Below, piece by piece: positions 1 through 64,000 of a DNA stretch of 64,000 nt. The translations under genes were made by a program, and so were the position numbers. The notes under the pieces were generated by a model, which made no database searches, was not told where the DNA came from, and saw only the letters and a list, made by a program, of their open reading frames with translations. Each line of letters begins with the position of its first letter. Position 1 is the stretch's first letter. The stretch spans positions 1-64,000 of the forward strand of contig NZ_BOOA01000048.1 of assembly GCF_016862995.1 (NCBI RefSeq), read 5' to 3'. Source of the stretch: Acrocarpospora phusangensis (GTDB lineage Bacteria > Actinomycetota > Actinomycetes > Streptosporangiales > Streptosporangiaceae).

Positions 1-352
1 CCAGGCCGTCCAGCCGCCCGGCCAGGAACGGCTCCAGCGCCAGGTGCCGCCGGTCCTGCTGGCCGACCACGACCACCAGCGGCGCCCGGTTGACCCGCGC
101 GGTGGCCAGCGCGCCGACGGCGTTGCCGAGACCGGCCGTGGTGTGCAGCAGCACCAGGGCGGGGGCGTCGTGCGCGATCGCCCAGCCGGTGGCCATGCCG
201 ACCACGCTGCCCTCGTGCAGCGCCAGCACGAAGCGCAGGTCGTCGGGCCAGCCGCCCAGCAGGGGCACCTCGGTCGAGCCCGGGTTGGCGAACACCGTGG
301 TCAGCCCGGTCCGCCGCAGGACCGCGAAGGTGGCGTCCCTGACCGTGCTCAT
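1..352 (-). CDS. TPP-dependent decarboxylase, benzoylformate decarboxylase-like (partial)
   Basis: Only the first 117 residues are present; the gene runs off the left edge. The N-terminus carries the NPGSTE motif (about residues 23-28) and ALHEGSVVGMATGWA, whose glutamate (about 47) matches the residue that activates the thiazolium in thiamine diphosphate enzymes. FANPGSTEVP is typical of benzoylformate decarboxylase and related 2-oxo acid decarboxylases (family knowledge). Its ATG overlaps the TGA of the upstream ABC ATPase gene by 4 bases (ATGA), so it is probably co-translated as the last gene of the importer operon. A role in breaking down the imported acid is inferred; acetolactate synthase-like members cannot be excluded from the fragment. 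Confidence 0.75.
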   Translation of the reverse strand, partial: MSTVRDATFAVLRRTGLTTVFANPGSTEVPLLGGWPDDLRFVLALHEGSVVGMATGWAIAHDAPALVLLHTTAGLGNAVGALATARVNRAPLVVVVGQQDRRHLALEPFLAGRLDGL

Positions 353-1107
353 CTGACTCCCTTGGCTTTCTGGATCTGCGCGTACACGTGCCCGCGCAGG
401 TCGGCGAAGCGGGGCAGCGCCCGGGTGGCCAGCTGGTCCCGCTCGGCCGGAAGGTCGATCTTGAGGTCCTCCAGCACCACGGTCGGGGACGAGGACAGCA
501 CCACCACCCGCTGCCCGAGATAGACGGCCTCATCGATGTCGTGCGTGACGAACAGGGTGGTCGTGCCCAGCCGCTGCCACAGCGCCAGGATCAGATCCTC
601 CAGCTCGGCCCTGGTCTGCGCGTCCACGGCCGCGAACGGCTCGTCCATGAGCAGCACCCGCGGCTCGTACGCGATGGCCCGCGCGATCGCCACCCGCTGC
701 TGCATACCCCCGGACAGCTGCCACGGGTACGCGCCCGGCACGTCCGCCAGGCCCACCGCGGCCAATGACTCGCTCACCAGACGCTCCCGCCGCTCCTTGG
801 CGACCTTGCGCTCCTTCAGCGGCAGCTCGACGTTCTGGCGCACGGTCATCCACGGGAAGAGGCTGCGGCCGTACTCCTGGAAGACGACCGCCATGTCGGG
901 CGGGGGGCCGGTGACCGGGACGCCCGCCACGGACACGGTTCCGGCGGTGGCCGGGAGCAGGCCGGCGATGCAGCGCAGCAGGGTGGTCTTGCCGCAGCCG
1001 GAGGGCCCGACCACGCAGACCAGCTCGCCCCGGTCGATCGAGAACGTGAGGTCCCGGACGGCCTCACGGCTCCCGTACACCTTCCGCAAACCGGTGACCT
1101 CAAGCAC
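349..1107 (-). CDS. ABC transporter ATP-binding protein, nitrate/sulfonate/taurine (SsuB/TauB) type
   Basis: A 252-residue cytoplasmic ATPase of normal length for an importer subunit. Walker A GPSGCGKTT is at residues 34-42, the Q-loop glutamine near 77, the signature LSGGMQQ at 131-137 and Walker B LLMDEP at 152-157, followed by an H-loop histidine in FVTHDIDEA. It overlaps the permease gene upstream by 8 bases and the decarboxylase gene downstream by 4, so the genes form one translationally coupled operon. The family imports sulfonates, nitrate, thiamine precursors or aromatic acids. The substrate is not visible here; an aromatic or 2-oxo acid is suggested by the neighbouring decarboxylase and IclR regulator. 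Confidence 0.92.
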   Translation of the reverse strand: MLEVTGLRKVYGSREAVRDLTFSIDRGELVCVVGPSGCGKTTLLRCIAGLLPATAGTVSVAGVPVTGPPPDMAVVFQEYGRSLFPWMTVRQNVELPLKERKVAKERRERLVSESLAAVGLADVPGAYPWQLSGGMQQRVAIARAIAYEPRVLLMDEPFAAVDAQTRAELEDLILALWQRLGTTTLFVTHDIDEAVYLGQRVVVLSSSPTVVLEDLKIDLPAERDQLATRALPRFADLRGHVYAQIQKAKGVR

Positions 1108-1837
1108 GGTTACTCCAATGCCAGAACAGGATCCGGCGTTCGCACCACCGGAACGCCGTGGAGAGCGCGAAGCCCAGCAGGCCGAGGAGGAGGATGCCGC
1201 TCCACATCTCGGCGATCTGGAACCCGCGCTGGAACAGCACGATCGTGAAACCCAGCCCGCTGCTGCTGGCGAACATCTCGCTGATGACCATGAGGATGAT
1301 TCCGACGGACAGCGCCTGCCGGAGGCCGGCCATGATCTGCGGGCTGGCGCCCCGCAGGATCAGGTGGCGGCGGGAGATGCCGTACATGCGGCAGGTGTCG
1401 GCCAGCACCCCGTCCAGGGCGCGTACGCCCTCGACCGTGTTGAGCAGGATCGGCCACACGCACCCGGAGACGATGACCAGCACCTTCATGGTGTCGTCGA
1501 TGCCCGCCAGCAGCATGATCAGCGGTACCAGCACCGGCGGCGGGATGGCGCGGAAGAACTCCAGCACCGGCTCGGCGGTGGCCCGCAGCCGCGCCGAGAG
1601 CCCGATCGGCACGCCGAGGCCGACCCCGACGGCCGTGGCCACGACATACCCGGCCAGCAGCCGGCCGAGGCTCGGGAGCGCGTCGTCGAGCAGCCGCTCC
1701 CCGAACCAGGTCTCCGCGAAGGCCGCGGCCACCCGGCCCGGGTCCGGCACGTAGAAGTTGTCCGCCGAGGCGCTGTACGCCCACCAGGCGAGCACCAGCA
1801 GGGCGGGCAGCCCGAGCACCCGCAGGATCGCCTTCAT
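1100..1837 (-). CDS. ABC transporter permease, SsuC/TauC type
   Basis: A 245-residue integral membrane protein with a hydrophobic N-terminal segment and about five further membrane spans. The cytoplasmic EAA-type loop (CRMYGISRRHLILRGASP, near residues 160-177) docks on the ATPase. Length and layout fit BPD-type permeases of the nitrate/sulfonate/taurine family. It ends inside the ATPase gene and starts 7 bases after the stop of a second permease gene, so the operon has two different permeases that probably form a heterodimer instead of the usual homodimer. Confidence 0.9.
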   Translation of the reverse strand: MKAILRVLGLPALLVLAWWAYSASADNFYVPDPGRVAAAFAETWFGERLLDDALPSLGRLLAGYVVATAVGVGLGVPIGLSARLRATAEPVLEFFRAIPPPVLVPLIMLLAGIDDTMKVLVIVSGCVWPILLNTVEGVRALDGVLADTCRMYGISRRHLILRGASPQIMAGLRQALSVGIILMVISEMFASSSGLGFTIVLFQRGFQIAEMWSGILLLGLLGFALSTAFRWCERRILFWHWSNRA

Positions 1838-1844
1838 GTTCTTC

Positions 1845-2621
1845 TCACTGGGATGTTCCCCTCACCGACGGATGCCAGGCCAGCACCCGGCGCTCCAGCG
1901 CCCGGACGCCGACGTTCACCGCGATCCCGATCAGGCCGGTCAGCACGACCAGCGCGTACACGGTCGGCACCGCGCCGCCGCTCTGCGCGGTCTGGATCTC
2001 CAGCCCGAGCCCGGGACTGCCGATGACCAGTTCGGCGGTGATCGCCAGGATGAAGGCCACCGCCGCCGCCAGCCGCACCCCCGTCATCACGTACGGCAAC
2101 GCGGTCGGCCACACCAGGTGCCGGATGTAGGACCACCGGCCCAGGCCGTACGAGCGGGCGGTGTCCCTGGCGACGGTGTCCACGTCGGCGACGCCGTACA
2201 GGACCTGGATGAGGACCTGCCAGAAGGAGGCGTAGACGACCAGCAGCAGGGTGGAGCCGAGGGAGGCGCCGAAGAGCAGGGTGGCCAGCGGGATGAGCGC
2301 CACCGACGGGATCGGGCGGAGGAACTCGATGGTGGAGTTGCTGGCCGCCCGCAGCCCCGGGACCAGGTCGATGAGCACGCCTGCGGCGACCGCGGCCACG
2401 AAGGCGATGGCCAGGCCGAGCGCCCAGCCGCGCAGGGTCTCGCCGAGCGCGATCCAGAGTCCGGGGGTGAGCAGCAGCCCGCCCAGCTCGGCCAGGATCT
2501 CCGAGGCGGGCGGGAGGAAGCGGGCGTCGACCAGCCCCAGGCGGGGGGCGGCCTCCAGCACGGCCAGCAGCGCGGCCAGGCCGGCCGCGCCGTAGACCGG
2601 GGCGGGCAGCGCTCTCGTCAC
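1845..2621 (-). CDS. ABC transporter permease, SsuC/TauC type (second subunit)
   Basis: A 258-residue membrane protein from a GTG start that overlaps the stop of the binding-protein gene (GTGA). This start was chosen because the coding-like sequence VTRALPAPVYGAAGLAALLA begins there; the open frame continues upstream only as a shadow of the neighbouring gene. It has six or so hydrophobic segments and an EAA-like loop (DTARSYGLGRWSYIRHLV). It is the partner of the permease just downstream; the two are related but clearly different in sequence. Confidence 0.88.
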   Translation of the reverse strand: MTRALPAPVYGAAGLAALLAVLEAAPRLGLVDARFLPPASEILAELGGLLLTPGLWIALGETLRGWALGLAIAFVAAVAAGVLIDLVPGLRAASNSTIEFLRPIPSVALIPLATLLFGASLGSTLLLVVYASFWQVLIQVLYGVADVDTVARDTARSYGLGRWSYIRHLVWPTALPYVMTGVRLAAAVAFILAITAELVIGSPGLGLEIQTAQSGGAVPTVYALVVLTGLIGIAVNVGVRALERRVLAWHPSVRGTSQ

Positions 2622-3556
2622 GGCAGCAGGACCGCGAGGTCGGCCTTGTTCTTGAGCACGCCGTCGCCGAGGGCCGCGTCCGCGATGGCCTGGACGGAGG
2701 CCCGGTTGACCTGGGCCGGCCACTTGGGCAGCGTGATCTGCGCGATCACCTCGGGCGCGATCTTCGTGTAGCTCTTGAGGATCTCCCTGGCCTCGTCGGG
2801 GTGGGCCTGCGCGTAGTCCAGGGACTCGTTCATCGCGGCGGTGAAGCGCTTGACCAGGTCCGGGTCGGTGTCGCGGCCGGTGAAGTACATGGCCACGGTC
2901 AGGTCGGGGGTGGACTCGGCGTAGTTCCAGGCGACTGGGCGGGCGCCCTGCGAGATGGCCTGGCTGACGAAGGGCTCGACCACCCAGATCGCGTCGACCT
3001 GCCCGTTCTGCAGGGCGGCCGGGGCGTCGGGGAAGGCCAGCTCGACGAACTTGATCGAGGACGGGTCGGCGCCGGCCTTGCGCACGGTGGCCCGGATGGT
3101 GGTGTCGCCGATGTTCTTGAGCTGGTTCACCGAGACGGTCTTGCCGGCCAGGTCGGCGGCGGTCTGGATCGGGCTGTCGCCCTTGACCAGGACGGCGCTG
3201 AAGTCCTTGCCGGACTCGCCGGTGGAGTTGACGCCGTTGGCCACGACCTTGATCGGCAGGCCCTGCTCGCTGGCGGTGAGCAGCGAGGTGGTGTTCGCGA
3301 ACGCGAACTGGAACTGGCGGCTGACCACGCCGGAGATGCTGGCCGCGCCGCCCTGCACGGGCGTGATGGCGAGGTCGATGTTCTGCTTGTCGAAGAAGCC
3401 CTTCGCCTTGCCGAGGTGGATCGGCGCGGTGTCCACGATCGCGATCACACCGGCGTTGACCTTGTCCTTTCCCCCCTCCTGCGCGGCGGGCGCGGGGTCG
3501 GTGGTGCCGCAGGCGCCGACCAGCAGCAGGGCGGCGAGGAGGAGTGCACGTCGCAT
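2618..3556 (-). CDS. ABC transporter substrate-binding lipoprotein, NMT1/SsuA-like
   Basis: 312 residues with a lipoprotein signal: MRRALLLAALLLVGAC with Cys16 as the lipidation site, then an Ala/Pro/Gly-rich linker. The mature part reads like the periplasmic-binding fold of NMT1/SsuA proteins: an initial beta strand ending in DTAPIHLGKAKGFF, a central QGGAASISGVV segment, and VDAIWVVEPFVSQA in the second lobe. It would sit on the outer face of the membrane and deliver the substrate to the two permeases. It is the first gene of the operon and faces a divergent IclR gene across a 155-base gap full of palindromes. Confidence 0.9.
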   Translation of the reverse strand: MRRALLLAALLLVGACGTTDPAPAAQEGGKDKVNAGVIAIVDTAPIHLGKAKGFFDKQNIDLAITPVQGGAASISGVVSRQFQFAFANTTSLLTASEQGLPIKVVANGVNSTGESGKDFSAVLVKGDSPIQTAADLAGKTVSVNQLKNIGDTTIRATVRKAGADPSSIKFVELAFPDAPAALQNGQVDAIWVVEPFVSQAISQGARPVAWNYAESTPDLTVAMYFTGRDTDPDLVKRFTAAMNESLDYAQAHPDEAREILKSYTKIAPEVIAQITLPKWPAQVNRASVQAIADAALGDGVLKNKADLAVLLP

Positions 3557-3570
3557 GGGTTACTCCAGAT

Positions 3571-3664
3571 GTTCGCAATACGAACGAGAGTTCTCGCAGA
3601 GAACGTAGGCCCAGCCGCGTATCAACGTCAACGACGAGCGGTGTTTCGTGTTCGCATCATGAAC
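3571..3664. promoter_or_regulatory. Palindrome cluster, probable IclR operators
   Basis: Three inverted repeats lie in the divergent gap. GTTCG-CAATA-CGAAC (3571-3585) is perfect in its 5-base arms. GTTCTC-GCA-GAGAAC (3590-3604) is perfect in its 6-base arms. GTTC-GCATCAT-GAAC (3650-3664) keeps the outer arms. A further half-site GTTCGTTAT follows at 3669-3677. The shared GTTCG half-site and the position between an IclR gene and its likely target operon make these the best operator candidates; binding is inferred. Confidence 0.7.
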
Positions 3665-3711
3665 CTGTGTTCGTTATAGGGATGAGATGGAGGCGCTAGA
3701 GTTGCGGCATC

Positions 3712-4491
3712 ATGGCTGAGGAGTACGTCCAGTCGCTGGCCCGCGGCCTGGCGGTGATCCGCGCCTTCGACGCGGCCACACCCGAGCTGACGCTGAGCGA
3801 CGTCGCCCGCAAGACCGAGCTCACCCGCGCCGCGGCGCGCCGATTCCTGCTCACCCTCGTCGACCTGGGCTACGTCAGAACCGACGGCCGCCTGTTCTCC
3901 CTCTCCCCGCGCGTGCTCGAACTCGGGTACGCGTACCTGTCCAGCCTGTCGTTGCCCGAGGTGGCGCTGCCGCACCTGGAACGCCTGGTCGCCGAGGTGC
4001 ACGAGTCGGCCTCGGTCTCGGTGCTGGACGACGCCGACGTGGTCTACGTGGCCCGGGTGCCGACCACCCGGATCATGCGGGTCACCATCGCCATCGGCAC
4101 CCGTTTCCCGGCGCACTGCACGTCGATGGGCCGCGTCCTGCTGGCCGGGCTGCCCCCCGACGAGCTGGACGCCTTCCTGGAGGGCCACCCCCTGGAACGC
4201 CTCACCCCGCGCACGGTCACCTCGCCGGTGGCACTGCGCGGCGAGCTCGACCGGGTGCGCGCGCAGGGCTGGGCGATGGTGGACCAGGAACTGGAGGAGG
4301 GCCTGCGCTCCATCGCGGCGCCGATCAGGAACCGGGCCGGGCGCGCGGTGGCGGCGGTCAACCTGTCCTCGCACGCCAGCCGGACCACGCTGGAGTCGGC
4401 CAGGCGCGACCTGCTGCCCCCGCTGCTGGCCACCGCGGCCAGGATCGAGGCCGACCTGCACGCGACCTCCAGCCGGGAGGCGATGCCCTGA
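3712..4491 (+). CDS. IclR family transcriptional regulator (PcaR/PobR-like)
   Basis: 259 residues with a winged helix-turn-helix in the first 75 (LSDVARKTELTRAAARRFLLTLVDLGYV) and an IclR effector domain (VARVPTTRIMRVTIAIGTRFPAHCTSMGRVLLAGL, then VDQELEEGLRSIAAPI). The start EEYVQSLARGLAVIRAFD is the hallmark of the PcaR/PcaU/PobR branch, which controls aromatic acid catabolism. A GGAGG lies 18 bases before the ATG, too far to be useful, while TAGAGT lies 9 bases upstream, so translation may be nearly leaderless. It is divergent from the importer operon and probably regulates it together with itself. Confidence 0.92.
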   Translation: MAEEYVQSLARGLAVIRAFDAATPELTLSDVARKTELTRAAARRFLLTLVDLGYVRTDGRLFSLSPRVLELGYAYLSSLSLPEVALPHLERLVAEVHESASVSVLDDADVVYVARVPTTRIMRVTIAIGTRFPAHCTSMGRVLLAGLPPDELDAFLEGHPLERLTPRTVTSPVALRGELDRVRAQGWAMVDQELEEGLRSIAAPIRNRAGRAVAAVNLSSHASRTTLESARRDLLPPLLATAARIEADLHATSSREAMP

Positions 4492-4517
4492 CGCCCGATC
4501 GGAGCGCCGACTAAGAT
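4488..4517 (+). promoter_or_regulatory. Candidate leaderless promoter of the LacI gene
   Basis: CTGACG (4488-4493), an 18-base spacer and TAAGAT (4512-4517) resemble a vegetative -35/-10 pair. The GTG start of the LacI gene follows only six bases later, and no Shine-Dalgarno fits that start. This geometry is typical of leaderless actinobacterial transcripts. The -35 overlaps the 3' end of the IclR gene. Confidence 0.5.
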
Positions 4518-4523
4518 CGGGGG

Positions 4524-5516
4524 GTGGGCCGCCCGACGATGAACGACGTGGCCGCGGAGGCGGGCGTCGCGCTCAAGACGGTCTCGCGCGTGGTCAACGA
4601 CGAGCGCGGGGTCAACCCGGCCACCGCCGACCGGGTCAGGGCCGCCATCGAACGGCTCGGCTACCGCCGCAACGACAGCGCCAGAACACTGCGCCGCGGG
4701 CGCACGGCCAGCATCGGACTGGTCATCGAGGACGCCGCCGACCCGTTCTACTCCGGCCTCAGCCGCGCGGTCGAGGACGTGGCCCTCCGCCACGGCTACC
4801 TGATGTTCACCGGCTCCTCCAGCGAGGACCCGGTCAGGGAGCGCGACCTGGTGCTGGCCTTCTGCGCCCGCCGGGTGGACGGCCTGGTGATCGTCCCGGC
4901 CGGGGCCGACCACGAGTACCTCACGCCCGAGCTGGACGCCGGCATCTCCGCCGTCTTCGCCGACCGCCCGTCCGGCTCCGGGCGCGACCTGGACACCGTG
5001 CTCTGCGACAACGCGGGCGGCGCCAGGGCCGGCGTGGCCCACCTGATCGCGCACGGCCACCGCCGCGTCGGCTTCGTCGCCGACGCGCCGTCCATCTTCA
5101 CCGCCACCCAGCGCTGGTACGGCTACCGCCAGGCGCTCGACGCGGCGGCGCTGCCGTACGATCCGGCGTTGATCGCGATGGGGCCGCCGGAACCCGCCCG
5201 GGTGGAGGCGGACGTGACGCGGCTGCTGGCGCTGGCCGATCCGCCGACGGCGCTGTTCACCGGGAACGGCAGGACCACGGTGGCCACGCTGCGCGCGCTG
5301 GACCGGCCGGTCGCGCTGGTCGGTTTCGACGACTTCGAGCTGGCCGACCTGCTGGGCATCACCGTGGTCGCGCAGAACCCGGCGGGGCTCGGTACGGCCG
5401 CCGCCGACCTGCTGTTCAGCCGGCTGGCGGGGAATCGGGAACCGGCGCAGCGGCGTCAGCTGCCGACCCGGCTGATCCCGCGGGGTTCGGGGGAAGGCGC
5501 CTTCCGGCTGCTCTGA
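4524..5516 (+). CDS. LacI family transcriptional regulator
   Basis: 330 residues. The DNA-binding helix-turn-helix is at the N-terminus (TMNDVAAEAGVALKTVSRVVN, residues 5-25) with the hinge around 45-60, then a periplasmic-binding-like effector domain (TASIGLVIEDAADPFYSGL; VGFDDFELADLL near the C-terminus). Full length for the family. The GTG start gives the standard MGRPTMNDVA beginning. Its 3' end overlaps the convergent MFS gene by 101 bases. It could control the sugar importer at 7.8-10.8 kb, whose promoter carries a LacI-type palindrome, but distance and unknown specificity make this only a suggestion. Confidence 0.92.
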   Translation: MGRPTMNDVAAEAGVALKTVSRVVNDERGVNPATADRVRAAIERLGYRRNDSARTLRRGRTASIGLVIEDAADPFYSGLSRAVEDVALRHGYLMFTGSSSEDPVRERDLVLAFCARRVDGLVIVPAGADHEYLTPELDAGISAVFADRPSGSGRDLDTVLCDNAGGARAGVAHLIAHGHRRVGFVADAPSIFTATQRWYGYRQALDAAALPYDPALIAMGPPEPARVEADVTRLLALADPPTALFTGNGRTTVATLRALDRPVALVGFDDFELADLLGITVVAQNPAGLGTAAADLLFSRLAGNREPAQRRQLPTRLIPRGSGEGAFRLL

Positions 5517-6723
5517 CGGTGTCCGGGCGCAGGTCCTTGTGGAGGGCGAACGCCGAGAGCACCGTGGCGGCTCCGAGCAGGGCGATGGCGGGGGCGGGAC
5601 CGGTCAGTTCGGCCAGGCCGCCCGCGATCACGCCGCCCAGTCCCTGGCAGGTCATCATGCCCGCGCCGGACAGGCCGAACGCCTGCCCGAGCGTGGCGGC
5701 CGGCACCGCGTCCACGAACCGGCGCTGGAGCCCCAGGTTGTAGGAGAGGCCGCAGGCGGCCAGGAACGCGAGCGCGGCCCCGAGCGGGGCGCCCGGCTCT
5801 GCCAGGAAGCCGATCAGCGGCAGCCCGAGCAGCACCACCAGCGGCAACGTCAGCCGCTCACGCAGCGCGGGCGGCGCGAACCGGCCGACCAGGAACTCCC
5901 CGACGCCCATCCCGGCCGCGGTCACAGCCAGCACGATCCCGGCCGACGACGGCGTCCCCTGCTCGGTGAAGTACGGGATGAACACCGCCTCCGAGCCCAC
6001 CATGAACGTGATCGGCACCCACCCGGCCAGCAGCAGGCCGCGGATCCGCCGGTCGGCCAGCAGTTGCCGGTTGACCCGCAGGCTGGCCCGTACGACCCCG
6101 GCCGCGCCCGCCACCGCACGGGCCGCCCGATCGCGCAGGCCCAGCCGGTGCAGGAGCGCGTCCGCGCCGGACAGGGCGGCGGTGACCAGCAGCGCGTTGT
6201 CCGGTCCCAGCAGGGCGAGCAGGCCGCCGCCGGCCGCCATGCCGACGATCTGCGCGCCCGCGGACGTCATCGAGAAGATCGCCCGGCCCAGCACGAAGCG
6301 GTCGCCCTCCAGCACGTCCGGGAGGATCGCGGAGCGGGCCGCCATGAAGATCGACGCGGGCACGCTGCTGAGCACGACGAGCGTGAGCATGGCCCAGACG
6401 CCGAGCCCGGCGAAGGCCAGCACGAGGCAGACGGCCACCCGCAGGAGCTCACCGGCGACGATCACCGGGCGCGGGCGCAGCCGGTCGGCCAGCGAGCCCA
6501 GGAAGACCCCGCCGATCGCGTGCGGCACAAAGCCGATCATGTACGCCGCCGCCGACAGCCCCGCGGACTCGGTCTCGGCGTAGACCAGCACGGACACGGC
6601 GAGCATCTTGATCGAGTCGCCCAGGACCATCAGCAGCTGGCCGGCGAACAGCACCCGGAACTCGGCCACCGAGAACACTTCACGGAATGTCGCGCCGCGT
6701 TCGGCGACGTCCTCCACGGTCAT
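5416..6723 (-). CDS. MFS transporter, probable drug efflux
   Basis: About 435 residues with 12 hydrophobic segments and an MFS loop between helices 2 and 3 (LGSLADRLRPRPVIVAGELL). The ATG at 6723 is preferred over the GTG at 6726 because GGGAGG lies six bases upstream of it. It is divergent from an ArsR-family gene across an 80-base gap with two overlapping palindromes, so the pump is probably repressed by that regulator. The C-terminal tail, rich in Ala, Pro and Asp, is encoded in the 101 bases shared antisense with the end of the LacI gene. Substrate unknown. Confidence 0.87.
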   Translation of the reverse strand: MTVEDVAERGATFREVFSVAEFRVLFAGQLLMVLGDSIKMLAVSVLVYAETESAGLSAAAYMIGFVPHAIGGVFLGSLADRLRPRPVIVAGELLRVAVCLVLAFAGLGVWAMLTLVVLSSVPASIFMAARSAILPDVLEGDRFVLGRAIFSMTSAGAQIVGMAAGGGLLALLGPDNALLVTAALSGADALLHRLGLRDRAARAVAGAAGVVRASLRVNRQLLADRRIRGLLLAGWVPITFMVGSEAVFIPYFTEQGTPSSAGIVLAVTAAGMGVGEFLVGRFAPPALRERLTLPLVVLLGLPLIGFLAEPGAPLGAALAFLAACGLSYNLGLQRRFVDAVPAATLGQAFGLSGAGMMTCQGLGGVIAGGLAELTGPAPAIALLGAATVLSAFALHKDLRPDTVRAAGRRLPPNPAGSAGSAADAAAPVPDSPPAG

Positions 6724-6773
6724 CACGTACCTCCCGACCGCAGATCCTCGGGACGCCCGCCCTACCCTGGCTA

Positions 6774-6794
6774 ATATTTCGGAAATATCCGAAA
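6774..6794. promoter_or_regulatory. Overlapping palindromes, probable ArsR operator
   Basis: ATATTTC-G-GAAATAT (6774-6788) and TTTCGG-AAATAT-CCGAAA (6777-6794) are both perfect inverted repeats and overlap. They are AT-rich against a GC-rich background and lie 10 bases before the ArsR start and about 50 before the MFS start. This is the expected place for a repressor site controlling both genes. Confidence 0.7.
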
Positions 6795-6803
6795 GGTGGG
6801 TTG

Positions 6804-7775
6804 ATGATCAGAATCGAGGTGAGCCCGCAGGACGTCGCCGCCAGCCGGTTCGCGATCTCGCCCGTCGTGGAGACCATGCACGCGCTCTGGGTGGTGTCGG
6901 GACGGCAGCCCGCGGGGGCGTTGCGGTCGTGGGCGGAACGGGCGCGGGAGCCGTACCGGGCGCTGCTGGCGGCTGATCCGAAGTTGCGGGCGCTCCAGGC
7001 GCTGCTGCGGAGCGGCGGGTACAACGCCGACTTCGTCGCGCCCCCGCCCACGGGGGTGAACGCGCGGTTCGAGACGGAGATCGAGCGGATCAGGGCGACC
7101 CCGCTGGCCCAGGCTCACGAGGAGATCGCCAGGAATCTGGACGGCGTGGCCCGCCCGCCCCGGGCGGTGCTGGACCTGCTGGAGGGGCCGCGCGTGGTGG
7201 AGGTGCTCGCCGACGCGCTGGAGCTGGCCTGGCGCGAGATCCTGGAGCCCGACTGGCCGCGCTTCCACGCCATCCTGGAACGCGACGTGATCCAGCGCGC
7301 GGGCCGGCTGGCCACCTACGGCTGGGCGGCGGCCCTCGACGACCTCAACCCGCGGCTCGCCTGGCGGGACGGCGGCATCGAGTTCCGCAAGGGCGGCGAG
7401 AGCGAGCACGTCCGCCTCGACGGGCGCGGCCTGCTCTTCATGCCCAGCGCCTTCGCCTCCTCGGTGATCCCCTACCTGGAGGAGTCCTGGCCGTACGCGC
7501 TCGTCTACCCGGCGCGGGGCACGGCGGCGCCCGCCCCCGCCGCGAGCACCGCGGCCCTGAGCCGCCTGATCGGCCGCTCCCGGGCTCTCATCCTGCTGGA
7601 GCTGGGGGCGCCGGCCACCACCTCCCAGCTGTGCGCCAGGCTCGCGCTGAGCCTGGGCACCACCGGCGAGCACATCGCCGCGCTCCGCGCGGCCGGCCTG
7701 ATCACCGGGACCAGGACCGGCCGCACGGTCCGCTACCACCGCACGCCGCTCGGGGACGCGCTGGTCAGCCCTTGA
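6804..7775 (+). CDS. ArsR family regulator with long N-terminal (DUF5937-like) domain
   Basis: 323 residues. The ATG at 6804 was chosen because MIRIEVSPQDVAASRFAISP is the usual beginning of this family; AGGTGGG lies just upstream. The N-terminal 240 residues form an actinobacterial domain of unknown function, and the last 70 hold a winged helix (SRALILLELGAPATTSQLC...LGTTGEHIAALRAAGLI, then an RTGRTVRYHR wing). Such proteins commonly sit next to MFS pumps and repress them (family knowledge). The 3' end overlaps the convergent permease gene by 11 bases. Confidence 0.88.
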   Translation: MIRIEVSPQDVAASRFAISPVVETMHALWVVSGRQPAGALRSWAERAREPYRALLAADPKLRALQALLRSGGYNADFVAPPPTGVNARFETEIERIRATPLAQAHEEIARNLDGVARPPRAVLDLLEGPRVVEVLADALELAWREILEPDWPRFHAILERDVIQRAGRLATYGWAAALDDLNPRLAWRDGGIEFRKGGESEHVRLDGRGLLFMPSAFASSVIPYLEESWPYALVYPARGTAAPAPAASTAALSRLIGRSRALILLELGAPATTSQLCARLALSLGTTGEHIAALRAAGLITGTRTGRTVRYHRTPLGDALVSP

Positions 7776-8574
7776 GCGCGCCCGCCATGAGACCGCGCAT
7801 GAAGAAGCGGCCCAGCAGCACATAAATGATCATGGTGGGCACCGAGGCGAGGATGGCGGCCGCCATCTGCTGGCTGTACGGCACGGTCTGCGCGCCCGCG
7901 ATGTTGTTCAGCATCACCGTGGCCGGCCAGGACGAGGGCCCGGTCAGGAAGACCGCGAACAGGAAGTCGTTCCACAGCGAGGTGAACTGCCAGATGATCA
8001 CCACCGCGAAGGCGGGACCCGAGACCGGGATGACGATCGAGGCGAAGGTGCGGAGCATGCCGGCGCCGTCCACCCGGGAGGCCTCGATCAGCTCGTCCGG
8101 GATGGTGGCGTAGTAGTTGCGGAAGATCAGCGTGCAGATCGGGATGCCGTAGACCACGTGGGCCAGGACCAGGCCGGGGATGCCGCCGTACACGCCGAGG
8201 TTCACCATGAGCTGGACCAGCGGGATCATCACCCCCTGGTACGGGATGAACATCCCGAACAGGAACAGCGTGAACACCAGCTCCGACCCCGGGAACCGCC
8301 ACTTCGACAGGACGTACCCGTTCATCGCCCCCAGCGCGGCCGAGATCAGCGACCCCGGCACGGCCAGCAGGAAGCTGTTGGCGAAGCCGGGGCTGAGCTT
8401 CTCCCAGGCCACCGCCCACGCCTCGGTCGTCCAGACCCGCGGCAGGTTCCACGCCTGGCTCGGGTCGGCCTCCGACAGGGGCTTGAAACTGGTCACCAGC
8501 AGCACGTACACGGGCAGCAGGAAGAGCAGCACGAAAAGCAGGAGCAGTGCGAGACGCACATGCCTGATGGTCAC
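7765..8574 (-). CDS. Carbohydrate ABC transporter permease (MalG type)
   Basis: 269 residues from a GTG that overlaps the upstream permease stop (GTGA). It has about six membrane spans and the EAA-type loop characteristic of sugar permeases, IPDELIEASRVDGAGMLRTF. The open frame extends further upstream but that part shadows the neighbouring gene. It pairs with the MalF-type permease. No ATPase gene is present in the cluster; in actinomycetes such importers are normally energised by a shared MsiK-type ATPase encoded elsewhere. Confidence 0.92.
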   Translation of the reverse strand: MTIRHVRLALLLLFVLLFLLPVYVLLVTSFKPLSEADPSQAWNLPRVWTTEAWAVAWEKLSPGFANSFLLAVPGSLISAALGAMNGYVLSKWRFPGSELVFTLFLFGMFIPYQGVMIPLVQLMVNLGVYGGIPGLVLAHVVYGIPICTLIFRNYYATIPDELIEASRVDGAGMLRTFASIVIPVSGPAFAVVIIWQFTSLWNDFLFAVFLTGPSSWPATVMLNNIAGAQTVPYSQQMAAAILASVPTMIIYVLLGRFFMRGLMAGALKG

Positions 8575-9458
8575 GTTCGATCTCCCCGGCGGGCGTTCCA
8601 GATCAGGTACGGCACGACGAACACGCACACCGACAGCACGATGTAGGCCGCGATCGTGGCGCCCTTGGCCGGGTCGTGCGAGTCGAAGACGGCGGTCCAC
8701 ATGAAGATGGCCGGCACGTCGGTGATGATCTGCTTGCCGGACACGGCCACGATCAGGTCGAACACCTTCAGACTGATGTGCCCGAGGATGATCAGGGCCG
8801 CCAGCGTGACCGGCCGCAGGAACGGCAGCACGATGTGGCGGTAGACCTGCCACTCGGTGCACCCGTCCACCCGCGCCGACTCGCGCAGCTCCTCCGGCAC
8901 GCCCCGGAACCCGGCCAGGAACAGAGCCATGATGTATCCGGACATCTGCCAGATGGCCGGAACCGCCATGGCGGCCATCCCCCAGTCCGGATCACGGAAC
9001 CAGCCCCACTGCAGGAAGTCCAGCCCCAGATAACCGAGCAGGCCGTTCAGGCCGACCGCGCGCTCGCCGGTGCCGCTGTTGAGCAGCCAGCGCCAGACCA
9101 CGCCGGTGGCGATGAAGGACACCGCCATCGGGAAGAGGTAGACGGCACGGAAGCCGCCCTCGCCCCGGATCCCCCGCTCCATCAGGAACGCCAGCAGCCA
9201 GCCGAGCATCAGCGCGCCGAGCACGAAGACGACGGTGAACACGATGGCGTGGCGGACCGAAAGCCCCCAGCGGTCCTCGCTCCAGATGCCGGTGAAGTTC
9301 TCCAGCCCGACGAAGCTCCCCGGGGAGATCTCGTCGTGCTGGTCGCTCAGGGCGACCTTGAAGTTCCAGCCCAGCATGCCGTACACGAAAACCGCGATGG
9401 CGATGATCGACGGTGACACCAGCAGCAAGCCGGGCAGCCACCTGCGGACCCTCGTCAC
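8571..9458 (-). CDS. Carbohydrate ABC transporter permease (MalF type)
   Basis: 295 residues, membrane-embedded, with a first span after MTRVRRWLPGLLLVSPSIIA and an EAA loop VPEELRESARVDGCTEWQVY. This fits UgpA/MalF subunits, which form a heterodimer with the MalG-type partner encoded next. It begins 57 bases after the binding-protein gene, across a strong intercistronic hairpin. Confidence 0.92.
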   Translation of the reverse strand: MTRVRRWLPGLLLVSPSIIAIAVFVYGMLGWNFKVALSDQHDEISPGSFVGLENFTGIWSEDRWGLSVRHAIVFTVVFVLGALMLGWLLAFLMERGIRGEGGFRAVYLFPMAVSFIATGVVWRWLLNSGTGERAVGLNGLLGYLGLDFLQWGWFRDPDWGMAAMAVPAIWQMSGYIMALFLAGFRGVPEELRESARVDGCTEWQVYRHIVLPFLRPVTLAALIILGHISLKVFDLIVAVSGKQIITDVPAIFMWTAVFDSHDPAKGATIAAYIVLSVCVFVVPYLIWNARRGDRT

Positions 9459-9476
9459 ATTCTTCCTTTCCCCGGG

Positions 9477-9507
9477 GTGGGGGTACGGGCGTGCGCCGTA
9501 CCCCCAC
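9477..9507 (-). promoter_or_regulatory. Intercistronic stem-loop between binding protein and permease genes
   Basis: Perfect 12-base arms (9477-9488 and 9496-9507; arm GTGGGGGTACGG) enclose a 7-base loop, with no T-run on either side. Such hairpins between binding protein and permease genes commonly stabilise the upstream mRNA or attenuate transcription, so that the binding protein is made in excess. Confidence 0.7.
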
Positions 9508-9515
9508 GCGTCAGG

Positions 9516-10799
9516 TCACTGGCCGCTGTTCTTGGCGGCGTCGGCGAGGGCCTGCTGGAACTTGGCGACGTCCTGGTCGCCCTGGAAGAGGCCGACCGCG
9601 TCGTTGATCGAGGCGCGCCAGGCGTCGTTGGCGACCACGCCGTGCTGGATCGACCCGGCCAGCTTGTTGCTCGACCACTGGGCCAGGTCCCATTCGAGGT
9701 AGTCCTTGTAGAGGGACTTGTCGGCGTCCGTACGAGCCGGGATGGAGCCCTTCAGCGGGTTGAAGGCGTCCTGGCCCTCCTTGCTCGCCGCCACCTTGAG
9801 CCAGGCCACGGCGCCGGCGCGGTTGGGCGCGCCCTTGGGCAGGGTGAAGCTGTCCGACAGCCACATGAAGGTGCCGTCGGTGCCCGGTGCGGGAGCCCAG
9901 TCGAAGTCGGTCTTGGAGGACTTGCCGAGACCGCCGTCGGGCGGGTTGTGGAAGTAGCCGTAGGCCCAGTCGCCCATGATGTTGAAGGCGGCCTGGCCGT
10001 CCGCGACCTGCTTGGCGGCCGGCTGCCAGTCCTCCACCGGCGTGCCCGCGTACGACAGGATGGTCTTGAAGTCGTTGAGCGCCTGGGTCACGTTCGCGTT
10101 CGACCAGTCGGCCTGCGCGGTCCACAGCCGGTTGTACGTCTCGGTGCCGAGCGAGCCGAGCAGCACGCTCTCCAGCAGGTGCACGACCGTCCACTGCGAG
10201 CCGATGGACAGGGGGATCTTGCCGCTCGCCTTGACCTTCTCCAGGTCCGCGATGAAGGCGGCGATCGTGGCCGGCGGAGTGCTGATGCCGGCCTCCTTCA
10301 GCACCGCCGGGTTGAACCAGAGCACGTTGGACCGGTGGATGTTCACCGGCACCGAGTAGATCTCGCCCTGCACCGAGATCTGGTCGATGAGCTGCTGCGG
10401 GAAGACGTCCCTGAGCTTGAGCTCGTCGTAGAGGAAGTTGAGCGACTCCAGCTTGCCGGCCTTGATGTAGCCCTGCAGCTCCGCGCCCGCGTGGCCCTGG
10501 AAGGTGTCCGGGGGCTGGTTGGCGCTGAGCTTGCTGGCCAGCAGCGCGCGGGCCTGGTCGCCCGAGCCGCCCGCCACGGCCGCGTCCACGAACTCCTGAC
10601 CGGGGTTCTCCCGCTCGAAGATCGCCCGCATGGCCTTCAGGCCGTCCGCCTCGCCGGCGCCCGTCCACCAGGAGAAGACCTCGACCTTGGCCTCCGCGCT
10701 CTGGCTGCCGCCCTGGGATCCGCCGCCGTCCCCACACGCCGTGAGGGTCAGCAGTCCGGTTAAGGAAACCGCGACGGCCGCCATCCACCGTCGTCTCAT
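9516..10799 (-). CDS. Carbohydrate ABC transporter substrate-binding lipoprotein (family 1)
   Basis: 427 residues with a lipoprotein signal peptide (MRRRWMAAVAVSLTGLLTLTAC, Cys22) and a Gly/Ser-rich linker. The mature part is a sugar-binding protein of the MalE/UgpB class: EVFSWWTGAGEADGL at the start, INDAVGLFQG near the end and many Trp and Tyr residues suited to stacking on sugars. It anchors at the cell surface and feeds the two permeases. The ATG at 10799 follows GGATGT. The promoter region holds a perfect LacI-type palindrome. Substrate (oligosaccharide or glycoside) is not readable from sequence. Confidence 0.92.
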   Translation of the reverse strand: MRRRWMAAVAVSLTGLLTLTACGDGGGSQGGSQSAEAKVEVFSWWTGAGEADGLKAMRAIFERENPGQEFVDAAVAGGSGDQARALLASKLSANQPPDTFQGHAGAELQGYIKAGKLESLNFLYDELKLRDVFPQQLIDQISVQGEIYSVPVNIHRSNVLWFNPAVLKEAGISTPPATIAAFIADLEKVKASGKIPLSIGSQWTVVHLLESVLLGSLGTETYNRLWTAQADWSNANVTQALNDFKTILSYAGTPVEDWQPAAKQVADGQAAFNIMGDWAYGYFHNPPDGGLGKSSKTDFDWAPAPGTDGTFMWLSDSFTLPKGAPNRAGAVAWLKVAASKEGQDAFNPLKGSIPARTDADKSLYKDYLEWDLAQWSSNKLAGSIQHGVVANDAWRASINDAVGLFQGDQDVAKFQQALADAAKNSGQ

Positions 10800-10846
10800 C
10801 GCAACATCCTTTCGGGGGGTCGTGAAACGGTCATGTCATCCCCGGC

Positions 10847-10860
10847 TGACAACGTTGTCA
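10847..10860. promoter_or_regulatory. LacI-type operator palindrome
   Basis: TGACAACGTTGTCA is a perfect 14-base palindrome with the central CG typical of LacI-family operators. It lies 48 bases upstream of the sugar-binding protein start. The LacI gene at 4524 is the nearest family member in the window, but a regulator elsewhere is equally possible. Confidence 0.75.
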
Positions 10861-10919
10861 AGGGGCCTAATCAAGCCACCGTTCACTAGCCTGCGTCAAG
10901 GCTTGTGCGGATAACGTCT

Positions 10920-11705
10920 CTATATAGAGCGCTCTCCGACGCGCCTGGTCACCCGGCGATCCCGCCCGTCCAGTATGGCGGTCACGGTCACCCCGAAATC
11001 GCGCAGGGGGCCGGGCGATTCCACCGTCGGCAGGCCCGGCCCGGCCACCACCAGCGCGCCCCTGCTGAAGGCCAGACTCGCCAGCAGCGCCAACTCGGCG
11101 TCCGCGCCGGGCGGCCAGGTGACCAGCAGCACGTCGGACCCGGTCAGGCCGATCCCGTCGTCCAGCCGGGCCATCCCGGCCAGGAATTCCTCAGCGGTCA
11201 ACCGGCCCTTCTCCGTGATCAGGACCACGCCCTCGGACGGGCAGGGCAGCGGCACCGGTTCGAGGGTCGGCAGCGCTCCGAACTCGATGGCGTCCACGGC
11301 CGGTCCGAACGAGACGACCTGCCGGACCCGCGACCGGTCGGCGGCCTCCACCGCGGCCGGGGCCAGCTTCTGGGTGGTGAACAGCAGCCGGGCGTCCCAG
11401 CGCAGCAGCGCCGCCGCGTCGGCCGCGCCCAGCGGGAGCGCCACGCCCCCGGCCGCGATCACCGTGTGCAGCGCGGTCAGCTGGGCGGCCACGCCGTCCA
11501 CCAGCACCCCGGCGACCTGCCCCGGCCTGGCGCCGCGCCGCAGCAGCCCGCACGCGGCCCCGACGACCGTTCCCACCAGTTCGCGGTAACTCAGCACCGC
11601 TCCGTCGCCCAGGTCGACCAGCGCCGGGCGATCCCCCTGCCCGTGGGCGCCACCGAACACCGTCCGGGTGACCACCCCGCCCAGCGGATGAGTCGTCGGC
11701 TCCAT
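10920..11705 (-). CDS. Stand-alone AMP-binding (ANL) N-terminal domain protein
   Basis: 261 residues. The start resembles the N-terminus of acyl-CoA synthetases and NRPS adenylation domains: DRPALVDLGDGAVLSYRELV, then GLLRRGARPGQVAGVLVD and HTVIAAGGVALPLGAAD. The Ser/Thr/Gly-rich ATP loop is replaced by a degenerate EGVVLITEKGRLTAEEF, and the whole C-terminal half of the family (usually over 500 residues) is missing. It is therefore probably not a complete ligase: a truncated remnant, or a binding or partner protein. It lies 348 bases downstream of the large LuxR-type regulator, behind three direct repeats. Confidence 0.65.
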   Translation of the reverse strand: MEPTTHPLGGVVTRTVFGGAHGQGDRPALVDLGDGAVLSYRELVGTVVGAACGLLRRGARPGQVAGVLVDGVAAQLTALHTVIAAGGVALPLGAADAAALLRWDARLLFTTQKLAPAAVEAADRSRVRQVVSFGPAVDAIEFGALPTLEPVPLPCPSEGVVLITEKGRLTAEEFLAGMARLDDGIGLTGSDVLLVTWPPGADAELALLASLAFSRGALVVAGPGLPTVESPGPLRDFGVTVTAILDGRDRRVTRRVGERSI

Positions 11706-12053
11706 GCCTCACGACGGTACGGCCCGGGCCCCGGCTCCGGATCCGCATATCTGTGTAGTCCCCCTGTGTAGTCCCATGTGTAATCCCCCGGGGCGGGCCC
11801 GGGTCCTGCGCGACCCGAGCCCGCGGCCGTGTGCCCCTCGGCCTCGGTCTCCACCCCTCCCAGGTGACCTCGACCGACTGCTGGGGCACACGGCGGCGTC
11901 TCGATGCCCCCAGCCGGACCGGTATTCCGCGGAAGGCATCCGCTTGCGTACGAGCCAAACTAGGCGGCGCCCCGGACCCTTACATCCACACGAATATCCA
12001 CTCGACGGTGTATTCGCCCCACCCCGGTCATATGTACGCCGCCGTGGAAACGC
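11706..12053. other. Intergenic region without a gene
   Basis: 348 bases between the LuxR-type regulator and the AMP-binding gene, both on the minus strand. Apart from the three direct repeats near the AMP-binding gene, no coding sequence, tRNA or clear terminator is seen. The part near 11980-12055 is less GC-rich than the genes. Confidence 0.6.
11752..11787 (-). repeat. Three direct repeats upstream of the AMP-binding gene
   Basis: TGTGTAGTCCC occurs at 11752-11762 and 11765-11775, and TGTGTAATCCC at 11777-11787; on the coding strand the unit is GGGACTACACA. The repeats lie 46-82 bases upstream of the AMP-binding start and end just before a TATGCG element that could act as a -10. Tandem half-sites replacing a -35 box are typical of activator-dependent promoters. 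Confidence 0.6.
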
Positions 12054-14558
12054 CTACACATCCGGTGTTTCGGACGCGGTGTGGACGGCATCGCTCCCGA
12101 CGATCCACGCGGCCACCTGCGTACGGGAGGCGAAGCCGAGTTTGGCCAGGATGTTGGCGACATGACGGGCCACGGTGGCCTGGCTGATCACCAGTTCGTC
12201 GGCGATGGCGCGGTTGCTGAGGCCGCGGGCGATCAGGCCGGCGATCTCCTGTTCGCGGGCGGTGAGCGTGCTCTGCGGGGTGAGCGCGGCGGGCTGGACC
12301 ACCGGCTGCGGCGGCCGTACACACTCCTGGAGGGCCAGCGTGACCGCCTCGTCGATGGGGAGCGCCAGGCCCTCGGCCCAGAGGGCGGCCACGGTGGCCT
12401 CGCCGAGCGCCTCCCTGGCGGGGGCCAGCACGCTCTCCAGCCGGGACCCGGCGGACGGGCGCTGGGCCACGGCCGCCGCGGCCAGCACCACCGCGTGCCG
12501 CAGGTCGCCCTCCCGCGCCGCCAGCTGCGCGAACGACGCGATCCGCCGGGCGGTCTCCATCCGCAGCCCGGCGTCCCGCCCGAGCCGCAGCGCCTCGTCG
12601 AAGCGGCGCCGGGCCTCCGGCAGGTCCCCGCTCTCCAGCGCGACCGTGCCCAGCCCCGCCAGGCAGCTGATCAGCGACTGCCGGGCGTCGAAGCCGCGCA
12701 GCAGCTCCATGGCGCGGGTGAAGTGCCGGCGGGCGGCGGCCAGGTCGCCGCGTTTGCGCGCCGCCTGGGCCAGGCCGGTGAGCCCGATCACCATGCCCAG
12801 GTGGTTGTCCAGCTCGGTGGTGAGCTCGACCACGCGCTCGCTGGCCCGCTGGGCCTCCCTGATCCTGTTCTGGCCGAGCGCCAGGAAGGCGCGGAAGCCG
12901 TGCGCCTCCGCCTCCAGCAGGCGTTCGCCGATCTCCACGCCGATGGTGACGGCCCGGTCGAGCCGTTTCTCCGGCGCGTCGGCCGGGTCGTCCTGGTCGG
13001 TGACCGCCAGCACCATGAGGCCCAGCGCCTCACCGCCGCGGTGACCGCCCGCCCGGCACAGCTCGACCCCACGCGACGCCCGCGGACCGGCGGTCGCCAG
13101 GTCGCCGGAGTTGACCGCCAGGTTGGCGACGAGGATGTGCGCCCGGCCGCGCAGAGCCGGGGACAGCGTGGGAGCGGCCAGCTCCAGCAGCCGGTCCAGC
13201 CAGCCGATCATCTCGGCCTGGTGGCGGCCCGCGCCGATCAGCGCCCAGCGCAGCTCGACCAGGCACTGGAGCATCGGTTCCGGGTCGCGTACGGCGATCG
13301 ACCATTCGACCGCGGCGCGCAGATCGCCCTGCAGCCGCTCCAGCCGCTCCACCCGGCGTTTCAGGTCCGGCCAGGGCACGCCCAGGGTCGCGGTCTCCCA
13401 GTCCGCGCCGAGGTGGCAGAAGTAGTCCCGGTGCCGGCGGCGTACGCCCTGCTCCTCGCCGGAGCCGTGGAGTTGCTCGGCGGCGTACTGCCGGATGGTG
13501 TCGAGGAGCCGGTAGCGGGCCTCCCCGGCCAGTTCCCCGTCCACCACCACCAGCGACTTGTCCACCAGGGCGGTCAGCTGGACGAGCACGTCGCCGGGGC
13601 TCAGGCCGTCCCCCGGGCAGACCCGCTCGGCCATGTCGAGGGTCCAGCCGGCCCGGAACGCCGTGGCGCGGCGCAACAGCAGCCGCTGCGGCTCCGACAG
13701 CAGCCGGTAGCTCCAGTCCACCGTGGCCCGCAGGGTGCGCTGGCGCGGCGGCGCGGTCCGGTCCCAGGCCGCCAGCAGGTGGAAGCGGTCGCCGAGGCGG
13801 GCGACGATCTGCGGCACCGACAGCACCCGGGTCATCCCGGCGGCGAGTTCCAGCGCCAGCGGCAGGCCGTCCAGGTCGCGGCAGAGCCGGGCCACCACCT
13901 CGGCGTTGTCCTCGGTCAGCGCAAAGCCGGGCGCGGCGGCCGCGGCCCGGGCCAGGAAGAGCCGGCCGGCCTCGGACTCGCGCACCTCGGCCGGTCCTGC
14001 GGACTCGGGCAGCGTCAGCGGCGGCACCCGCCAGACCGTCTCGCCGGGCACCCGCAGCGGCTCCCGGCTGGTGGCCAGCACGCGGACCTCGGGGCAGGCC
14101 TCGGTCAGCCGCCGTACGAGCCGGGCGCACTCCTCGACCACGGTCTCGCAGTTGTCCAGCAGGAGCAGCATCGTCCGCCCGGCCAGCACCTCGGCCACGG
14201 TGTCCCGCAGCGACCGGTGCTGCTCGCCCTCCACCTGGAGGATCCCGGCGGTCCTGCGGACCACCTCGTCCGGTGGCGTGCCCTCGGGGAACTCGACCAG
14301 CCAGGCCCCGTCCGGCAGGTCGCCGGCCAGTTCGGCCGCGACCCGCAGGGCCAGCCTGCTCTTGCCGATCCCGCCCATCCCGCACAGGGTGACCACCCGG
14401 GTGGCCATGATCAGCTGTACGAGCTCCGCCACGTCGGGCTCGCGGCCCACGAAGGCGTTCGGCTCCAGCGGGAGGTTCCCCGCCTGCGTGATCGAAAGCG
14501 TCGTCGGGTACGTCGTCGGATGCGTCATCGAGTGCGGCGAGTTCGACGTCTGAGTCAT
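12054..14558 (-). CDS. Large transcriptional regulator: NB-ARC ATPase, TPR-like region, LuxR helix-turn-helix
   Basis: About 834 residues. An N-terminal NB-ARC/STAND ATPase has a P-loop GMGGIGKS and a Walker B region TMLLLLDNCE with arginine-rich sensor motifs (LATSREPLRVPGE). The middle is helical and Ala/Leu/Arg-rich, consistent with TPR-type repeats. The last 65 residues are a LuxR-type DNA-binding domain (LTAREQEIAGLIARGLSNRA...ATVARHVANILAKLGF). Such proteins are ATP-switched activators. Start: the ATG at 14558 has GAGGG just upstream; a GTG at 14591 would add 11 residues. It is divergent from the ABC exporter gene and may control it or the AMP-binding gene. Confidence 0.88.
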   Translation of the reverse strand: MTQTSNSPHSMTHPTTYPTTLSITQAGNLPLEPNAFVGREPDVAELVQLIMATRVVTLCGMGGIGKSRLALRVAAELAGDLPDGAWLVEFPEGTPPDEVVRRTAGILQVEGEQHRSLRDTVAEVLAGRTMLLLLDNCETVVEECARLVRRLTEACPEVRVLATSREPLRVPGETVWRVPPLTLPESAGPAEVRESEAGRLFLARAAAAAPGFALTEDNAEVVARLCRDLDGLPLALELAAGMTRVLSVPQIVARLGDRFHLLAAWDRTAPPRQRTLRATVDWSYRLLSEPQRLLLRRATAFRAGWTLDMAERVCPGDGLSPGDVLVQLTALVDKSLVVVDGELAGEARYRLLDTIRQYAAEQLHGSGEEQGVRRRHRDYFCHLGADWETATLGVPWPDLKRRVERLERLQGDLRAAVEWSIAVRDPEPMLQCLVELRWALIGAGRHQAEMIGWLDRLLELAAPTLSPALRGRAHILVANLAVNSGDLATAGPRASRGVELCRAGGHRGGEALGLMVLAVTDQDDPADAPEKRLDRAVTIGVEIGERLLEAEAHGFRAFLALGQNRIREAQRASERVVELTTELDNHLGMVIGLTGLAQAARKRGDLAAARRHFTRAMELLRGFDARQSLISCLAGLGTVALESGDLPEARRRFDEALRLGRDAGLRMETARRIASFAQLAAREGDLRHAVVLAAAAVAQRPSAGSRLESVLAPAREALGEATVAALWAEGLALPIDEAVTLALQECVRPPQPVVQPAALTPQSTLTAREQEIAGLIARGLSNRAIADELVISQATVARHVANILAKLGFASRTQVAAWIVGSDAVHTASETPDV

Positions 14559-14714
14559 CGGCCCTCGGGGGTCGCCGGCGGCATCGGTCACAGGAAGTGT
14601 TACACCAACTACGGGAAGCTGCCCAGACGCAACCGAGTTTCATTCCCGGACCGCCAGAGGGGATGCCCAGGAAAGCGATGGCGAATTGTCGGTGGCGGGA
14701 GACACACTGACGGC

Positions 14715-16682
14715 ATGGCGGCCACTCCCCTGGACGAGAGCCAGAAAAGGGACGACGAAAGCCGGGAACGGGACACCGTCCCGGCAGCCGAACCGGACGA
14801 GGGCAGGATCGACGATCTGCCCGACTTCTCCGACATGACCACCCACAACTGGCACGCCCACGACGACACGATGAGCGGCGTCGGCTTCGTGACCATCGCC
14901 AGGCGGCTGCCCGCCCTGATCGCGCAGGCCGTCCGGATGGCCTGGCGGGCCAGCCCCCGCGACACGCTCGCCACCGTGGTGCTCAACCTGCTGGCCGGCG
15001 TGTTCACCGCGTTCGGCCTGCTGGCCACCACCGGCGTGCTGGAGGCCCTGTTCGCGGCCGGCCCCACCCCCGACCGGGTGCGGGCCGCGCTGCCCAGCCT
15101 GATCCTGGTGGGCGCGGCGGCCATCCTCCGCACCCTGCTCCAGGCGGGCGCGGGCTGGGCCCAGGCCCGCCTGGAACCCCAGGTCACCCGCATCGCCGAG
15201 GAACGTCTGTATGGTCTGACCAGCAAGGTCGACCTGGTCCGATTCGACGACCCCGACTTCCACGACGCGCTCCAGCGGGCCAGGTCCCGGGGCGTGAACT
15301 CGGCCGACTCCGTGGTCAGCTCCGCCATCGACGTGCTGACCGCCGGGATCAGCCTGATCGCGGCCGGCGGCGTGCTCGGCGTGCTGCACCCGGTCCTGCT
15401 GCCGCTGCTGGCGATCGCGGTCCTGCCGGACGCGTGGGCCACCGTGCGCGCGGCCAAGATGCGCTACGGCACGATGCTGTCCCTGCTGCCCACCTACCGG
15501 CGCAAGTGGATCATCAGTGAGCTGCTGGCCGAGCGGGAGACCGCCGCCGAGGTGCGCTCGTTCACCATGCGCTCCTTCCTGCTGCGTGTGTACGACCTGG
15601 TGGCCAGGACCGAGCAGGACGTCATGGTCAAGCTGGCCCGCAGGGAGACCTTCGCCCGGCTGGTGGGCGAGGCCCTCGGCGGCCTCGGCGCGGCGCTGGT
15701 CTACGTCGCGCTCGGCCTGCTGCTGGCCACCGGCGCCGTGCCGCTCGCGGTGGCGGGCACGGCGGTGCTGGCCGTGCGCTCCGGCCAGAGCTCCCTGGCC
15801 AACCTGCTCTACGCGGTCAACCGGCTGTACGAGAACGGCCTCTACTTCACCGACTTCGTGGACTTCTGCGTCACCAACGAGTCGCCGCCCGCGGCGGCGA
15901 AGGCGCGCCCTCCGGCCGGTTTCTCCCGCATCACCGTGGAGAACGTCACCTTCTCCTACCCGGGCAAGGACACCCCGGCGCTGGCCGGGGTCTCCATCCA
16001 CATCGACCGGGGTGAGGTGATCGCGCTGGTCGGCGAGAACGGCTCCGGCAAGACCACCCTGTCCAAGATCCTCGCGGGCCTCTACACGCCGGCGGGCGGC
16101 CGGGTGCTCTGGGACGGCACCGACCTGGCCGGGGTGGAGGCGCACCTGCTCCGGGGCAACATCGCGGTGATCGCCCAGGACCACACCCGGTGGCCGCTGA
16201 CCGCCCGCCACAACATCACCATGGGCCTGGAGAAGGGCGACGACGCGGTGATCCGGGCGGCCGGGGTGGCCGGGGCAGACGAGGTGATCGCCGAGCTGCC
16301 GAAGGGGTACCAGACGCTGCTGGACCGGCGGTTCAACGACGGCCAGGAGCTGTCCGGCGGGCAGTGGCAGCGCATCGCGGTGGCCCGCGGCTTCTACCGG
16401 GACGCGCCCCTGCTGATCTGCGACGAGCCGACGGCGGCCCTGGACGCGCGGGCCGAGCACGCCCTCTTCGAGCGGGTCAGGCAGCACTCCGACGGCCGCA
16501 CGGTGCTGCTGATCACGCACCGGCTGGCCAGCGTGCGCCACGCCGACCGGATCTACGTGCTGGACCACGGCGAGGTGGTCGAGCAGGGCACCCACGACGA
16601 GCTCATCCGGGCCGACGGCATCTACGCGGATCTGTACAACCTGCAGGCACGCGCGTACAGCATGGAACCGAAGCAGGCTTAG
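14715..16682 (+). CDS. ABC exporter, fused permease and ATPase
   Basis: 655 residues. A roughly 90-residue polar N-terminus precedes a six-span exporter membrane domain (about residues 90-380) and a C-terminal ATPase with Walker A GENGSGKTT near 438-446, signature LSGGQWQR near 545, Walker B LLICDEPTAALD near 567-578 and H-loop LLITHRL near 600. It would act as a dimer exporting a lipid, peptide or drug. The start MAATPLDESQ was chosen because upstream sequence in this frame is antisense to the regulator; the SD is weak (GGGAG, 14 bases away). Its stop overlaps the convergent penicillin-binding protein gene by 4 bases. Confidence 0.88.
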   Translation: MAATPLDESQKRDDESRERDTVPAAEPDEGRIDDLPDFSDMTTHNWHAHDDTMSGVGFVTIARRLPALIAQAVRMAWRASPRDTLATVVLNLLAGVFTAFGLLATTGVLEALFAAGPTPDRVRAALPSLILVGAAAILRTLLQAGAGWAQARLEPQVTRIAEERLYGLTSKVDLVRFDDPDFHDALQRARSRGVNSADSVVSSAIDVLTAGISLIAAGGVLGVLHPVLLPLLAIAVLPDAWATVRAAKMRYGTMLSLLPTYRRKWIISELLAERETAAEVRSFTMRSFLLRVYDLVARTEQDVMVKLARRETFARLVGEALGGLGAALVYVALGLLLATGAVPLAVAGTAVLAVRSGQSSLANLLYAVNRLYENGLYFTDFVDFCVTNESPPAAAKARPPAGFSRITVENVTFSYPGKDTPALAGVSIHIDRGEVIALVGENGSGKTTLSKILAGLYTPAGGRVLWDGTDLAGVEAHLLRGNIAVIAQDHTRWPLTARHNITMGLEKGDDAVIRAAGVAGADEVIAELPKGYQTLLDRRFNDGQELSGGQWQRIAVARGFYRDAPLLICDEPTAALDARAEHALFERVRQHSDGRTVLLITHRLASVRHADRIYVLDHGEVVEQGTHDELIRADGIYADLYNLQARAYSMEPKQA

Positions 16683-18097
16683 AGCAGGGCCTCGATGACC
16701 GCCTTGGCGATGGGCGCGGCCACCTCGCCGCCGGGGCCGCCGTGCTCGACCACCACGCCGACCGCCACCCTGGGCCGGGTGGCGGGCGCGAAGGCGGTGA
16801 AGACCGCGTGGTCGGGCCCGTCGTTCTCGGCGGTGCCGGTCTTGGCCGCGACGTCGATGCCGGGGATGGCGGCGGCCGTGCCGGTCCCGCCCGGCCGGGT
16901 CACCGCGACCATCATCTCGGTGATCTGCCGAGCCACCCGTCCCGGCATGCTCTCCCGGTACTCCTCGGGACCGGTCAGGCTCACCATCGTGCCGTCCGTC
17001 AGCCGGATCTCGTCCACCAGGTACGGCCGCATCAGCACGCCGTCGTTGGCGACCGCGGCCGAGATGAGCGCGATCTCCAACGGCGTCGCCCGGTCGTCGA
17101 ACTGGCCGATGGCCGACATCGCGGTCTGCGCCCGGTCCATGCGCTGCGGATACCGGCTGGCCGCCACCGGGAGCGGCACGGTGAGTTCGTCGTCGTCGAA
17201 CCCGAAGGCGGCGGCCTGGCGACGCAGCGCGTCCTGGCCGAGCAGGAGGCCGAGCGTGGCGAACGCGGTGTTGCACGACATCTGGAACGCCTCGGCCAGC
17301 GGCGGCGATCCGTTGCCGCAGTCCTGGCCGCCCGGGTTGCGCAGCAGCACGGTGGTGCCGGGCAGCCGCAGCTGCGGCGGCGCGGTGATCTCGGTGACCG
17401 GGCTGTACTTTCCCGAGCCGAGCGCCGCCGCGGCGGTGATCACCTTGAACGTGGACCCCGGCGGGTAGTGCTGGCTGGTCGCCCGGTTGAGCAGCGGCCT
17501 GGCCGGGTCGGCCTGCAGCTCCTTGTCGACGCGCCGGAGCCGGGCCTGGTCGAAGGTGGCGAAGTCGTTCGGGTCGTACGCCGGGTAGGAGACCATCGCC
17601 AGGATGGCGCCCGTGGCCGGGTCGACGGCGACGACCGCGCCGCTTCTGCCGGTGGCGCTCAGTCCCTCGTACGCGGCGCGCTGGGCCCGGGAGTCGAGGG
17701 TCAGCGTCACCGTGGCGCCCCTCGCGGTGTCCTTGAGCAGGGTGCGGACCATGACCCGCGGATCGCTGCCGGACAGGGTCGCGTCCTCGGCCTGCTCGAC
17801 GCCGGTGTTGCGGTAGAGCGAGACGAAGCCGGTGACCGCCGCGTACAGCGGGCCCTGCGGGTAGACGCGCTGGTACCGGTACCGGCCGCGGACCTCCCTG
17901 CTGGTGGCGAGCACGGTGCCGTCGCGCAGTCGCAGGTCGCCGCGGGAGGTGTCGAACTTGGCGAGCATGACACGCTGGTTGCGCCGGTCGGCGTTGAGCG
18001 CGCCCGACCGGAAGACCTGCACGTAGCTGGCGTTGGCGAGCAGGGCGAACAGCATCACTCCGCTCACGGCGGCGACCCGCCGCAGCGGGATGTTCAT
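16679..18097 (-). CDS. Class B penicillin-binding protein (PbpA/PBP2-like transpeptidase)
   Basis: About 472 residues. A short cytoplasmic N-terminus and a signal-anchor (VAAVSGVMLFALLANASYVQV) are followed by a PBP dimerisation region (FDTSRGDLRLRDGTVLATS) and a transpeptidase domain with all three active-site motifs: STFK near 214, SCN near 273 and KTG (AAKTGTAEND) near 417. It cross-links peptidoglycan outside the membrane. The ATG at 18097 gives the family-typical MNIPLRRVA; a GTG at 18121 would add eight residues. In most actinobacteria pbpA lies in an rodA-pbpA-pknAB cluster, but no FtsW/RodA-type gene is nearby, so this looks like a dispersed paralogue. Confidence 0.9.
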   Translation of the reverse strand: MNIPLRRVAAVSGVMLFALLANASYVQVFRSGALNADRRNQRVMLAKFDTSRGDLRLRDGTVLATSREVRGRYRYQRVYPQGPLYAAVTGFVSLYRNTGVEQAEDATLSGSDPRVMVRTLLKDTARGATVTLTLDSRAQRAAYEGLSATGRSGAVVAVDPATGAILAMVSYPAYDPNDFATFDQARLRRVDKELQADPARPLLNRATSQHYPPGSTFKVITAAAALGSGKYSPVTEITAPPQLRLPGTTVLLRNPGGQDCGNGSPPLAEAFQMSCNTAFATLGLLLGQDALRRQAAAFGFDDDELTVPLPVAASRYPQRMDRAQTAMSAIGQFDDRATPLEIALISAAVANDGVLMRPYLVDEIRLTDGTMVSLTGPEEYRESMPGRVARQITEMMVAVTRPGGTGTAAAIPGIDVAAKTGTAENDGPDHAVFTAFAPATRPRVAVGVVVEHGGPGGEVAAPIAKAVIEALL

Positions 18098-18177
18098 GCG
18101 CCGGGCGCGCGGACCTGCCACTTCTCTGGTGTAACAGACGGCGCGGAAAGCACGTCCCCGGTGGCGGCAAAGGCCGG

Positions 18178-18555
18178 TCAGACGCCCTGCGGGATCGCCA
18201 TCACGTCCTTGTAGTACTGGATCTTGTTCTGGATGGCGCCCTGCCGCCGCCGCAGGGTGGCGATCTGCCGTTCGACGCCCTCGTCGTGGGATTCGAGGAG
18301 TTCGATGCGGTCCCGGATGGTGTGGTCGCCCTGGCGGACGAGTTCCGCGAAGCGGAGCATCTCGGCGATCGGCATGCCGGTGTCGCGCAGGCAGCGGATC
18401 ATGTTCAGCCAGCCGACGTCACCGTCGGTGAACCGGCGCTGCCCGGCGGCGTTGCGCCCGACGTTGCCGAGCAGCCCGATGCGCTCGTAGTACCGGAGGG
18501 TGTCCAGGCTGAAGCCGGTCTCCTCGGAAACCTGCCCTGGTGTGAATACGGCCAT
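18178..18555 (-). CDS. MerR family transcriptional regulator
   Basis: 125 residues: a MerR winged helix-turn-helix at the N-terminus (TPGQVSEETGFSLDTLRYYE, RIGLL, then GQRRFTDGDV) followed by a long dimerisation coiled coil to the C-terminus. No cysteine pattern for metal or thiol sensing is present, and it resembles the branch that regulates oxidoreductases. The upstream gap holds two CTGGAG..CTCCAG palindromes. Confidence 0.93.
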   Translation of the reverse strand: MAVFTPGQVSEETGFSLDTLRYYERIGLLGNVGRNAAGQRRFTDGDVGWLNMIRCLRDTGMPIAEMLRFAELVRQGDHTIRDRIELLESHDEGVERQIATLRRRQGAIQNKIQYYKDVMAIPQGV

Positions 18556-18569
18556 GGGCCGATCCTGGC

Positions 18570-18589
18570 ACCTGGAGTACGCTCCAGGT
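18570..18589. promoter_or_regulatory. MerR-type operator 1
   Basis: Perfect inverted repeat with 8-base arms: ACCTGGAG-TACG-CTCCAGGT. It lies 15 bases upstream of the merR start, the expected site for autoregulation. Confidence 0.75.
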
Positions 18590-18625
18590 CAAGACGCCCT
18601 CATCCGCCGGATATCCGGGCTTGCC

Positions 18626-18641
18626 CTGGAGCGCGCTCCAG
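18626..18641. promoter_or_regulatory. MerR-type operator 2
   Basis: CTGGAG-CGCG-CTCCAG, a perfect 16-base palindrome sharing its arms with operator 1, 17 bases before the ATG of the short divergent ORF. This is where a MerR protein would switch on a divergent target, yet the gene that follows is only a fragment. Confidence 0.72.
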
Positions 18642-18657
18642 CTCGCACAGTCGGCGC

Positions 18658-18864
18658 ATGACGAATCACCGCGGTCACCCGCAGATCAACGCCGGCTGGT
18701 TCAGCACCCCCGCGCTGCTTCCGCTCTGGGTCCTGGACGAGTACAGCACCCAGCCCTGGCACGCTACTCGGCGAGATGCGCGGAAAGGTAGCGGCGGACC
18801 AGCCGCTTACACTCCGCGATCAGTTCGGAGTCTCCTTCGGGGTGTGCTCGGAAGGCGAGCTTGA
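18658..18864 (+). pseudogene. Short divergent ORF, possible remnant of the MerR target gene
   Basis: 68 codons beginning MTNHRGHPQINAGWFSTPAL. The first 37 or so residues look like a real protein start; from about 18764 the frame is antisense to the 3' end of the TetR gene and reads as low-complexity shadow. Its position behind a MerR operator suggests that the original target gene was cut off by a rearrangement that brought in the TetR/beta-glucosidase pair. It could also be an intact small protein. No family recognised. Confidence 0.35.
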
Positions 18865-19417
18865 GCACCGCGTCGGCGGCCTCCACGGCCACCACGAAGG
18901 CGCGGGCGAGCGCGTCGTCTCCGGGCGCGCCGAGCAGGTCGACCATGAGGGTGCGCAGCCGGTCGGCGACCACGACGTTGTTCTCCAGGGCCGCGTCCAG
19001 CATGCGCTGGGTACCGGGGACCACCGGCCCGCCGGGGGCGGCCAGCACCTCGCCGAAGTCGACCACGGAGAACCCGGGCGTGTTCCGCTTCATCCGGACG
19101 AACTCGTCGATGGTCAGGTCGACGGCGTCGGTCCAGTCGCCCAGCCGGCTGGCGCTCAGCCGGGTCGCCATCCGGCCGAGGAACGCGTCCAGGTTGCGCA
19201 GGGCGAGCGCGCGGACCAGTCCCTGCTTGTCGGGGAAGAACTGGTAGAAGGTGCCGATGGGCACCTCGGCGCGACGGGCGACCTCCTTGGTCGTGAGCGC
19301 CTCGTATCCCACCTCGTCCAGGAGCTGGGCGCACTCGTCGAGCATGCGCTCGACCCGTTCCAGGCTGCGGCGCTGGGCCGGACGACGACGCAGCGTCCCG
19401 GCGGCGGCGTTTGTCAT
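18764..19417 (-). CDS. TetR family transcriptional regulator
   Basis: 217 residues from the ATG at 19417, chosen because MTNAAAGTLRRRPAQRRS leads into the HTH with a normal spacing; an upstream start at 19471 would lie inside the operator. The TetR helix-turn-helix is at about residues 35-55 (LTTKEVARRAEVPIGTFYQFF). The C-terminal ligand domain is unassigned. Divergent from the GH1 beta-glucosidase gene, with a palindrome between them, so it probably represses that gene in response to a sugar-derived or glycoside ligand. Confidence 0.9.
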   Translation of the reverse strand: MTNAAAGTLRRRPAQRRSLERVERMLDECAQLLDEVGYEALTTKEVARRAEVPIGTFYQFFPDKQGLVRALALRNLDAFLGRMATRLSASRLGDWTDAVDLTIDEFVRMKRNTPGFSVVDFGEVLAAPGGPVVPGTQRMLDAALENNVVVADRLRTLMVDLLGAPGDDALARAFVVAVEAADAVLKLAFRAHPEGDSELIAECKRLVRRYLSAHLAE

Positions 19418-19453
19418 TGGCCCATTCTCTACCTTGTCGATTGCTGTCGCGTT

Positions 19454-19474
19454 AACATGAGTTGCACTCACGTT
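19454..19474. promoter_or_regulatory. TetR operator candidate
   Basis: AACATGAGT-TGC-ACTCACGTT: 9-base arms with one mismatch around a 3-base centre. It lies 36 bases from the TetR start and 12 bases upstream of the beta-glucosidase start, overlapping where either promoter would be. Confidence 0.7.
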
Positions 19475-19485
19475 GAGGAGGATCG

Positions 19486-20781
19486 ATGTTCCTCTGGGGT
19501 ACGGCCACCGCCGCCTACCAGATCGAAGGCGCGGTCGCCGAGGACGGGCGCGGACCCTCCGTCTGGGACACCTTCGCGCACGAGCCGGGCAGGGTGCGGG
19601 ACGGGCACACGGGCGACGTGGCCTGCGACCACTATCACCGGTGGGCCGAGGACGTCGAACTGATGGCGGCGGCGGGGGTCAACGCGTACCGGTTCTCGGT
19701 GGCGTGGTCGCGGGTGCTGCCGGCCGGGCGGGGGGCGGTGAACGGCAGGGGGCTGGACTTCTACGACCGGCTGGTGGACGGGCTCTGTGCGAAGGGGATC
19801 GCCCCGGCGCTGACGCTGTTCCACTGGGATCTGCCGCAGGCCCTGGAGGACGAGGGCGGCTGGCTGAACCGCGACACCTCCGGATATTTCGCGGAATACG
19901 CGGGAATCGTGGCGGAGCGGCTGGCCGACCGGGTCAAGCTGTGGATCACCCTCAACGAGCCCTTCGTGCACATGGTGTACGGGTACGGCCTGGGCACCCA
20001 CGCCCCCGGGAGGACCCTGTTCCTGGAGGCCCTGCCGGTGGCCCATCATCAGCTGCTGGGGCACGGCCTGGCGGTCCAGGCGCTGCGGGCGGCCGGGGCC
20101 GGGCAGGTGCTGATCACCAACAACTGCACCCCGGTGTGGGCCGCGTCGGACTCCCCCGAGGACACGGCCGCCGCCGACGCGTACGACATCCTGCACAACC
20201 GGCTCTTCAACGACCCCATCCTTACCGGCAAATATCCCGACATGTCGGCCTTCGGCATCGGCGAGATGCCCGGCGTACGCCCCGGAGACCTCGAAACGAT
20301 CGCGCAGCCCCTCGACGGGCTAGGGATCAACTACTACAACCCCACCCGGATCGCCGCCCCCAGCACCGACCTCCTGCCGTTCGACGACGCCGGCGTCACC
20401 GGCTACCCCACCACCGCCTTCGGCTGGCCGGTCGTCCCCGACGGCCTGCGCGAGCTCCTGACCGGCCTGCGCGCCCGCTACCCCGGCCTGCCGCCGATCT
20501 ACATCACCGAGAACGGCTGCTCGTACGACGGCCTCGACGACCGGTTCCGGATCGACTACCTGGCCGGCCACCTCGACGCCCTGCGCCGGGCCCAGGACGA
20601 GGGCGTGGACGTGCGCGGTTACTTCGCCTGGTCGCTGCTGGACAACTTCGAGTGGGCCGAGGGCTACCACCAGCGCTTCGGCCTGGTGCACGTGGACTTC
20701 GCCACCCAGGCCAGGACGCCGAAGGCGTCGTACCACTGGTTCAGGAGAATGATCCTCAAGAGAATGATCTCAGAGCACTGA
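19486..20781 (+). CDS. GH1 beta-glucosidase
   Basis: 431 residues, close to the usual 440-480 for family 1 glycosidases, with no signal peptide and so cytoplasmic. The acid/base glutamate is in TLNEP (near residue 157) and the nucleophile glutamate in ITENG (near 341). FLWGTATAAYQIEGA at the N-terminus and FGLVHVDF near the C-terminus are family marks. It hydrolyses cellobiose or other beta-glucosides taken up by the cell. GAGGAGG lies 5 bases before the ATG. The stop overlaps the convergent secreted-protein gene by 12 bases. Confidence 0.95.
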   Translation: MFLWGTATAAYQIEGAVAEDGRGPSVWDTFAHEPGRVRDGHTGDVACDHYHRWAEDVELMAAAGVNAYRFSVAWSRVLPAGRGAVNGRGLDFYDRLVDGLCAKGIAPALTLFHWDLPQALEDEGGWLNRDTSGYFAEYAGIVAERLADRVKLWITLNEPFVHMVYGYGLGTHAPGRTLFLEALPVAHHQLLGHGLAVQALRAAGAGQVLITNNCTPVWAASDSPEDTAAADAYDILHNRLFNDPILTGKYPDMSAFGIGEMPGVRPGDLETIAQPLDGLGINYYNPTRIAAPSTDLLPFDDAGVTGYPTTAFGWPVVPDGLRELLTGLRARYPGLPPIYITENGCSYDGLDDRFRIDYLAGHLDALRRAQDEGVDVRGYFAWSLLDNFEWAEGYHQRFGLVHVDFATQARTPKASYHWFRRMILKRMISEH

Positions 20782-21675
20782 CACGTGCACGTGGTCGTAG
20801 TGGTTGGCCGTGTTGCTGCCCCGGTTGGCCATCATCTTGGGCGCGGCGCCGGTCCTGATGTCGTAGTACTTCTGCTGCCAGATGATGTACATGATGCCGA
20901 GCTTGCGGCCGTTGGCCACGCACCACTCGGCCAGCGCGTCCCCGCGGGCCTTGGCGCTCGCGTCCGGCATGCGCCCGCCGCTGCTGATCATGAAGTCGCA
21001 GGCGCGGCCCTTGCCGTGCTCGCCGAAGTCGCCGGCCCGGAAGCAGCCGACCCCGAACGGCATAGGGAAGTTCTGCATGATCAGGTTGCGGATGGAGACC
21101 ATGCGTGAGGTGAGGCCGGTGCCGGCGTCCGGGGTCTGGAAGCCGAACTTGGCGAGCAGCTTCTCGACCTCGCGCTGTTTGCCCTGGAGTTCCTTGATGT
21201 CCTTGCGCAGCTGGTCCACCCGCTGGTCGGCCGTCTTGGCGGCCTTCTTCTGCTCGGCGATCAGCCGGTTGACGCGGGTGAGCCGCTCGGCCTTCTCGTC
21301 GGTGAGGTAGGCCAGCGTGGAGGCGGTGCCGAGGTCGGACTGCATGCTGAAGATCTGCACGCTGTCGATGCCGCCGCTCATGTAGGTGGTCTGGGCGAAC
21401 TCCGCGACCTTGCGCTCGGCCTTGACCAGGTCGGCCTTGAGCCGCTTGACCCGCGCGTCGGCCCGCTCGGCGGCCTTGCGGGTGTCGTCCAGGGTGGCGA
21501 TCTCGCCCCGGTACGCCTTGGCCAGCTCGGCGGCCTCTTTGGTGAGCTGGCGCAGCTTGGCCTGCCGGTCGGGCTCGGCCGCGGCGGAGGCGGTCAGCGG
21601 GGACAGGGAGGAGGAGATCGCGAACATGCCGAACAGGCCGGCGGCGACCAGCGCAGCTCCTGCCCGTCGTGGCAC
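20770..21675 (-). CDS. Secreted coiled-coil protein with ARB-07466-like C-terminal domain
   Basis: 301 residues from a GTG at 21675, chosen because GGAGGGA lies about 6 bases upstream and the sequence opens with a Sec-type signal peptide (VPRRAGAALVAAGLFGMFAI... ending TASAAA). Residues 45-190 form long coiled coils, as in NlpC/P60-associated and RipC-like proteins. The C-terminal 105 residues contain GCFRAGDFGEHGKGRACDFM and end NHYDHVHVSVL; the conserved His and Asp residues recall metal-binding peptidoglycan-active folds. Cell-wall remodelling is inferred; an enzymatic activity for this C-terminal domain is not established. Confidence 0.8.
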   Translation of the reverse strand: MPRRAGAALVAAGLFGMFAISSSLSPLTASAAAEPDRQAKLRQLTKEAAELAKAYRGEIATLDDTRKAAERADARVKRLKADLVKAERKVAEFAQTTYMSGGIDSVQIFSMQSDLGTASTLAYLTDEKAERLTRVNRLIAEQKKAAKTADQRVDQLRKDIKELQGKQREVEKLLAKFGFQTPDAGTGLTSRMVSIRNLIMQNFPMPFGVGCFRAGDFGEHGKGRACDFMISSGGRMPDASAKARGDALAEWCVANGRKLGIMYIIWQQKYYDIRTGAAPKMMANRGSNTANHYDHVHVSVL

Positions 21676-21703
21676 CAGTCCCTCCCCTCCCAGACGGACC
21701 GAA

Positions 21704-21732
21704 ACTATAGAAGACGATCTTGACGGCTGCCA
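21704..21732 (-). promoter_or_regulatory. Promoter of the secreted coiled-coil protein gene
   Basis: On the minus strand TGGCAG (21727-21732), a 17-base spacer and TATAGT (21704-21709) form a good vegetative promoter, placing the start of transcription around 20 bases before the GTG start. Confidence 0.55.
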
Positions 21733-21913
21733 CCGGAACGGGGGAACTCGTGCGCCTTTGACGAAGTATCTACCATTTTGGGAGCTCTCTCCGGACAGCG
21801 CCCTTGCCAGTGTGCTGCAGAACATGATTCGGTCTGGGGGTTGTCGTGGCCGATGTGAGCGAGAAGACTTGTCCAAGCAAGCACTCGTTCATGCAGGCGC
21901 GGGAGGCAGAGCA

Positions 21914-23350
21914 ATGCTCCAGCACGACACGCTGTTCATCGGGGGCGACTGGGTGGCCCCCGCGGGCACCGGGACCATCGACGTCATCTCCCCGCACACC
22001 GAGGAGGTCGTCGGCCGGGTGCCGGACGGCACCCCGGCGGACATGGACCGCGCGGTGGCCGCCGCCCGCGCGGCCTTCGACCACGGCCCCTGGCCCCGGA
22101 TGAGCATGGCCGAACGGGCCGAGGTGGTCAGCAGGCTGGCCGGCATCTACGCCGCCCGGCAGGGCGAGATCGCCGAGATCATCACGCTGGAGATGGGCTC
22201 GCCCATCACGTTCTCCCACTTGGCGCAGGCGCCGCAGCCGCTGGGCATGCTCCAGTACTTCGCCGAGCTGGGCCGGACCTTCGAGGTCGAGGACCAGCGC
22301 CCCGGCATGTTTGGCCCGGTCACCGTGCGCCGCGAGCCGGTCGGCGTGGTGGCCGCCATCGTGCCGTGGAACGTCCCGCAGTTCGTCATCATGACCAAGC
22401 TCGCCCCCGCGCTGGTGGCCGGCTGCACCGTCGTCATCAAGCCCGCGCCGGAGACGCCGCTGGACGGGTACCTGCTGGGCGAGATGATCAAGGAGGCCGG
22501 TATCCCCGACGGCGTCGTCAGCATCGTCGCGGCCGGCCGGGAGGCCGGAGAGCACCTGGTCTCCCACCCCGGCGTGGACAAGATCGCCTTCACCGGCTCC
22601 ACCGCCGCCGGCCGCCGGATTGGCGCCATCTGCGGCGAGCAGCTCAAGCGATGCAGCCTGGAGCTGGGCGGCAAGTCCGCCGCGATCATCCTGGACGACT
22701 GCGACCTGCCCTCCGCGATGGGCTTCCTGTCGATCGCCTCGCTGCTCAACAGCGGCCAGGCCTGCGTCGCCCAGACCCGCATCCTGGCCTCCCGCAGCCG
22801 CTACGACGAGGTCGTGCAGGCCGTGGCCGAGATGGTCAACGGCCAGACGGTCGGCGACCCCGCCGACCCCGGCACCGCGATCGGCCCGATGGTGGCCAAG
22901 CGCCAGCAGGAGCGGGTCGAGGGCTACATCAGGATCGGCCTGGACGAGGGCGCCAAGGCCGTCGTCGGCGGCCTCGACCGCCCCTTCGACCGCGGCTGGT
23001 ACGTCTCCCCCACCGTCTTCGCCAACGCCGCCAACGACATGCGCATCGCCCGCGAGGAGATCTTCGGCCCGGTCCTCACCGTCATCCCGTACGACGACGA
23101 GGGCGACGCCATCCGGATCGCCAACGACAGCGACTACGGCCTGTCCGGCAGCGTCTGGACGGCCGACGTGGACCACGGCATGGACGTGGCCCGGCAGGTC
23201 CGTACCGGAACTTATGGCGTCAACATGATGAACACTCTGGAGCCCGGCACGCCTTTCGGCGGGTACAAGGCCAGCGGTCTCGGCCGCGAACTCGGCCCCG
23301 AGGGCCTGTCGGCCTACCTGGAGTACAAGAGCATCGCGCGCCTCGGCTAG
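21914..23350 (+). CDS. Aldehyde dehydrogenase (NAD(P)-dependent, family 1-type)
   Basis: 478 residues. The catalytic glutamate is in LELGGKSA (near 250) and the catalytic cysteine in GQACVAQTRI (near 283). AAIVPWNVPQF and FTGSTAAGRRIG are NAD-binding motifs, and FGGYKASGLGRELG is the usual C-terminal signature. It oxidises an aldehyde to a carboxylic acid in the cytoplasm; the substrate is not predictable. The ATG at 21914 follows GGGAGG by seven bases; the long open frame upstream is non-coding. A 36-base palindrome follows the stop. Confidence 0.93.
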   Translation: MLQHDTLFIGGDWVAPAGTGTIDVISPHTEEVVGRVPDGTPADMDRAVAAARAAFDHGPWPRMSMAERAEVVSRLAGIYAARQGEIAEIITLEMGSPITFSHLAQAPQPLGMLQYFAELGRTFEVEDQRPGMFGPVTVRREPVGVVAAIVPWNVPQFVIMTKLAPALVAGCTVVIKPAPETPLDGYLLGEMIKEAGIPDGVVSIVAAGREAGEHLVSHPGVDKIAFTGSTAAGRRIGAICGEQLKRCSLELGGKSAAIILDDCDLPSAMGFLSIASLLNSGQACVAQTRILASRSRYDEVVQAVAEMVNGQTVGDPADPGTAIGPMVAKRQQERVEGYIRIGLDEGAKAVVGGLDRPFDRGWYVSPTVFANAANDMRIAREEIFGPVLTVIPYDDEGDAIRIANDSDYGLSGSVWTADVDHGMDVARQVRTGTYGVNMMNTLEPGTPFGGYKASGLGRELGPEGLSAYLEYKSIARLG

Positions 23351-23358
23351 TTGCTCCT

Positions 23359-23394
23359 CCCGGGTCCGGTACGGCATGCCGTACCGGACCCGGG
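23359..23394 (+). terminator. Perfect 36-base palindrome after the aldehyde dehydrogenase gene
   Basis: Arms of 18 bases (23359-23376 and 23377-23394, starting CCCGGGTCCGGTACGG) are exactly complementary with no spacer, beginning 8 bases after the stop codon. No T-run follows, as is common for actinobacterial terminators. It also lies downstream of the convergent hydrolase gene and may act in both directions. Confidence 0.75.
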
Positions 23395-23459
23395 AAGACG
23401 CCCAGCGCGCCCCCGCGACGCTGGGCGGAATTTCTCACCCCTGGTGTAGACGCCGGCGA

Positions 23460-24215
23460 TTACGGTTTGGTTCGCGAAGTCCACTGACCAATTCGGCGGA
23501 TCAGATCCGGCGTAGCGGCCGACTCCGCGTGACCGTAACCCGGCTCGATCCAGAGCTCCTTGGGGTCGCCCGCGGCCTCGTACAGCTGGTGGGCGTGTTC
23601 CAGCGGGAAGAACGTGTCGGCGTCGCCGTGCACCAGCAGCAGCGGAACGGGCGCGATCATGGGCGCGACCTCGTACGGAGCCAGCGGCATCGGGTCCCAG
23701 CGGCCGACGGCGATCCTGGTGCGCCGGGCCAGCCGGGCCGCCAGCCGGCCGGCCGGATGCTCGATCGCCCAGTGCACCTGGCGCATCGGTTTCGTGCCCC
23801 GGTAGTACCAGCGGGCCGGGCCGCTCACCGCCACCACCGCGTCCACCCCGCCGTGCAGGGCGGCGTGCCGCAGGGCCACCGCCGCGCCCATGGAGAAGCC
23901 CACGGTGACCACCCGCCGGTAGGCGGTGCGGGCGTGCCGTACGGCCGCGTCCAGGTCCAGGACCTCCAGGTCGCCGACGGTGGACAGGCCGGAGGAGCGC
24001 CCGTGGCCGCGGAAGTCGATGGCCAGCACCCCGGCGTACCGGGCCAGGACGGCGGCGATGCGGCGGGTGGCGGGGGCCCGCCAGGAGCCGGTGAAGCCGT
24101 GCGCGAGCACGATGCCGAGGTCGCCGGAGGGCCCGGGAAAGTGTCCGGCGTCGATTCTGACGCCGTCGGAGGTGCGCAGCATGGCGCCGTAGACAGGAGC
24201 GATCACCACGCTCAC
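23460..24215 (-). CDS. Alpha/beta hydrolase
   Basis: 251 residues of the alpha/beta hydrolase fold: oxyanion motif LAHGFTG near 38-44, nucleophile elbow GFSMGA with Ser near 108, acid in LLVHGDADTFF near 200 and the histidine in PGYGHAES near 233. No signal peptide. The catalytic triad is complete, so it is probably an active esterase or lipase-like enzyme; the natural ester is unknown. Divergent from typA. Confidence 0.88.
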   Translation of the reverse strand: MSVVIAPVYGAMLRTSDGVRIDAGHFPGPSGDLGIVLAHGFTGSWRAPATRRIAAVLARYAGVLAIDFRGHGRSSGLSTVGDLEVLDLDAAVRHARTAYRRVVTVGFSMGAAVALRHAALHGGVDAVVAVSGPARWYYRGTKPMRQVHWAIEHPAGRLAARLARRTRIAVGRWDPMPLAPYEVAPMIAPVPLLLVHGDADTFFPLEHAHQLYEAAGDPKELWIEPGYGHAESAATPDLIRRIGQWTSRTKP

Positions 24216-24389
24216 CAGGTTACGGATGGCCGGTTATATACACGCTCGTGAGGAGGTCAGGGTTTCCCGGGCGCATGCCGCCGATCTGGATCAACTAAAA
24301 TGGTAAGGCCGCACTCTCGCGGCAGGAGCGTCTCGCCGCAAAGTCCGGGACGCGGACGACACCCCGACCTACCAGAGCGAGACTCCACT

Positions 24390-26243
<1,854 letters not shown>

Positions 26244-26253
26244 CGAGCACTTG

Positions 26254-26292
26254 GGAACGCCCGTCCCGGTTGGGGCGGGCGTTCCGCTTTTC
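26254..26292 (+). terminator. Rho-independent terminator of typA
   Basis: A 14-base stem (GGAACGCCCGTCCC with its complement, one G-T wobble, 26254-26285) closes on a GGTT loop and is followed by GCTTTTCT. Confidence 0.88.
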
Positions 26293-26306
26293 TCCCGCGA
26301 GAAGTT

Positions 26307-26328
26307 GGAACCCCTGAACGGGGGTTCC
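26307..26328 (+). promoter_or_regulatory. Stem-loop between typA and sodC
   Basis: GGAACCCC and GGGGTTCC pair exactly around a 6-base loop, about 80 bases before the sodC start and just after the typA terminator. No T-run follows, so it could be part of the sodC leader or a second transcription stop. Confidence 0.45.
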
Positions 26329-26404
26329 GCCGTGTCCGCGACGCGCTGGACGTCACCCTGTGCGACAGAGGAGTCACCAGCCGCTGACGGAGGAGAGCAC
26401 AGCA

Positions 26405-27025
26405 ATGACCCAGCGCGTCACGAACATCTGCCTGACGGCCACGATCGCGGTCGGCCTGGCCGTCGCCGGGGTGGCCACGATGGCGGAGGCGGCCCCGCAC
26501 GACAAGCCGCTCCAGGTCGCCATCAGGGACGTGAACGGCATCCGCGTCGGCACGCTGGTCGTGGCGCCCAAGGACCGGGCCCGATCGCGGGTGACGGTCC
26601 GGGTCCGCGACCTGCCGGCGGGCTACCACGGCTTCCACATCCACTCCGTCGGCCTCTGCGACGCGAAGGCCGTGGACCCGGCGACGAAGGCCGTCTCGCC
26701 CTTCTTCTCCGCGGGCGGGCACCTGGACCTGGCCCCGGGCGGGCACAGCCACCCCTCGCACTCCGGCGACCTGCCGCCGCTGCTGGTCGGCAGGAACGGC
26801 ACCGGGAGCGCCTCGTTCCTCACCGACCGGTTCCGCGCGGGCCAGCTCACCGACGCGGACGGCAGCGCCATCATCGTGCACGGCCTGGCCGACAACCAGG
26901 CCAACATTCCGCCGCGTTATGCCCCCGGCGGCCCGGACTCCGACACTCTCAAAACAGGCGATTCCGGACCGCGTATCGCGTGCGGCGCCATTAAGGCGAT
27001 CAAAGGCGGCAAGGCTCCCAAGTGA
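26405..27025 (+). CDS. sodC: Cu/Zn superoxide dismutase, secreted
   Basis: 206 residues with an N-terminal signal peptide ending in TMAEAA. Copper and zinc ligands are recognisable: HGFHIHSVGLC, GGHLDL, GGHSHPSHSGDLP and IVHGLADN, with a C-terminal PRIACGAI cysteine that pairs with the one in SVGLC. It converts superoxide to peroxide outside the membrane. GGAGGAG lies 9 bases before the ATG. Confidence 0.92.
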   Translation: MTQRVTNICLTATIAVGLAVAGVATMAEAAPHDKPLQVAIRDVNGIRVGTLVVAPKDRARSRVTVRVRDLPAGYHGFHIHSVGLCDAKAVDPATKAVSPFFSAGGHLDLAPGGHSHPSHSGDLPPLLVGRNGTGSASFLTDRFRAGQLTDADGSAIIVHGLADNQANIPPRYAPGGPDSDTLKTGDSGPRIACGAIKAIKGGKAPK

Positions 27026-27084
27026 CCCGCAAGCGAGTTGCAATTCCGATGCCGCACCCTGACGGCAGAGGAAGGGGGCTTCCC

Positions 27085-27180
27085 ATGAAAATCGTGAGCG
27101 GAAGTTTCTACGCGGCGCTGTTCTGCGCCTGGGTGATCATCGCCCTCGTCGCTGTGCTCTTTCAGTACGTTCTGAACTAA
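27085..27180 (+). CDS. Small single-span membrane protein (31 residues)
   Basis: Reads MKIVSGSFYAALFCAWVIIA and then 11 more residues ending FQYVLN: a short positive N-terminus, one clear membrane helix of about 20 residues and a short tail. GAAGGGGG lies 7 bases before the ATG. It sits 59 bases after sodC, on the same strand, so may be co-transcribed. Small one-helix proteins often modulate larger membrane complexes; no partner is known here. Confidence 0.65.
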   Translation: MKIVSGSFYAALFCAWVIIALVAVLFQYVLN

Positions 27181-27233
27181 TCGCAGCGCGGGTACGGCTT
27201 GCGCGGTGGGGCGCGTGAGCCGTACCGGATGGG

Positions 27234-27857
27234 TCAGCTCAATCGGACCCGCAGCCAGTCCACCAACGGGGTCAATGTGCGCCAGGTCTCGCGGACTCTG
27301 TCCAGGGTCTCGCGGGTGTGGATCCATGGTTCCGGCTCGTACCGGCGACCGGCGTAGAGGGCCTTGTGGCGGAGCAGGTCCAACCTGGGGTGATCTTCGG
27401 AAACGCCGCGGGGGCGGGTCTTCAGGCGGTCTCCGGAGATCGTGAACTCGGCGCGCAGGCCGTCGACGATCTTCTCCAGTTCCGGGCCGGAGTCGTCGTC
27501 GTCCACCGCCGTCCGGAAACGGTTCGTCATCTCCCCCTGCGCCCACCAACCGCCGGCCACATAAAGCCCATCCGCACCGATCTGCAGGTAATACCCCACA
27601 CCATCGATAATTTGGATATAACCACCCTGATGGTCCTTATACGGGGATTTATCCCTGGAAAAACGAACGTCGCGGTACGGACGGAACAGATGAGGCGTGC
27701 CGAACTCCTCCGCCAGTTCGTCCAGCAAGGCGGTCATCGGTGTTTTGACCATGGTGTCGTACACGTGTTTGTTGGCATTCCAGTAGGACTTGGAGTTGTC
27801 CGCCTCCAGGCCCTCGTAGAACATGAACGCCTCGTCGGGGATGCCGCTGAACACCAT
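27234..27857 (-). CDS. DUF2461 domain protein
   Basis: 207 residues of the DUF2461/TIGR02453 family: MFYEGLEADNSKSYWNANKH at the start, VRFSRDKSPYKDHQGG in the middle and GGWWAQGEMTNRFR after. The protein is soluble and of unknown function; the conserved charged KSPYK region is the family mark. Followed by the deacetylase gene upstream on the same strand with a 16-base gap, so both may be in one operon. Confidence 0.9.
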   Translation of the reverse strand: MVFSGIPDEAFMFYEGLEADNSKSYWNANKHVYDTMVKTPMTALLDELAEEFGTPHLFRPYRDVRFSRDKSPYKDHQGGYIQIIDGVGYYLQIGADGLYVAGGWWAQGEMTNRFRTAVDDDDSGPELEKIVDGLRAEFTISGDRLKTRPRGVSEDHPRLDLLRHKALYAGRRYEPEPWIHTRETLDRVRETWRTLTPLVDWLRVRLS

Positions 27858-27873
27858 CCCCCCACCGTATCCG

Positions 27874-28698
27874 CTAGGTGGCCTTCTCCTTGCGCGCGTG
27901 GAAGTACTCCTGGCCGGGAGTGGTGTCGCCGAGCAGTTCGGTGACCGTGACGTAGGTGAAGCCCTTCTTGTCCAGCATGTCCAGCAGCATCGGCACGGAC
28001 TTCACGGTGGACTCGTGGATGTCGTGCATCAGGATGATGTCCCCCGGCCTGGCCCGCTGGCAGCGTTTGGCCACCAGGTCGGCGTCGCGGTCCCGCCAGT
28101 CCAGGGTGTCCAGCCCCCACAGGATCTGCGACATGCCGAACCGCCGGGTCATCGCCGCCACCCCCTTGTCGGTCGCCCCGTACGGCGGGCGCATCGTCCG
28201 CATCCGCACCCCCGTGTACCTGCCCACCGCCTCCTGGGTCCTGACCAGCTGATCCTTGAGCGCGCCCGGCGACAGCGAGGGCAGCGACGGATGGTCCCAC
28301 GAGTGGTTGCCCAGCTCGTGGCCCTCGACGACCATGCGCTGGAGCAGCGCGGCGCTCTTGTCGTTCACCATCCGGCCGACCACGTAGAAGGTGGCCTTGG
28401 CGCCGTGCTCGGCCAGCGTGTCCAGCACCTCTCCGGTCTCGTCGCCGGGGCCGTCGTCGAAGGTGAGCGCGACGCACTTGAGCTTGGCGCAGTCGATGCC
28501 CCGCGCCCGGGGCGCCACCGGATACCGGGGCTTGGGCCACCACGGCTGCGCCGCCGTCAGCGTCTGCGCCAGCGACTGGGGATCGAGCGCGGGGGGCGGC
28601 AGCCCGGGAATGGACAGGACGGGCAGCTTGCCAGGCCCATTCGTAATGGTCGTACTACAGCCGGTAACCGCCACGAGCAACACGAGTCCCAGCCGCAT
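27874..28698 (-). CDS. Polysaccharide deacetylase lipoprotein (NodB domain)
   Basis: 274 residues. Lipoprotein signal MRLGLVLLVAVTGC with Cys14. The NodB domain has TFDDGP (79-84, catalytic base and metal Asp), the metal-binding NHSWDH (His132, His136), RPPYGATDK, and ILMHDIHE near the C-terminus. It removes acetyl groups from peptidoglycan or another N-acetyl glycan at the cell surface. Confidence 0.93.
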   Translation of the reverse strand: MRLGLVLLVAVTGCSTTITNGPGKLPVLSIPGLPPPALDPQSLAQTLTAAQPWWPKPRYPVAPRARGIDCAKLKCVALTFDDGPGDETGEVLDTLAEHGAKATFYVVGRMVNDKSAALLQRMVVEGHELGNHSWDHPSLPSLSPGALKDQLVRTQEAVGRYTGVRMRTMRPPYGATDKGVAAMTRRFGMSQILWGLDTLDWRDRDADLVAKRCQRARPGDIILMHDIHESTVKSVPMLLDMLDKKGFTYVTVTELLGDTTPGQEYFHARKEKAT

Positions 28699-28722
28699 AT
28701 ATCCCCCCGACGCAGGCGGGGA

Positions 28723-29028
28723 CTATGGATAGTCTTCGGCCGCGTCCCCCCGTAAGACCTTGGCCAAGTCCTCCCACCAGAGCGGCACGTCAGCCCGCAG
28801 TTCGGCATACCGCCGGGCCACTCGGATGGCGCATCCAACCGGATCCGTACCCAGGTGGCGGCGTTTCACCGCGCCTTCCTGCCAGCGGAAGAAGCCGTCA
28901 CGGTAGCTCACGACAAGGCCGATCCAAACGGAGAGCGTAGCGTCATCACCGATCTCGTACGCGTCGTCCACTCCGACGTTGGCCAGTTCGGCACGGAGTT
29001 TCTCCACGGCGGCCCGAGACTCACTCAC
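28723..29028 (-). CDS. Hypothetical protein (101 residues)
   Basis: Starts at a GTG (29028) with GGGGGTC about 8 bases upstream; the longer frame begins in non-coding sequence. The protein is acidic and Trp-rich (SVWIGLVVSYRDGFFRWQ; RADVPLWWEDLAKVL) without signal peptide or membrane span. A stretch with DDAYEIGDDATLSVWIG suggests a small alpha/beta domain. No family recognised. It lies just upstream of the deacetylase gene on the same strand. Confidence 0.6.
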   Translation of the reverse strand: MSESRAAVEKLRAELANVGVDDAYEIGDDATLSVWIGLVVSYRDGFFRWQEGAVKRRHLGTDPVGCAIRVARRYAELRADVPLWWEDLAKVLRGDAAEDYP

Positions 29029-29237
29029 CGGCGACCCCCAGCAGACGTTGCGACGCGCACAGTGAGGGATGTACCCAGCATCGGGCAACCCCTCGCATGT
29101 TCATGGGGTAATCATGGGACTCCGCGCGGTGACTCCGCAGCGTTATCCCACTTCTGCGTACCTGCGGGGCCGGTCAGCGACGTTTCGGGGCCTTTGTAAG
29201 GTATTGGGGATTCGCTTCACCATTACTGGGGGTTAGT

Positions 29238-30071
29238 GTGACGGCAGTGGCGCTCGCGACGGCGTGTGCGGTCATCTTCGGCACCGCCGATTTCTTCGGC
29301 GGGCTGGCGACCCGGCGCTCGCGCGTGCTGGCCGTGGTGGCCTGCTCCCAGCTCGGCGGGATGGTGCTGGTCCTGGCGCTGATGCCGTTCCTGCCGGGGG
29401 TCGCGAGCACGGAGGCGCTGCTGTGGGGCATGGCCTCCGGGGTGGCCGGCGGCCTGGGCATCGTGCTGTTCTACCGCGGCCTGGCGACGGGCAAGATGTC
29501 GGTGGTCGCGCCGATCACGGCCACCACGGCGATGGCCGTACCGGTCATGGCGGGGCTGGTCCTGGGCGAACGGCCGTCCCTGCTGGCCATGGGCGGGGTG
29601 GCGCTGGGCCTGGTCGCGGTCATGATGGTGAGCAGGGAGCCGGGGGGGTCCGGGGCGCTGACGCTCGGCCCGGTGCTGAACGCGCTCGCCTCGGGAGCCG
29701 GTTTCGGCGGCTTCTTCATCCTGCTCAAGCTGGCCCCCGCGGACGCCGGGCTGTGGCCGCTGGTGGGCGCGCGCGTCGCGTCCATCGCGCTGGTGGCGAT
29801 CCTGGCGGTGGCCACGCGGCGGAGCATGCGCCCCACGCCGGGGTCGCTGCGGGTGACGATCGCGGCCGGCGTGCTGGACATGACGGCCAATGTGCTGTTC
29901 CTGCTGGCTGCGCAGCGCGGCATGCTGATTCTGGTGACCGTCCTGGTCTCGCTCTACCCGGCCAGCACCTTATTGCTGGCCCGCTACGTGCTCGGAGAAC
30001 GTTTGAGTTCCATGCAAATTGCGGGCGTTGGTTGCGCATTGGGAGCAATCGCGCTTATTGCGGCGTCATAG
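29238..30071 (+). CDS. EamA/DMT family transporter
   Basis: 277 residues with about ten hydrophobic spans forming two homologous EamA halves (each about 135 residues; the second contains VLVSLYPASTLLLARYVLGERLS). Family members export or import metabolites such as amino acids. GTG start; GGGGGT lies just upstream. Its stop abuts the next gene. Confidence 0.9.
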   Translation: MTAVALATACAVIFGTADFFGGLATRRSRVLAVVACSQLGGMVLVLALMPFLPGVASTEALLWGMASGVAGGLGIVLFYRGLATGKMSVVAPITATTAMAVPVMAGLVLGERPSLLAMGGVALGLVAVMMVSREPGGSGALTLGPVLNALASGAGFGGFFILLKLAPADAGLWPLVGARVASIALVAILAVATRRSMRPTPGSLRVTIAAGVLDMTANVLFLLAAQRGMLILVTVLVSLYPASTLLLARYVLGERLSSMQIAGVGCALGAIALIAAS

Positions 30072-30106
30072 TGCATTGTCATAAAGCGTTGGAGCTTGTT
30101 ACGTTC

Positions 30107-31024
30107 GTGCCCGTGCAGGTCGAGCGGGCTCCCCTCGTCTCCGAGCCGTTCGCGCACGTCGCCGTGGCGTATGGCTCGCCCGAGGAGTACCTGAAATCGG
30201 TCCTGCCCTGCCTGCTGGGCGGGCTGCGCCGCGACGAGCGGACCCTGCTGATCGGCCCCGGGGAGCACCTCGACCTGGTCAGGACCGCCCTCGGCGACGA
30301 CGACGCCCGGGTCGAGACCCACCTCAGCCAGGACTGGTACGGCCATCCGGCCCGCGCCATGGCCGCCTTCCACGAGTTCGCCCGCCGCCCGGGCCCCGCC
30401 CTGATCGTCGCCGAGCCGGTCTGGGAGTCGCCCGCGGACGCGGCCGAGTGGGCCAGGATCGAGGCGGTCGTGAACGTGGCGTTCGCCGGCATCCGCTGCA
30501 CGGTGATGTGCGTCTACCGCGACCCCGCCGAGGAGACGTTCCGCAGCCATCCCTGGTACCTGGACGGGGACGTGATCAAGCCGAGCGGGCCGTACGTGCC
30601 GCCGGAGCGCCTGGACTTGCGGCAGCCCCCGTTCGAGGGCGCTCCGCCGTACGCGCGGGAGCTGGACTTCGATCTGCCCGGGATCCGGCTGATGCGGTCG
30701 TTCGTACGGGAGCAGGCGCGGTCGGCCGGGATGGCGGAGGACGAGGTCACCTCGCTCGTGCTGGCGGCGGCCGAGATCGCGGCCAACGCGGTCGAGCACG
30801 GGGCGGGCCACGGGCGGGTGGCGATGTGGCGGGCGGGCGGCGAGCTGGTCTGCGAGATCACCAACCCGGACCCCGGGATCGAGGTGCCCTTCCCCGGCTA
30901 CATCCCGCCGGAGCCGGAGTCGTTGCGCGGCTACGGCCTGTGGATCAGCCGGCAGCTCTGCGACCGCATGGAGGTCAGGACCGTGGACGGAACCTCCTGC
31001 GTCCGCCTGCACATGACGCTCTAG
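30107..31024 (+). CDS. MEDS domain / HATPase (anti-sigma-like) regulatory protein
   Basis: About 305 residues. The first 180 match the MEDS sensory domain (AHVAVAYGSPEEYLKSVLP; ALIVAEPVWE), and the last 120 an RsbW/SpoIIAB-like ATPase with the N-box SLVLAAAEIAANAVEHGAGH and G-box ESLRGYGLWISRQLCD. Such proteins bind and phosphorylate anti-sigma-factor antagonists or hold sigma factors (family knowledge). The GTG at 30107 follows GGAG by 12 bases; an alternative GTG at 30071 overlaps the EamA stop. It faces the sigR-like gene tail to tail, 23 bases apart. Confidence 0.82.
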   Translation: MPVQVERAPLVSEPFAHVAVAYGSPEEYLKSVLPCLLGGLRRDERTLLIGPGEHLDLVRTALGDDDARVETHLSQDWYGHPARAMAAFHEFARRPGPALIVAEPVWESPADAAEWARIEAVVNVAFAGIRCTVMCVYRDPAEETFRSHPWYLDGDVIKPSGPYVPPERLDLRQPPFEGAPPYARELDFDLPGIRLMRSFVREQARSAGMAEDEVTSLVLAAAEIAANAVEHGAGHGRVAMWRAGGELVCEITNPDPGIEVPFPGYIPPEPESLRGYGLWISRQLCDRMEVRTVDGTSCVRLHMTL

Positions 31025-31047
31025 GGGTTCCGCTCAGGCCTTTCTCT

Positions 31048-31641
31048 TCATGCGGCCACGCTTTCCGACTCGCGGACGACGCCCTCCTCCCGGGCGTACC
31101 CCTCCAGCATGCCGCGCAGCTGCCGCCGGCCCCGGTGCAGCCGCGACATGACGGTCCCGATCGGCGTGCCCATCCGGTCGGCGATCTCCTTGTACGCGAA
31201 GCCCTCCACGTCGGCCAGGTAGACGGCGACCCGGAAGTCCTCCGGCAGGGAGCGGAGCGCGTTCATCACGACGTTGTCCGGCAGCGACTCCAGTGCCTCG
31301 GTCTCGGCCGACTTCAGCCCGGTGGACATGTGTGACTCGGCGGCGGCCAGCTGCCAGTCCTCGATCTCCTCGGCGGCCGACAGTTTGGGCGAGCGCTGCT
31401 TCTTGCGGTAGTCGTTGATGAAGTTGTTGGTGAGGATGCGGTGCAGCCACGCCTTCAGGTTGGTGCCCTCCCGGAACTGGTGGTAGGAGGTGAACGCCTT
31501 GGTGACCGTCTCCTGGACGAGGTCCTCCGCGTCGGCGGGGTTGCGGGTGAGACGCATGGCGGAGGCGTACAACTGGCTGGTCACGGGCACGACGTCGCGC
31601 TCGAACCAGGCCTGACGCTGCTCATCGCTCATCGAGATCAT
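31048..31641 (-). CDS. sigR: ECF sigma factor, SigR/SigH type
   Basis: 197 residues. Region 2 ([40 protein letters not shown]) and region 4 ([40 protein letters not shown]) match SigR of Streptomyces closely. It directs thiol-oxidative stress genes there. The ATG at 31641 follows GGGGGGATGAC; an ATG at 31725 would add 28 residues, reminiscent of the longer SigR' isoform in Streptomyces. The usual rsrA anti-sigma gene does not follow; the MEDS/HATPase gene is convergent instead. Confidence 0.88.
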
Positions 31642-31882
31642 GTCATCCCCCCTGGAACTCTCTCCCCCGTTACCCCTCCGGAGCGGACCCATGCGGATAT
31701 GCCGCACCGTCGTGGTCATCGTCATAGTGGCAGCTGACCCGTAAGCGGGGTGTTAGCCGGCCAGAGGGGTTCAGTCGGGAGCACCGGGAGCCTGTAGGCT
31801 TGATCACCCGCCTGGCGGACAAGTCTCATTATCATAACACTCTTGCCTCGATCCGGAAGAAAGTGTGGCGAACGGCACTCGT

Positions 31883-31888
31883 TACAGT
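31883..31888 (+). promoter_or_regulatory. -10 element for a leaderless transcript of the cysteine synthase-family gene
   Basis: TACAGT lies seven bases before the ATG at 31896, with no Shine-Dalgarno upstream. The spacing fits a transcript that starts at the ATG itself. No clear -35 is seen. Confidence 0.4.
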
Positions 31889-31895
31889 TAGCCGC

Positions 31896-32966
31896 ATGAA
31901 GCACATGGACCGGCACGATCCGGCGACGCGCACCTGGGCCGCCGAGGCCATCCGGGCCGTGGAGGCGGACTCCAACCGTAGCTGCGACACCCATCTGCAC
32001 GTCTTCCCCCTCCCCGCGCACTGGGGCGTGGACCTCTACCTGAAAGACGAGTCGGTCCACCCCACCGGTTCACTCAAACACCGCCTCGCCCGCTCCCTTT
32101 TCCTGTACGGCCTGGCCAACGGCTGGATCGGCCCGCACACCACGATCATCGAAGCCTCCAGCGGATCCACCGCGGTGAGCGAGGCGTACTTCGCCCGGCT
32201 GCTCGGCCTGCCGTTCATCGCGGTCATCCCGGCCTCCACCTCCCCGGAGAAACGCGACCTCATCGAGTTCTACGGCGGCAAGTGCCACCTGGTGGACGAC
32301 CCCGGAAAGATCTACGAAGAGTCCACCAGGCTGGCGGCCGAGACCGGCGGCCACTACATGGACCAGTTCACCTACGCCGAGCGGGCCACCGACTGGCGCG
32401 GCAACAACAACATCGCCGAGTCGATCTTCGATCAGCTGGCCCTGGAGCGGCACCCCGAGCCCGCCTGGATCGTGGTCGGCGCCGGCACCGGCGGCACCTC
32501 GGCGACGATCGGCCGCTACCTGCGCTACCGCCGCCACCAGACCCGCCTCTGCGTGGCCGACCCCGACGGCTCGGCCTTCTACCCGTCCTGGGTCTCCGGC
32601 CAGGACGGCACCGCCGGCGGCTCCCGGATCGAGGGCATCGGCCGGCCCCGGGTGGAGCCGTCCTTCCTGCCGACCGTGATCGACCGGATGACGCAGGTGC
32701 CGGACGCCGTGTCCATCGCGGCCATGCGGTGGACCCGGGAGGTCACCCACCGGGACGTGGGGGGATCCACCGGGACCAACATGGCGGCGGCCGTACAGAT
32801 CATCGGGGAGATGCGGGAGGCCGGGGAGCGCGGCAGCGTGGTGACGCTGATCTGCGACGGCGGCGAGCGTTACCGGGGAACCTACGGCAGCGACGCGTGG
32901 CTGGCGGAGAAGGGCATCGACATCGAGCCGCACCTGGCCGGGTTCAGGGCGTTCCTGGCGTCCTGA
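31896..32966 (+). CDS. PLP-dependent cysteine synthase family protein (Cds1-like)
   Basis: 356 residues. The PLP lysine is in HPTGSLKHR (Lys61), [18 protein letters not shown] binds the substrate, and [12 protein letters not shown] (about 195-206) holds the cofactor phosphate. The fold is that of O-acetylserine sulfhydrylase, but the sequence groups with the actinobacterial Cds1-type L-cysteine desulfhydrases (family knowledge, moderate confidence). It makes or breaks down cysteine. The open frame extends 96 bases upstream, but [14 protein letters not shown] is the likely start. Its end overlaps the TPR gene by 23 bases. Confidence 0.85.
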
Positions 32967-34809
32967 GGGCCTCGCGCACGTCCTTGTCGCCGGGATCCAG
33001 CTCGGCCGCCCTGACCAGGTCGGCGTGGGCCCGCTCGTCCTCCCCGACCGCGCGCAGCGCCACCGCGCGGTTGTACCGCAGCGCCGCGTCGTCGCCCAGC
33101 TCGATGGCCCGGCTGAGATCGGCCACCGCGCCGGACGCGTCGCCCAGTTCGAAGGCCAGTTCCCCCCGGCTGGCCCAGGCCGCCACCAGGCCGGGATCGT
33201 GGAACAGCGCCGCGTCGAACGCCTTGCGGGCCTCCGCGTACCGGCCGGTGGCCGCCTCCGCCTGCCCCAGCGCGCACAGCAGGTACGCGTTGCGCGGGTT
33301 CAGCGCCAGCCCCAGCCGCGCGTCCGACCTGGCCCGGTCGTACTCGCCGAGCGCCACCAGCAGCCCGGCCCGGTTGGCGTACGCGTCGACGAAGCCGGGA
33401 TCCAGCTCGATCGCGTAGTCCAGGTCGGCCAGCGCGCCCGCGTGGTCCCCTTCGGCGAACCGGATCTCCGCCCGGTTGTAGTACGCCTCCGGGAACGGCG
33501 GCCCGGCCCGCATCGCGGTCTCGTAGTCGGCGATCGCGTCCACGGCGCGGCCCAGCCGGTAGAGCAGGTTGCCCCGGTCGATGTAGTAGTCCGGGTAGCC
33601 CGGGTCGGCCTCGATCACCGCGTCCAGGTCGGCCAGGGCCGCCGCCGGATCGCCCAGCAGCACGGTCAGCTGCGCCCGGTTGGCCCGCAGCACCAGCCGG
33701 TGGATCGCGTGCTCGCCCGGTTCCAGATCGCGCTCGGCCAGCTCGATCGCCTCCTCGACCAGCCGCAGCGCCGGCCGCAGGCGGCCCAGCCTGGTCTCGA
33801 TCAGCGCCTTGCCGTTCAGGTCGAAGCCCAGGTGGAAGGCGCGCACCCGCCGGTCGGGCAGCAGCCTGGTGATCGTGACGGCCTCGTTGATCCAGGCCCT
33901 CGCCTGTTCCACGTCCCGGCGTCCGGGGTCGTGGTGGCGGGTCAGCAGCATGGCGGTGGCGTACGCGGCGGTCGCCCGGTTGACCGGGTCCGTGCTCTCC
34001 CGCCTGGCCAGGTCGAACAGGTCGCGGGCGGCGTCCTCCCGCTCGGTGGCGGCCAGCGCGCCCGCCGTACGGTGGACCAGCGCCCACCAGTCCTCGGTGT
34101 CCACCTGGGCGCGCTCCAGGGCCCGCTGCCCGGCCTCGGCCGCCGCGTGGTGGAAGCCCTCGCCGACGTACCGGCGGACCAGCTCGGGAGTGACGGACGG
34201 CCAGGCGTGCGCGGCCGGCCCGCCACCGCCGGGAACCGCCTCCACGTGCAGGGGCAGCGCGGCGGCCAGCGGCGGCTCGGCCACCGGCGTGCACACCACC
34301 ACCGTCAGCATGGCCGGGTCGATCCGGCGCAGCAGCACACCGAGCAGCTCCCGGTCGGTGTGGTCGGCCTCGTGCACGTTCTCCACGATCAGCGCGGCCG
34401 GCTCACTCCCGGCCAGCCGGTCGCGGACGAACTCGGCGATCCCGTTGGCCAGCCGGAGCGTACGGCGCGGCGCGGGCACCAGGATGCGCTCCGCCTCCGG
34501 CACCCGGTCGGCCAGGCTCCGCCGCCGGGCCCGGACGAGCTCCCGCAGTTCGGGCGCGGCGGCCCGGATCTCGATGTCGTGCGCGGCCAGCAACTCTGGC
34601 CGGGCACCGGGCACCAGCACGGCCAGCAGCGCCGCCGCCGCCGTGTAGGGCCCCGCGGAACGGTGCGCGTCGATCGGCTCGCGCAACGGGCGCGGCAGGT
34701 CACGCTCACCGTTCCAGCGGGTCCCCTGGACCCACAGATGGCGCAGCGGCCGGCTTCCCTCGCCGATGCGGACCGGAACCGCGCGACTCCGGTCCCAGGG
34801 ATCGATCAA
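32944..34809 (-). CDS. TPR-repeat protein with Walker-B-like N-terminal domain
   Basis: 621 residues from a TTG start overlapping the stop of a 24-codon ORF (TTGA). Residues 1-200 resemble part of a STAND/AAA domain: [20 protein letters not shown] reads as a Walker B, but no Walker A is visible, so ATP hydrolysis is doubtful. From about residue 230 to the end the protein is a run of TPR-type helices ([74 protein letters not shown]) with some 34-residue periodicity. No signal peptide. In Streptomyces the TPR-containing differentiation regulator nsdA lies near ftsY, so a related role is possible. Confidence 0.78.
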
Positions 34810-34880
34810 GGAAGGTGCTTGGCGCTGGCACTGCCGGTGAGCTTGACCGGGCCTGGCTTGTGAACGATGACCTTCTTCAT
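34806..34880 (-). CDS. 24-residue peptide ORF, coupled to the TPR gene
   Basis: Minus-strand ATG at 34880; translation MKKVIVHKPGPVKLTGSASA followed by KHLP. A strong SD (GGAAGG, spacing 8) precedes the ATG, and the TGA overlaps the TTG start of the TPR gene (TTGA). The peptide is basic (five Lys, two His), without a signal peptide or Cys. The coupling suggests that translation of the peptide opens the start of the TPR gene, and the peptide itself might be a ligand or modified product. TTGACA at 34917-34922 could be a -35. Confidence 0.6.
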   Translation of the reverse strand: MKKVIVHKPGPVKLTGSASAKHLP

Positions 34881-35016
34881 CAAACGAGCCTTCCAGAAGA
34901 TTTCGGGACTCGCCAATGTCAACACAACCGAGAAGGAATTAACAATAGCTTGGCCGGTAATAGACATTTCCCGATAAATGCACTTAATTAGCTATTCAGT
35001 CACCCAGAAGCTTCGG
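34881..35016. other. AT-rich gap between ftsY and the peptide ORF
   Basis: 136 bases with far more A and T than the flanking genes, including AATTAACAATAG and TAATTAGC stretches. It must hold the promoter of the peptide-TPR pair; TTGACA (minus, 34917-34922) has no clean -10 at 17-18 bases. No hairpin terminator for ftsY was found. Confidence 0.5.
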
Positions 35017-36177
35017 TCAGGCCTCACCCAGAAGCGCGTCCACGAAGACCTCGGGGTCGAAGGGGGCCAGGTCGTCGGGGCCTTCGCCGAGGCCGGCCAG
35101 CTTGACCGGAACACCGAGCTCGCGCTGGACCGAGATGACGATGCCGCCCTTCGCGGTGCCGTCCAATTTGGTGAGCGCGATACCGGTGATGTTCACCACT
35201 TCGGCGAATACCTGGGCCTGGCGCATGCCGTTCTGGCCCGTCGTCGCGTCCAGCACCAGCAGGACCTCGTCCACCTGGGCCCGCTTCTCGATCACCCGCT
35301 TCACCTTGCCCAGCTCGTCCATGAGGCCGGTCTTGGTGTGCAGGCGGCCGGCCGTGTCCACGATCACCACGTCCGCCTTGTCGGAGATGCCGCGCGAGAC
35401 CGCGTCGAACGCGACCGAGGCCGGGTCGCCGCCCTCGGGGCCGCGCACCACCGGCGCGCCCACGCGGTCGCCCCAGGTCTGCAGCTGGTCGGCGGCGGCG
35501 GCCCGGAAGGTGTCGGCCGCGCCGAGCACCACGCTCTTGCCGTCCCCGATCAGCGACCGGGCCAGCTTGCCGGTGGTGGTGGTCTTGCCGGTGCCGTTCA
35601 CGCCCACCACCAGCAGCACCGCCGGGCGCTCCCCCGGCGCCGAGGTGTGCAGGGTCCGGTCCAGGCCGGGGTTGATCTGGGTGAGCAGCTGCTCGCGCAG
35701 CAGCCCCCGCACCTCCTTCGGCGTGCGGGAGCCCAGCACCTTCACCTTCGTGCGCAGCTCCTCGACCATGGCCCGGGTGGGCGCCACGCCCACGTCCGCG
35801 GTGATCAGGGTCTCCTCGATCTCGTCCCAGACCTCGTCGTCCAGCCGGTCCCGGGAGAGCAGCTCGAGCAGGCCCTTGCCGAGCGTGGTCTGCGAACGGG
35901 CCAGCCGCGCGCGCAGCCGGACCATGCGTCCCGCCGACGGCGGGGGGACCTCGACCTCCGGCGGCTTGACCAGCTCCTCCACCGGAGGCGCGGGAGGCGC
36001 CAGGGTCGCGGTCGCCGTGCCGCCGCCCTGCTCCTCCTCCTCGCCGCCCCCGCCCGCCGGCGGGGTGTCCACCGGGGGAAGCTTCTTGGCCGACGGCCGG
36101 AACATGAAGAAAAGACCGCCGGCCGCCAGCAACGCGGCCAGGATCACGACAATGCTGATGACCAGGTAACCATCCAC
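35017..36177 (-). CDS. ftsY: Signal recognition particle receptor FtsY
   Basis: 386 residues. An N-terminal membrane segment (YLVISIVVILAALLAAGG) is followed by a Pro/Glu-rich linker and the NG domain: P-loop GVNGTGKTTTTGKLA (about 192-206), DTAGRLHTKTG, TKLDGTAKGG and the final VKLAGLGEGPDDLAPFDP. It receives ribosome-SRP complexes at the membrane. GTG start with a weak GGAAA upstream. It starts 37 bases after the end of smc, so they may be transcribed together. Confidence 0.96.
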   Translation of the reverse strand: MDGYLVISIVVILAALLAAGGLFFMFRPSAKKLPPVDTPPAGGGGEEEEQGGGTATATLAPPAPPVEELVKPPEVEVPPPSAGRMVRLRARLARSQTTLGKGLLELLSRDRLDDEVWDEIEETLITADVGVAPTRAMVEELRTKVKVLGSRTPKEVRGLLREQLLTQINPGLDRTLHTSAPGERPAVLLVVGVNGTGKTTTTGKLARSLIGDGKSVVLGAADTFRAAAADQLQTWGDRVGAPVVRGPEGGDPASVAFDAVSRGISDKADVVIVDTAGRLHTKTGLMDELGKVKRVIEKRAQVDEVLLVLDATTGQNGMRQAQVFAEVVNITGIALTKLDGTAKGGIVISVQRELGVPVKLAGLGEGPDDLAPFDPEVFVDALLGEA

Positions 36178-36213
36178 ACCGGTCAGTTTTCCAGATAACG
36201 CCTGGGGACGGGG

Positions 36214-39200
36214 TCAGGCGTGCTCGCGCAGGCGCTGGCTGACCACCTGGGTGACGCCGTCCCCGCGCATGGACACCCCGTACAGCGCGTCGGCGATCTC
36301 CATCGTGCGCTTCTGGTGGGTGATCACGATCAGCTGGGAGCTCTGCCTGAGCTCCTCGAACAGGGTCAGCAGGCGCTGGGTGTTGGTGTCGTCCAGGGCG
36401 GCCTCCACCTCGTCCATCACGTAGAACGGGGACGGGCGGGCCTTGAAGATGGAGATCAGGAAGGCCACCGCGGTCAGCGAGCGCTCGCCGCCGGACAGCA
36501 GCGACAGCCGCTTCACCTTCTTGCCCGGCGGGCGGGCCTCCACCTCCACGCCGGTGGTCAGCATGTCGCTGGGGTCGGTCAGCAGCAGACGGCCCTCGCC
36601 GCCGGGGAAGACCCGCTCGAAGATCTGCGAGAACTCGCGCTGCACGTCGTCGTAGGCGGCCGAGAACACCTGCTCCACCCGGTCGTCCACCTCCTTGACC
36701 ACGAGCAGCAGGTCCCGCCGGGTCTTCTTGAGGTCCTCCAGCTGGGAGGTGAGGAAGGTGTGGCGCTCCTCCAGGGCGGCGAACTCCTCCAGGGCGAGCG
36801 GGTTGACCTTGCCCAGCTGGGCCATCTGCTTGTCGGCGGCGCGGGCGCGCTTCTCCTGCTCGGCCCGGACGTACGGGATGGGCGGGTCGCCGGGGACCTC
36901 GGCCGTGGGGCCGTACTCGGCGATGAGGGCGTCGGTCTCGACGCCGTACTCCTCCATGGCGCGCTCCTGGAGCTGCTCCAGCCGCAGGCGCTGCTCGGTC
37001 CTGGCCACCTCGCTGCCGTGCACCCGGTTGACCAGCTTGTCCAGCTCTGTTCCGAGCTCCCTGACCCGGAGGCGCACCGTCTTCAGCTCGGCGTCCACGG
37101 CCTCGCGGACCGTCTCGGCCTCGTCCCGCTCGGTGGCGGCGCGGGTCAGCGAGGTCTCCAGCGCGCGCAGCGCCGTCTGGGCGCCCTTGACCACGGAGGC
37201 GGCCACCTTGGCCTGGACCCGCCTGCGTTCCCGCTGGGCGGCGGCCCTGGCCCGGTCCTCGCGCTCCCGCCGGGCCGCGCGCAGCAGCCCGTCGGCGCGG
37301 CCCGCGATCCCGCGCACCCGTTCCTCGGCCGTCCGCACCGTCAGCCTGGCCTCCATCTCCACCTGGCGGGTGACGCCGCAGGCCGCGGCCAGCTCGTCGC
37401 GCAGCTCGGTGGTCGGCTCGGCCTCCAGCTCGCCCGCGTACTCCTCCTCGGCCAGCCGCTCCTCCAGCTCGGCGATCCCGGCGCGCGCGACCTCCCTGGC
37501 CTCCTCAGCCCCCTGTACGGCAGCCGCCAGCCGCTCGCCCTCGTCCCTGGCCGCCTTGACCGCCGCCTCCAGCCGGGCCAGCTGCTTGGCCGCGTCCGCC
37601 AGCCGCTGATCGGCAGCCCGCTGCCGTCCGCGCACCCGGTCGAGCGCCGCCTGCGCCGCGTCCAGACCGCCCCGCGCCGAGTTGACCCCGTTCTGGGCCA
37701 CGGTGACACCGGTCTGCGCCTCGCTCACCCGCGCCTGCGCGGCCTCCACCGCCTCCCTGGCCGCCCCCTCCGCCTGGATGGCTTCCGCCAGGATCTCGGC
37801 GTTCTCCTCGGCGGTGACGGCGGCGGCGCGCAGGTCGCCGACGGCCTGCTCCAAGGCGGCCCTGACCTGCCAGGTCGAGTTGTCGGCCGAACCGGTGCCG
37901 GTGAGCGCGCCGAAGACCGCGCCGGGGCCCAGCACGGCGGCCAGGTCGGGGCGTTCCGAGGACAGCCGCTCGGCGGTGGCCACGTCCTTGGCCAGCAGCA
38001 CCGGGCGCGGCGGGCCTGGCAGCTCGCCGGTCACCCATTCCAGCTCGCCGTCGCCGGAAAGGCTCAGCTCCAGGGCGTCGCGGCGGGCGGTCAGGGCGCT
38101 CAGGGCGCGCTGGGCGTCCTGGTCGGCGGCGCGAGCCGTACCGACCTGGGAGGAGGCGGCGGCCAGGGCGGCGCGGGGGGCCGCGACGGCGGACTTGGCC
38201 TCCTCGACCAGGGCCTTCGCCTGCTCCACGATCTCGCGGGCGGCCTCCACCTGGGCCCGGGCCAGCGCCACGCCCTCCTCGGCGCTCGCCAGCTCGGCGG
38301 CCAGCCCCGCGTCGGTGGCGGGTTCGCTCAGCTCCTGGGCGTCGTGGTCGGCCTGCGCCTGCTCGGCCCGCTCGCGGGCGTCGTCGAGGGCCTTGGCGAG
38401 CCGGCCGATCTCCTCCTCGGCGGCGCGCGCCCGGCTCCTGGCCGAGTCCACCTGGCCGCGCAGCCGGGCCAGCGCCTCCCGGCGGTCGGCGGCGGCCCTG
38501 GCCAGCGCGGCCAGCCTGCGCTCCTCCGCCGCCAGCGACTCCTCGGCCTCGCCCCTGGACTCCACCGCGACGGCCAGCCGCTCCTGCGCCTCCGCCAGCG
38601 CCTCCTGCAGCTCCCGCTCCTGCTCCCTGACCTCGGCCGCCTCGCGCTCGAACTCCTCCGGGTCACGGCCCCGGCGCTCGATCGACGCCGCGTCGGCCGC
38701 GTTGCGCTCCCGTTCGGCCGCCAGGCTCTCCACGCCCCGCAGCCGCTCCCGCAGGGCCGACAGCCGGTAGAACGTCTCCTGCGCCGCCGTCAGCCTCGGC
38801 TGCGCCTCGTTGGCGGCGCCCTCCAGCGCGGCCTCCCGCTCCTGGCCCTCCGCGTGCTCCCGCTCCACCTGCGCCCGCCTGGCCTGTACGGCGGCCTCGT
38901 CCTCGGCCTCCCGCTGGAGCGTGTCCCGCAACGTCACCACGTCGTCGGCGAGCAGCCGGAGGCGGGCGTCGCGCAGGTCGGCCTGGATCACGGCCGCCTT
39001 TCGGGCGATCTCGGCCTGCCGGCCCAGGGGCTTCAGCTGGCGTCGTAACTCGGTCGCCAGGTCCTGGACGCGGGTCAGGTTGGCCTGCATGGCGTCCAGC
39101 TTGCGGAGCGCCTTCTCTTTGCGTTTGCGGTGCTTGAGGACTCCGGCGGCCTCTTCGATAAACGCCCTGCGCTCCTCGGGGCCGGCGTGGAGGACCTGGT

Positions 39201-39639
39201 CGAGCTGGCCCTGGCCGACGATGACGTGCATCTCCCGGCCGATTCCCGAGTCGGACAGCAGTTCCTGGATGTCCAGCAGCCGGCAGGTGTCGCCGTTGAT
39301 CGCGTACTCGCTCTGGCCCGACCGGAACATCAGCCGGCTGATCGTCACCTCGGTGTAGTCGATCGGGAGCGCGCCGTCGCTGTTGTCGATGGTCAGCGTG
39401 ACCTCGGCCCGTCCCAGCGGCGGTCGCGACGACGTTCCCGCGAAGATGACGTCTTCCATCTTCCCGCCGCGCAGCGACTTGGCGCTGTGCTCCCCCATCA
39501 CCCACGCCAGCGCGTCCACCACGTTGGACTTACCGGACCCGTTCGGACCCACCACACAGGTGATCCCCGGCTCGAATCTCAACGCGGTAGCCGAAGCGAA
39601 CGACTTGAACCCACGCAGCGTCAGGGTCTTCAGGTACAA
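36214..39639 (-). CDS. smc: Chromosome segregation protein SMC
   Basis: 1141 residues, typical length. The head has Walker A GPNGSGKS (31-38) and, near the C-terminus, signature LSGGERSLTA and Walker B VMDEVEAALDD. Two coiled-coil arms of about 300 residues flank a hinge around residues 520-640 (PDLAAVLGPGAVFGALTGTG). It forms condensin with ScpA/ScpB (not in the window). The TTG start gives MYLKTLTLRGFKSFASAT, as in other actinobacteria, with GAGGGGG seven bases upstream. The 900 bases before it hold an unusual repeat region. Confidence 0.96.
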   Translation of the reverse strand: MYLKTLTLRGFKSFASATALRFEPGITCVVGPNGSGKSNVVDALAWVMGEHSAKSLRGGKMEDVIFAGTSSRPPLGRAEVTLTIDNSDGALPIDYTEVTISRLMFRSGQSEYAINGDTCRLLDIQELLSDSGIGREMHVIVGQGQLDQVLHAGPEERRAFIEEAAGVLKHRKRKEKALRKLDAMQANLTRVQDLATELRRQLKPLGRQAEIARKAAVIQADLRDARLRLLADDVVTLRDTLQREAEDEAAVQARRAQVEREHAEGQEREAALEGAANEAQPRLTAAQETFYRLSALRERLRGVESLAAERERNAADAASIERRGRDPEEFEREAAEVREQERELQEALAEAQERLAVAVESRGEAEESLAAEERRLAALARAAADRREALARLRGQVDSARSRARAAEEEIGRLAKALDDARERAEQAQADHDAQELSEPATDAGLAAELASAEEGVALARAQVEAAREIVEQAKALVEEAKSAVAAPRAALAAASSQVGTARAADQDAQRALSALTARRDALELSLSGDGELEWVTGELPGPPRPVLLAKDVATAERLSSERPDLAAVLGPGAVFGALTGTGSADNSTWQVRAALEQAVGDLRAAAVTAEENAEILAEAIQAEGAAREAVEAAQARVSEAQTGVTVAQNGVNSARGGLDAAQAALDRVRGRQRAADQRLADAAKQLARLEAAVKAARDEGERLAAAVQGAEEAREVARAGIAELEERLAEEEYAGELEAEPTTELRDELAAACGVTRQVEMEARLTVRTAEERVRGIAGRADGLLRAARREREDRARAAAQRERRRVQAKVAASVVKGAQTALRALETSLTRAATERDEAETVREAVDAELKTVRLRVRELGTELDKLVNRVHGSEVARTEQRLRLEQLQERAMEEYGVETDALIAEYGPTAEVPGDPPIPYVRAEQEKRARAADKQMAQLGKVNPLALEEFAALEERHTFLTSQLEDLKKTRRDLLLVVKEVDDRVEQVFSAAYDDVQREFSQIFERVFPGGEGRLLLTDPSDMLTTGVEVEARPPGKKVKRLSLLSGGERSLTAVAFLISIFKARPSPFYVMDEVEAALDDTNTQRLLTLFEELRQSSQLIVITHQKRTMEIADALYGVSMRGDGVTQVVSQRLREHA

Positions 39640-40542
39640 CTCCCGACCCCCTCACTGCCACCCACTCCCGGGGAAGACTACCGCCTGCGACCTCCCCCTG
39701 ACCGACCCTTCCGACCGGCCACCGTCCCTTACCCTCTACGACCACCCCAAACGAACCACTCGCCACCTGACTCGCCCCGCGCTGAACCCCAAGGAATCAC
39801 GTAACGGTGGATCTCCCACCCACCCTGTTCGCGCTCGCGCACAGCCGGCCACGCACCCCTACCCCGACGCGCGGCCACCGGTTCCGATGGCCCATGCCTC
39901 CGCCGACTCCCCTGTTGCCGCACCCGGTTGCCGTCGTTCATGCCTCCGGCGGCGGCACGGTTACTGCCCCACCCACCCACCCTTTCTTCCGCTGCGCGGC
40001 GGTCTCCCCGGCCCCGAGAGGCCTGGCGAAGCCCTGGAAGGGGCCCGGGGGAAGCCCCGGAACGAAGGGTGGGCGGGTGGGAAAACCACGCGCAACCCGA
40101 AACCAGAGCCCCAAACGGGAGGCCCAGGGCGAAGCCGCAGAACGAAGGGCGACGGGATGGCTGAGTCGGCAACCCAGGGCCAAGACCCCAGACCGGGAGG
40201 CGGAGCGAAGACCCAGACGGGGGCCGGGGCGAAGCCCCGGAACGGAGGGTGGGCGGGTGGGGGAACCACGCGCAACCCGAGGCGAGACCCAAGTGGGCAA
40301 CCCGGGGTGAGGCCCTCAATCCGGGAGGCGGGGTGAAGGCTTGGAGACGGGGAGGGATGGGTGTGAGAACTGTCACATGGGGGGTGGGGGGAATATTTTT
40401 GATAGTTGGTCTGGGGGGTGTAAAGGGGTGTCAAGGGAAACACAAGGTGGCCGGAACATTGCTGCGAATGTCCGGCCAAATGACAAGGGACGCCCTTTCG
40501 AGGCGCCCCTGACAATTTTCATCCGTGTTGTGACCCGGCCTC
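39640..40542. repeat. GC-rich repeat region with G-quadruplex motifs, upstream of smc
   Basis: About 900 bases without a convincing gene. 39640-40000 is C-rich on the plus strand, 40010-40450 G-rich. A 53-base stretch at 40047-40100 recurs at 40227-40280, exactly 180 bases on, with about four differences; a weaker copy lies between (40129-40178). GGGTGGGCGGGTGGG occurs at 40067-40081 and 40247-40261, and CCCACCCACCCACCC at 39968-39982; all three fit a three-tetrad G-quadruplex with one-base loops. The C-rich block is also an imperfect inverted copy of 40058-40081. Translated frames are repetitive and look like shadows. Confidence 0.75.
40486..40510 (-). terminator. Terminator of the 64-residue protein gene
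   Basis: On the minus strand AGGGGCGCC and GGCGTCCCT pair (one G-T wobble) around a 7-base loop, beginning 32 bases after the stop, followed by TTGTCATTT. A second hairpin with a one-base bulge lies further on at about 40448-40478. Confidence 0.6.
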
Positions 40543-40737
40543 TCAGGTGAGAGCCGGCTCGCGATCCTGCAGCCTAACCAGAGCCTCATCACGAGTTTGC
40601 GCCGCGAGCGCATCGTTCTGTGCCTGGAGTCGGGTGAGTTCTGCCTCCAGGTCACGGATGCGCTGCTGGAGGCGACGCATTTCCGAGACCATACGAGGGT
40701 CAGGACCGCCGACGTGGCCGAGTAGAGCCTTCGCCAT
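40543..40737 (-). CDS. Small coiled-coil protein (64 residues)
   Basis: Begins MAKALLGHVGGPDPRMVSEM and continues as one charged amphipathic helix with Leu every third or fourth position (RRLQQRIRDLEAELTRLQAQ). GGAGGA lies 9 bases before the ATG. The N-terminal motif ALLGHVGGPDPR is strikingly well formed and the gene lies between acyP and smc. I recall similar short proteins in actinobacteria but no assigned role; interaction with a partner through the helix is likely. Confidence 0.75.
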   Translation of the reverse strand: MAKALLGHVGGPDPRMVSEMRRLQQRIRDLEAELTRLQAQNDALAAQTRDEALVRLQDREPALT

Positions 40738-40926
40738 GGTAAAGGGTCCTCCACGCTGAGTGACCAGACTGGTTCGCGCACTTCGAGCCGCGGGAGGGGT
40801 GCGCGTGGTTCTTCTCAAGAGTCGCACCGGCCGCGGAAGCGGTCAAGTTGAACGCTTCACAATGAGCTTCCGGTGGACACTGTCGACATGTAAATATACC
40901 TCATTTGGGTGGTTTAAGGGAAGGGG

Positions 40927-41196
40927 CTATCGCTCCACAAAGCCGACAACTGTCCCTTTCGGATCACTCCATCGCTCTATCACACCCGTGACCTGCCCGG
41001 GCGTGTCCCCCCCACTTAACAGGTCAAGTAACGCGGCGCAAGATTCCCGTGGCCCTTCGGCCACAACCTCAACCCGGCCGTCCGCTAGGTTGAGCGCCCA
41101 CCCCTGGAGACCGAGCTCCAACGCCCGGGCACGCACCCACCAGCGGAAGCCGACTCCCTGAACCCGGCCCCGCACCCACACCGTCAATCTCACCAC
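40927..41196 (-). CDS. acyP: Acylphosphatase
   Basis: 89 residues, normal length. The phosphate loop [10 protein letters not shown] contains the catalytic arginine (Arg18), and WALNLADG the catalytic asparagine (Asn36). It hydrolyses acyl phosphates such as carbamoyl or acetyl phosphate in the cytoplasm. The position between mutM and smc is as in other actinobacteria. Confidence 0.94.
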
Positions 41197-41251
41197 GACC
41201 GCACCCCAACAGCAGCCTTCTCAAGTATGGCACTGCCTCCGAGAAGCACCC

Positions 41252-42124
41252 TCACCACCTGCCGTTTCGCGGCCTAGGCTGACATTTCGGGCAGCTGTAG
41301 CTGGACCTGTTCATGAACGCGTCCCGCCGGACCGGCGCCCCGCACCGCGGACAGGGCTCGTCCCGCCGCCCGTACACGGCGAGTGACCGGTCGAAGTAGC
41401 CGCTCTCCCCGTTGACGTTGACGTAGAGCCGGTCGAAGGACGTCCCGCCCTCGCCCAGCGCCTCGGTCATCACCGACCGAGCCGCAGCGAGCAGCTCGGC
41501 CACCTTCTTGCCGGTCAGCGTCTCGGTCGGCCGGGCCCAGTGCAGCCGGGCCCGCCAGAGCGCCTCGTCGGCGTAGATGTTCCCGACCCCGCTGATCAGC
41601 GACTGGTCGAGCAGCGCCCGTTTCACCCCGGTCTGCCGCCGCCGGATCTTGATGGCGAACTCGGCGTCGTCGAAGGACTCCTCGAACGGGTCGGGGGCGA
41701 TGTGCGCGATCGGCTCGGGGACCGTGCGCGAAGGCCGTACCGACAAGGGGGAGACCAGCAGGTGGCCGAACGTGCGCTGGTCGACGAAGCGGAGTTCGGG
41801 GCCGCCGTCGGCGAAGCCGATGCGGACCCGCAGGTGCTTCTCGGCCGGCTCCTTCGGCTCGATCATGAGGAGCTGCCCGCTCATGCCCAGGTGCGCCATG
41901 AGCGCGTCCTCGACCGGCGAACCGGCGTCCTGGAGCGGCAGCCACAGGTACTTGCCCCGCCGCTCCGCCGACACGACCGTCCGGCCGACCAGCAGATCCG
42001 CGAGGTCACCCGTGTTCCGCCGGACGGCGCGGGGATGCAGCACCTCGGCCGAGGCGATCTCCCGCCCGGCCACCCAGGTTTCCAGCCCGCGCCGGACGAC
42101 CTCTACCTCCGGCAATTCCGGCAT
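41252..42124 (-). CDS. mutM: Formamidopyrimidine-DNA glycosylase
   Basis: 290 residues. N-terminal PELPEVE provides the catalytic proline and glutamate; GKYLWLPL holds the conserved lysine; a C-terminal zinc finger ([10 protein letters not shown]...SYSCPKCQ) binds DNA. Removes 8-oxoguanine and other oxidised purines. Starts 13 bases after the end of rnc, in one operon. Confidence 0.96.
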
Positions 42125-42137
42125 GCGCGCTCCTGTG

Positions 42138-42875
42138 TCACGTCCGGCCGACGGCCGCTTCCCGGGCGTCGCGCACGGCGCGGATCGCCGTCCAGGCGGC
42201 CTCGGCCGCCTGCTGCTCGGCTTCCTTCTTGCTGCGGCCGGCGCCGGTCCCGTACTCCTGGCCCCCGACCCGTACGGTCGCCACGAACGACTTGGCGTGG
42301 TCGGGCCCGCTCTCGTCGACGTGGTACTCGGGCACGCCGAGCATCTCCGAGGCGGTCAGCTCCTGCAGCGACGTCTTCCAGTCCAGCCCCGCGCCGAGCG
42401 AGGCGGACCGCTTGATCAGCGGGTCGAACAGCAGGTGCACGACCCGGAACGCCTCCTCCAGGCCCTTGTCCACGTAGACCGTGCCGATCAGGGCCTCCAG
42501 CGTGTCGGCCAGGATCGAGGACTTGTCCCGCCCGCCGGTGCCCTCCTCGCCGCGGCCGAGCCGCAGGAAGCGGCCCAGGTCGAGCGTGCGGGCCACGTCG
42601 GCCAGCGCCCGCATGTTGACCACGGCGGCGCGCAGCTTGGCCAGCTGCCCCTCGGGCAGGTCGGGGTGGCCGCGGAACAGGGTGTCGGTGACGACCAGGC
42701 CGAGCACCGAGTCGCCCAGGAACTCCAGCCGCTCGTTGGTGGGCAGGCCGCCGTTCTCGTACGCGTATGACCGGTGGGTCAGCGCCCGCTCCAGGATGTC
42801 GGTGCTGAGCCTGACCTCCAGCACCCGCTCCAGCTCGTCACGGACGGCTTCAACGGCGACGGGCTTCCCGTTCAT
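42138..42875 (-). CDS. rnc: Ribonuclease III
   Basis: 245 residues. The ATG at 42875 is supported by GAGGAGG six bases upstream; an upstream ATG would add only eight residues. Catalytic signature ERLEFLGDS (48-56), second acidic motif [11 protein letters not shown], and a C-terminal dsRNA-binding domain ([14 protein letters not shown]...[15 protein letters not shown]). It processes rRNA and double-stranded mRNA regions. A long hairpin lies in the probable leader. Confidence 0.96.
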
Positions 42876-42946
42876 GATGTTCCTCCTCGTGCATGGCAAC
42901 GCCGAAGCACGGTGGCAGGTGGATCATCTTGACGAAGCCCGAAGGC

Positions 42947-42982
42947 GTGGTGGGCGTCGGGTACGCACCCGGCGTCCACCAC
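42947..42982 (-). promoter_or_regulatory. Long hairpin in the rnc leader
   Basis: 16-base arms (42947-42962 and 42967-42982) around a 4-base loop; on the rnc strand 14 of 16 positions pair, with two A-C mismatches. It lies about 70 bases upstream of the rnc start. RNase III often cleaves a hairpin in its own leader to limit its synthesis (known for E. coli and Streptomyces), so this may be such a site; it could also end the rpmF transcript. Confidence 0.5.
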
Positions 42983-43093
42983 GGCCGCGGGCGAGCCGCC
43001 ACCGCACGCGCTCATTCGAAGCGCTTGTGAAGCAAGGTAACGCCGACCGGGCCGTTTGACGACCCGATCGGCGCCTCAATCCCCAAAACCCGG

Positions 43094-43119
43094 GCGCGTT
43101 CCGCGATCACGGAACGCGC
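43094..43119 (-). terminator. Terminator of rpmF
   Basis: GCGCGTTCCG and its exact complement enclose a 6-base loop; on the minus strand the stem is followed by CCCGGGTTTT. It starts about 20 bases after the rpmF stop. Confidence 0.7.
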
Positions 43120-43139
43120 GCGGACCGCTGTGCGCGCGT

Positions 43140-43319
43140 TCAGGCCTTCGGCTCGATGACCTGACGGCGGTTGTAGGTGCCGCACTCGGGGCACGCGATG
43201 TGCGGGCGCTTCGGCGAGCGGCACTGGGGGCAGCTCACGAGCGCGACCGCGGTCGTCTTCCACTGGGACCTGCGGGCGCGGGTGTTGCTCCGCGACATCT
43301 TCCGCTTGGGAACGGCCAC
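43140..43319 (-). CDS. rpmF: 50S ribosomal protein L32
   Basis: 59 residues from a [23 protein letters not shown] is the classic L32 start, followed by a zinc ribbon CPQC...CPEC. The four cysteines mark the zinc-containing (C+) form; a zinc-free paralogue may exist elsewhere. It begins one base after the DUF177 stop, so the two are co-translated. Confidence 0.96.
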
Positions 43320-43320
43320 G

Positions 43321-43878
43321 TCAGGCCTCCTGATCGTCTTCGTTGTCGTCTATTTTCAGACCCTGCAGCGACGCCCACCGGCTGTCCACCCGCTCGTGCC
43401 CGTGGTCGGGGCCGGCTTCCGCCAGCTTGACCCCGCACTCCGAGCAGAGCCCGGGGCAGTCCTCGCCGCACACCGGGCTCAGCGGCAGCGCGAGCACCAC
43501 CGCGTCACGGAACGTCGGTTCCAGGTCGAGCAGTTCGCCGTCGAGGAGCGAGTCGTCCTCGCCGGCGTCCTCCGCCGAGTAGAAGAAGAGCTCCTGGAAC
43601 GAGACCTCGATTTCCGAGGTCACCGGGTCCAGGCAGCGCGAGCACTCCCCGCTGAGCGGAGCGCTCGCCGTGCCCGTCACGAGCACGCCCTCCATGACCG
43701 CCTCAAGCCGGAGATCCAGCTCGACATCGGCGTCCTTGGGAACACCGATCATGCCGACCGCGAGATCCACCGGTGCCGGGAGCGTCGGACTCGTCTTGCG
43801 CATCGACCCCGGTCGCCGCCCCAGATCGTGAGTTGAGATCACCCAAGGGGCTCGGGGGTCGAGGCTGTGCAGACTCAT
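43321..43878 (-). CDS. DUF177 (YceD-like) protein
   Basis: 185 residues. Cysteines in [11 protein letters not shown] and [16 protein letters not shown] form the pattern of the family, which is linked to rRNA/ribosome metabolism by its constant pairing with rpmF. The acidic C-terminus ([10 protein letters not shown]) is typical. The ATG at 43878 is preceded by GGAAAG; the upstream part of the frame is non-coding. Confidence 0.9.
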
Positions 43879-43976
43879 CCTGCTTTCCACTGAGGCATGG
43901 CGAAACCCGCCGTCATACAAGGCCAGACGCTAACGATACCAGCTGTTAAACGCCCCCACGGCCGACTAACCGCCGA

Positions 43977-44456
43977 CTAACCGCGCAGCCTCTCGACCAG
44001 CAGCCGGAGGACCAGGTCGGGGACGAGGCCGGAGACGTCGCCGCCGTAGCGGGCGATCTCCTTGAGGCGGCTGGAGGACAGGAAGGAGTACTCCGGGTTG
44101 GTGGACATGAAGAGGGTCTCCACGCCCGACATGCGGTAGTTCAGCTGGGCCATCTGGAGTTCGTAGTCGAAGTCGCTGACCGCGCGCAGGCCCTTGACGA
44201 TGGTCGGGATGCCCTGCTGCTTGGCGAAGTCGACGAGGAGCCCGTGGAACTTCTCCACCCGGACGTTGCCGTACTCCTTGGTGACCTCCTGGAGCATCTC
44301 GATGCGTTCTTCGACGGTGAAGAGGCTCTTCTTCTCGATATTGATCAAGACGGCCACGACGACCTCGTCGTAGAGCCGGGAGGTCCGGCCGATGATGTCA
44401 AGATGACCGTTGGTGACGGGGTCAAATGACCCCGGGCAGACTACTCGGCGCACCAC
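43977..44456 (-). CDS. coaD: Phosphopantetheine adenylyltransferase
   Basis: 159 residues, standard length. Nucleotidyltransferase motif CPGSFDPVTNGHLDI with the catalytic histidine, VKGLRAVSDFDYELQMAQLN for phosphopantetheine binding, and SFLSSSRLKEIA near the C-terminus. Fourth step of coenzyme A synthesis. GTG start, with a second GTG immediately after. The rsmD gene ends 18 bases upstream, in the usual order. Confidence 0.96.
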   Translation of the reverse strand: MVRRVVCPGSFDPVTNGHLDIIGRTSRLYDEVVVAVLINIEKKSLFTVEERIEMLQEVTKEYGNVRVEKFHGLLVDFAKQQGIPTIVKGLRAVSDFDYELQMAQLNYRMSGVETLFMSTNPEYSFLSSSRLKEIARYGGDVSGLVPDLVLRLLVERLRG

Positions 44457-44474
44457 ACACCCCTTAGATCAGCA

Positions 44475-45029
44475 TCATTCGGCGTGACCGTACCAAACGG
44501 TCGCTTCACCGTAACGACGGGCCTTGGCCTCCTCGAATCCGGGGGGCCATCGAAGATCCTTCCCCCTCGTCTCGCGCTCGACGGCGACCAACGCGCCGGG
44601 GGCCAGCCACCCGTTGTCGCGCAGCGCCAGCAGCACCTCGGCCACCGTCTCGTCCCGCACCACGTACGGCGGGTCCGCGAACACGAAGTCGTACGGCTCC
44701 GCGCACGGCTGCGCCACGACCCGCTCCACCCGGTCGGCCCGCAGCACCGCCCCCGGCAGCCCGAGGGCGGCGATGTTCTCGCGGATGGTTCTGGCGGCCT
44801 TGGCGTCCGACTCGACGAGCAGCGCGTGCGACGCGCCGCGGCTCAGCGATTCCAGCCCGACGGCGCCCGACCCCGCGTACAGGTCGAGGACCCGTTCCGG
44901 CACTCCGAGCAGCGAGCCGACGGTGGCGAAAAGCCCTTCCCTGGCGCGGTCGCTGGTCGGGCGGGTGCCCTTCCCCGGCGGCACGGCCAGCCTGCGCCCG
45001 CCCGCGCTTCCTGCGATGACCCTGGTCAT
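44475..45029 (-). CDS. rsmD: 16S rRNA (guanine966-N2)-methyltransferase RsmD
   Basis: 184 residues. SAM-binding LDLYAGSGAVGLESLSRGA, the catalytic DPPY (FADPPYVV) and the start MTRVIAGSAGGRRL, all typical of RsmD. The open frame continues 280 bases upstream but that part is non-coding. GATAAT (45036-45041, minus strand) lies six bases before the ATG and no SD is present, suggesting a leaderless transcript. Confidence 0.92.
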   Translation of the reverse strand: MTRVIAGSAGGRRLAVPPGKGTRPTSDRAREGLFATVGSLLGVPERVLDLYAGSGAVGLESLSRGASHALLVESDAKAARTIRENIAALGLPGAVLRADRVERVVAQPCAEPYDFVFADPPYVVRDETVAEVLLALRDNGWLAPGALVAVERETRGKDLRWPPGFEEAKARRYGEATVWYGHAE

Positions 45030-45379
45030 CCGCCCATTATCCCTGGTCAAGAGTGAGTAAGGGGTGGCGAGAAATAGGTAAGGGTGATTCCCTCCACCCG
45101 CGCCTACCTGCAATATGGGTCTTGCGGCCTTCACGGTGACCCAGGGGAAGGCCGGCCGGTGTGATCGTGAGCCCTTCCGCACGCCGGCGCCCTCGGCACC
45201 TGACCCGAGGGTGGGCCCAGCCGGGGACGGCATTCGGGGGGAGGCCGTCCCAAGGCTGGGCCCTGGGTCATTTTGACGCCCAGGGCCCCTCCCGGCTCCC
45301 CTGCTCAACGCGATTGCTCCCAGACCTACGCCGATTCGAGACCACGATCTCCCGGCGATCGCCCGGTGATCTCCCGGCT
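45030..45379. other. Intergenic region between rsmD and recG
   Basis: 350 bases without a gene. It holds the probable rsmD -10 element next to rsmD and a very large stem-loop at 45201-45270. The rest shows no coding signal. Confidence 0.6.
45201..45274. promoter_or_regulatory. Large stem-loop between recG and rsmD
   Basis: Three stem blocks pair in order: TGACCC with GGGTCA (outer), GGGCCCAGCC with GGCTGGGCCC, and GGACGGC with GCCGTCC (inner), 23 pairs in all, spanning 45201-45270. TTTT follows on the plus strand. On the minus strand it lies between recG and rsmD, where it may end or process the recG transcript; as an intrinsic terminator it would read in the plus direction, where no gene is present. 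Confidence 0.7.
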
Positions 45380-47554
45380 TCAGGTCTTCTCCAGGTACTC
45401 CGAGCGCTCGTCGGTGACGAGCGTGTCCAGTTCCGCCTTCAGCTGCGGATGGGATTCCAGCAGCGGGTCCCCGGTAAGCAGGATGAGCGCCTCCTCGCGG
45501 GCGGCCTCGATGACGTCCTCGTCGCGGAGCAGCTGGAGCATGCGCAGCGACGACTTCCGCCCGGACTGCGCCGCGCCCAGGACGTCGCCCTCGCGGCGCT
45601 GTTCGAGGTCCACGCGGGAGAGCTCGAACCCGTCCAGGGTGTGCGCGACCGCGTCCAGCCGCAGCCGGGCGGGGGTGTCGGGCACGGACTCGCTGACCAG
45701 GAGGCAGAGGCCGGGCAGCCCGCCCCGGCCGACCCGCCCGCGCAGCTGATGCAGCTGGGAGACCCCGAAGCGGTCCGCGTCCATGATCACCATGACGGAG
45801 GCGTTGGGCACGTCCACGCCCACCTCGATGACGGTGGTGGCCACCAGCACGTCGGTCTCGCCCCGGGCGAAGGAGCGCATGATCGCGTCCTTCTCCTCCG
45901 GCGGCAGCTTGCCGTGGAGCACGGCCACCCGCAGCCCGTGCAGGGGGCCGTCGGCGAGCAGGCCGGCGACCTCCACCACGGCCAGCGGGGGCCGGCGCTC
46001 CGGTTCCTCCTTGGCGTCCTCCTTGACGAGGTCGCCCTCGTCACCCTCCTGGTCGCCGATGCGCGGGCACACGATGTACGCCTGCCGCCCCAGCCCGACC
46101 TCCTCCCGGATGCGCTCCCACGTGCGCTCCAGGTAGTGCGGCTTCTCGGCGGCCGGCACCACATGCGTGGTGATCGGCGCCCGCCCCGACGGCAGCTGGC
46201 TGAGCGTGGACACCTCCAGGTCCCCGAAGACGGTCATGGCCACCGTGCGCGGGATCGGCGTGGCGGTCATCACCAGCACGTGCGGCCGCCCGCCCTGGGA
46301 CTTCTCCCGAAGCGCGTCCCGCTGCTCCACGCCGAACCGGTGCTGCTCGTCCACGACCACCAGGCCCAGGTCGGCGAACTGCACCTTGTCCTGGAGCAGC
46401 GCGTGGGTGCCCACCACGATGCCGGCCGCCCCGGAGGCCGCGTCCAGCAGGTTGGAGCGCCGGGCCGCCGCGCCCATGGAACCGGTCAGCAGGGCCACGC
46501 CGGTCCCGCCGAACATGCCGCCGCCGGCCAGGTCGCCGAGCATGGCCACGATGGAGCGGTGGTGCTGCTGGGCCAGGACCTCGGTCGGGGCGAGCAGCGC
46601 CGCCTGCCCGCCGGAGTCCACCACCTGCAGCATGGCCCGCAGCGCCACCACGGTCTTGCCCGCGCCGACCTCGCCCTGCAGCAGCCGGTGCATGGGATGC
46701 TCGCTGGCCAGGTCGGCGGAGATCTCCTCGCCCACCTCGCGCTGCCCGTCGGTCAGCCGGAACGGCAGCCGCGCGTCGAAGTCGGCGAGCATGCCGCCGG
46801 CTCGGCCGGGCCGCGCCGTGGCGGGCCACTGCGCCGCCGCGATCCTGCGCTGCGCCAGCACGGCCTGGAGCAGGAACGCCTCGTCGAACTTGAGCCGCTT
46901 CCTCGCCCGCGCGATGTCGCCGTGGTCCCGCGGGCGGTGGATGGCCTTCAGCGCGTCCGTCAGCCCCGGCAGGCCCAGCCTCCTGCGCAGTTCCACCGGG
47001 AGCGGATCGTCGAGTTCGAGCACGTCCAGGACGGTCCGCACCGCGCGCTGGATCTTCCAGGTGGCCAGGTTCTGGGCGGACGGGTAGATCGGCACCGGCG
47101 CGGTGCTGAACTCCTCGGCGGTCTCCTCGTCCTCGGTCACGTAGTCCGGGTGCGTGAGCGACCGCCGCTTCACCCCGGACGGCGTGCTAAACACGTTGAC
47201 CTTGCCGGAGAAGGTGGCCTCGGTGCCGGGCAGCAGCCGCTGCTCGGCCACATACGCGCCCTTGCCGAAGAAGGCCAGCCGCAGCCGGTCCTTCCCGTCG
47301 GTCACCTCGACGTCGAGCCAGGTGCCCTGCCGGTTCTTCATCGGCCGCCGCTGCACGGCCGAGACGCGCCCGACCACGGTGACGTGGTCGTCATGCTCCA
47401 GCGAGGCGATCGGCGTCAGCTCGCCGCGCTCGGCATAGCGCCGCGGGTAGTGGCGCAGCAGCTCGCCCACCGTGCTGATGCCCAGCGCGCTCTCCAGCGG
47501 CGCGGCCGTCTTGTCCCCCACCGCGAGCTTCAACGGCTCATCGAACCTGGTCAC
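45380..47554 (-). CDS. recG: ATP-dependent DNA helicase RecG
   Basis: 724 residues. N-terminal wedge/OB domain (VTVVGRVSAVQRRPMKNRQG), helicase core with Walker A GEVGAGKTVV, motif II DEQHRFG, TATPIPRT and motif VI QLRGRVGRGG, and the RecG C-terminal RKSSLRMLQLLRDEDVIEAA. It rewinds stalled replication forks and Holliday junctions. GTG start. The DAK2 gene ends 33 bases upstream. Confidence 0.96.
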   Translation of the reverse strand: MTRFDEPLKLAVGDKTAAPLESALGISTVGELLRHYPRRYAERGELTPIASLEHDDHVTVVGRVSAVQRRPMKNRQGTWLDVEVTDGKDRLRLAFFGKGAYVAEQRLLPGTEATFSGKVNVFSTPSGVKRRSLTHPDYVTEDEETAEEFSTAPVPIYPSAQNLATWKIQRAVRTVLDVLELDDPLPVELRRRLGLPGLTDALKAIHRPRDHGDIARARKRLKFDEAFLLQAVLAQRRIAAAQWPATARPGRAGGMLADFDARLPFRLTDGQREVGEEISADLASEHPMHRLLQGEVGAGKTVVALRAMLQVVDSGGQAALLAPTEVLAQQHHRSIVAMLGDLAGGGMFGGTGVALLTGSMGAAARRSNLLDAASGAAGIVVGTHALLQDKVQFADLGLVVVDEQHRFGVEQRDALREKSQGGRPHVLVMTATPIPRTVAMTVFGDLEVSTLSQLPSGRAPITTHVVPAAEKPHYLERTWERIREEVGLGRQAYIVCPRIGDQEGDEGDLVKEDAKEEPERRPPLAVVEVAGLLADGPLHGLRVAVLHGKLPPEEKDAIMRSFARGETDVLVATTVIEVGVDVPNASVMVIMDADRFGVSQLHQLRGRVGRGGLPGLCLLVSESVPDTPARLRLDAVAHTLDGFELSRVDLEQRREGDVLGAAQSGRKSSLRMLQLLRDEDVIEAAREEALILLTGDPLLESHPQLKAELDTLVTDERSEYLEKT

Positions 47555-47587
47555 GTCAACCAGTTCTACCGCGCGTGGGCGACATAT

Positions 47588-49156
47588 TCATTCGACCCCG
47601 ATGAGCAGCGGATAGCCGCCCTGCCCACCGGCGTAGTGGATCACCTCGATATCCGGGCGAACCGCGTCCAAATGCCCCTGGACCGCCTCGGCCAGCGTGT
47701 CCCCCTCCGCCCCGGAGACCAGCGTCACCAGCTCGCTGCCGCCGGACACCAGCCGGTCGGCGACCTCGATCGCGACCTCGGCGAGAGCCGTACCGATCAG
47801 GGCGACGTCGCCGTCCACCACGCCCAGCACGTCCCCGGGACGGCACAGGCCGGCGCTGGTCATCGCCTCCCGGTTGGCCACCCACACGTGCCCGTGCCGG
47901 GTGTGCCCCGCCGCGTCCGTCATGGCCACCACGTCGTCGTCGAACCGCCGCGCCGGATCGTGGACGGCCAGCGCCGCCAGCCCCTGCACCGACGCCCTGG
48001 TCGGCAGCACGCTGACCGTCGAGCCCTCCTCGCGGGCGATCTCGGCCGCCGCCGCGGCGACCGCGCGGACCCCGCTGTCGTTGGGCAGCACGACCACCTC
48101 GGCCCCCGCCTCCCTGATCGCCGCCAGTACGGCCGCCAGCGGCGGGCTCGACCCGGGATCCCTGCGCACCACCACGGCCCCGGACTCCCGGAACAGCGCC
48201 GCCAGCCCGTCACCCGCCGCCACCGCGACGACCCCGCGCCCCCGGCCGGTCTCGGGCGCCCGCCCGCCGAGATACGTCACCTTGATCCGGTACGGCCGTC
48301 CGGCCGCCAAGCCCGCCTCGATCGCCGCCCCGGCGTCGTCCACGTGCACGTGCACGTTCCACAGGCCGTCCCCGCCGATGATCACCAGCGAGTCGCCGAG
48401 CCCGTCCAGCTCCGCCCGGAGGCCCTCGACCGCGTCCTCCCCGCCGTCGAGGAGGTACATGACCTCGTATCCGGGATATCCGGGCTGGTCGTCCGAGGGT
48501 CGTACATCGATCGTGGAGGTGGGGGCGGGCACGTCGTGGTGATCGGTGTAGGCGCCGGTGACCACCTCGGCCAGCGCCTCCAGGATGATCGTCAGCCCCG
48601 CGCCGCCCGCGTCCACGACGCCGTTGCGGGCGAGCACCTCCAGCTGGCCCGTGGTCCGCAGCAGCGCCTGGCGTGCGGATCTGGCGGCGGCGCCGGCCAC
48701 CTCGCCGAGGTCGCCGGGCAGGCCGCGCACCGCGTCGGCCACGGCCGCGAGCACGCTCAGCACGGTTCCCTCGACCGGGCGGGACACCGCCGACCTGGCC
48801 AGTTCCGCGGCTCGCAGCAGACCGTCCCGGACGTCCGCGCCCCGGCCCTCGGCCGCGCGCAGGACCTCGGCCAGGCCCCGGACGGCCTGGCTGACGATCA
48901 CGCCCGAGTTGCCCCGCGCGCCGAGCAGGGCTCCCCGCGCCAGGGCCGCCCAGGTCTGGTCGGCGTCCGCGCCGGCGGGCAGGCCGGCCAGGGCCTCCGC
49001 CGCGGCCAGCATGGTCAGGTGCAGGTTCGTGCCGGTGTCGCCGTCGGGCACCGGGAACACGTTCAGGGCGTCGATCTCCGCCCGGGCCCGGCCCAGCGTG
49101 TCGGCGGAACGCCGTACCCAGCCGCGGACCGCGGGCGGGTCGAGCACCTCCAGCAT
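47588..49156 (-). CDS. DAK2 domain protein, fatty acid kinase FakA-like
   Basis: 522 residues. An N-terminal DAK2 kinase domain with FPVPDGDTGTNLHLTM and GARGNSGVIVSQ is followed by a middle domain and a C-terminal DegV-like region, the layout of FakA/YloV. In Firmicutes FakA phosphorylates fatty acids bound to a DegV-type FakB partner. The partner is not in the window. Conserved location between recG and rpmB. Confidence 0.9.
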   Translation of the reverse strand: MLEVLDPPAVRGWVRRSADTLGRARAEIDALNVFPVPDGDTGTNLHLTMLAAAEALAGLPAGADADQTWAALARGALLGARGNSGVIVSQAVRGLAEVLRAAEGRGADVRDGLLRAAELARSAVSRPVEGTVLSVLAAVADAVRGLPGDLGEVAGAAARSARQALLRTTGQLEVLARNGVVDAGGAGLTIILEALAEVVTGAYTDHHDVPAPTSTIDVRPSDDQPGYPGYEVMYLLDGGEDAVEGLRAELDGLGDSLVIIGGDGLWNVHVHVDDAGAAIEAGLAAGRPYRIKVTYLGGRAPETGRGRGVVAVAAGDGLAALFRESGAVVVRRDPGSSPPLAAVLAAIREAGAEVVVLPNDSGVRAVAAAAAEIAREEGSTVSVLPTRASVQGLAALAVHDPARRFDDDVVAMTDAAGHTRHGHVWVANREAMTSAGLCRPGDVLGVVDGDVALIGTALAEVAIEVADRLVSGGSELVTLVSGAEGDTLAEAVQGHLDAVRPDIEVIHYAGGQGGYPLLIGVE

Positions 49157-49362
49157 TGACCGGCTCCCAGGGTCGCGCGCGGGCCAACCGGCGTCCAGAC
49201 GCTTCCCATGCGCTACCGTTGGCAGGTACGAGGTTATCCCGTCCCGCCGCGCCTCCGTTTCGCGTGCATGGGCGGATATCCGGTATCCTCGTGTGGCCAG
49301 CCGGTTGTCCCGGCATGCTCGGATGAGCTGATCTAAGACTTGATCCTGAAGGAGCGATGACC

Positions 49363-49548
49363 GTGGCTTCCGTCTGCGACATCTGCGCTAAGAAGCCGAT
49401 TTTCGGCAACAACGTCTCCCACTCGCACCGCCGTACCCGGCGCAACTGGAAGCCGAACATCCAGACTGTCCGCGCGACGGTCAACGGAACGCCGAAGCGG
49501 CTCAACGTGTGCACCTCCTGCATCAAGGCAGGCAAGGTCACCCGCTAG
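49363..49548 (+). CDS. rpmB: 50S ribosomal protein L28
   Basis: 61 residues. Zinc-ribbon cysteines VCDIC and CTSC, with [11 protein letters not shown] and the C-terminal CIKAGKVTR. The GTG at 49363 was chosen over an ATG at 49357: GGAG is 8 bases from the GTG but only 2 from the ATG, and the product then starts MASVCDIC like its homologues. Divergent from the DAK2 gene. Confidence 0.95.
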
Positions 49549-49561
49549 CACCCGCGGCCTG

Positions 49562-49600
49562 GAAACCCGTCACCCTGAGGTGACGGGTTTCGCTTTGTTT
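49562..49600 (+). terminator. Terminator of rpmB
   Basis: A perfect 13-base stem (GAAACCCGTCACC, 49562-49574, with 49579-49591) on a CTGA loop, followed by GCTTTGTTT. It also abuts the convergent thiD gene. Confidence 0.92.
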
Positions 49601-50415
49601 CAGCCGCGAGCGCGCCACGACCAGGCGTGGTCCACGGGGCCGATGCCGGCGCCCAGCGGGAACCCGTTCGCGATCGCCCCGGTGACGTACGCCTTGGCCA
49701 GCTCCACCGCGCGGGGCACGTCCTCGCCGCGGGCCAGGTAGGACGCGATGGCGGAGGCCAGCGTGCATCCCGTGCCGTGGGTGTGGCGGTTGTCCAGGCG
49801 TTCGGCCCGGTACCGGTGTTCGACGACGCCGTCGGTGAGCAGGTCGACCGGCTCCCCGGGAAGATGCCCGCCCTTGATGAGCGCCCAGCGCGGCCCGAGT
49901 CCGAGGACCGCGTCGGCGGCGCGGCGCAGGTCGTCCTCGCCCTCCACCTTCACCCCGGTGAGCTGCTCGACCTCCCACAGGTTCGGGGTGACCACGGTGG
50001 CCGTCGGCAGCAAGCGGGACTTCACCGTGCCCACCGCCTCGGGCGCGAGCAGCGAGTCACCGTGTTTGGAGACTCCGACCGGGTCCACCACCACCGGCGC
50101 GGCCACGCCCGCGAGCACGTCGGCCACGGTCTCCACCAGGACCGGGGACGCCAGCATGCCGGTCTTCACCGCCTGCGCCCCGATGTCCCCCAGCACCGAG
50201 TCCAGCTGGGCCCGTACGGCCTCGGGCGGCAGCTCCCAGTAGCCCTGCACGCCCACCGAGTTCTGCGCGGTCACCGCCGCCACCACGCTCATACCGTGCA
50301 CGCCGAGCGCCAGCATCGTCTTCAGGTCGGCCTGGATGCCGGCGCCCCCGCCGGAGTCGGAGCCGGCGACGGTCAGAACGCGGGGAGGGACCAGTGGGGA
50401 AAGTGGAGGAGTCAT
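49600..50415 (-). CDS. thiD: Hydroxymethylpyrimidine/phosphomethylpyrimidine kinase
   Basis: 271 residues. [15 protein letters not shown] near the start (substrate loop), [11 protein letters not shown], and the anion-hole motif [14 protein letters not shown]. It phosphorylates HMP twice in thiamine synthesis. The ATG at 50415 fits, as [20 protein letters not shown] leads directly to the first strand; the longer frame upstream is non-coding. It ends at the rpmB terminator. Confidence 0.93.
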
Positions 50416-50477
50416 ACGACCATCCAACCAGCCGTACCCCCCGTCGACTCCGCCCGCCGCCGCCCGCCGCCCGCCGG

Positions 50478-50702
50478 TCAGGCGAAGAAGTCGAACTCGC
50501 CGTTCTTGACGCCCCCGACGAAGGCCTCCCACTCGGCCCGGGTGTAGATGATCACTCCCCGGTCCCGGTGGCGGCTGTGCCGTACCGCCACGCGGCCTGT
50601 GCCGTCCGCCAGTGGGCCCGCCTCAACGCACTGTCCGCCGCCGCTTGAGCTCTCCGTGCTGACATGCCACGTGACGACCCCAAGGTCCTCCGTCGCCCTC
50701 AT
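50478..50702 (-). CDS. DUF397 domain protein
   Basis: 74 residues: [20 protein letters not shown], then [20 protein letters not shown] and [15 protein letters not shown] are the marks of the DUF397 family. These small proteins are nearly always encoded beside DUF5753 XRE regulators and act with them, as in the whiJ-type loci of Streptomyces (family knowledge). It follows the XRE gene by 20 bases. Confidence 0.93.
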
Positions 50703-50722
50703 GCCGAGTCCCTCCGTGTCCC

Positions 50723-51577
50723 CTACCCAAAGCGCCTCGCGGCGTTCCGGATGAAGTTTCCAGATTCGACCGGCGGAAGCGCTTTTGTATGGAGAGAATC
50801 ATATGCCTGCATAAATTTACGGGTATTGTCCGCTTCTGCGTAGAGAGCGCCGCCGCGGGTTTCGGCATAGGCCACATCGGGATAAGGGTCCGGCATATCG
50901 AAGATCTGGAATCCGCCTTCGGGGCTCGCGTGCGCGCCGGCGCTGAACGGGATGATCCGAACCGTCACATCGGGCCGTTCCGAAACCGCGGCGAGTCGCC
51001 TCAGCTGGGCGAACATCACGCGGGCTCCGCCGATCGCGCGGTGCAGCACCGACTCGTCGAGGATTATTTCGAGGCGGGGATGCGGATCGGATTCGAGCAT
51101 TCTTTGCCGGGCCATCCTGAACTCCAGCCATTGCTGAATGCGTTCCGGATGGGCGTCCACGTCCGTTGTCGTAATGACCGCGGAAGCGTACGCGCGGGTC
51201 TGAAACAGGCCCGGGATGACCATCGGCTCGAAGACGCGGATTCGCTCGGCCCGGGACTCCAGCCAGGCGCGGTCGAGCATGCCACCCAGGGCCTCCGGGG
51301 TGTAGCCGTCCCACCAGCCCGTATGCCAGACCTCGCGGCTGAGGCGCTCCATGCCCTCGCGTTTGCTCTCGTCGTTGATGCCGTACAGGTTGAGCAGGGC
51401 GATCACGTCGGGGGTACGGGCGGGCACCAGGCCGCCCTCGATGCGGCTGATGGTGGCGGGGTCGCGCTGGATGTATTCGCCGGCGTCGCGCAGGGTGAGT
51501 TTCGCCGCTTCACGCAGTTCCCTGAGCTGTTTGCCCAGCCACTGCGTACGCAGCGTCGGACCTCGTCTGCCGGCCAT
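50723..51577 (-). CDS. XRE family regulator with DUF5753 domain (WhiJ-like)
   Basis: 284 residues. Helix-turn-helix at about residues 16-70 (LGKQLRELREAAKLTLRDAG, ISRIEGGLVPAR), then DUF5753 (VIPGLFQTRAYASAVI; ILDESVLHRAIGG; PFSAGAHASPEGGFQIFD). Paired with the DUF397 gene downstream. The ATG at 51577 was chosen for the start MAGRRGPTLRTQWLG; an upstream start would add 11 residues. A 12-base palindrome lies about 70 bases upstream. Confidence 0.9.
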   Translation of the reverse strand: MAGRRGPTLRTQWLGKQLRELREAAKLTLRDAGEYIQRDPATISRIEGGLVPARTPDVIALLNLYGINDESKREGMERLSREVWHTGWWDGYTPEALGGMLDRAWLESRAERIRVFEPMVIPGLFQTRAYASAVITTTDVDAHPERIQQWLEFRMARQRMLESDPHPRLEIILDESVLHRAIGGARVMFAQLRRLAAVSERPDVTVRIIPFSAGAHASPEGGFQIFDMPDPYPDVAYAETRGGALYAEADNTRKFMQAYDSLHTKALPPVESGNFIRNAARRFG

Positions 51578-51649
51578 GGGGGACCGCCCTTTCTTCAATT
51601 GCAACCCCAAGTCGTGCGGCGAATCCGGACGCGACCGGACTCGTAATCA

Positions 51650-51661
51650 TGCAAGCTTGCA
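51650..51661. promoter_or_regulatory. Palindrome upstream of the XRE gene
   Basis: TGCAAGCTTGCA is a perfect 12-base palindrome, 73 bases before the XRE start, in an AT-richer stretch. A self-regulatory operator is possible but unproven. Confidence 0.4.
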
Positions 51662-51795
51662 GGGCACCGGATCTGACGTCCGGGCATCATGCCGCTTAGC
51701 ATTCTCCGCAAAACGGAAAGGCGTCGCGACCATTTCGGCCTGCTCCGTTTCGCATATTCTCAAGTCACGGGAAGAGGGCCGTATTGCCCTTGCGG

Positions 51796-52692
51796 TCACA
51801 GTGCCGATTTCGGTATGGACAAACCACGCAATTCGGCCAATCGGCCGGCGAGGCGCGCTACTTCCTGCTCTTCGGGGAACAAAACGCGAGACCACCACGG
51901 GGGTGGCGGCTGGTCCGGAACACCTCCGAGAATTCCGCCGGCAATGGCGGCGACCGTGTCGGTGTCGCCGCCCAGGCCGACCGCGTGGACCAGAGCGGTG
52001 GCGAGATCGGTCGAGTCGCGGACGACGTGGACGACGGCGGCGATCGTCGGCGCGGCCTGGGTCGGGATGCCACCGGGCGGCGGGGTCCAGGTTCCCGAGG
52101 CCGCCTGCCTGACGGCCTCGAACTCGGGCAGTCCGAGATGCTCGGCTTCCTCGACGGCGGCGGCGAGGATCCGGTCCGGGTCCTCAAGAGCCCAGGTGGC
52201 CATGGCGGTGACGATCGAGGCCGCGCCGATGGCCACCGGATGCGTGTGGGTGCCCCGGGAGAGCTCCCGTACCAGGGCGCGGCGGCGGACGGGGTCGCCG
52301 GGCGGGACCATCCAGCCGACGGGGGCCATGCGCATCGCGGCCCCGTTCGTGGCGCGCCCGGGTTCGGAGGGCAGCCGCCCGGTCGCGGTGAACTCCTCGA
52401 CGGCCCGGCGGGTGGTGGAGCCGATCCCGCGCATGTCCCCGGCCTCGGCGGCGAGGCGGCGCATGAACTCGGGGGCCGCCGGGCTGCCCGCCGTGTCGGC
52501 GAGCAGCCGGGCGACGATCATCATCTGGGCGGTGTCGTCGGAGGTGGTCCCGCTCGGCCAGCGCCCGGCGGGCAGCTCGAACAGCCGGTCCCGATCGACC
52601 TGGGCGGGTGGTGCGGTCTCCCAGGGCACTCCCAGCGCGTCCCCCGCCGCCAGCCCGCGGATCGCCGATCCGATCTGCCGCGCGACGGTCAT
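51796..52692 (-). CDS. ADP-ribosylglycohydrolase family protein
   Basis: 298 residues. GLAAGDALGVPWE at the start, the metal-binding SDDTAQ (near residue 52) and C-terminal GLGGDTDTVAAIAGGIL are the two metal-site motifs of DraG/ARH enzymes. It removes ADP-ribose from a protein or small molecule in the cytoplasm. The ATG at 52692 lies two bases after the stop of the upstream gene, so they are co-translated. No ADP-ribosyltransferase is in the window. Confidence 0.9.
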   Translation of the reverse strand: MTVARQIGSAIRGLAAGDALGVPWETAPPAQVDRDRLFELPAGRWPSGTTSDDTAQMMIVARLLADTAGSPAAPEFMRRLAAEAGDMRGIGSTTRRAVEEFTATGRLPSEPGRATNGAAMRMAPVGWMVPPGDPVRRRALVRELSRGTHTHPVAIGAASIVTAMATWALEDPDRILAAAVEEAEHLGLPEFEAVRQAASGTWTPPPGGIPTQAAPTIAAVVHVVRDSTDLATALVHAVGLGGDTDTVAAIAGGILGGVPDQPPPPWWSRVLFPEEQEVARLAGRLAELRGLSIPKSAL

Positions 52693-52694
52693 GC

Positions 52695-53858
52695 TCAGAT
52701 CGTGGGGGGCGCGGCGATCATGCATTCGCCGCCGGTCAGCTCGCAGCCGTCCGGGGAGACGGGCGAGCCGGTGGCGATCAGCTCCACCACGAGCTCCTCA
52801 CCGGCCGGCAGCGGCGCGATCGAGGTGAGGACGAGCCTGTCTCCCTGGATCTCCCACTGGGCGCCCTCGACGGTGAGGATCTCCCCGCCGACCGGCAGGC
52901 TCACCCGCAGGTCCGAGACGTCCTCGGTCCCGCCGAGCAGGACGATGCGCGCCTGGTAGCCGTCGGAGTCCTCCTGCGTCACCTCGAAGGAGAGCGTCAC
53001 GTCCGGCGACGCCGCCCGCAGCGCGGCCCGCTCGGGCGGCGGGTCGTTGCCGATCGGCCCCGCCCCCTCCTCCAGGCCGGTCTCGTCGTCGGTGATGACC
53101 GGCTCGTCGTCCGCGGTGGGCGTGGCCGACCGCTTCGGTTTGGGCGACGCCGTACGGCTGGGCGTGGGCTTGGCCTGCACGACCGAGGGAGTGGGCTCGG
53201 TCTGGGGCTTGGGCTTCGCCTTGGGTGGTGTCGACGAAGGGGTGTCCTCGGGCGTGGCGACATCGGTCGTCAGCGGGGACACCGGCTGCGAGGGAGCCGG
53301 GGCCGCCCCGCAGGATCCGGGCTCGCACGTGGCCGCCGGCGGCTCCAGGACCAGGCTCGTACGGTCCCCGGCCAGCCGCACTCCCGCGAACGTGAGCCCC
53401 ACCGCCACCAGCACCGACAGCCCGGACATCAACGCGGCCCGCCCGAACCGCCCACGGGCGCCGGGCTCGCTGAACCCCTCGGGCCCGCCGGCGAACTCCA
53501 CGGCGGCGACTCCGGGCGAGGCGTCCGGCCAGCGGTAGCTGATCTCCGTCTGGGGCGCAGGCTCCGGCTCGGCGGGGCGCGGCCGCTTGGCCGGCAGGTC
53601 CCAGCGGTAGGCCGGGTGCACGACCGGCTGGTCCTCATCGGCGGGCGGCGCGGCGTCCTCGGGCCAGCGGTAGGTGAGCTCGGGCGTCCGCCCGGTCAGG
53701 TGCCCGAGCCACCGGTCGAAGCCGTCCGGCGAGTCGGGAGATTCCGGAGTTCCAGGGGAAAAGTGGTGCTCAGCTGTGGCGTCCGCGGACGTGCGCGAAT
53801 CGTCGGCATCGGGGCTGTCCCCATCACCGCTATCTCGTCCAGTCCTGTGACGACCCAT
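52695..53858 (-). CDS. Membrane-anchored protein with YRW repeats
   Basis: 387 residues. The acidic N-terminal cytoplasmic part has three short repeats: ELTYRWPEDA, HPAYRWDLPA and EISYRWPDAS. A membrane span (LMSGLSVLVAVGLTFAGVRL) is followed by a long Pro/Thr/Ser/Lys linker (about 180-270) and a C-terminal beta-rich domain of about 100 residues (SPDVTLSFEVTQEDSDGYQA; ending CELTGGECMIA with two cysteines). The C-terminal domain recalls carbohydrate-binding or Ig-like modules. No family assigned. Coupled to the ADP-ribosylglycohydrolase gene. Confidence 0.75.
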   Translation of the reverse strand: MGRHRTGRDSGDGDSPDADDSRTSADATAEHHFSPGTPESPDSPDGFDRWLGHLTGRTPELTYRWPEDAAPPADEDQPVVHPAYRWDLPAKRPRPAEPEPAPQTEISYRWPDASPGVAAVEFAGGPEGFSEPGARGRFGRAALMSGLSVLVAVGLTFAGVRLAGDRTSLVLEPPAATCEPGSCGAAPAPSQPVSPLTTDVATPEDTPSSTPPKAKPKPQTEPTPSVVQAKPTPSRTASPKPKRSATPTADDEPVITDDETGLEEGAGPIGNDPPPERAALRAASPDVTLSFEVTQEDSDGYQARIVLLGGTEDVSDLRVSLPVGGEILTVEGAQWEIQGDRLVLTSIAPLPAGEELVVELIATGSPVSPDGCELTGGECMIAAPPTI

Positions 53859-53930
53859 GTACGGTCCTTCCTGTTGGGCGACCGTGTTACTTCATAACAG
53901 ATCTAAAACGCCTTTGTCACAAATTTCACA

Positions 53931-54875
53931 TCATCCCCTGAAGTGATCCCAGCCCCCGGGGGCCTCCGCACGGCCCTTGACCTGCACGCCGTGGCCTGCC
54001 GCGACTGCTCCGACGACCCGCCACGGAGGCGGAAGGCGTACCTCGGGAGGGAAGGCGGCGGCGAGGGCGTGGTCGTCGCCGCCGGTCAGGATCCAGTCCA
54101 GCGGATCGGCGCCCACCTGGCGGGCCGCGTCGGCGAGCGGCGCGGACACCGGGAAACCGCCGGGATCCAGGATCACGGCGACGCCGCTGGCGGCGGCCAC
54201 GTGCCCGAGGTCCTGCACCAGGCCGTCGCTGACGTCCACCATCGCCGTCGCGCGCAGCGCCGCCGCGCGCGGCCCCTGCTCGTACGGCGGCTCCGGTCGC
54301 CGGTGCGCCAGCAGCAACTCCGCGAAGGCGTCCGAAACAGCACCCGCGGAGAGCAGCGCGAGCCCGGCCGCCGCGTGCCCGAGCCGCCCGGCCACGGCCA
54401 CCTGATCGCCGGGACTGGCCCCGGAGCGCGTGACCGGAGCGATCCCGCCGAGATCCCCCAGCGCCGTCACGCCCAGGACGATCGTGTCGGACTTGGCGAT
54501 GTCGCCACCCGCGACGCCGGCGCCCACGAGGGCGCACTCGTCGCGGAAGCCGTCGCTCAGCGCGTCCAGCCACTCGACCGTGGTGTCGGCGGGCATGCCG
54601 AGCCCCACGAACAGCCCTGTGGGCGTCGCTCCCATGGCCATGATGTCGGAAAGATTCTGCGCTGCCGCTTTACGACCGATTTCATACCCACTGGACCAAT
54701 CGCGGCGGAAGTGTCTACCCTCAAGAAGCAGATCCGTCGTCACGACCACGCGCCTGTCGGGCGCAGCCAGGACCGCGGCGTCGTCCCCGGGGCCGAGCAG
54801 CACCGACGCACTGTGGGACAGACGTCCCGCAATCCGGCTAACTACACCGAATTCGCCTAGTTCTCCGACTGTGAT
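53931..54875 (-). CDS. thiL: Thiamine-monophosphate kinase with an ATC start codon
   Basis: 314 residues from an ATC codon at 54875. The frame before the first standard start (GTG, 54803) encodes TVGELGEFGVVSRIAGRLSH, the conserved ThiL N-terminus, and AGGAGG lies six bases before the ATC. No ATG, GTG or TTG is found in frame further up. Motifs: LLGPGDDAAVL, TTDLLLEGRHFRRDW, NLSDIMAMGA, and VDVSDGLVQDLGH. It makes thiamine diphosphate. Divergent from the small Lrp-like gene. Confidence 0.88.
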   Translation of the reverse strand: MTVGELGEFGVVSRIAGRLSHSASVLLGPGDDAAVLAAPDRRVVVTTDLLLEGRHFRRDWSSGYEIGRKAAAQNLSDIMAMGATPTGLFVGLGMPADTTVEWLDALSDGFRDECALVGAGVAGGDIAKSDTIVLGVTALGDLGGIAPVTRSGASPGDQVAVAGRLGHAAAGLALLSAGAVSDAFAELLLAHRRPEPPYEQGPRAAALRATAMVDVSDGLVQDLGHVAAASGVAVILDPGGFPVSAPLADAARQVGADPLDWILTGGDDHALAAAFPPEVRLPPPWRVVGAVAAGHGVQVKGRAEAPGGWDHFRG

Positions 54876-54939
54876 GTCACACCTCCTGGTGTTCGGGGTA
54901 CGTTGACCTTTCGGTGGTGATCAATCCCGGGAGGACCTG

Positions 54940-55173
54940 ATGGTGCAGGCCTACATCCTTATTCAGACCGAGGTCGGCAAGGCCGCCGCTGTGGCGGACG
55001 CGATCGCCAAGATCCCCGGTGTCACGCAAGCCGAAGACGTCACCGGTCCGTACGACGTGATCGTCCGGGCGGAGGCGCGCAACGTGGACGAGCTGGGCAA
55101 GCTCGTGGTGGCGCAGATCCAGGCCGTACGGGGCATCACCCGTACTCTGACGTGCCCGATCGTCCATATTTGA
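54940..55173 (+). CDS. Stand-alone Lrp/AsnC ligand-binding (RAM) domain
   Basis: 77 residues: MVQAYILIQTEVGKAAAVAD, then AEDVTGPYDVIVRAEARNVD, IQAVRGITRTLTC. This is the effector and oligomerisation domain of Lrp/AsnC regulators without the DNA-binding half. Such proteins may bind amino acids or join full-length Lrp proteins. The gene lies between thiL and a DUF3515 lipoprotein gene, as in other actinobacteria. GGGAGGACC precedes the ATG. Confidence 0.9.
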   Translation: MVQAYILIQTEVGKAAAVADAIAKIPGVTQAEDVTGPYDVIVRAEARNVDELGKLVVAQIQAVRGITRTLTCPIVHI

Positions 55174-55181
55174 GATTATTG

Positions 55182-55601
55182 ATGAAGTCACTGATCGCCC
55201 TGCTCGTCCTGGCGGTGGCCGCGTGTTCCAGTGCCGTACGCGTGGAGCCGCCGAGTCCGCAGGGTCCGGCGGCGGCGGCGTGCAAGCAGCTGGGCGCGGC
55301 GTTGCCCCGGGAGCTGGACGGGGAGCACCGGGTGGCGACCGAGCCGCCCTCGCCGTACGTGGCGGTGTGGGGAGCCGGGCAGATCACCGTGCGCTGCGGG
55401 GTGGACCGTCCGGCGGCGATGGCCCCCACCGACACCGTGAACGACATCAACGGGGTGGCCTGGTTCACCGAGCCGAACAACCCCACCCTGTTCACCGCGG
55501 TCAACCGGGAGGCGTACGTCCAGGTGACGATCTCGGTGATCCATCAGCCGGGTGACATCCTGGTCAGCCTCGCCGATCCCATCAAGGCGACAATCCCCTA
55601 G
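55182..55601 (+). CDS. DUF3515 lipoprotein
   Basis: 139 residues. Lipoprotein signal MKSLIALLVLAVAACSS with the lipidation cysteine at 15. The mature part has CKQLGAALPRELDG and VRCGVDRPAAM cysteines and NDINGVAWFTE, the marks of DUF3515. Function unknown; it is regularly encoded beside ddl and thiL. Starts 9 bases after the RAM-domain gene. Confidence 0.88.
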   Translation: MKSLIALLVLAVAACSSAVRVEPPSPQGPAAAACKQLGAALPRELDGEHRVATEPPSPYVAVWGAGQITVRCGVDRPAAMAPTDTVNDINGVAWFTEPNNPTLFTAVNREAYVQVTISVIHQPGDILVSLADPIKATIP

Positions 55602-55672
55602 TCCTACATTTCGCGCGGGCATGGCCGCCCTCGCCACACGATTACCCATAGGTCAAGCGCGAAATATAGGAC
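55601..55672. terminator. Inverted repeat joining the ends of the DUF3515 gene and ddl
   Basis: 16-base arms, GTCCTACATTTCGCGC (55601-55616) and GCGCGAAATATAGGAC (55657-55672), with one mismatch and a 40-base centre. The ends of both arms fall on the stop codons of the two convergent genes. A bidirectional terminator is likely, although the loop is long. Confidence 0.6.
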
Positions 55673-56763
55673 TAACGCAGTCCCACCGGCCGGTGCAGGG
55701 CCAGCTGGATCAGGCGGTCCACCAGCTGCCCGTACGACAGTCCGGTCGCCGCCCACAGCTGGGGCGCCACCGACAGCGACGTGAACCCGGGCATCGTGTT
55801 GATCTCGTTGAGGATGAGCTCCCCCGCGGGCGTGTAGAAGAAGTCCACCCGGGACAGCCCCTCGCAGCCCAGCGCCTCGAACGCGCGGATCGCCATCGAC
55901 TGGATCTCCGCCGTGACCTCGGCGGGCAGCTCCGCGGGAACCTCCAGCGCCATCTGGTCGGCGTAGTACTTGGCCTCGAAGTCGAAGAACTCCTGGCCGC
56001 CCTTGACCACCACCTCGCCCGGCAGGCTGGCCTCGGGACCGGCGTCGCCGAGCGACTCCAGCACCGCGCACTCGATCTCCCGGCCCGGGATGGCCGCCTC
56101 CACCAGCACCTTCGGGTCGTGCGCGCGGGCGGCCTCGATGGCCGCCTCCAGCTCGTCCGGGGTGCTCGCCTTCGAGATGCCCTGCGAGGACCCGGCCCGC
56201 GCCGGCTTCACGAACACCGGCCAGCCGAGATCCTCGATCTCCTTCAGCACCTGGGCCCGGTCACCGCGCCAGTGCCGGTCCTGCACCACCACGTACGGCC
56301 CGACCGGCAGCCCGGCCGCCTTCAGCAGCTGCTTCATGAACGCCTTGTCCATGCCGACCGCGCTGGCCAGCACCCCGGACCCGACATACCGCACGCCCGC
56401 CATCTCCAGCAGTCCCTGGAGTGTGCCGTCCTCCCCGAAAGGCCCGTGCAGCACCGGGAACACCACGTCCACGTCCCCCAGCGACCGCGGGATCTGCCCG
56501 GGTTCCATCGCCACCATGCCGGACGAGGACGGCAGCGCCAGCTCCGCCCCCGAGGTGTCCACCTCGGGCAGCTTGCTGCCCTCGATGGCGTAACTCTGCC
56601 CGGGCGCGGCCAGCACCCAGCGCCCGTCCGGGGCGATCCCGATCGGCACAACCTCGTACGCGTCCCGGTCGATCACCTCCAGCACGCTGCCAGCCCCCAT
56701 CAGGGACACCGCGTGCTCGGAGTTGCGCCCACCGAATACCACCGCTACGCGAATCTTGCTCAT
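55672..56763 (-). CDS. ddl: D-alanine--D-alanine ligase
   Basis: 363 residues. VAVVFGGRNSEHAVSLMGA at the start, VFPVLHGPFGEDGTLQG, the ATP-grasp motifs VFVKPARAGSSQGI and EAAIPGREIECAVL, and ILNEINTMPGFT near the C-terminus. Joins two D-alanines for peptidoglycan precursors; a lactate-type specificity residue was not evident. Confidence 0.95.
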   Translation of the reverse strand: MSKIRVAVVFGGRNSEHAVSLMGAGSVLEVIDRDAYEVVPIGIAPDGRWVLAAPGQSYAIEGSKLPEVDTSGAELALPSSSGMVAMEPGQIPRSLGDVDVVFPVLHGPFGEDGTLQGLLEMAGVRYVGSGVLASAVGMDKAFMKQLLKAAGLPVGPYVVVQDRHWRGDRAQVLKEIEDLGWPVFVKPARAGSSQGISKASTPDELEAAIEAARAHDPKVLVEAAIPGREIECAVLESLGDAGPEASLPGEVVVKGGQEFFDFEAKYYADQMALEVPAELPAEVTAEIQSMAIRAFEALGCEGLSRVDFFYTPAGELILNEINTMPGFTSLSVAPQLWAATGLSYGQLVDRLIQLALHRPVGLR

Positions 56764-56803
56764 GACGCCCGAATCTACCCTGTGTGGTGGTCAAAATGCC
56801 TTG

Positions 56804-58039
56804 TCAACCACGCGTGGGCGACACAGACCGAAGCGCGTCGAGTGCCTGGGTGGTGTCCGCTATCAGGTCTTCCGCGTCCTCCAGCCCGATAGAGAACCGT
56901 ACGGCTCCCGCGTCCACGCCCGGAATCGCCTCCTCCGCGCGGGTCACCGAGGCCACGTGGGCGACCTTGGTGTGGGTGCCGCCCATGGAGGTGGCGATCC
57001 TGGCGAGCCGGAGGGCGTCGGCGAGCGCGGCCCCGGCCTCGAATCCGCCGCGCGGCGTCACCGTGACCATGGCCCCGAACCGGGTGCCCTCGGGCCCGGA
57101 GTCGAACAGCAGCCGGGCCAGCTGGTGGCCGGGATGGCTGGGCAGGCCGGGGTAGTCGACGCGGCGCACCGCGGGGTGTTTGGCGATCGCGGCCGCGAAC
57201 ACCAGGGCGGTCGAGCACATCCGGCGGACCCGCAGCGGGAGCGTCTCCAGGCCGCGCCTGAGCAGGAACGCCTCGTCGGGTGAGAGCGAGGCGCCGGTGT
57301 CGATGCGCACCTCGCGGATCTGGCCGATCAGGTCGGGCCGGCCGACCACGACGCCGCCGGTGCAGTCGTCGTGACCGCCGATGTACTTGGTGGCCGAGTG
57401 CACGACCAGGTCGGCGCCGTGCTCCAGCGGGCGGCAGACGACCGGGGTGGCGAAGGTGGAGTCGACCACCAGCAGGGCGCCGGCCTCCCGGGCGATCCGG
57501 TAGAGGCCGCGGATGTCGGCCACGGCCATGGTCGGGTTGGCCAGCGTCTCCGCGTACACGACCTTGGTGTTGGCGCGTACGGCGGAGCGCACCCGCCGCA
57601 CGTCGGAGTAGTCGACGAAGTCGACGGTGACCCCGAACCTGCTGAGCACGTTGACCAGCAGCGAGTACGTCGGCCCGTGGATCGGCGCGGGCGCGACCAC
57701 GTGCGTGCCCGCGCGCAGGAAGGTCATCAGCACCGCGTTGATGGCCGCCATGCCGGAGGAGAACGCCTGCCCGGCCACGTCCTCAGGCGCGGCGGCCCCC
57801 TCCAGCGAGGCGACGCCGTCGGCGAAGGCCGCCACCGTCGGGTTGTCGATCCGGCTGTAGGCGAAGCCGGGGATGTGCTCGGCCAGCACGTCGGCCTGCT
57901 CGGAGGTGCTGTCGAAGGTCCACGCCGCCGAACGCCAGACCGGCGGCCCGACGGGGACCTGCCGGGGGGTGGCCGGGGCGGGCAGGTGGACCGCCCTGGA
58001 GTTCTCTCCGAGTCGTCTCCGGCTGCGCTTCACGCTCAC
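56804..58039 (-). CDS. PLP-dependent trans-sulfuration enzyme (cystathionine gamma-synthase/lyase type)
   Basis: 411 residues. The PLP lysine lies in [12 protein letters not shown], preceded by [10 protein letters not shown] and the start of the Cys/Met metabolism fold ([24 protein letters not shown]). Usual family members make cystathionine or split it, or release methanethiol. The HDDCTGG in place of the usual HSDVVGG is unusual and may change specificity. It lies between ddl and gpsA. Confidence 0.88.
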
Positions 58040-58058
58040 CAGCTTCTTTTATCAGGAT

Positions 58059-59066
58059 TTACACGCCATATCGTTCAGGCTTGGGCGTACGTGACATCAG
58101 GAGCACAGCGGCCTCGGCCGGGGTCATGCCGTCGTGCACGACCCCCACCACGACCTCGGTGATGGGCATCTCCACGTCGTGCTTGGTGGCCAGGTCCAGC
58201 ACCGACTCGCAGGACTTCACGCCCTCGGCCGTCTGCTTGGTGGCGGCCACCACCTCGGCCATGGTCATGCCGCGCCCGAGGTTCTCGCCGAACGTGCGGT
58301 TGCGGGACAGCGGCGAGGTGCAGGTCGCGATCAGGTCGCCCATCCCGGCCAGCCCGGCGAAGGTGTGCGGGTCCGCGCCCAGCGCCGCGCCCAGCCGGGA
58401 GATCTCCGCCAGCCCGCGCGTCATCAGCGTGGCCCGCAGGTTGTCGCCGAGCCCCATCCCGACCGCCACGCCGACCGCCAGCGCGATCACGTTCTTGACC
58501 GCGCCGCCGAGCTCCACGCCCACCACGTCCGGATTGGTGTACGTCCGGAACCACGGCAGGTGGCACGCCTCCTGGAACCGCTCGGCCACCAGCTGGTCCG
58601 GGCAGGCCACCACCGCGGCGGCCGGCTGACGCTGGGCCAGCTCGCCCACCAGGTTCGGCCCCGACACCACGGCCACCCGGCCGGGCGGCACCTCGGCCAC
58701 CTCGGTGATGACCTCGCTCATCCGCTTGGTCGTGCCGAGCTCGATCCCCTTCATCAGGCTGACCAGGACCGCTCCAGGCGGCAGGTACGGCCGCCACGCG
58801 GCCAGGTTCTCGCGCAGCGTCTGGGCCGGCACGGCCAGCACCACGAAGTCGGCCCCGGCCATCGCCTCCGCCGGGTCGGTGGTCGCCCGCAGCGTCTCAG
58901 GAAGCTGGAGTCCGGGCAGGTAGTCGGGGTTCTCATGGTCGCGGTCGATGGCGTGCACGATCTCGGCGCGCCGCCCCCACAGCGTCGTCCGGGTGCCCGC
59001 CTCGGCGAGGATCATCCCGAATGTCGTCCCCCACGAGCCGGTTCCGAGCACGGCAGCCTTGGTCAT
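58059..59066 (-). CDS. gpsA: NAD(P)-dependent glycerol-3-phosphate dehydrogenase
   Basis: 335 residues. Rossmann motif VLGTGSWGTTFGM, DFVVLAVPAQTLRENL, VSGPNLVGELAQRQPAA and the catalytic lysine in LGGAVKNVIALAVG, with AGMGDLIATCTS. Supplies sn-glycerol 3-phosphate for phospholipids. Its start lies 20 bases after plsC ends, and the pair forms a phospholipid operon. Confidence 0.96.
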   Translation of the reverse strand: MTKAAVLGTGSWGTTFGMILAEAGTRTTLWGRRAEIVHAIDRDHENPDYLPGLQLPETLRATTDPAEAMAGADFVVLAVPAQTLRENLAAWRPYLPPGAVLVSLMKGIELGTTKRMSEVITEVAEVPPGRVAVVSGPNLVGELAQRQPAAAVVACPDQLVAERFQEACHLPWFRTYTNPDVVGVELGGAVKNVIALAVGVAVGMGLGDNLRATLMTRGLAEISRLGAALGADPHTFAGLAGMGDLIATCTSPLSRNRTFGENLGRGMTMAEVVAATKQTAEGVKSCESVLDLATKHDVEMPITEVVVGVVHDGMTPAEAAVLLMSRTPKPERYGV

Positions 59067-59086
59067 TCCCTCACCGTACGCCGAAG

Positions 59087-59785
59087 TCAGCCGTTAGCGC
59101 GGACGTCGGGGGCCTTCTCGCCGCGCAGCTCCGCCAGCTGCGCGGTGATGGCCGCCATGATGTCGGCGGTCGCCTCCCGCAGCGCCTCGGGGCCGACCCC
59201 CTGGTGCCGGGACAGGTCCACCGGGGGCCCGGCCAGCACCCGGAAGGTCTTGCGGGGGAACAGCCTGATCTTCGTCTGGCCGTACGGCAGCAGCTCCTGG
59301 GCGCCCCAGTGGGCGATCGGGATGACCTGGGCGCCCGTGGTCAGCGCCAGCCGGGCGACGCCTGTCTTGCCCGTCATCGGCCACAGGTCCGGATCGCGGG
59401 TGATCGTGCCCTCCGGGTAGAAGAGCACGCAGCCGCCGTCGCGCAGCCGCTGCTCGGCGACGGCCAGTGACTCGGTGGCCGACGCGCTGCCGCGCTCCAC
59501 CGGGATGGCCAGCAGGGCGCGCACCAGGTAGCCGAGCACGGGCACCCGGAACAGGCCCGCCTTGGCCAGGATGACCGGCCAGCGGCCGTTCACGTGCAGG
59601 TAGTGCGAGAGCAGCACGGGATCGGTCCAGGACAGGTGGTTGGCCGCCACGATCACCCCGCCCCGCCTGGGAATCAGGTCTCCCCGCCGCCAGTCCCGCT
59701 TGACGAGCAGCAGGGAGAGCGGCTTGACGATCACGATGGCGACCCCTTCCCAGAATCGGGTGGGTCGCCCGGCGCGGCGGCTCAT
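59087..59785 (-). CDS. plsC: 1-acyl-sn-glycerol-3-phosphate acyltransferase
   Basis: 232 residues from the ATG at 59785. The acyltransferase motif NHLSWTD (HX4D) and FYPEGTITRD are present, with a hydrophobic N-terminus (GVAIVIVKPLSLLLV). It makes phosphatidic acid on the inner face of the membrane. The same frame is open far upstream, but that part is antisense to cofC and the MFS gene. Confidence 0.93.
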   Translation of the reverse strand: MSRRAGRPTRFWEGVAIVIVKPLSLLLVKRDWRRGDLIPRRGGVIVAANHLSWTDPVLLSHYLHVNGRWPVILAKAGLFRVPVLGYLVRALLAIPVERGSASATESLAVAEQRLRDGGCVLFYPEGTITRDPDLWPMTGKTGVARLALTTGAQVIPIAHWGAQELLPYGQTKIRLFPRKTFRVLAGPPVDLSRHQGVGPEALREATADIMAAITAQLAELRGEKAPDVRANG

Positions 59786-59878
59786 CGTTTGTATCCTCAC
59801 CTGTCCCCGAACAGCACGGTCTGTGCGGGTCAGTCTCCCGGTTACGTCAAGCCGATGTCGAGGCGGGATGCTTGGGTA

Positions 59879-60514
59879 ATGCACCGAGCACGCTGGTCGA
59901 TGATCATCCCGGTGAAGACCCTCCTCAGGGCCAAGACCCGGCTCGCGGGCGCGGCGGGCGCCCACCGCGAGGACCTCGCCGTGGCCGTCGCCGCCGACAC
60001 CGCCTCGGCCGCCCTGGCCTGCCCCCTGGTCGCCCGGGTGATCGTGGTCACCGCCGACCCCATCCCCGCGGCCCGCCTGGCCGACCTGGGCGCCGTCGTG
60101 GTCGCCGACCCGGACAGGGGCCTCAACACCGCACTCCGCGCCGGCTTCGCCGAGGCCGTACGGCTCTCGCCCGGCGATCCCGTGGCCGCGCTCCAGGCCG
60201 ACCTGCCCGCCCTCCGCCCCGCCGAACTGGCCCGCGCCCTGACGGCGGCCGGCGAGTTCGACGAATCCTTCGTCCCCGACGCCCCCGGCACCGGCACCAC
60301 CCTGTACGCCACCCTCGCCGGCATCCCGTTCACCCCCCGCTTCGGCGGCGAGTCCCGCGCCCGCCACCTCGCCGGCGGCGCGAAGGAACTGGCCCTGGAC
60401 GACATCCCGACCGTCCGCCGCGACGTGGACACGGTCGAGGACCTGCGTACGGCGACGGCGCTGGGCCTGGGCCCGCACACCGCCGCCGTGGCCGCCAAGT
60501 TCCTGGGTTCCTAG
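59879..60514 (+). CDS. cofC: 2-phospho-L-lactate (phosphoenolpyruvate) guanylyltransferase
   Basis: 211 residues: WSMIIPVKTLLRAKTRLAG at the start, VADPDRGLNTALRAGF in the middle, QADLPALRPAEL, and FGGESRARHLAGGAKEL near the C-terminus. A coenzyme F420 step. F420 is common in actinobacteria. Divergent from plsC. The stop overlaps the MFS stop by 4 bases. Confidence 0.93.
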   Translation: MHRARWSMIIPVKTLLRAKTRLAGAAGAHREDLAVAVAADTASAALACPLVARVIVVTADPIPAARLADLGAVVVADPDRGLNTALRAGFAEAVRLSPGDPVAALQADLPALRPAELARALTAAGEFDESFVPDAPGTGTTLYATLAGIPFTPRFGGESRARHLAGGAKELALDDIPTVRRDVDTVEDLRTATALGLGPHTAAVAAKFLGS

Positions 60515-61950
60515 TGACCGGCTGACTCCTCGCGGGCCTTCTCCGGCAGCAGGAACGAGACCGCGAAGGTCAGCGCCAGCATGCCGGCGACCACCCAGAG
60601 CGTGACCTCCATCGCGTTCTCGAAGCTCGGCCCGGTGGGCACGTCCCCGAGCAGGTCGAAGAAGACCGTGCCGAGCAGGGCGACCCCGAACGCGTTGCCG
60701 AGCTGCTGGATCGCGGTGAGCGTGCCGGAGGCGGAGCCGGTCTCCTCGGGCTCGACCCCGGCCAGGACCAGGTCGAAGAAGGGCGCCATGAGCAGGCCCA
60801 TGCCGAGACCGGTCACCACCAGGGCGGGCGTGAGCTGCCAGGGCGTGACGTGGAGCCCGGCGATCTGCAGCGTGGCCCAGACGCCGACCACCCCCAGGAT
60901 CATGATCGTCGTGCCGAGCTGGAAGCAGCGGCGGCCGAACTTGAGCAGCGGCTGCGCCAGGCCGAACCCGGCGATCATGCCGAGCGACCAGGGCACCCCC
61001 GCGAGCCCGGCCTTGAGCGGCGAGTAGCCCAGCCCGATCTGCGTGTACAGGTTGAAGACCAGCATGAAGCCCGCCATGCCGGCGAAGAACACCATCCCGG
61101 TGACCAGGCCGCCGTTGAAGGCCCGCTTCCGGAACAGGCTGGGCTCGATCAGCGGGTCCCGGCCCCACCGGCGCCGGCGGGCCTGGTACACGCCGAACAG
61201 CCCGAACACCGCCACCGACGCGGCGATCATGACGAACGCCCAGGCGGGCCAGTCCTTCTCGCGGCCCTGCACCAGCGGGTACACGATCAGCACCCCGGCC
61301 ACCGAGGCCAGCGCCACGCCGAGCAGGTCCAGCCGGAGCGGGTGCGGCGAGCGCGACTCGGGCAGGAAGCGCAGGCCGGCCGCGAAGGCCAGCAGGCCGA
61401 CCGGCAGGTTGATCAGGAAGATCATGCGCCAGCCCGTGCCGAACAGGTCGGCGTCGATCAGCCAGCCGGCCAGGATCGGCCCGCCCACCGAGGCCAGGCC
61501 CATGACCGGCCCGAACATGCCGAACGCGGTGGCCATCTCCTTCGGCGGGAACATCTCCTTGATCATGCCGAGGCCCTGCGGGATCATGACGGCCGCGAAC
61601 AGCCCCTGGAGCACTCGCGACCCGACCAACATCTCCGGCGACTGGGACAGGCCGCACAGCAGCGACCCGAGCGTGAAGCCCGCCGCCCCGATCAGGAACA
61701 TCCGGCGCCGTCCGAAGATGTCGCCGAGCCGCCCGCCGGTGAGCAGACCGGTCGCCATGGCCAGCATGTAGGCCGCGCCGAGCCACTGCAGCACGGTCTC
61801 CGAGCCGCCCAGGTCGGCCCGGACGTGCGGACCGGCGATGTTGGTGACCATGGCGTCGATCAGGTCCATGATCTCCGCGCCGAGGATGACGAACAGCGCC
61901 GGCCAGCGCCATCGATAGCCGACGGCCTCGTCGGCGGCAGTCGTGGTCAT
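60511..61950 (-). CDS. MFS transporter, DHA2 (EmrB/QacA) type
   Basis: 479 residues with about 14 hydrophobic spans. Motif A GGRLGDIFGRRRMFLIGA follows span 2, and VLQGLFAAVMIPQGLGMI is the antiporter motif of drug exporters. It is divergent from a TetR gene with three similar palindromes between them, so probably an inducible drug efflux pump. Confidence 0.93.
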   Translation of the reverse strand: MTTTAADEAVGYRWRWPALFVILGAEIMDLIDAMVTNIAGPHVRADLGGSETVLQWLGAAYMLAMATGLLTGGRLGDIFGRRRMFLIGAAGFTLGSLLCGLSQSPEMLVGSRVLQGLFAAVMIPQGLGMIKEMFPPKEMATAFGMFGPVMGLASVGGPILAGWLIDADLFGTGWRMIFLINLPVGLLAFAAGLRFLPESRSPHPLRLDLLGVALASVAGVLIVYPLVQGREKDWPAWAFVMIAASVAVFGLFGVYQARRRRWGRDPLIEPSLFRKRAFNGGLVTGMVFFAGMAGFMLVFNLYTQIGLGYSPLKAGLAGVPWSLGMIAGFGLAQPLLKFGRRCFQLGTTIMILGVVGVWATLQIAGLHVTPWQLTPALVVTGLGMGLLMAPFFDLVLAGVEPEETGSASGTLTAIQQLGNAFGVALLGTVFFDLLGDVPTGPSFENAMEVTLWVVAGMLALTFAVSFLLPEKAREESAGH

Positions 61951-61968
61951 GGGGGGACCTCCAGAGGA

Positions 61969-62019
61969 GAACAGTGTTCAGATTCTAATGAACACCGTTC
62001 TAGCATGAACACTGTTCAT
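61969..62019. promoter_or_regulatory. TetR operators between the MFS gene and its regulator
   Basis: GAACA-G-TGTTC (61969-61979), a degenerate TGAACACCGTTC (61989-62000) and ATGAACA-C-TGTTCAT (62005-62019) share one motif. The last is a perfect 15-base palindrome. They cover the divergent promoter area and are the probable binding sites of the adjacent TetR repressor. Confidence 0.8.
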
Positions 62020-62082
62020 CGGACAAGAGTCGTGTTCGCCTTCACGATCGTCGTTCACTACAGTGCGGGAAGAGGTGATGAG

Positions 62083-62802
62083 ATGAGCGAGACCGACCTG
62101 CCGGCCCCGCCCTGGGACCGCCACCGCCGCCGGCCCGCCCCCGCGAGGGTGCCGCTGACCAGGGAGCGGATCGTCGACGCGGCCTACGCCGTACTCGACA
62201 GGGAGGGCTACGACCGGTTCAGCATGCGGCAGGTCGCGCTGGAGCTGGGCGTCGCCGTGTCGGCGCTCTACGTGCACGTCGCCAACAAGGACGAGCTGTT
62301 CGAGCTCATGTACAACCGCACGTTCGAGGGCTACGAGCTGCCCGACCCCGACCCGGAGAACTGGCAGGAGCAGGTCAAGGAGTTCGCCAGGCACGGCCGC
62401 GCCCGGCTGCGCCGCCACCGCGACCTGGCCCGCATCTCCATGGCCCACATCCCGTTCAGCCCCGAGCTCCTCCCGCACGTGGAACGCCTGATGGCCATCT
62501 TCCGCGCCAGCGGCATGCCCGACCCGGTGGCCGCCATGGCCGGCGACCTGCTGTCCACCTACATCGAGGGCTTCTGCCTGGAGGAGGGCATGTGGCTGGA
62601 ACGCTACCGCGACATGGACGAGGCGACCTGGGAGAGCAAACGCGCCGAGATCATGAACTACTTCGCCGACCTGCCGCCCGAGCGTTTCCCCAACATGGTC
62701 GCCATGGCGCCGTACATGGTGGACGAGTCCAACGACTACCGCTTCGAACTCGGCGTGGACATCCTCGTCCGCGGCCTGGCCTCCTACATTCCGGCCCGCT
62801 GA
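62083..62802 (+). CDS. TetR family transcriptional regulator
   Basis: 239 residues. The HTH is at about residues 40-65 (FSMRQVALELGVAVSALYVH), after a proline/arginine-rich start (PPWDRHRRRPAPARVPL). The C-terminal domain is of the TetR_C class of drug-responsive repressors. AGAGGTG lies just before the ATG. Divergent from the DHA2 efflux pump. Confidence 0.93.
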   Translation: MSETDLPAPPWDRHRRRPAPARVPLTRERIVDAAYAVLDREGYDRFSMRQVALELGVAVSALYVHVANKDELFELMYNRTFEGYELPDPDPENWQEQVKEFARHGRARLRRHRDLARISMAHIPFSPELLPHVERLMAIFRASGMPDPVAAMAGDLLSTYIEGFCLEEGMWLERYRDMDEATWESKRAEIMNYFADLPPERFPNMVAMAPYMVDESNDYRFELGVDILVRGLASYIPAR

Positions 62803-62817
62803 GGTTACGCTGATCAC

Positions 62818-63018
62818 GTGCAGGCCACGGTGAAGACCTACGACGAGACGAGCCGCTCCGGCTCGGTCTACCTCGACGACGGCACGGAGCTGCCGTTCGG
62901 CACGGCGGCCTTCGACGCGGGGCCGCTCCGCCTGCTGCGCTCCGGCCAGCGCGTCAACATCGTCATGACGGGCGACCGGATCACCTACATCACGCTGAGC
63001 ACGTTCCCGGTCCCGTGA
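62818..63018 (+). CDS. Small conserved protein, cold-shock-like fold
   Basis: 66 residues: VKTYDETSRSGSVYLDDGTE followed by LPFGTAAFDAGPLRLLRSGQ. The pattern of beta strands and the Gly-Ser-Val start resemble a cold-shock domain, but RNA-binding aromatic residues are few. GTG start, 15 bases after the TetR stop. No known function. Confidence 0.7.
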   Translation: MQATVKTYDETSRSGSVYLDDGTELPFGTAAFDAGPLRLLRSGQRVNIVMTGDRITYITLSTFPVP

Positions 63019-63022
63019 GATC

Positions 63023-63051
63023 AGAACGGCGCCCGGGTAGGGCGCCGTTCT
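63023..63051. terminator. Bidirectional terminator
   Basis: AGAACGGCGCCC (63023-63034) and GGGCGCCGTTCT (63040-63051) pair exactly on a 5-base loop, between the ends of the small plus-strand gene and of the convergent HU gene. Confidence 0.85.
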
Positions 63052-63057
63052 CGCAAG

Positions 63058-63357
63058 CTACTTCTTTTTGGCGTGCTTCTTGCCGCCGGCGTTGACCAGC
63101 TCCTTGAAGTCCGCCCCTGGGCGGAATTTGGGCGCCCAGCTCTCGGCGACCTTGATCGGCGCGCCGGTCGAAGGGTTCCGAGCCTGGCGGGCCGGCTTGT
63201 GCACCATCTCAAAGGCGCCGAAGCCGGTGATGGAAACCTTGTCGCCGCTCGCCACCGCGTGCTGGATGGCCTCAAGGACGGCGTTGACCGCCTCGGTGGC
63301 CGTCTTCTTGTCCCCGACGCGGTCAGCGATCGCGTCGACGAGTTCCTTCTTGTTCAT
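63058..63357 (-). CDS. HU-family DNA-binding protein
   Basis: 99 residues from the ATG at 63357 (MNKKELVDAIADRVGD), preceded by GGAGG. The arm motif GFGAFEMVHKPARQARNPST and a lysine-rich C-terminus (GKKHAKKK) are typical of HU; the long mycobacterial-style Lys/Ala tail is absent. A nucleoid protein. The usual name hupB or hupA cannot be settled from one sequence. Confidence 0.93.
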   Translation of the reverse strand: MNKKELVDAIADRVGDKKTATEAVNAVLEAIQHAVASGDKVSITGFGAFEMVHKPARQARNPSTGAPIKVAESWAPKFRPGADFKELVNAGGKKHAKKK

Positions 63358-63416
63358 CTGGTTCCTCCCCCTTACGCGCTCGAAAGTAAGGGAGGAACGC
63401 GCGCGACTCAATCACC

Positions 63417-63668
63417 TTACGTGATTTGGTCTTCACTCGGCGTGTCGAATTCGCCGTCCAGGTAGGCGATGAAGCCATCCAGCCGGGCAATTGCGTGGGG
63501 AATGTCCCACTTGGCGGTATTGCAGATGGCCAGCAGCCTGCGGGCGAGGCGAGCCCGCTCCTCGCGGGGCACGGGGAGCGTCCTGACGCGGCGATGCGTG
63601 TCCCGCAGTCGCCGCGCCAGCTCGTCTTCTGGTCCGCCCAGTGGGGTCAGACGGTCGTCGGCAGCCAT
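63417..63668 (-). CDS. Hypothetical protein (83 residues)
   Basis: A charged, helical protein (LARRLRDTHRRVRTLPVPRE, CNTAKWDIPHAIARLDGFIA) ending in DTPSEDQIT. It starts inside the 3' end of leuD (22-base overlap), so it is translationally coupled to it. Other actinobacteria seem to have a similar gene here; no function is known. Confidence 0.7.
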   Translation of the reverse strand: MAADDRLTPLGGPEDELARRLRDTHRRVRTLPVPREERARLARRLLAICNTAKWDIPHAIARLDGFIAYLDGEFDTPSEDQIT

Positions 63669-64000
63669 GGCTGCCGACCATTCTCGTACGTGGCGATGTC
63701 GTCGGCGTGACGCAGGGTCAGTCCGATGTCGTCCAGGCCCTCCAGCAGCCGCCAGCGGGTGTAGTCGTCGATCTCGAACGACCAGGCGCTCTCCCCCAGC
63801 CTGACCTGGCGCTCCACCAGGTCGACGGTGATCTCCGCGGTCGGGTCCGCCTCGGCGGCGGCCTGGAGTTCCTCGACCACCTTGGCGTCCAGGACGACGG
63901 GGAGCAGGCCCATCTTGGTGGAGTTGTTGCGGAAGATGTCGCCGAACCTGGCCGCGATCACGACGCGGAAGCCGTACTGCTGGAGGGCCCAGACGGCGTG
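63647..64000 (-). CDS. leuD: 3-isopropylmalate dehydratase small subunit (partial)
   Basis: Only the C-terminal 117 residues are in the window; the gene runs off the right edge. RFGDIFRNNSTKMGLLPVVL is a clear LeuD swivel-domain motif, and the tail ends in TYENGRQPWLPTTV. With LeuC it isomerises isopropylmalate in leucine synthesis. Confidence 0.95.
   Translation of the reverse strand, partial: HAVWALQQYGFRVVIAARFGDIFRNNSTKMGLLPVVLDAKVVEELQAAAEADPTAEITVDLVERQVRLGESAWSFEIDDYTRWRLLEGLDDIGLTLRHADDIATYENGRQPWLPTTV

Follow-up and report, generated by a model that had tools for sequence, protein, structure and literature searches.

In the RRNPP regulators of Bacillota, a peptide is encoded beside a TPR protein, most members carry an N-terminal HTH domain, and the peptide is secreted as a signal-bearing pro-peptide that is later re-imported. 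TPR repeats also form the superhelix of OGT, in which an asparagine ladder holds the peptide backbone. NsdA of Streptomyces, according to the preliminary description of the locus a TPR protein encoded near ftsY, offers a further point of comparison. A different kind of small peptide belongs to the RiPP cassettes with an M50 protease, such as those of the epipeptides and pearlins, whose maturation involves M50 proteases (PMC10885120). The pair of genes discussed here shares something with each of these systems. It lies in a stretch of 64,000 nucleotides from Acrocarpospora phusangensis (contig NZ_BOOA01000048.1), which is called the window below. Like the RRNPP systems, it pairs a small-peptide gene with the gene of a TPR protein; in contrast to them, it comes from another phylum, lacks an HTH match and an apparent signal sequence, has its peptide gene upstream of the TPR gene, and has a TPR protein with a degenerate AAA-like N-terminal part. 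With NsdA it would share a TPR gene near ftsY, a likeness of gene position. Its repeats are similar to those of OGT and place two conserved asparagines in the OGT register, but the window protein has no glycosyltransferase domain match and its asparagine ladder is incomplete. With the M50-associated RiPP cassettes it has in common a short precursor-like peptide, and a sister form of the pair has an adjacent gene that fuses an RRE-like domain to an M50-like membrane protein. The genus of the window, however, is without this RRE-M50 protein, and the constant partner of the peptide here is the TPR protein. Two other kinds of system were also compared. The FxSxx-COOH system was rejected, as none of its TPR or peptide models matched the window TPR protein, the peptide or four relatives in an NCBIfam scan reaching E 10. 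The PADLOC models of anti-phage defence returned only a weak PrimPol match within the TPR part (E 0.0021).

The features of the locus are collected in Table 1. A preliminary description had proposed a 24-codon gene with a strong Shine-Dalgarno sequence and a stop codon overlapping the first codon of a TPR protein, and this layout is as claimed: the frame opens with an ATG at 34880 and closes with a TGA at 34808-34806, which shares bases with the TTG at 34809-34807 that begins the 621-residue TPR frame. Purine-rich stretches precede the ATG at many of the homologous peptide loci (judged by eye). The same description had called the peptide basic and the gap before it unusually AT-rich. Both statements agree with the computed values: the peptide has a pI of 10.6 (from a calculation of pI and GRAVY), and the gap between ftsY and the peptide gene has a GC fraction of 0.41-0.50 in 100-base windows from 34850 to 35049, compared with mostly 0.63-0.84 elsewhere between 33000 and 38000, where the one other dip is to 0.55 at 36100. 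No signal peptide is apparent by eye on the 24-mer. A search against Pfam gave it no match at E up to 1, and NCBIfam gave none at E up to 10 for it or for four relatives. L106, the sole related record that is annotated and has a peptide of the window type, carries no annotated features across that stretch. Beyond the TPR gene, positions 31048-32966 of the window encode what appear by eye to be a cysteine synthase-like PLP enzyme and an ECF-type sigma factor, and look-alikes of one or both also occur near the pair in L064 and L106.

Table 1. Features of the peptide-TPR locus in the window (positions on the 64,000-nucleotide stretch).
Feature	Position	Strand	Basis or remark
TPR-repeat protein gene, 621 aa when read from the TTG	32944..34809	minus	ORF list; domain scans
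Alternative TPR start: Shine-Dalgarno-like GAGGGAAG before CTG (ATG in L120-L122)	34735..34761	minus	
Hairpin just past the peptide stop, 8-bp perfect stem	34770..34795	minus	stem search
24-codon peptide gene	34806..34880	minus	ORF list; upstream of 76/80 TPR homologues
Shine-Dalgarno-like GGAAGG of the peptide gene	34889..34894	minus	8 nt before the ATG
Bipartite 5' element, TTACCGG ... GTGTTGACAT	34916..34960	minus	possibly promoter or operator
ftsY, upstream neighbour of the pair	35017..36177	minus	ORF list; linked in part of the family only

The 24-codon frame is a genuine, conserved gene. The peptide lies just upstream of the TPR gene in 76 of 80 loci, a figure that holds for close relatives because these were the best 80 of 319 candidate loci. 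Among 71 distinct 24-codon sequences, K2, G10 and H22 are invariant, and the third codon position is the most variable, with a mean entropy of 1.16 against 0.68 and 0.61 for the other two. The pooled pN/pS among five Acrocarpospora, the window's included, is 0.145; over the whole peptide set it is 0.458, with synonymous sites saturated at that distance. (For the selection analysis, the 25-residue peptides of L191, L192 and L196 were omitted and the over-long L198 was trimmed to its MKK start.) The invariant residues, the variability of third positions and the low pN/pS indicate selection at the level of the protein. The suggestion that a real peptide gene belongs with the TPR gene thus came through the comparison across homologous TPR loci that had been proposed as its refutation.

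The peptide is also inherited together with one TPR family. A profile search of 200 genomes of the bacterial family found the peptide in 120 at E up to 0.1, with 92 of these below 0.001, and 95 of the 200 contain the TPR protein at E ≤ 1e-40. All 92 genomes with a peptide at E < 0.001 carry the TPR gene, and none of the 105 genomes without the TPR gene has such a peptide. The three genomes with the TPR gene only (G017, G035 and G139) encode variant peptides (MKKIQIRKAGAVRLTSTATPLYATTCIK, MKVIKIRKAGPVRLTSPACTTYHAPG and MKKIAVHKPEIKQLAGKAATAHGAP) upstream of the TPR gene or cassette, so that with variants counted all 95 TPR-bearing genomes have some peptide of this kind. The genomes are phylogenetically related rather than independent samples, so a Fisher p-value overstates the association; the search also scored a limited number of candidates per genome. 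Regardless of this inflation by kinship, two genomes argue for a joint function in trans, because G020 (TPR gene in L231, peptide in L069) and G077 (L230 and L070) have retained both genes on separate contigs. An upstream peptide is missing at four of the 80 TPR loci (L133, L174, L175 and L179), of which L133 and L179 match G077 and G020, respectively, where the peptide gene sits on another contig. Three peptides (L061, L069 and L070) have no TPR gene nearby and, like the four misses, count against the reading that we prefer below. The TPR-less peptide of L061 (8208-8282) stands in a setting that looks by eye like those of L065, L068 and L078, which do have the TPR gene. An initial set of 60 relatives yielded a TPR match in 34 at E ≤ 0.001, and many of these matches are probably to ordinary TPR proteins. 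A regular-expression scan upstream of 21 loci found the peptide in 16. No peptide was found near L009, and in L018-L021 a membrane-protein gene lies directly upstream, with wider stretches (L112, L073, L110 and L113) showing a variant peptide before it. The ftsY gene was found in 48 of the 80 fetched loci, 47 of which have the peptide, and 29 of the 76 peptide-bearing loci have no ftsY within the fetched flank, which means that the pair also sits away from ftsY.

The intervening membrane protein leads to the sister form. Among 35 neighbourhoods compared, 13 contain a gene for an M50-like membrane protein and the other 22 contain none, and all 13 have the three genes on one strand in the order peptide, M50-like protein, TPR protein. 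The peptides of these three-gene cassettes mostly begin like MKKIxVRKxGxVRLT, are longer than the 24-mer, and have variable tails, often with Cys or Tyr (for example QPLYVCYQ, NSLYAPFSCWPF and CYCYGCCCCGGRAAI); in L072 the peptide is duplicated in tandem. An HExxH motif is present in all 14 examined members of the membrane protein and its relatives. Similarity to Pfam M50 is weak: of six cassette members scanned, two matched at E 0.12 and four gave no match, and relatives outside the cassette reached E 1.1e-4 and 0.01, both under the curated cut-off. A profile of the N-terminal domain (12 rows, three of them relatives without a TPR partner of this type) was compared with solved chains and found TbiB1 (E 0.0021) and TfuB1 (E 0.23) first, both of them leader-binding proteins of lasso-peptide pathways. 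PqqD matches this domain in six of the 12 members, with a best E of 0.011. On these features the sister form resembles a RiPP-like cassette, the RRE-like domain being carried by the M50-like membrane protein. The 24-mer is related to these longer precursor-like peptides, which accompany the RRE-bearing M50-like protein and the same TPR family. In a TPR tree of 41 rows, which does not contain the variant pairs from G139 and G029, a branch with support 100/100 separates the 10 cassette rows from the 31 rows without the M50-like gene. The split gives no direction, and the membrane protein could have been lost in the window form or gained in the sister form. Cassette-type peptides occur outside the bacterial family as well, and a divergent one is encoded on a Streptomyces plasmid (L107), where its frame is the end of a 57-residue annotated hypothetical protein (7538-7711); a plasmid search with a cassette-form (type-B-like) peptide gave no match. 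The type-B cassettes of L063, L066, L074, L073 and L113 lie beside genes resembling SARP-type regulators and flavin oxidoreductases or reductases (by eye). Near relatives of the M50-like protein in L117, L118, L214 and L219 there are other short peptides of similar make (MKIEVRKVEAVKATQFMT, MIKKKTLPVRRLESVKASSPVDVCVVQPTA, MKKLIVRRLESVKTSAATSCSVVVA and MKKLVVRKLEPIKTSANADCVPAAA), and the peptide class may therefore be wider.

The TPR protein itself gives some indication of what the peptide might do. Its N-terminal part is weakly like AAA_16 (Pfam E 3.5e-4, under the cut-off), and a Walker A motif is absent from the first 250 residues in all 46 rows of two alignments taken together. No Pfam match to a glycosyltransferase domain was found, and the resemblance to human OGT is one of the repeats only. 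The repeat part is acidic (pI 4.75). Asn 332, 377, 445, 479 and 580 are each present in at least 33 of 34 relatives, and all 12 rows of an alignment spanning both forms have them. Of these, Asn 445 and 479 align with OGT asparagines, and the OGT register rests on these two. At repeat position 411 Asp predominates, at 513 Val/Ala and at 547 Ser/Asn/Gly, which leaves the ladder incomplete. The kept asparagines and the acidic repeats, set against a basic peptide, would fit a ligand or partner held in the groove. Asparagine ladders also hold ligands other than a partner peptide, which counts against the peptide as the ligand.

Taken from sequence comparison, our preferred reading, to which we assign a probability of roughly 0.5, is that the two genes form a peptide-TPR module in which the peptide, related to RiPP-like precursors, would serve the TPR protein as a ligand or small partner. 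This two-gene module probably branched off from the RiPP-like three-gene cassette. A plausible mechanism for the pair can be outlined. The peptide would stay in the cytoplasm and bind along the acidic, asparagine-lined TPR groove through its conserved VHKPG and KH parts; binding would switch or complete the TPR protein, and the degenerate AAA-like N-terminal part might then pass the signal on. The hairpin found between the genes at about half of the loci compared would allow more peptide than TPR protein to be produced, which is its simplest use. Less probably, the pair could be an intracellular two-gene signalling module of Streptosporangiaceae that arose from a domesticated RiPP leader, the peptide having been freed from the protease and the variable core to become a TPR ligand controlling a degenerate AAA-like switch protein.

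The relation to the cassette raises the question of whether the 24-mer is still a true RiPP-like precursor that an enzyme from another locus modifies or trims, with the TPR protein as scaffold or chaperone and an exported signal or antimicrobial as the product. The variable Cys/Tyr tails of the distant relatives, the tandem copy of L072 and the RRE-like, M50-like protein all speak for such a precursor, as does the maturation of epipeptides and pearlins by M50 proteases (PMC10885120). However, the tail of the window-form peptide is short and, except for its last two residues, largely conserved (H22 in 71 of 71 sequences), and the combination of conserved leader and variable core is a trait of the wider family. 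RiPP precursors are short genes beside their pathway genes; the window peptide is a short conserved gene beside a constant partner, the TPR gene, and a pathway enzyme is adjacent in the sister form only. No third gene common to the window-form pairs was seen by eye in fifteen neighbourhoods, and no radical SAM enzyme or cyclase was recognised by eye in the neighbourhoods listed, some of which are flanked by flavin enzymes. As for a leader-binding RRE or a modifying enzyme, the RRE-M50 protein was found in none of the five Acrocarpospora genomes by a search that matched 12 of 60 relatives (six at E < 1e-80), and an RRE profile, in a search without a positive control, also found nothing in these five genomes. 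We therefore consider a precursor role for the window peptide doubtful.

An unlikely alternative to the ligand reading is a peptide that stabilises the TPR protein as a permanent mini-subunit, without a regulatory role. Strict co-occurrence and conservation along the whole length are what such a subunit would show. Set against it are the multiple peptide matches in some genomes and the expression signals around the gene, namely its own 5' element and a hairpin, which would uncouple the amounts of the two products. Just past the peptide stop, 35 of 76 loci have a perfect stem of at least 8, compared with 16 of 380 control windows, which were coding windows within TPR genes rather than other intergenic regions. 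Most of these hairpins are in loci where a gap separates the two genes, and the window has one too. The 5' element (consensus TTACCRG ... GTGYTGACAT) lies upstream of the peptide gene in ftsY-linked loci. Both halves occur in order in 41 of 47 ftsY-linked loci, in one of 29 others, and in 0.26% of 760 shuffles, which keep base composition only; the motif had been derived from a subset of these loci. In most ftsY-linked loci its two blocks start 33-35 nt apart. The element is possibly a promoter or operator and matches no sigma factor site known to us. Its exact form has one copy in the window's genome and, as a test for regulon sites, was found once each in five of 21 genomes and not in the other 16, A. 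catenulata (G004) included. Between 34500 and 35300 a scan predicted neither a sigma-70 site nor a terminator, and three Rfam matches were all far under their gathering scores.

The preliminary description had pointed to the RRNPP type, which would mean quorum sensing by a secreted and re-imported peptide acting on a TPR regulator. The pairing of peptide and TPR protein is as such in line with this comparison, but a signal peptide is not apparent, and scans of the window protein return TPR families and the weak AAA_16 match with no HTH among the Pfam matches at E up to 1 or the NCBIfam matches at E up to 10. No RRNPP receptor is among the molecule names of 60 of the 77 solved chains. Quorum sensing of this type is accordingly very improbable.

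A translation-coupling leader had been suggested as well. If the frame acted in cis only, through coupling or attenuation, an overlap of the two genes would be expected to matter, and an in-frame start codon does overlap the peptide stop at 17 of 76 loci. At 58 of the 76, however, the first in-frame start lies 0-229 nt downstream of the stop (within 150 nt at 55), and in one (L148) no in-frame start codon was found after it. Conservation of the peptide with its overlap had been named as support; the peptide is conserved (76/80 loci), but the overlap is not general. Even in the window, a TPR start at the overlapping TTG is not certain. Three other Acrocarpospora (L120-L122) have a conserved Shine-Dalgarno-like GAGGGRAG ahead of an ATG 63 nt further in, where the window has CTG (34746). 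In A. catenulata (L123), no usual in-frame start other than the overlapping TTG is seen by eye before the conserved domain. The gap at most loci, the orphan and split copies, and the conservation of the amino acids contradict a role as leader only, with none for the peptide itself, and leave it hardly credible. A chance ORF, for which only the short length speaks, is ruled out for practical purposes by the upstream conservation in 76 of 80 loci, the invariant residues, the purifying selection (pN/pS 0.145) and the co-occurrence with the TPR gene.

The peptide gene and its tie to the TPR protein are real, conserved and apparently undescribed: no published account of the pair was found in the literature searched, peptide strings included, a search whose reach mostly stopped short of subscription journals. 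The finding adds a conserved and apparently unnamed gene family, one without a Pfam or NCBIfam match, and a defined bacterial peptide-TPR pair, widespread in a family with many natural products. With tails such as NSLYAPFSCWPF, the sister cassettes appear to represent a RiPP-like class that has yet to be exploited. If the peptide is indeed a ligand of the TPR protein, the pair would show a natural-product precursor turning into an internal signal.
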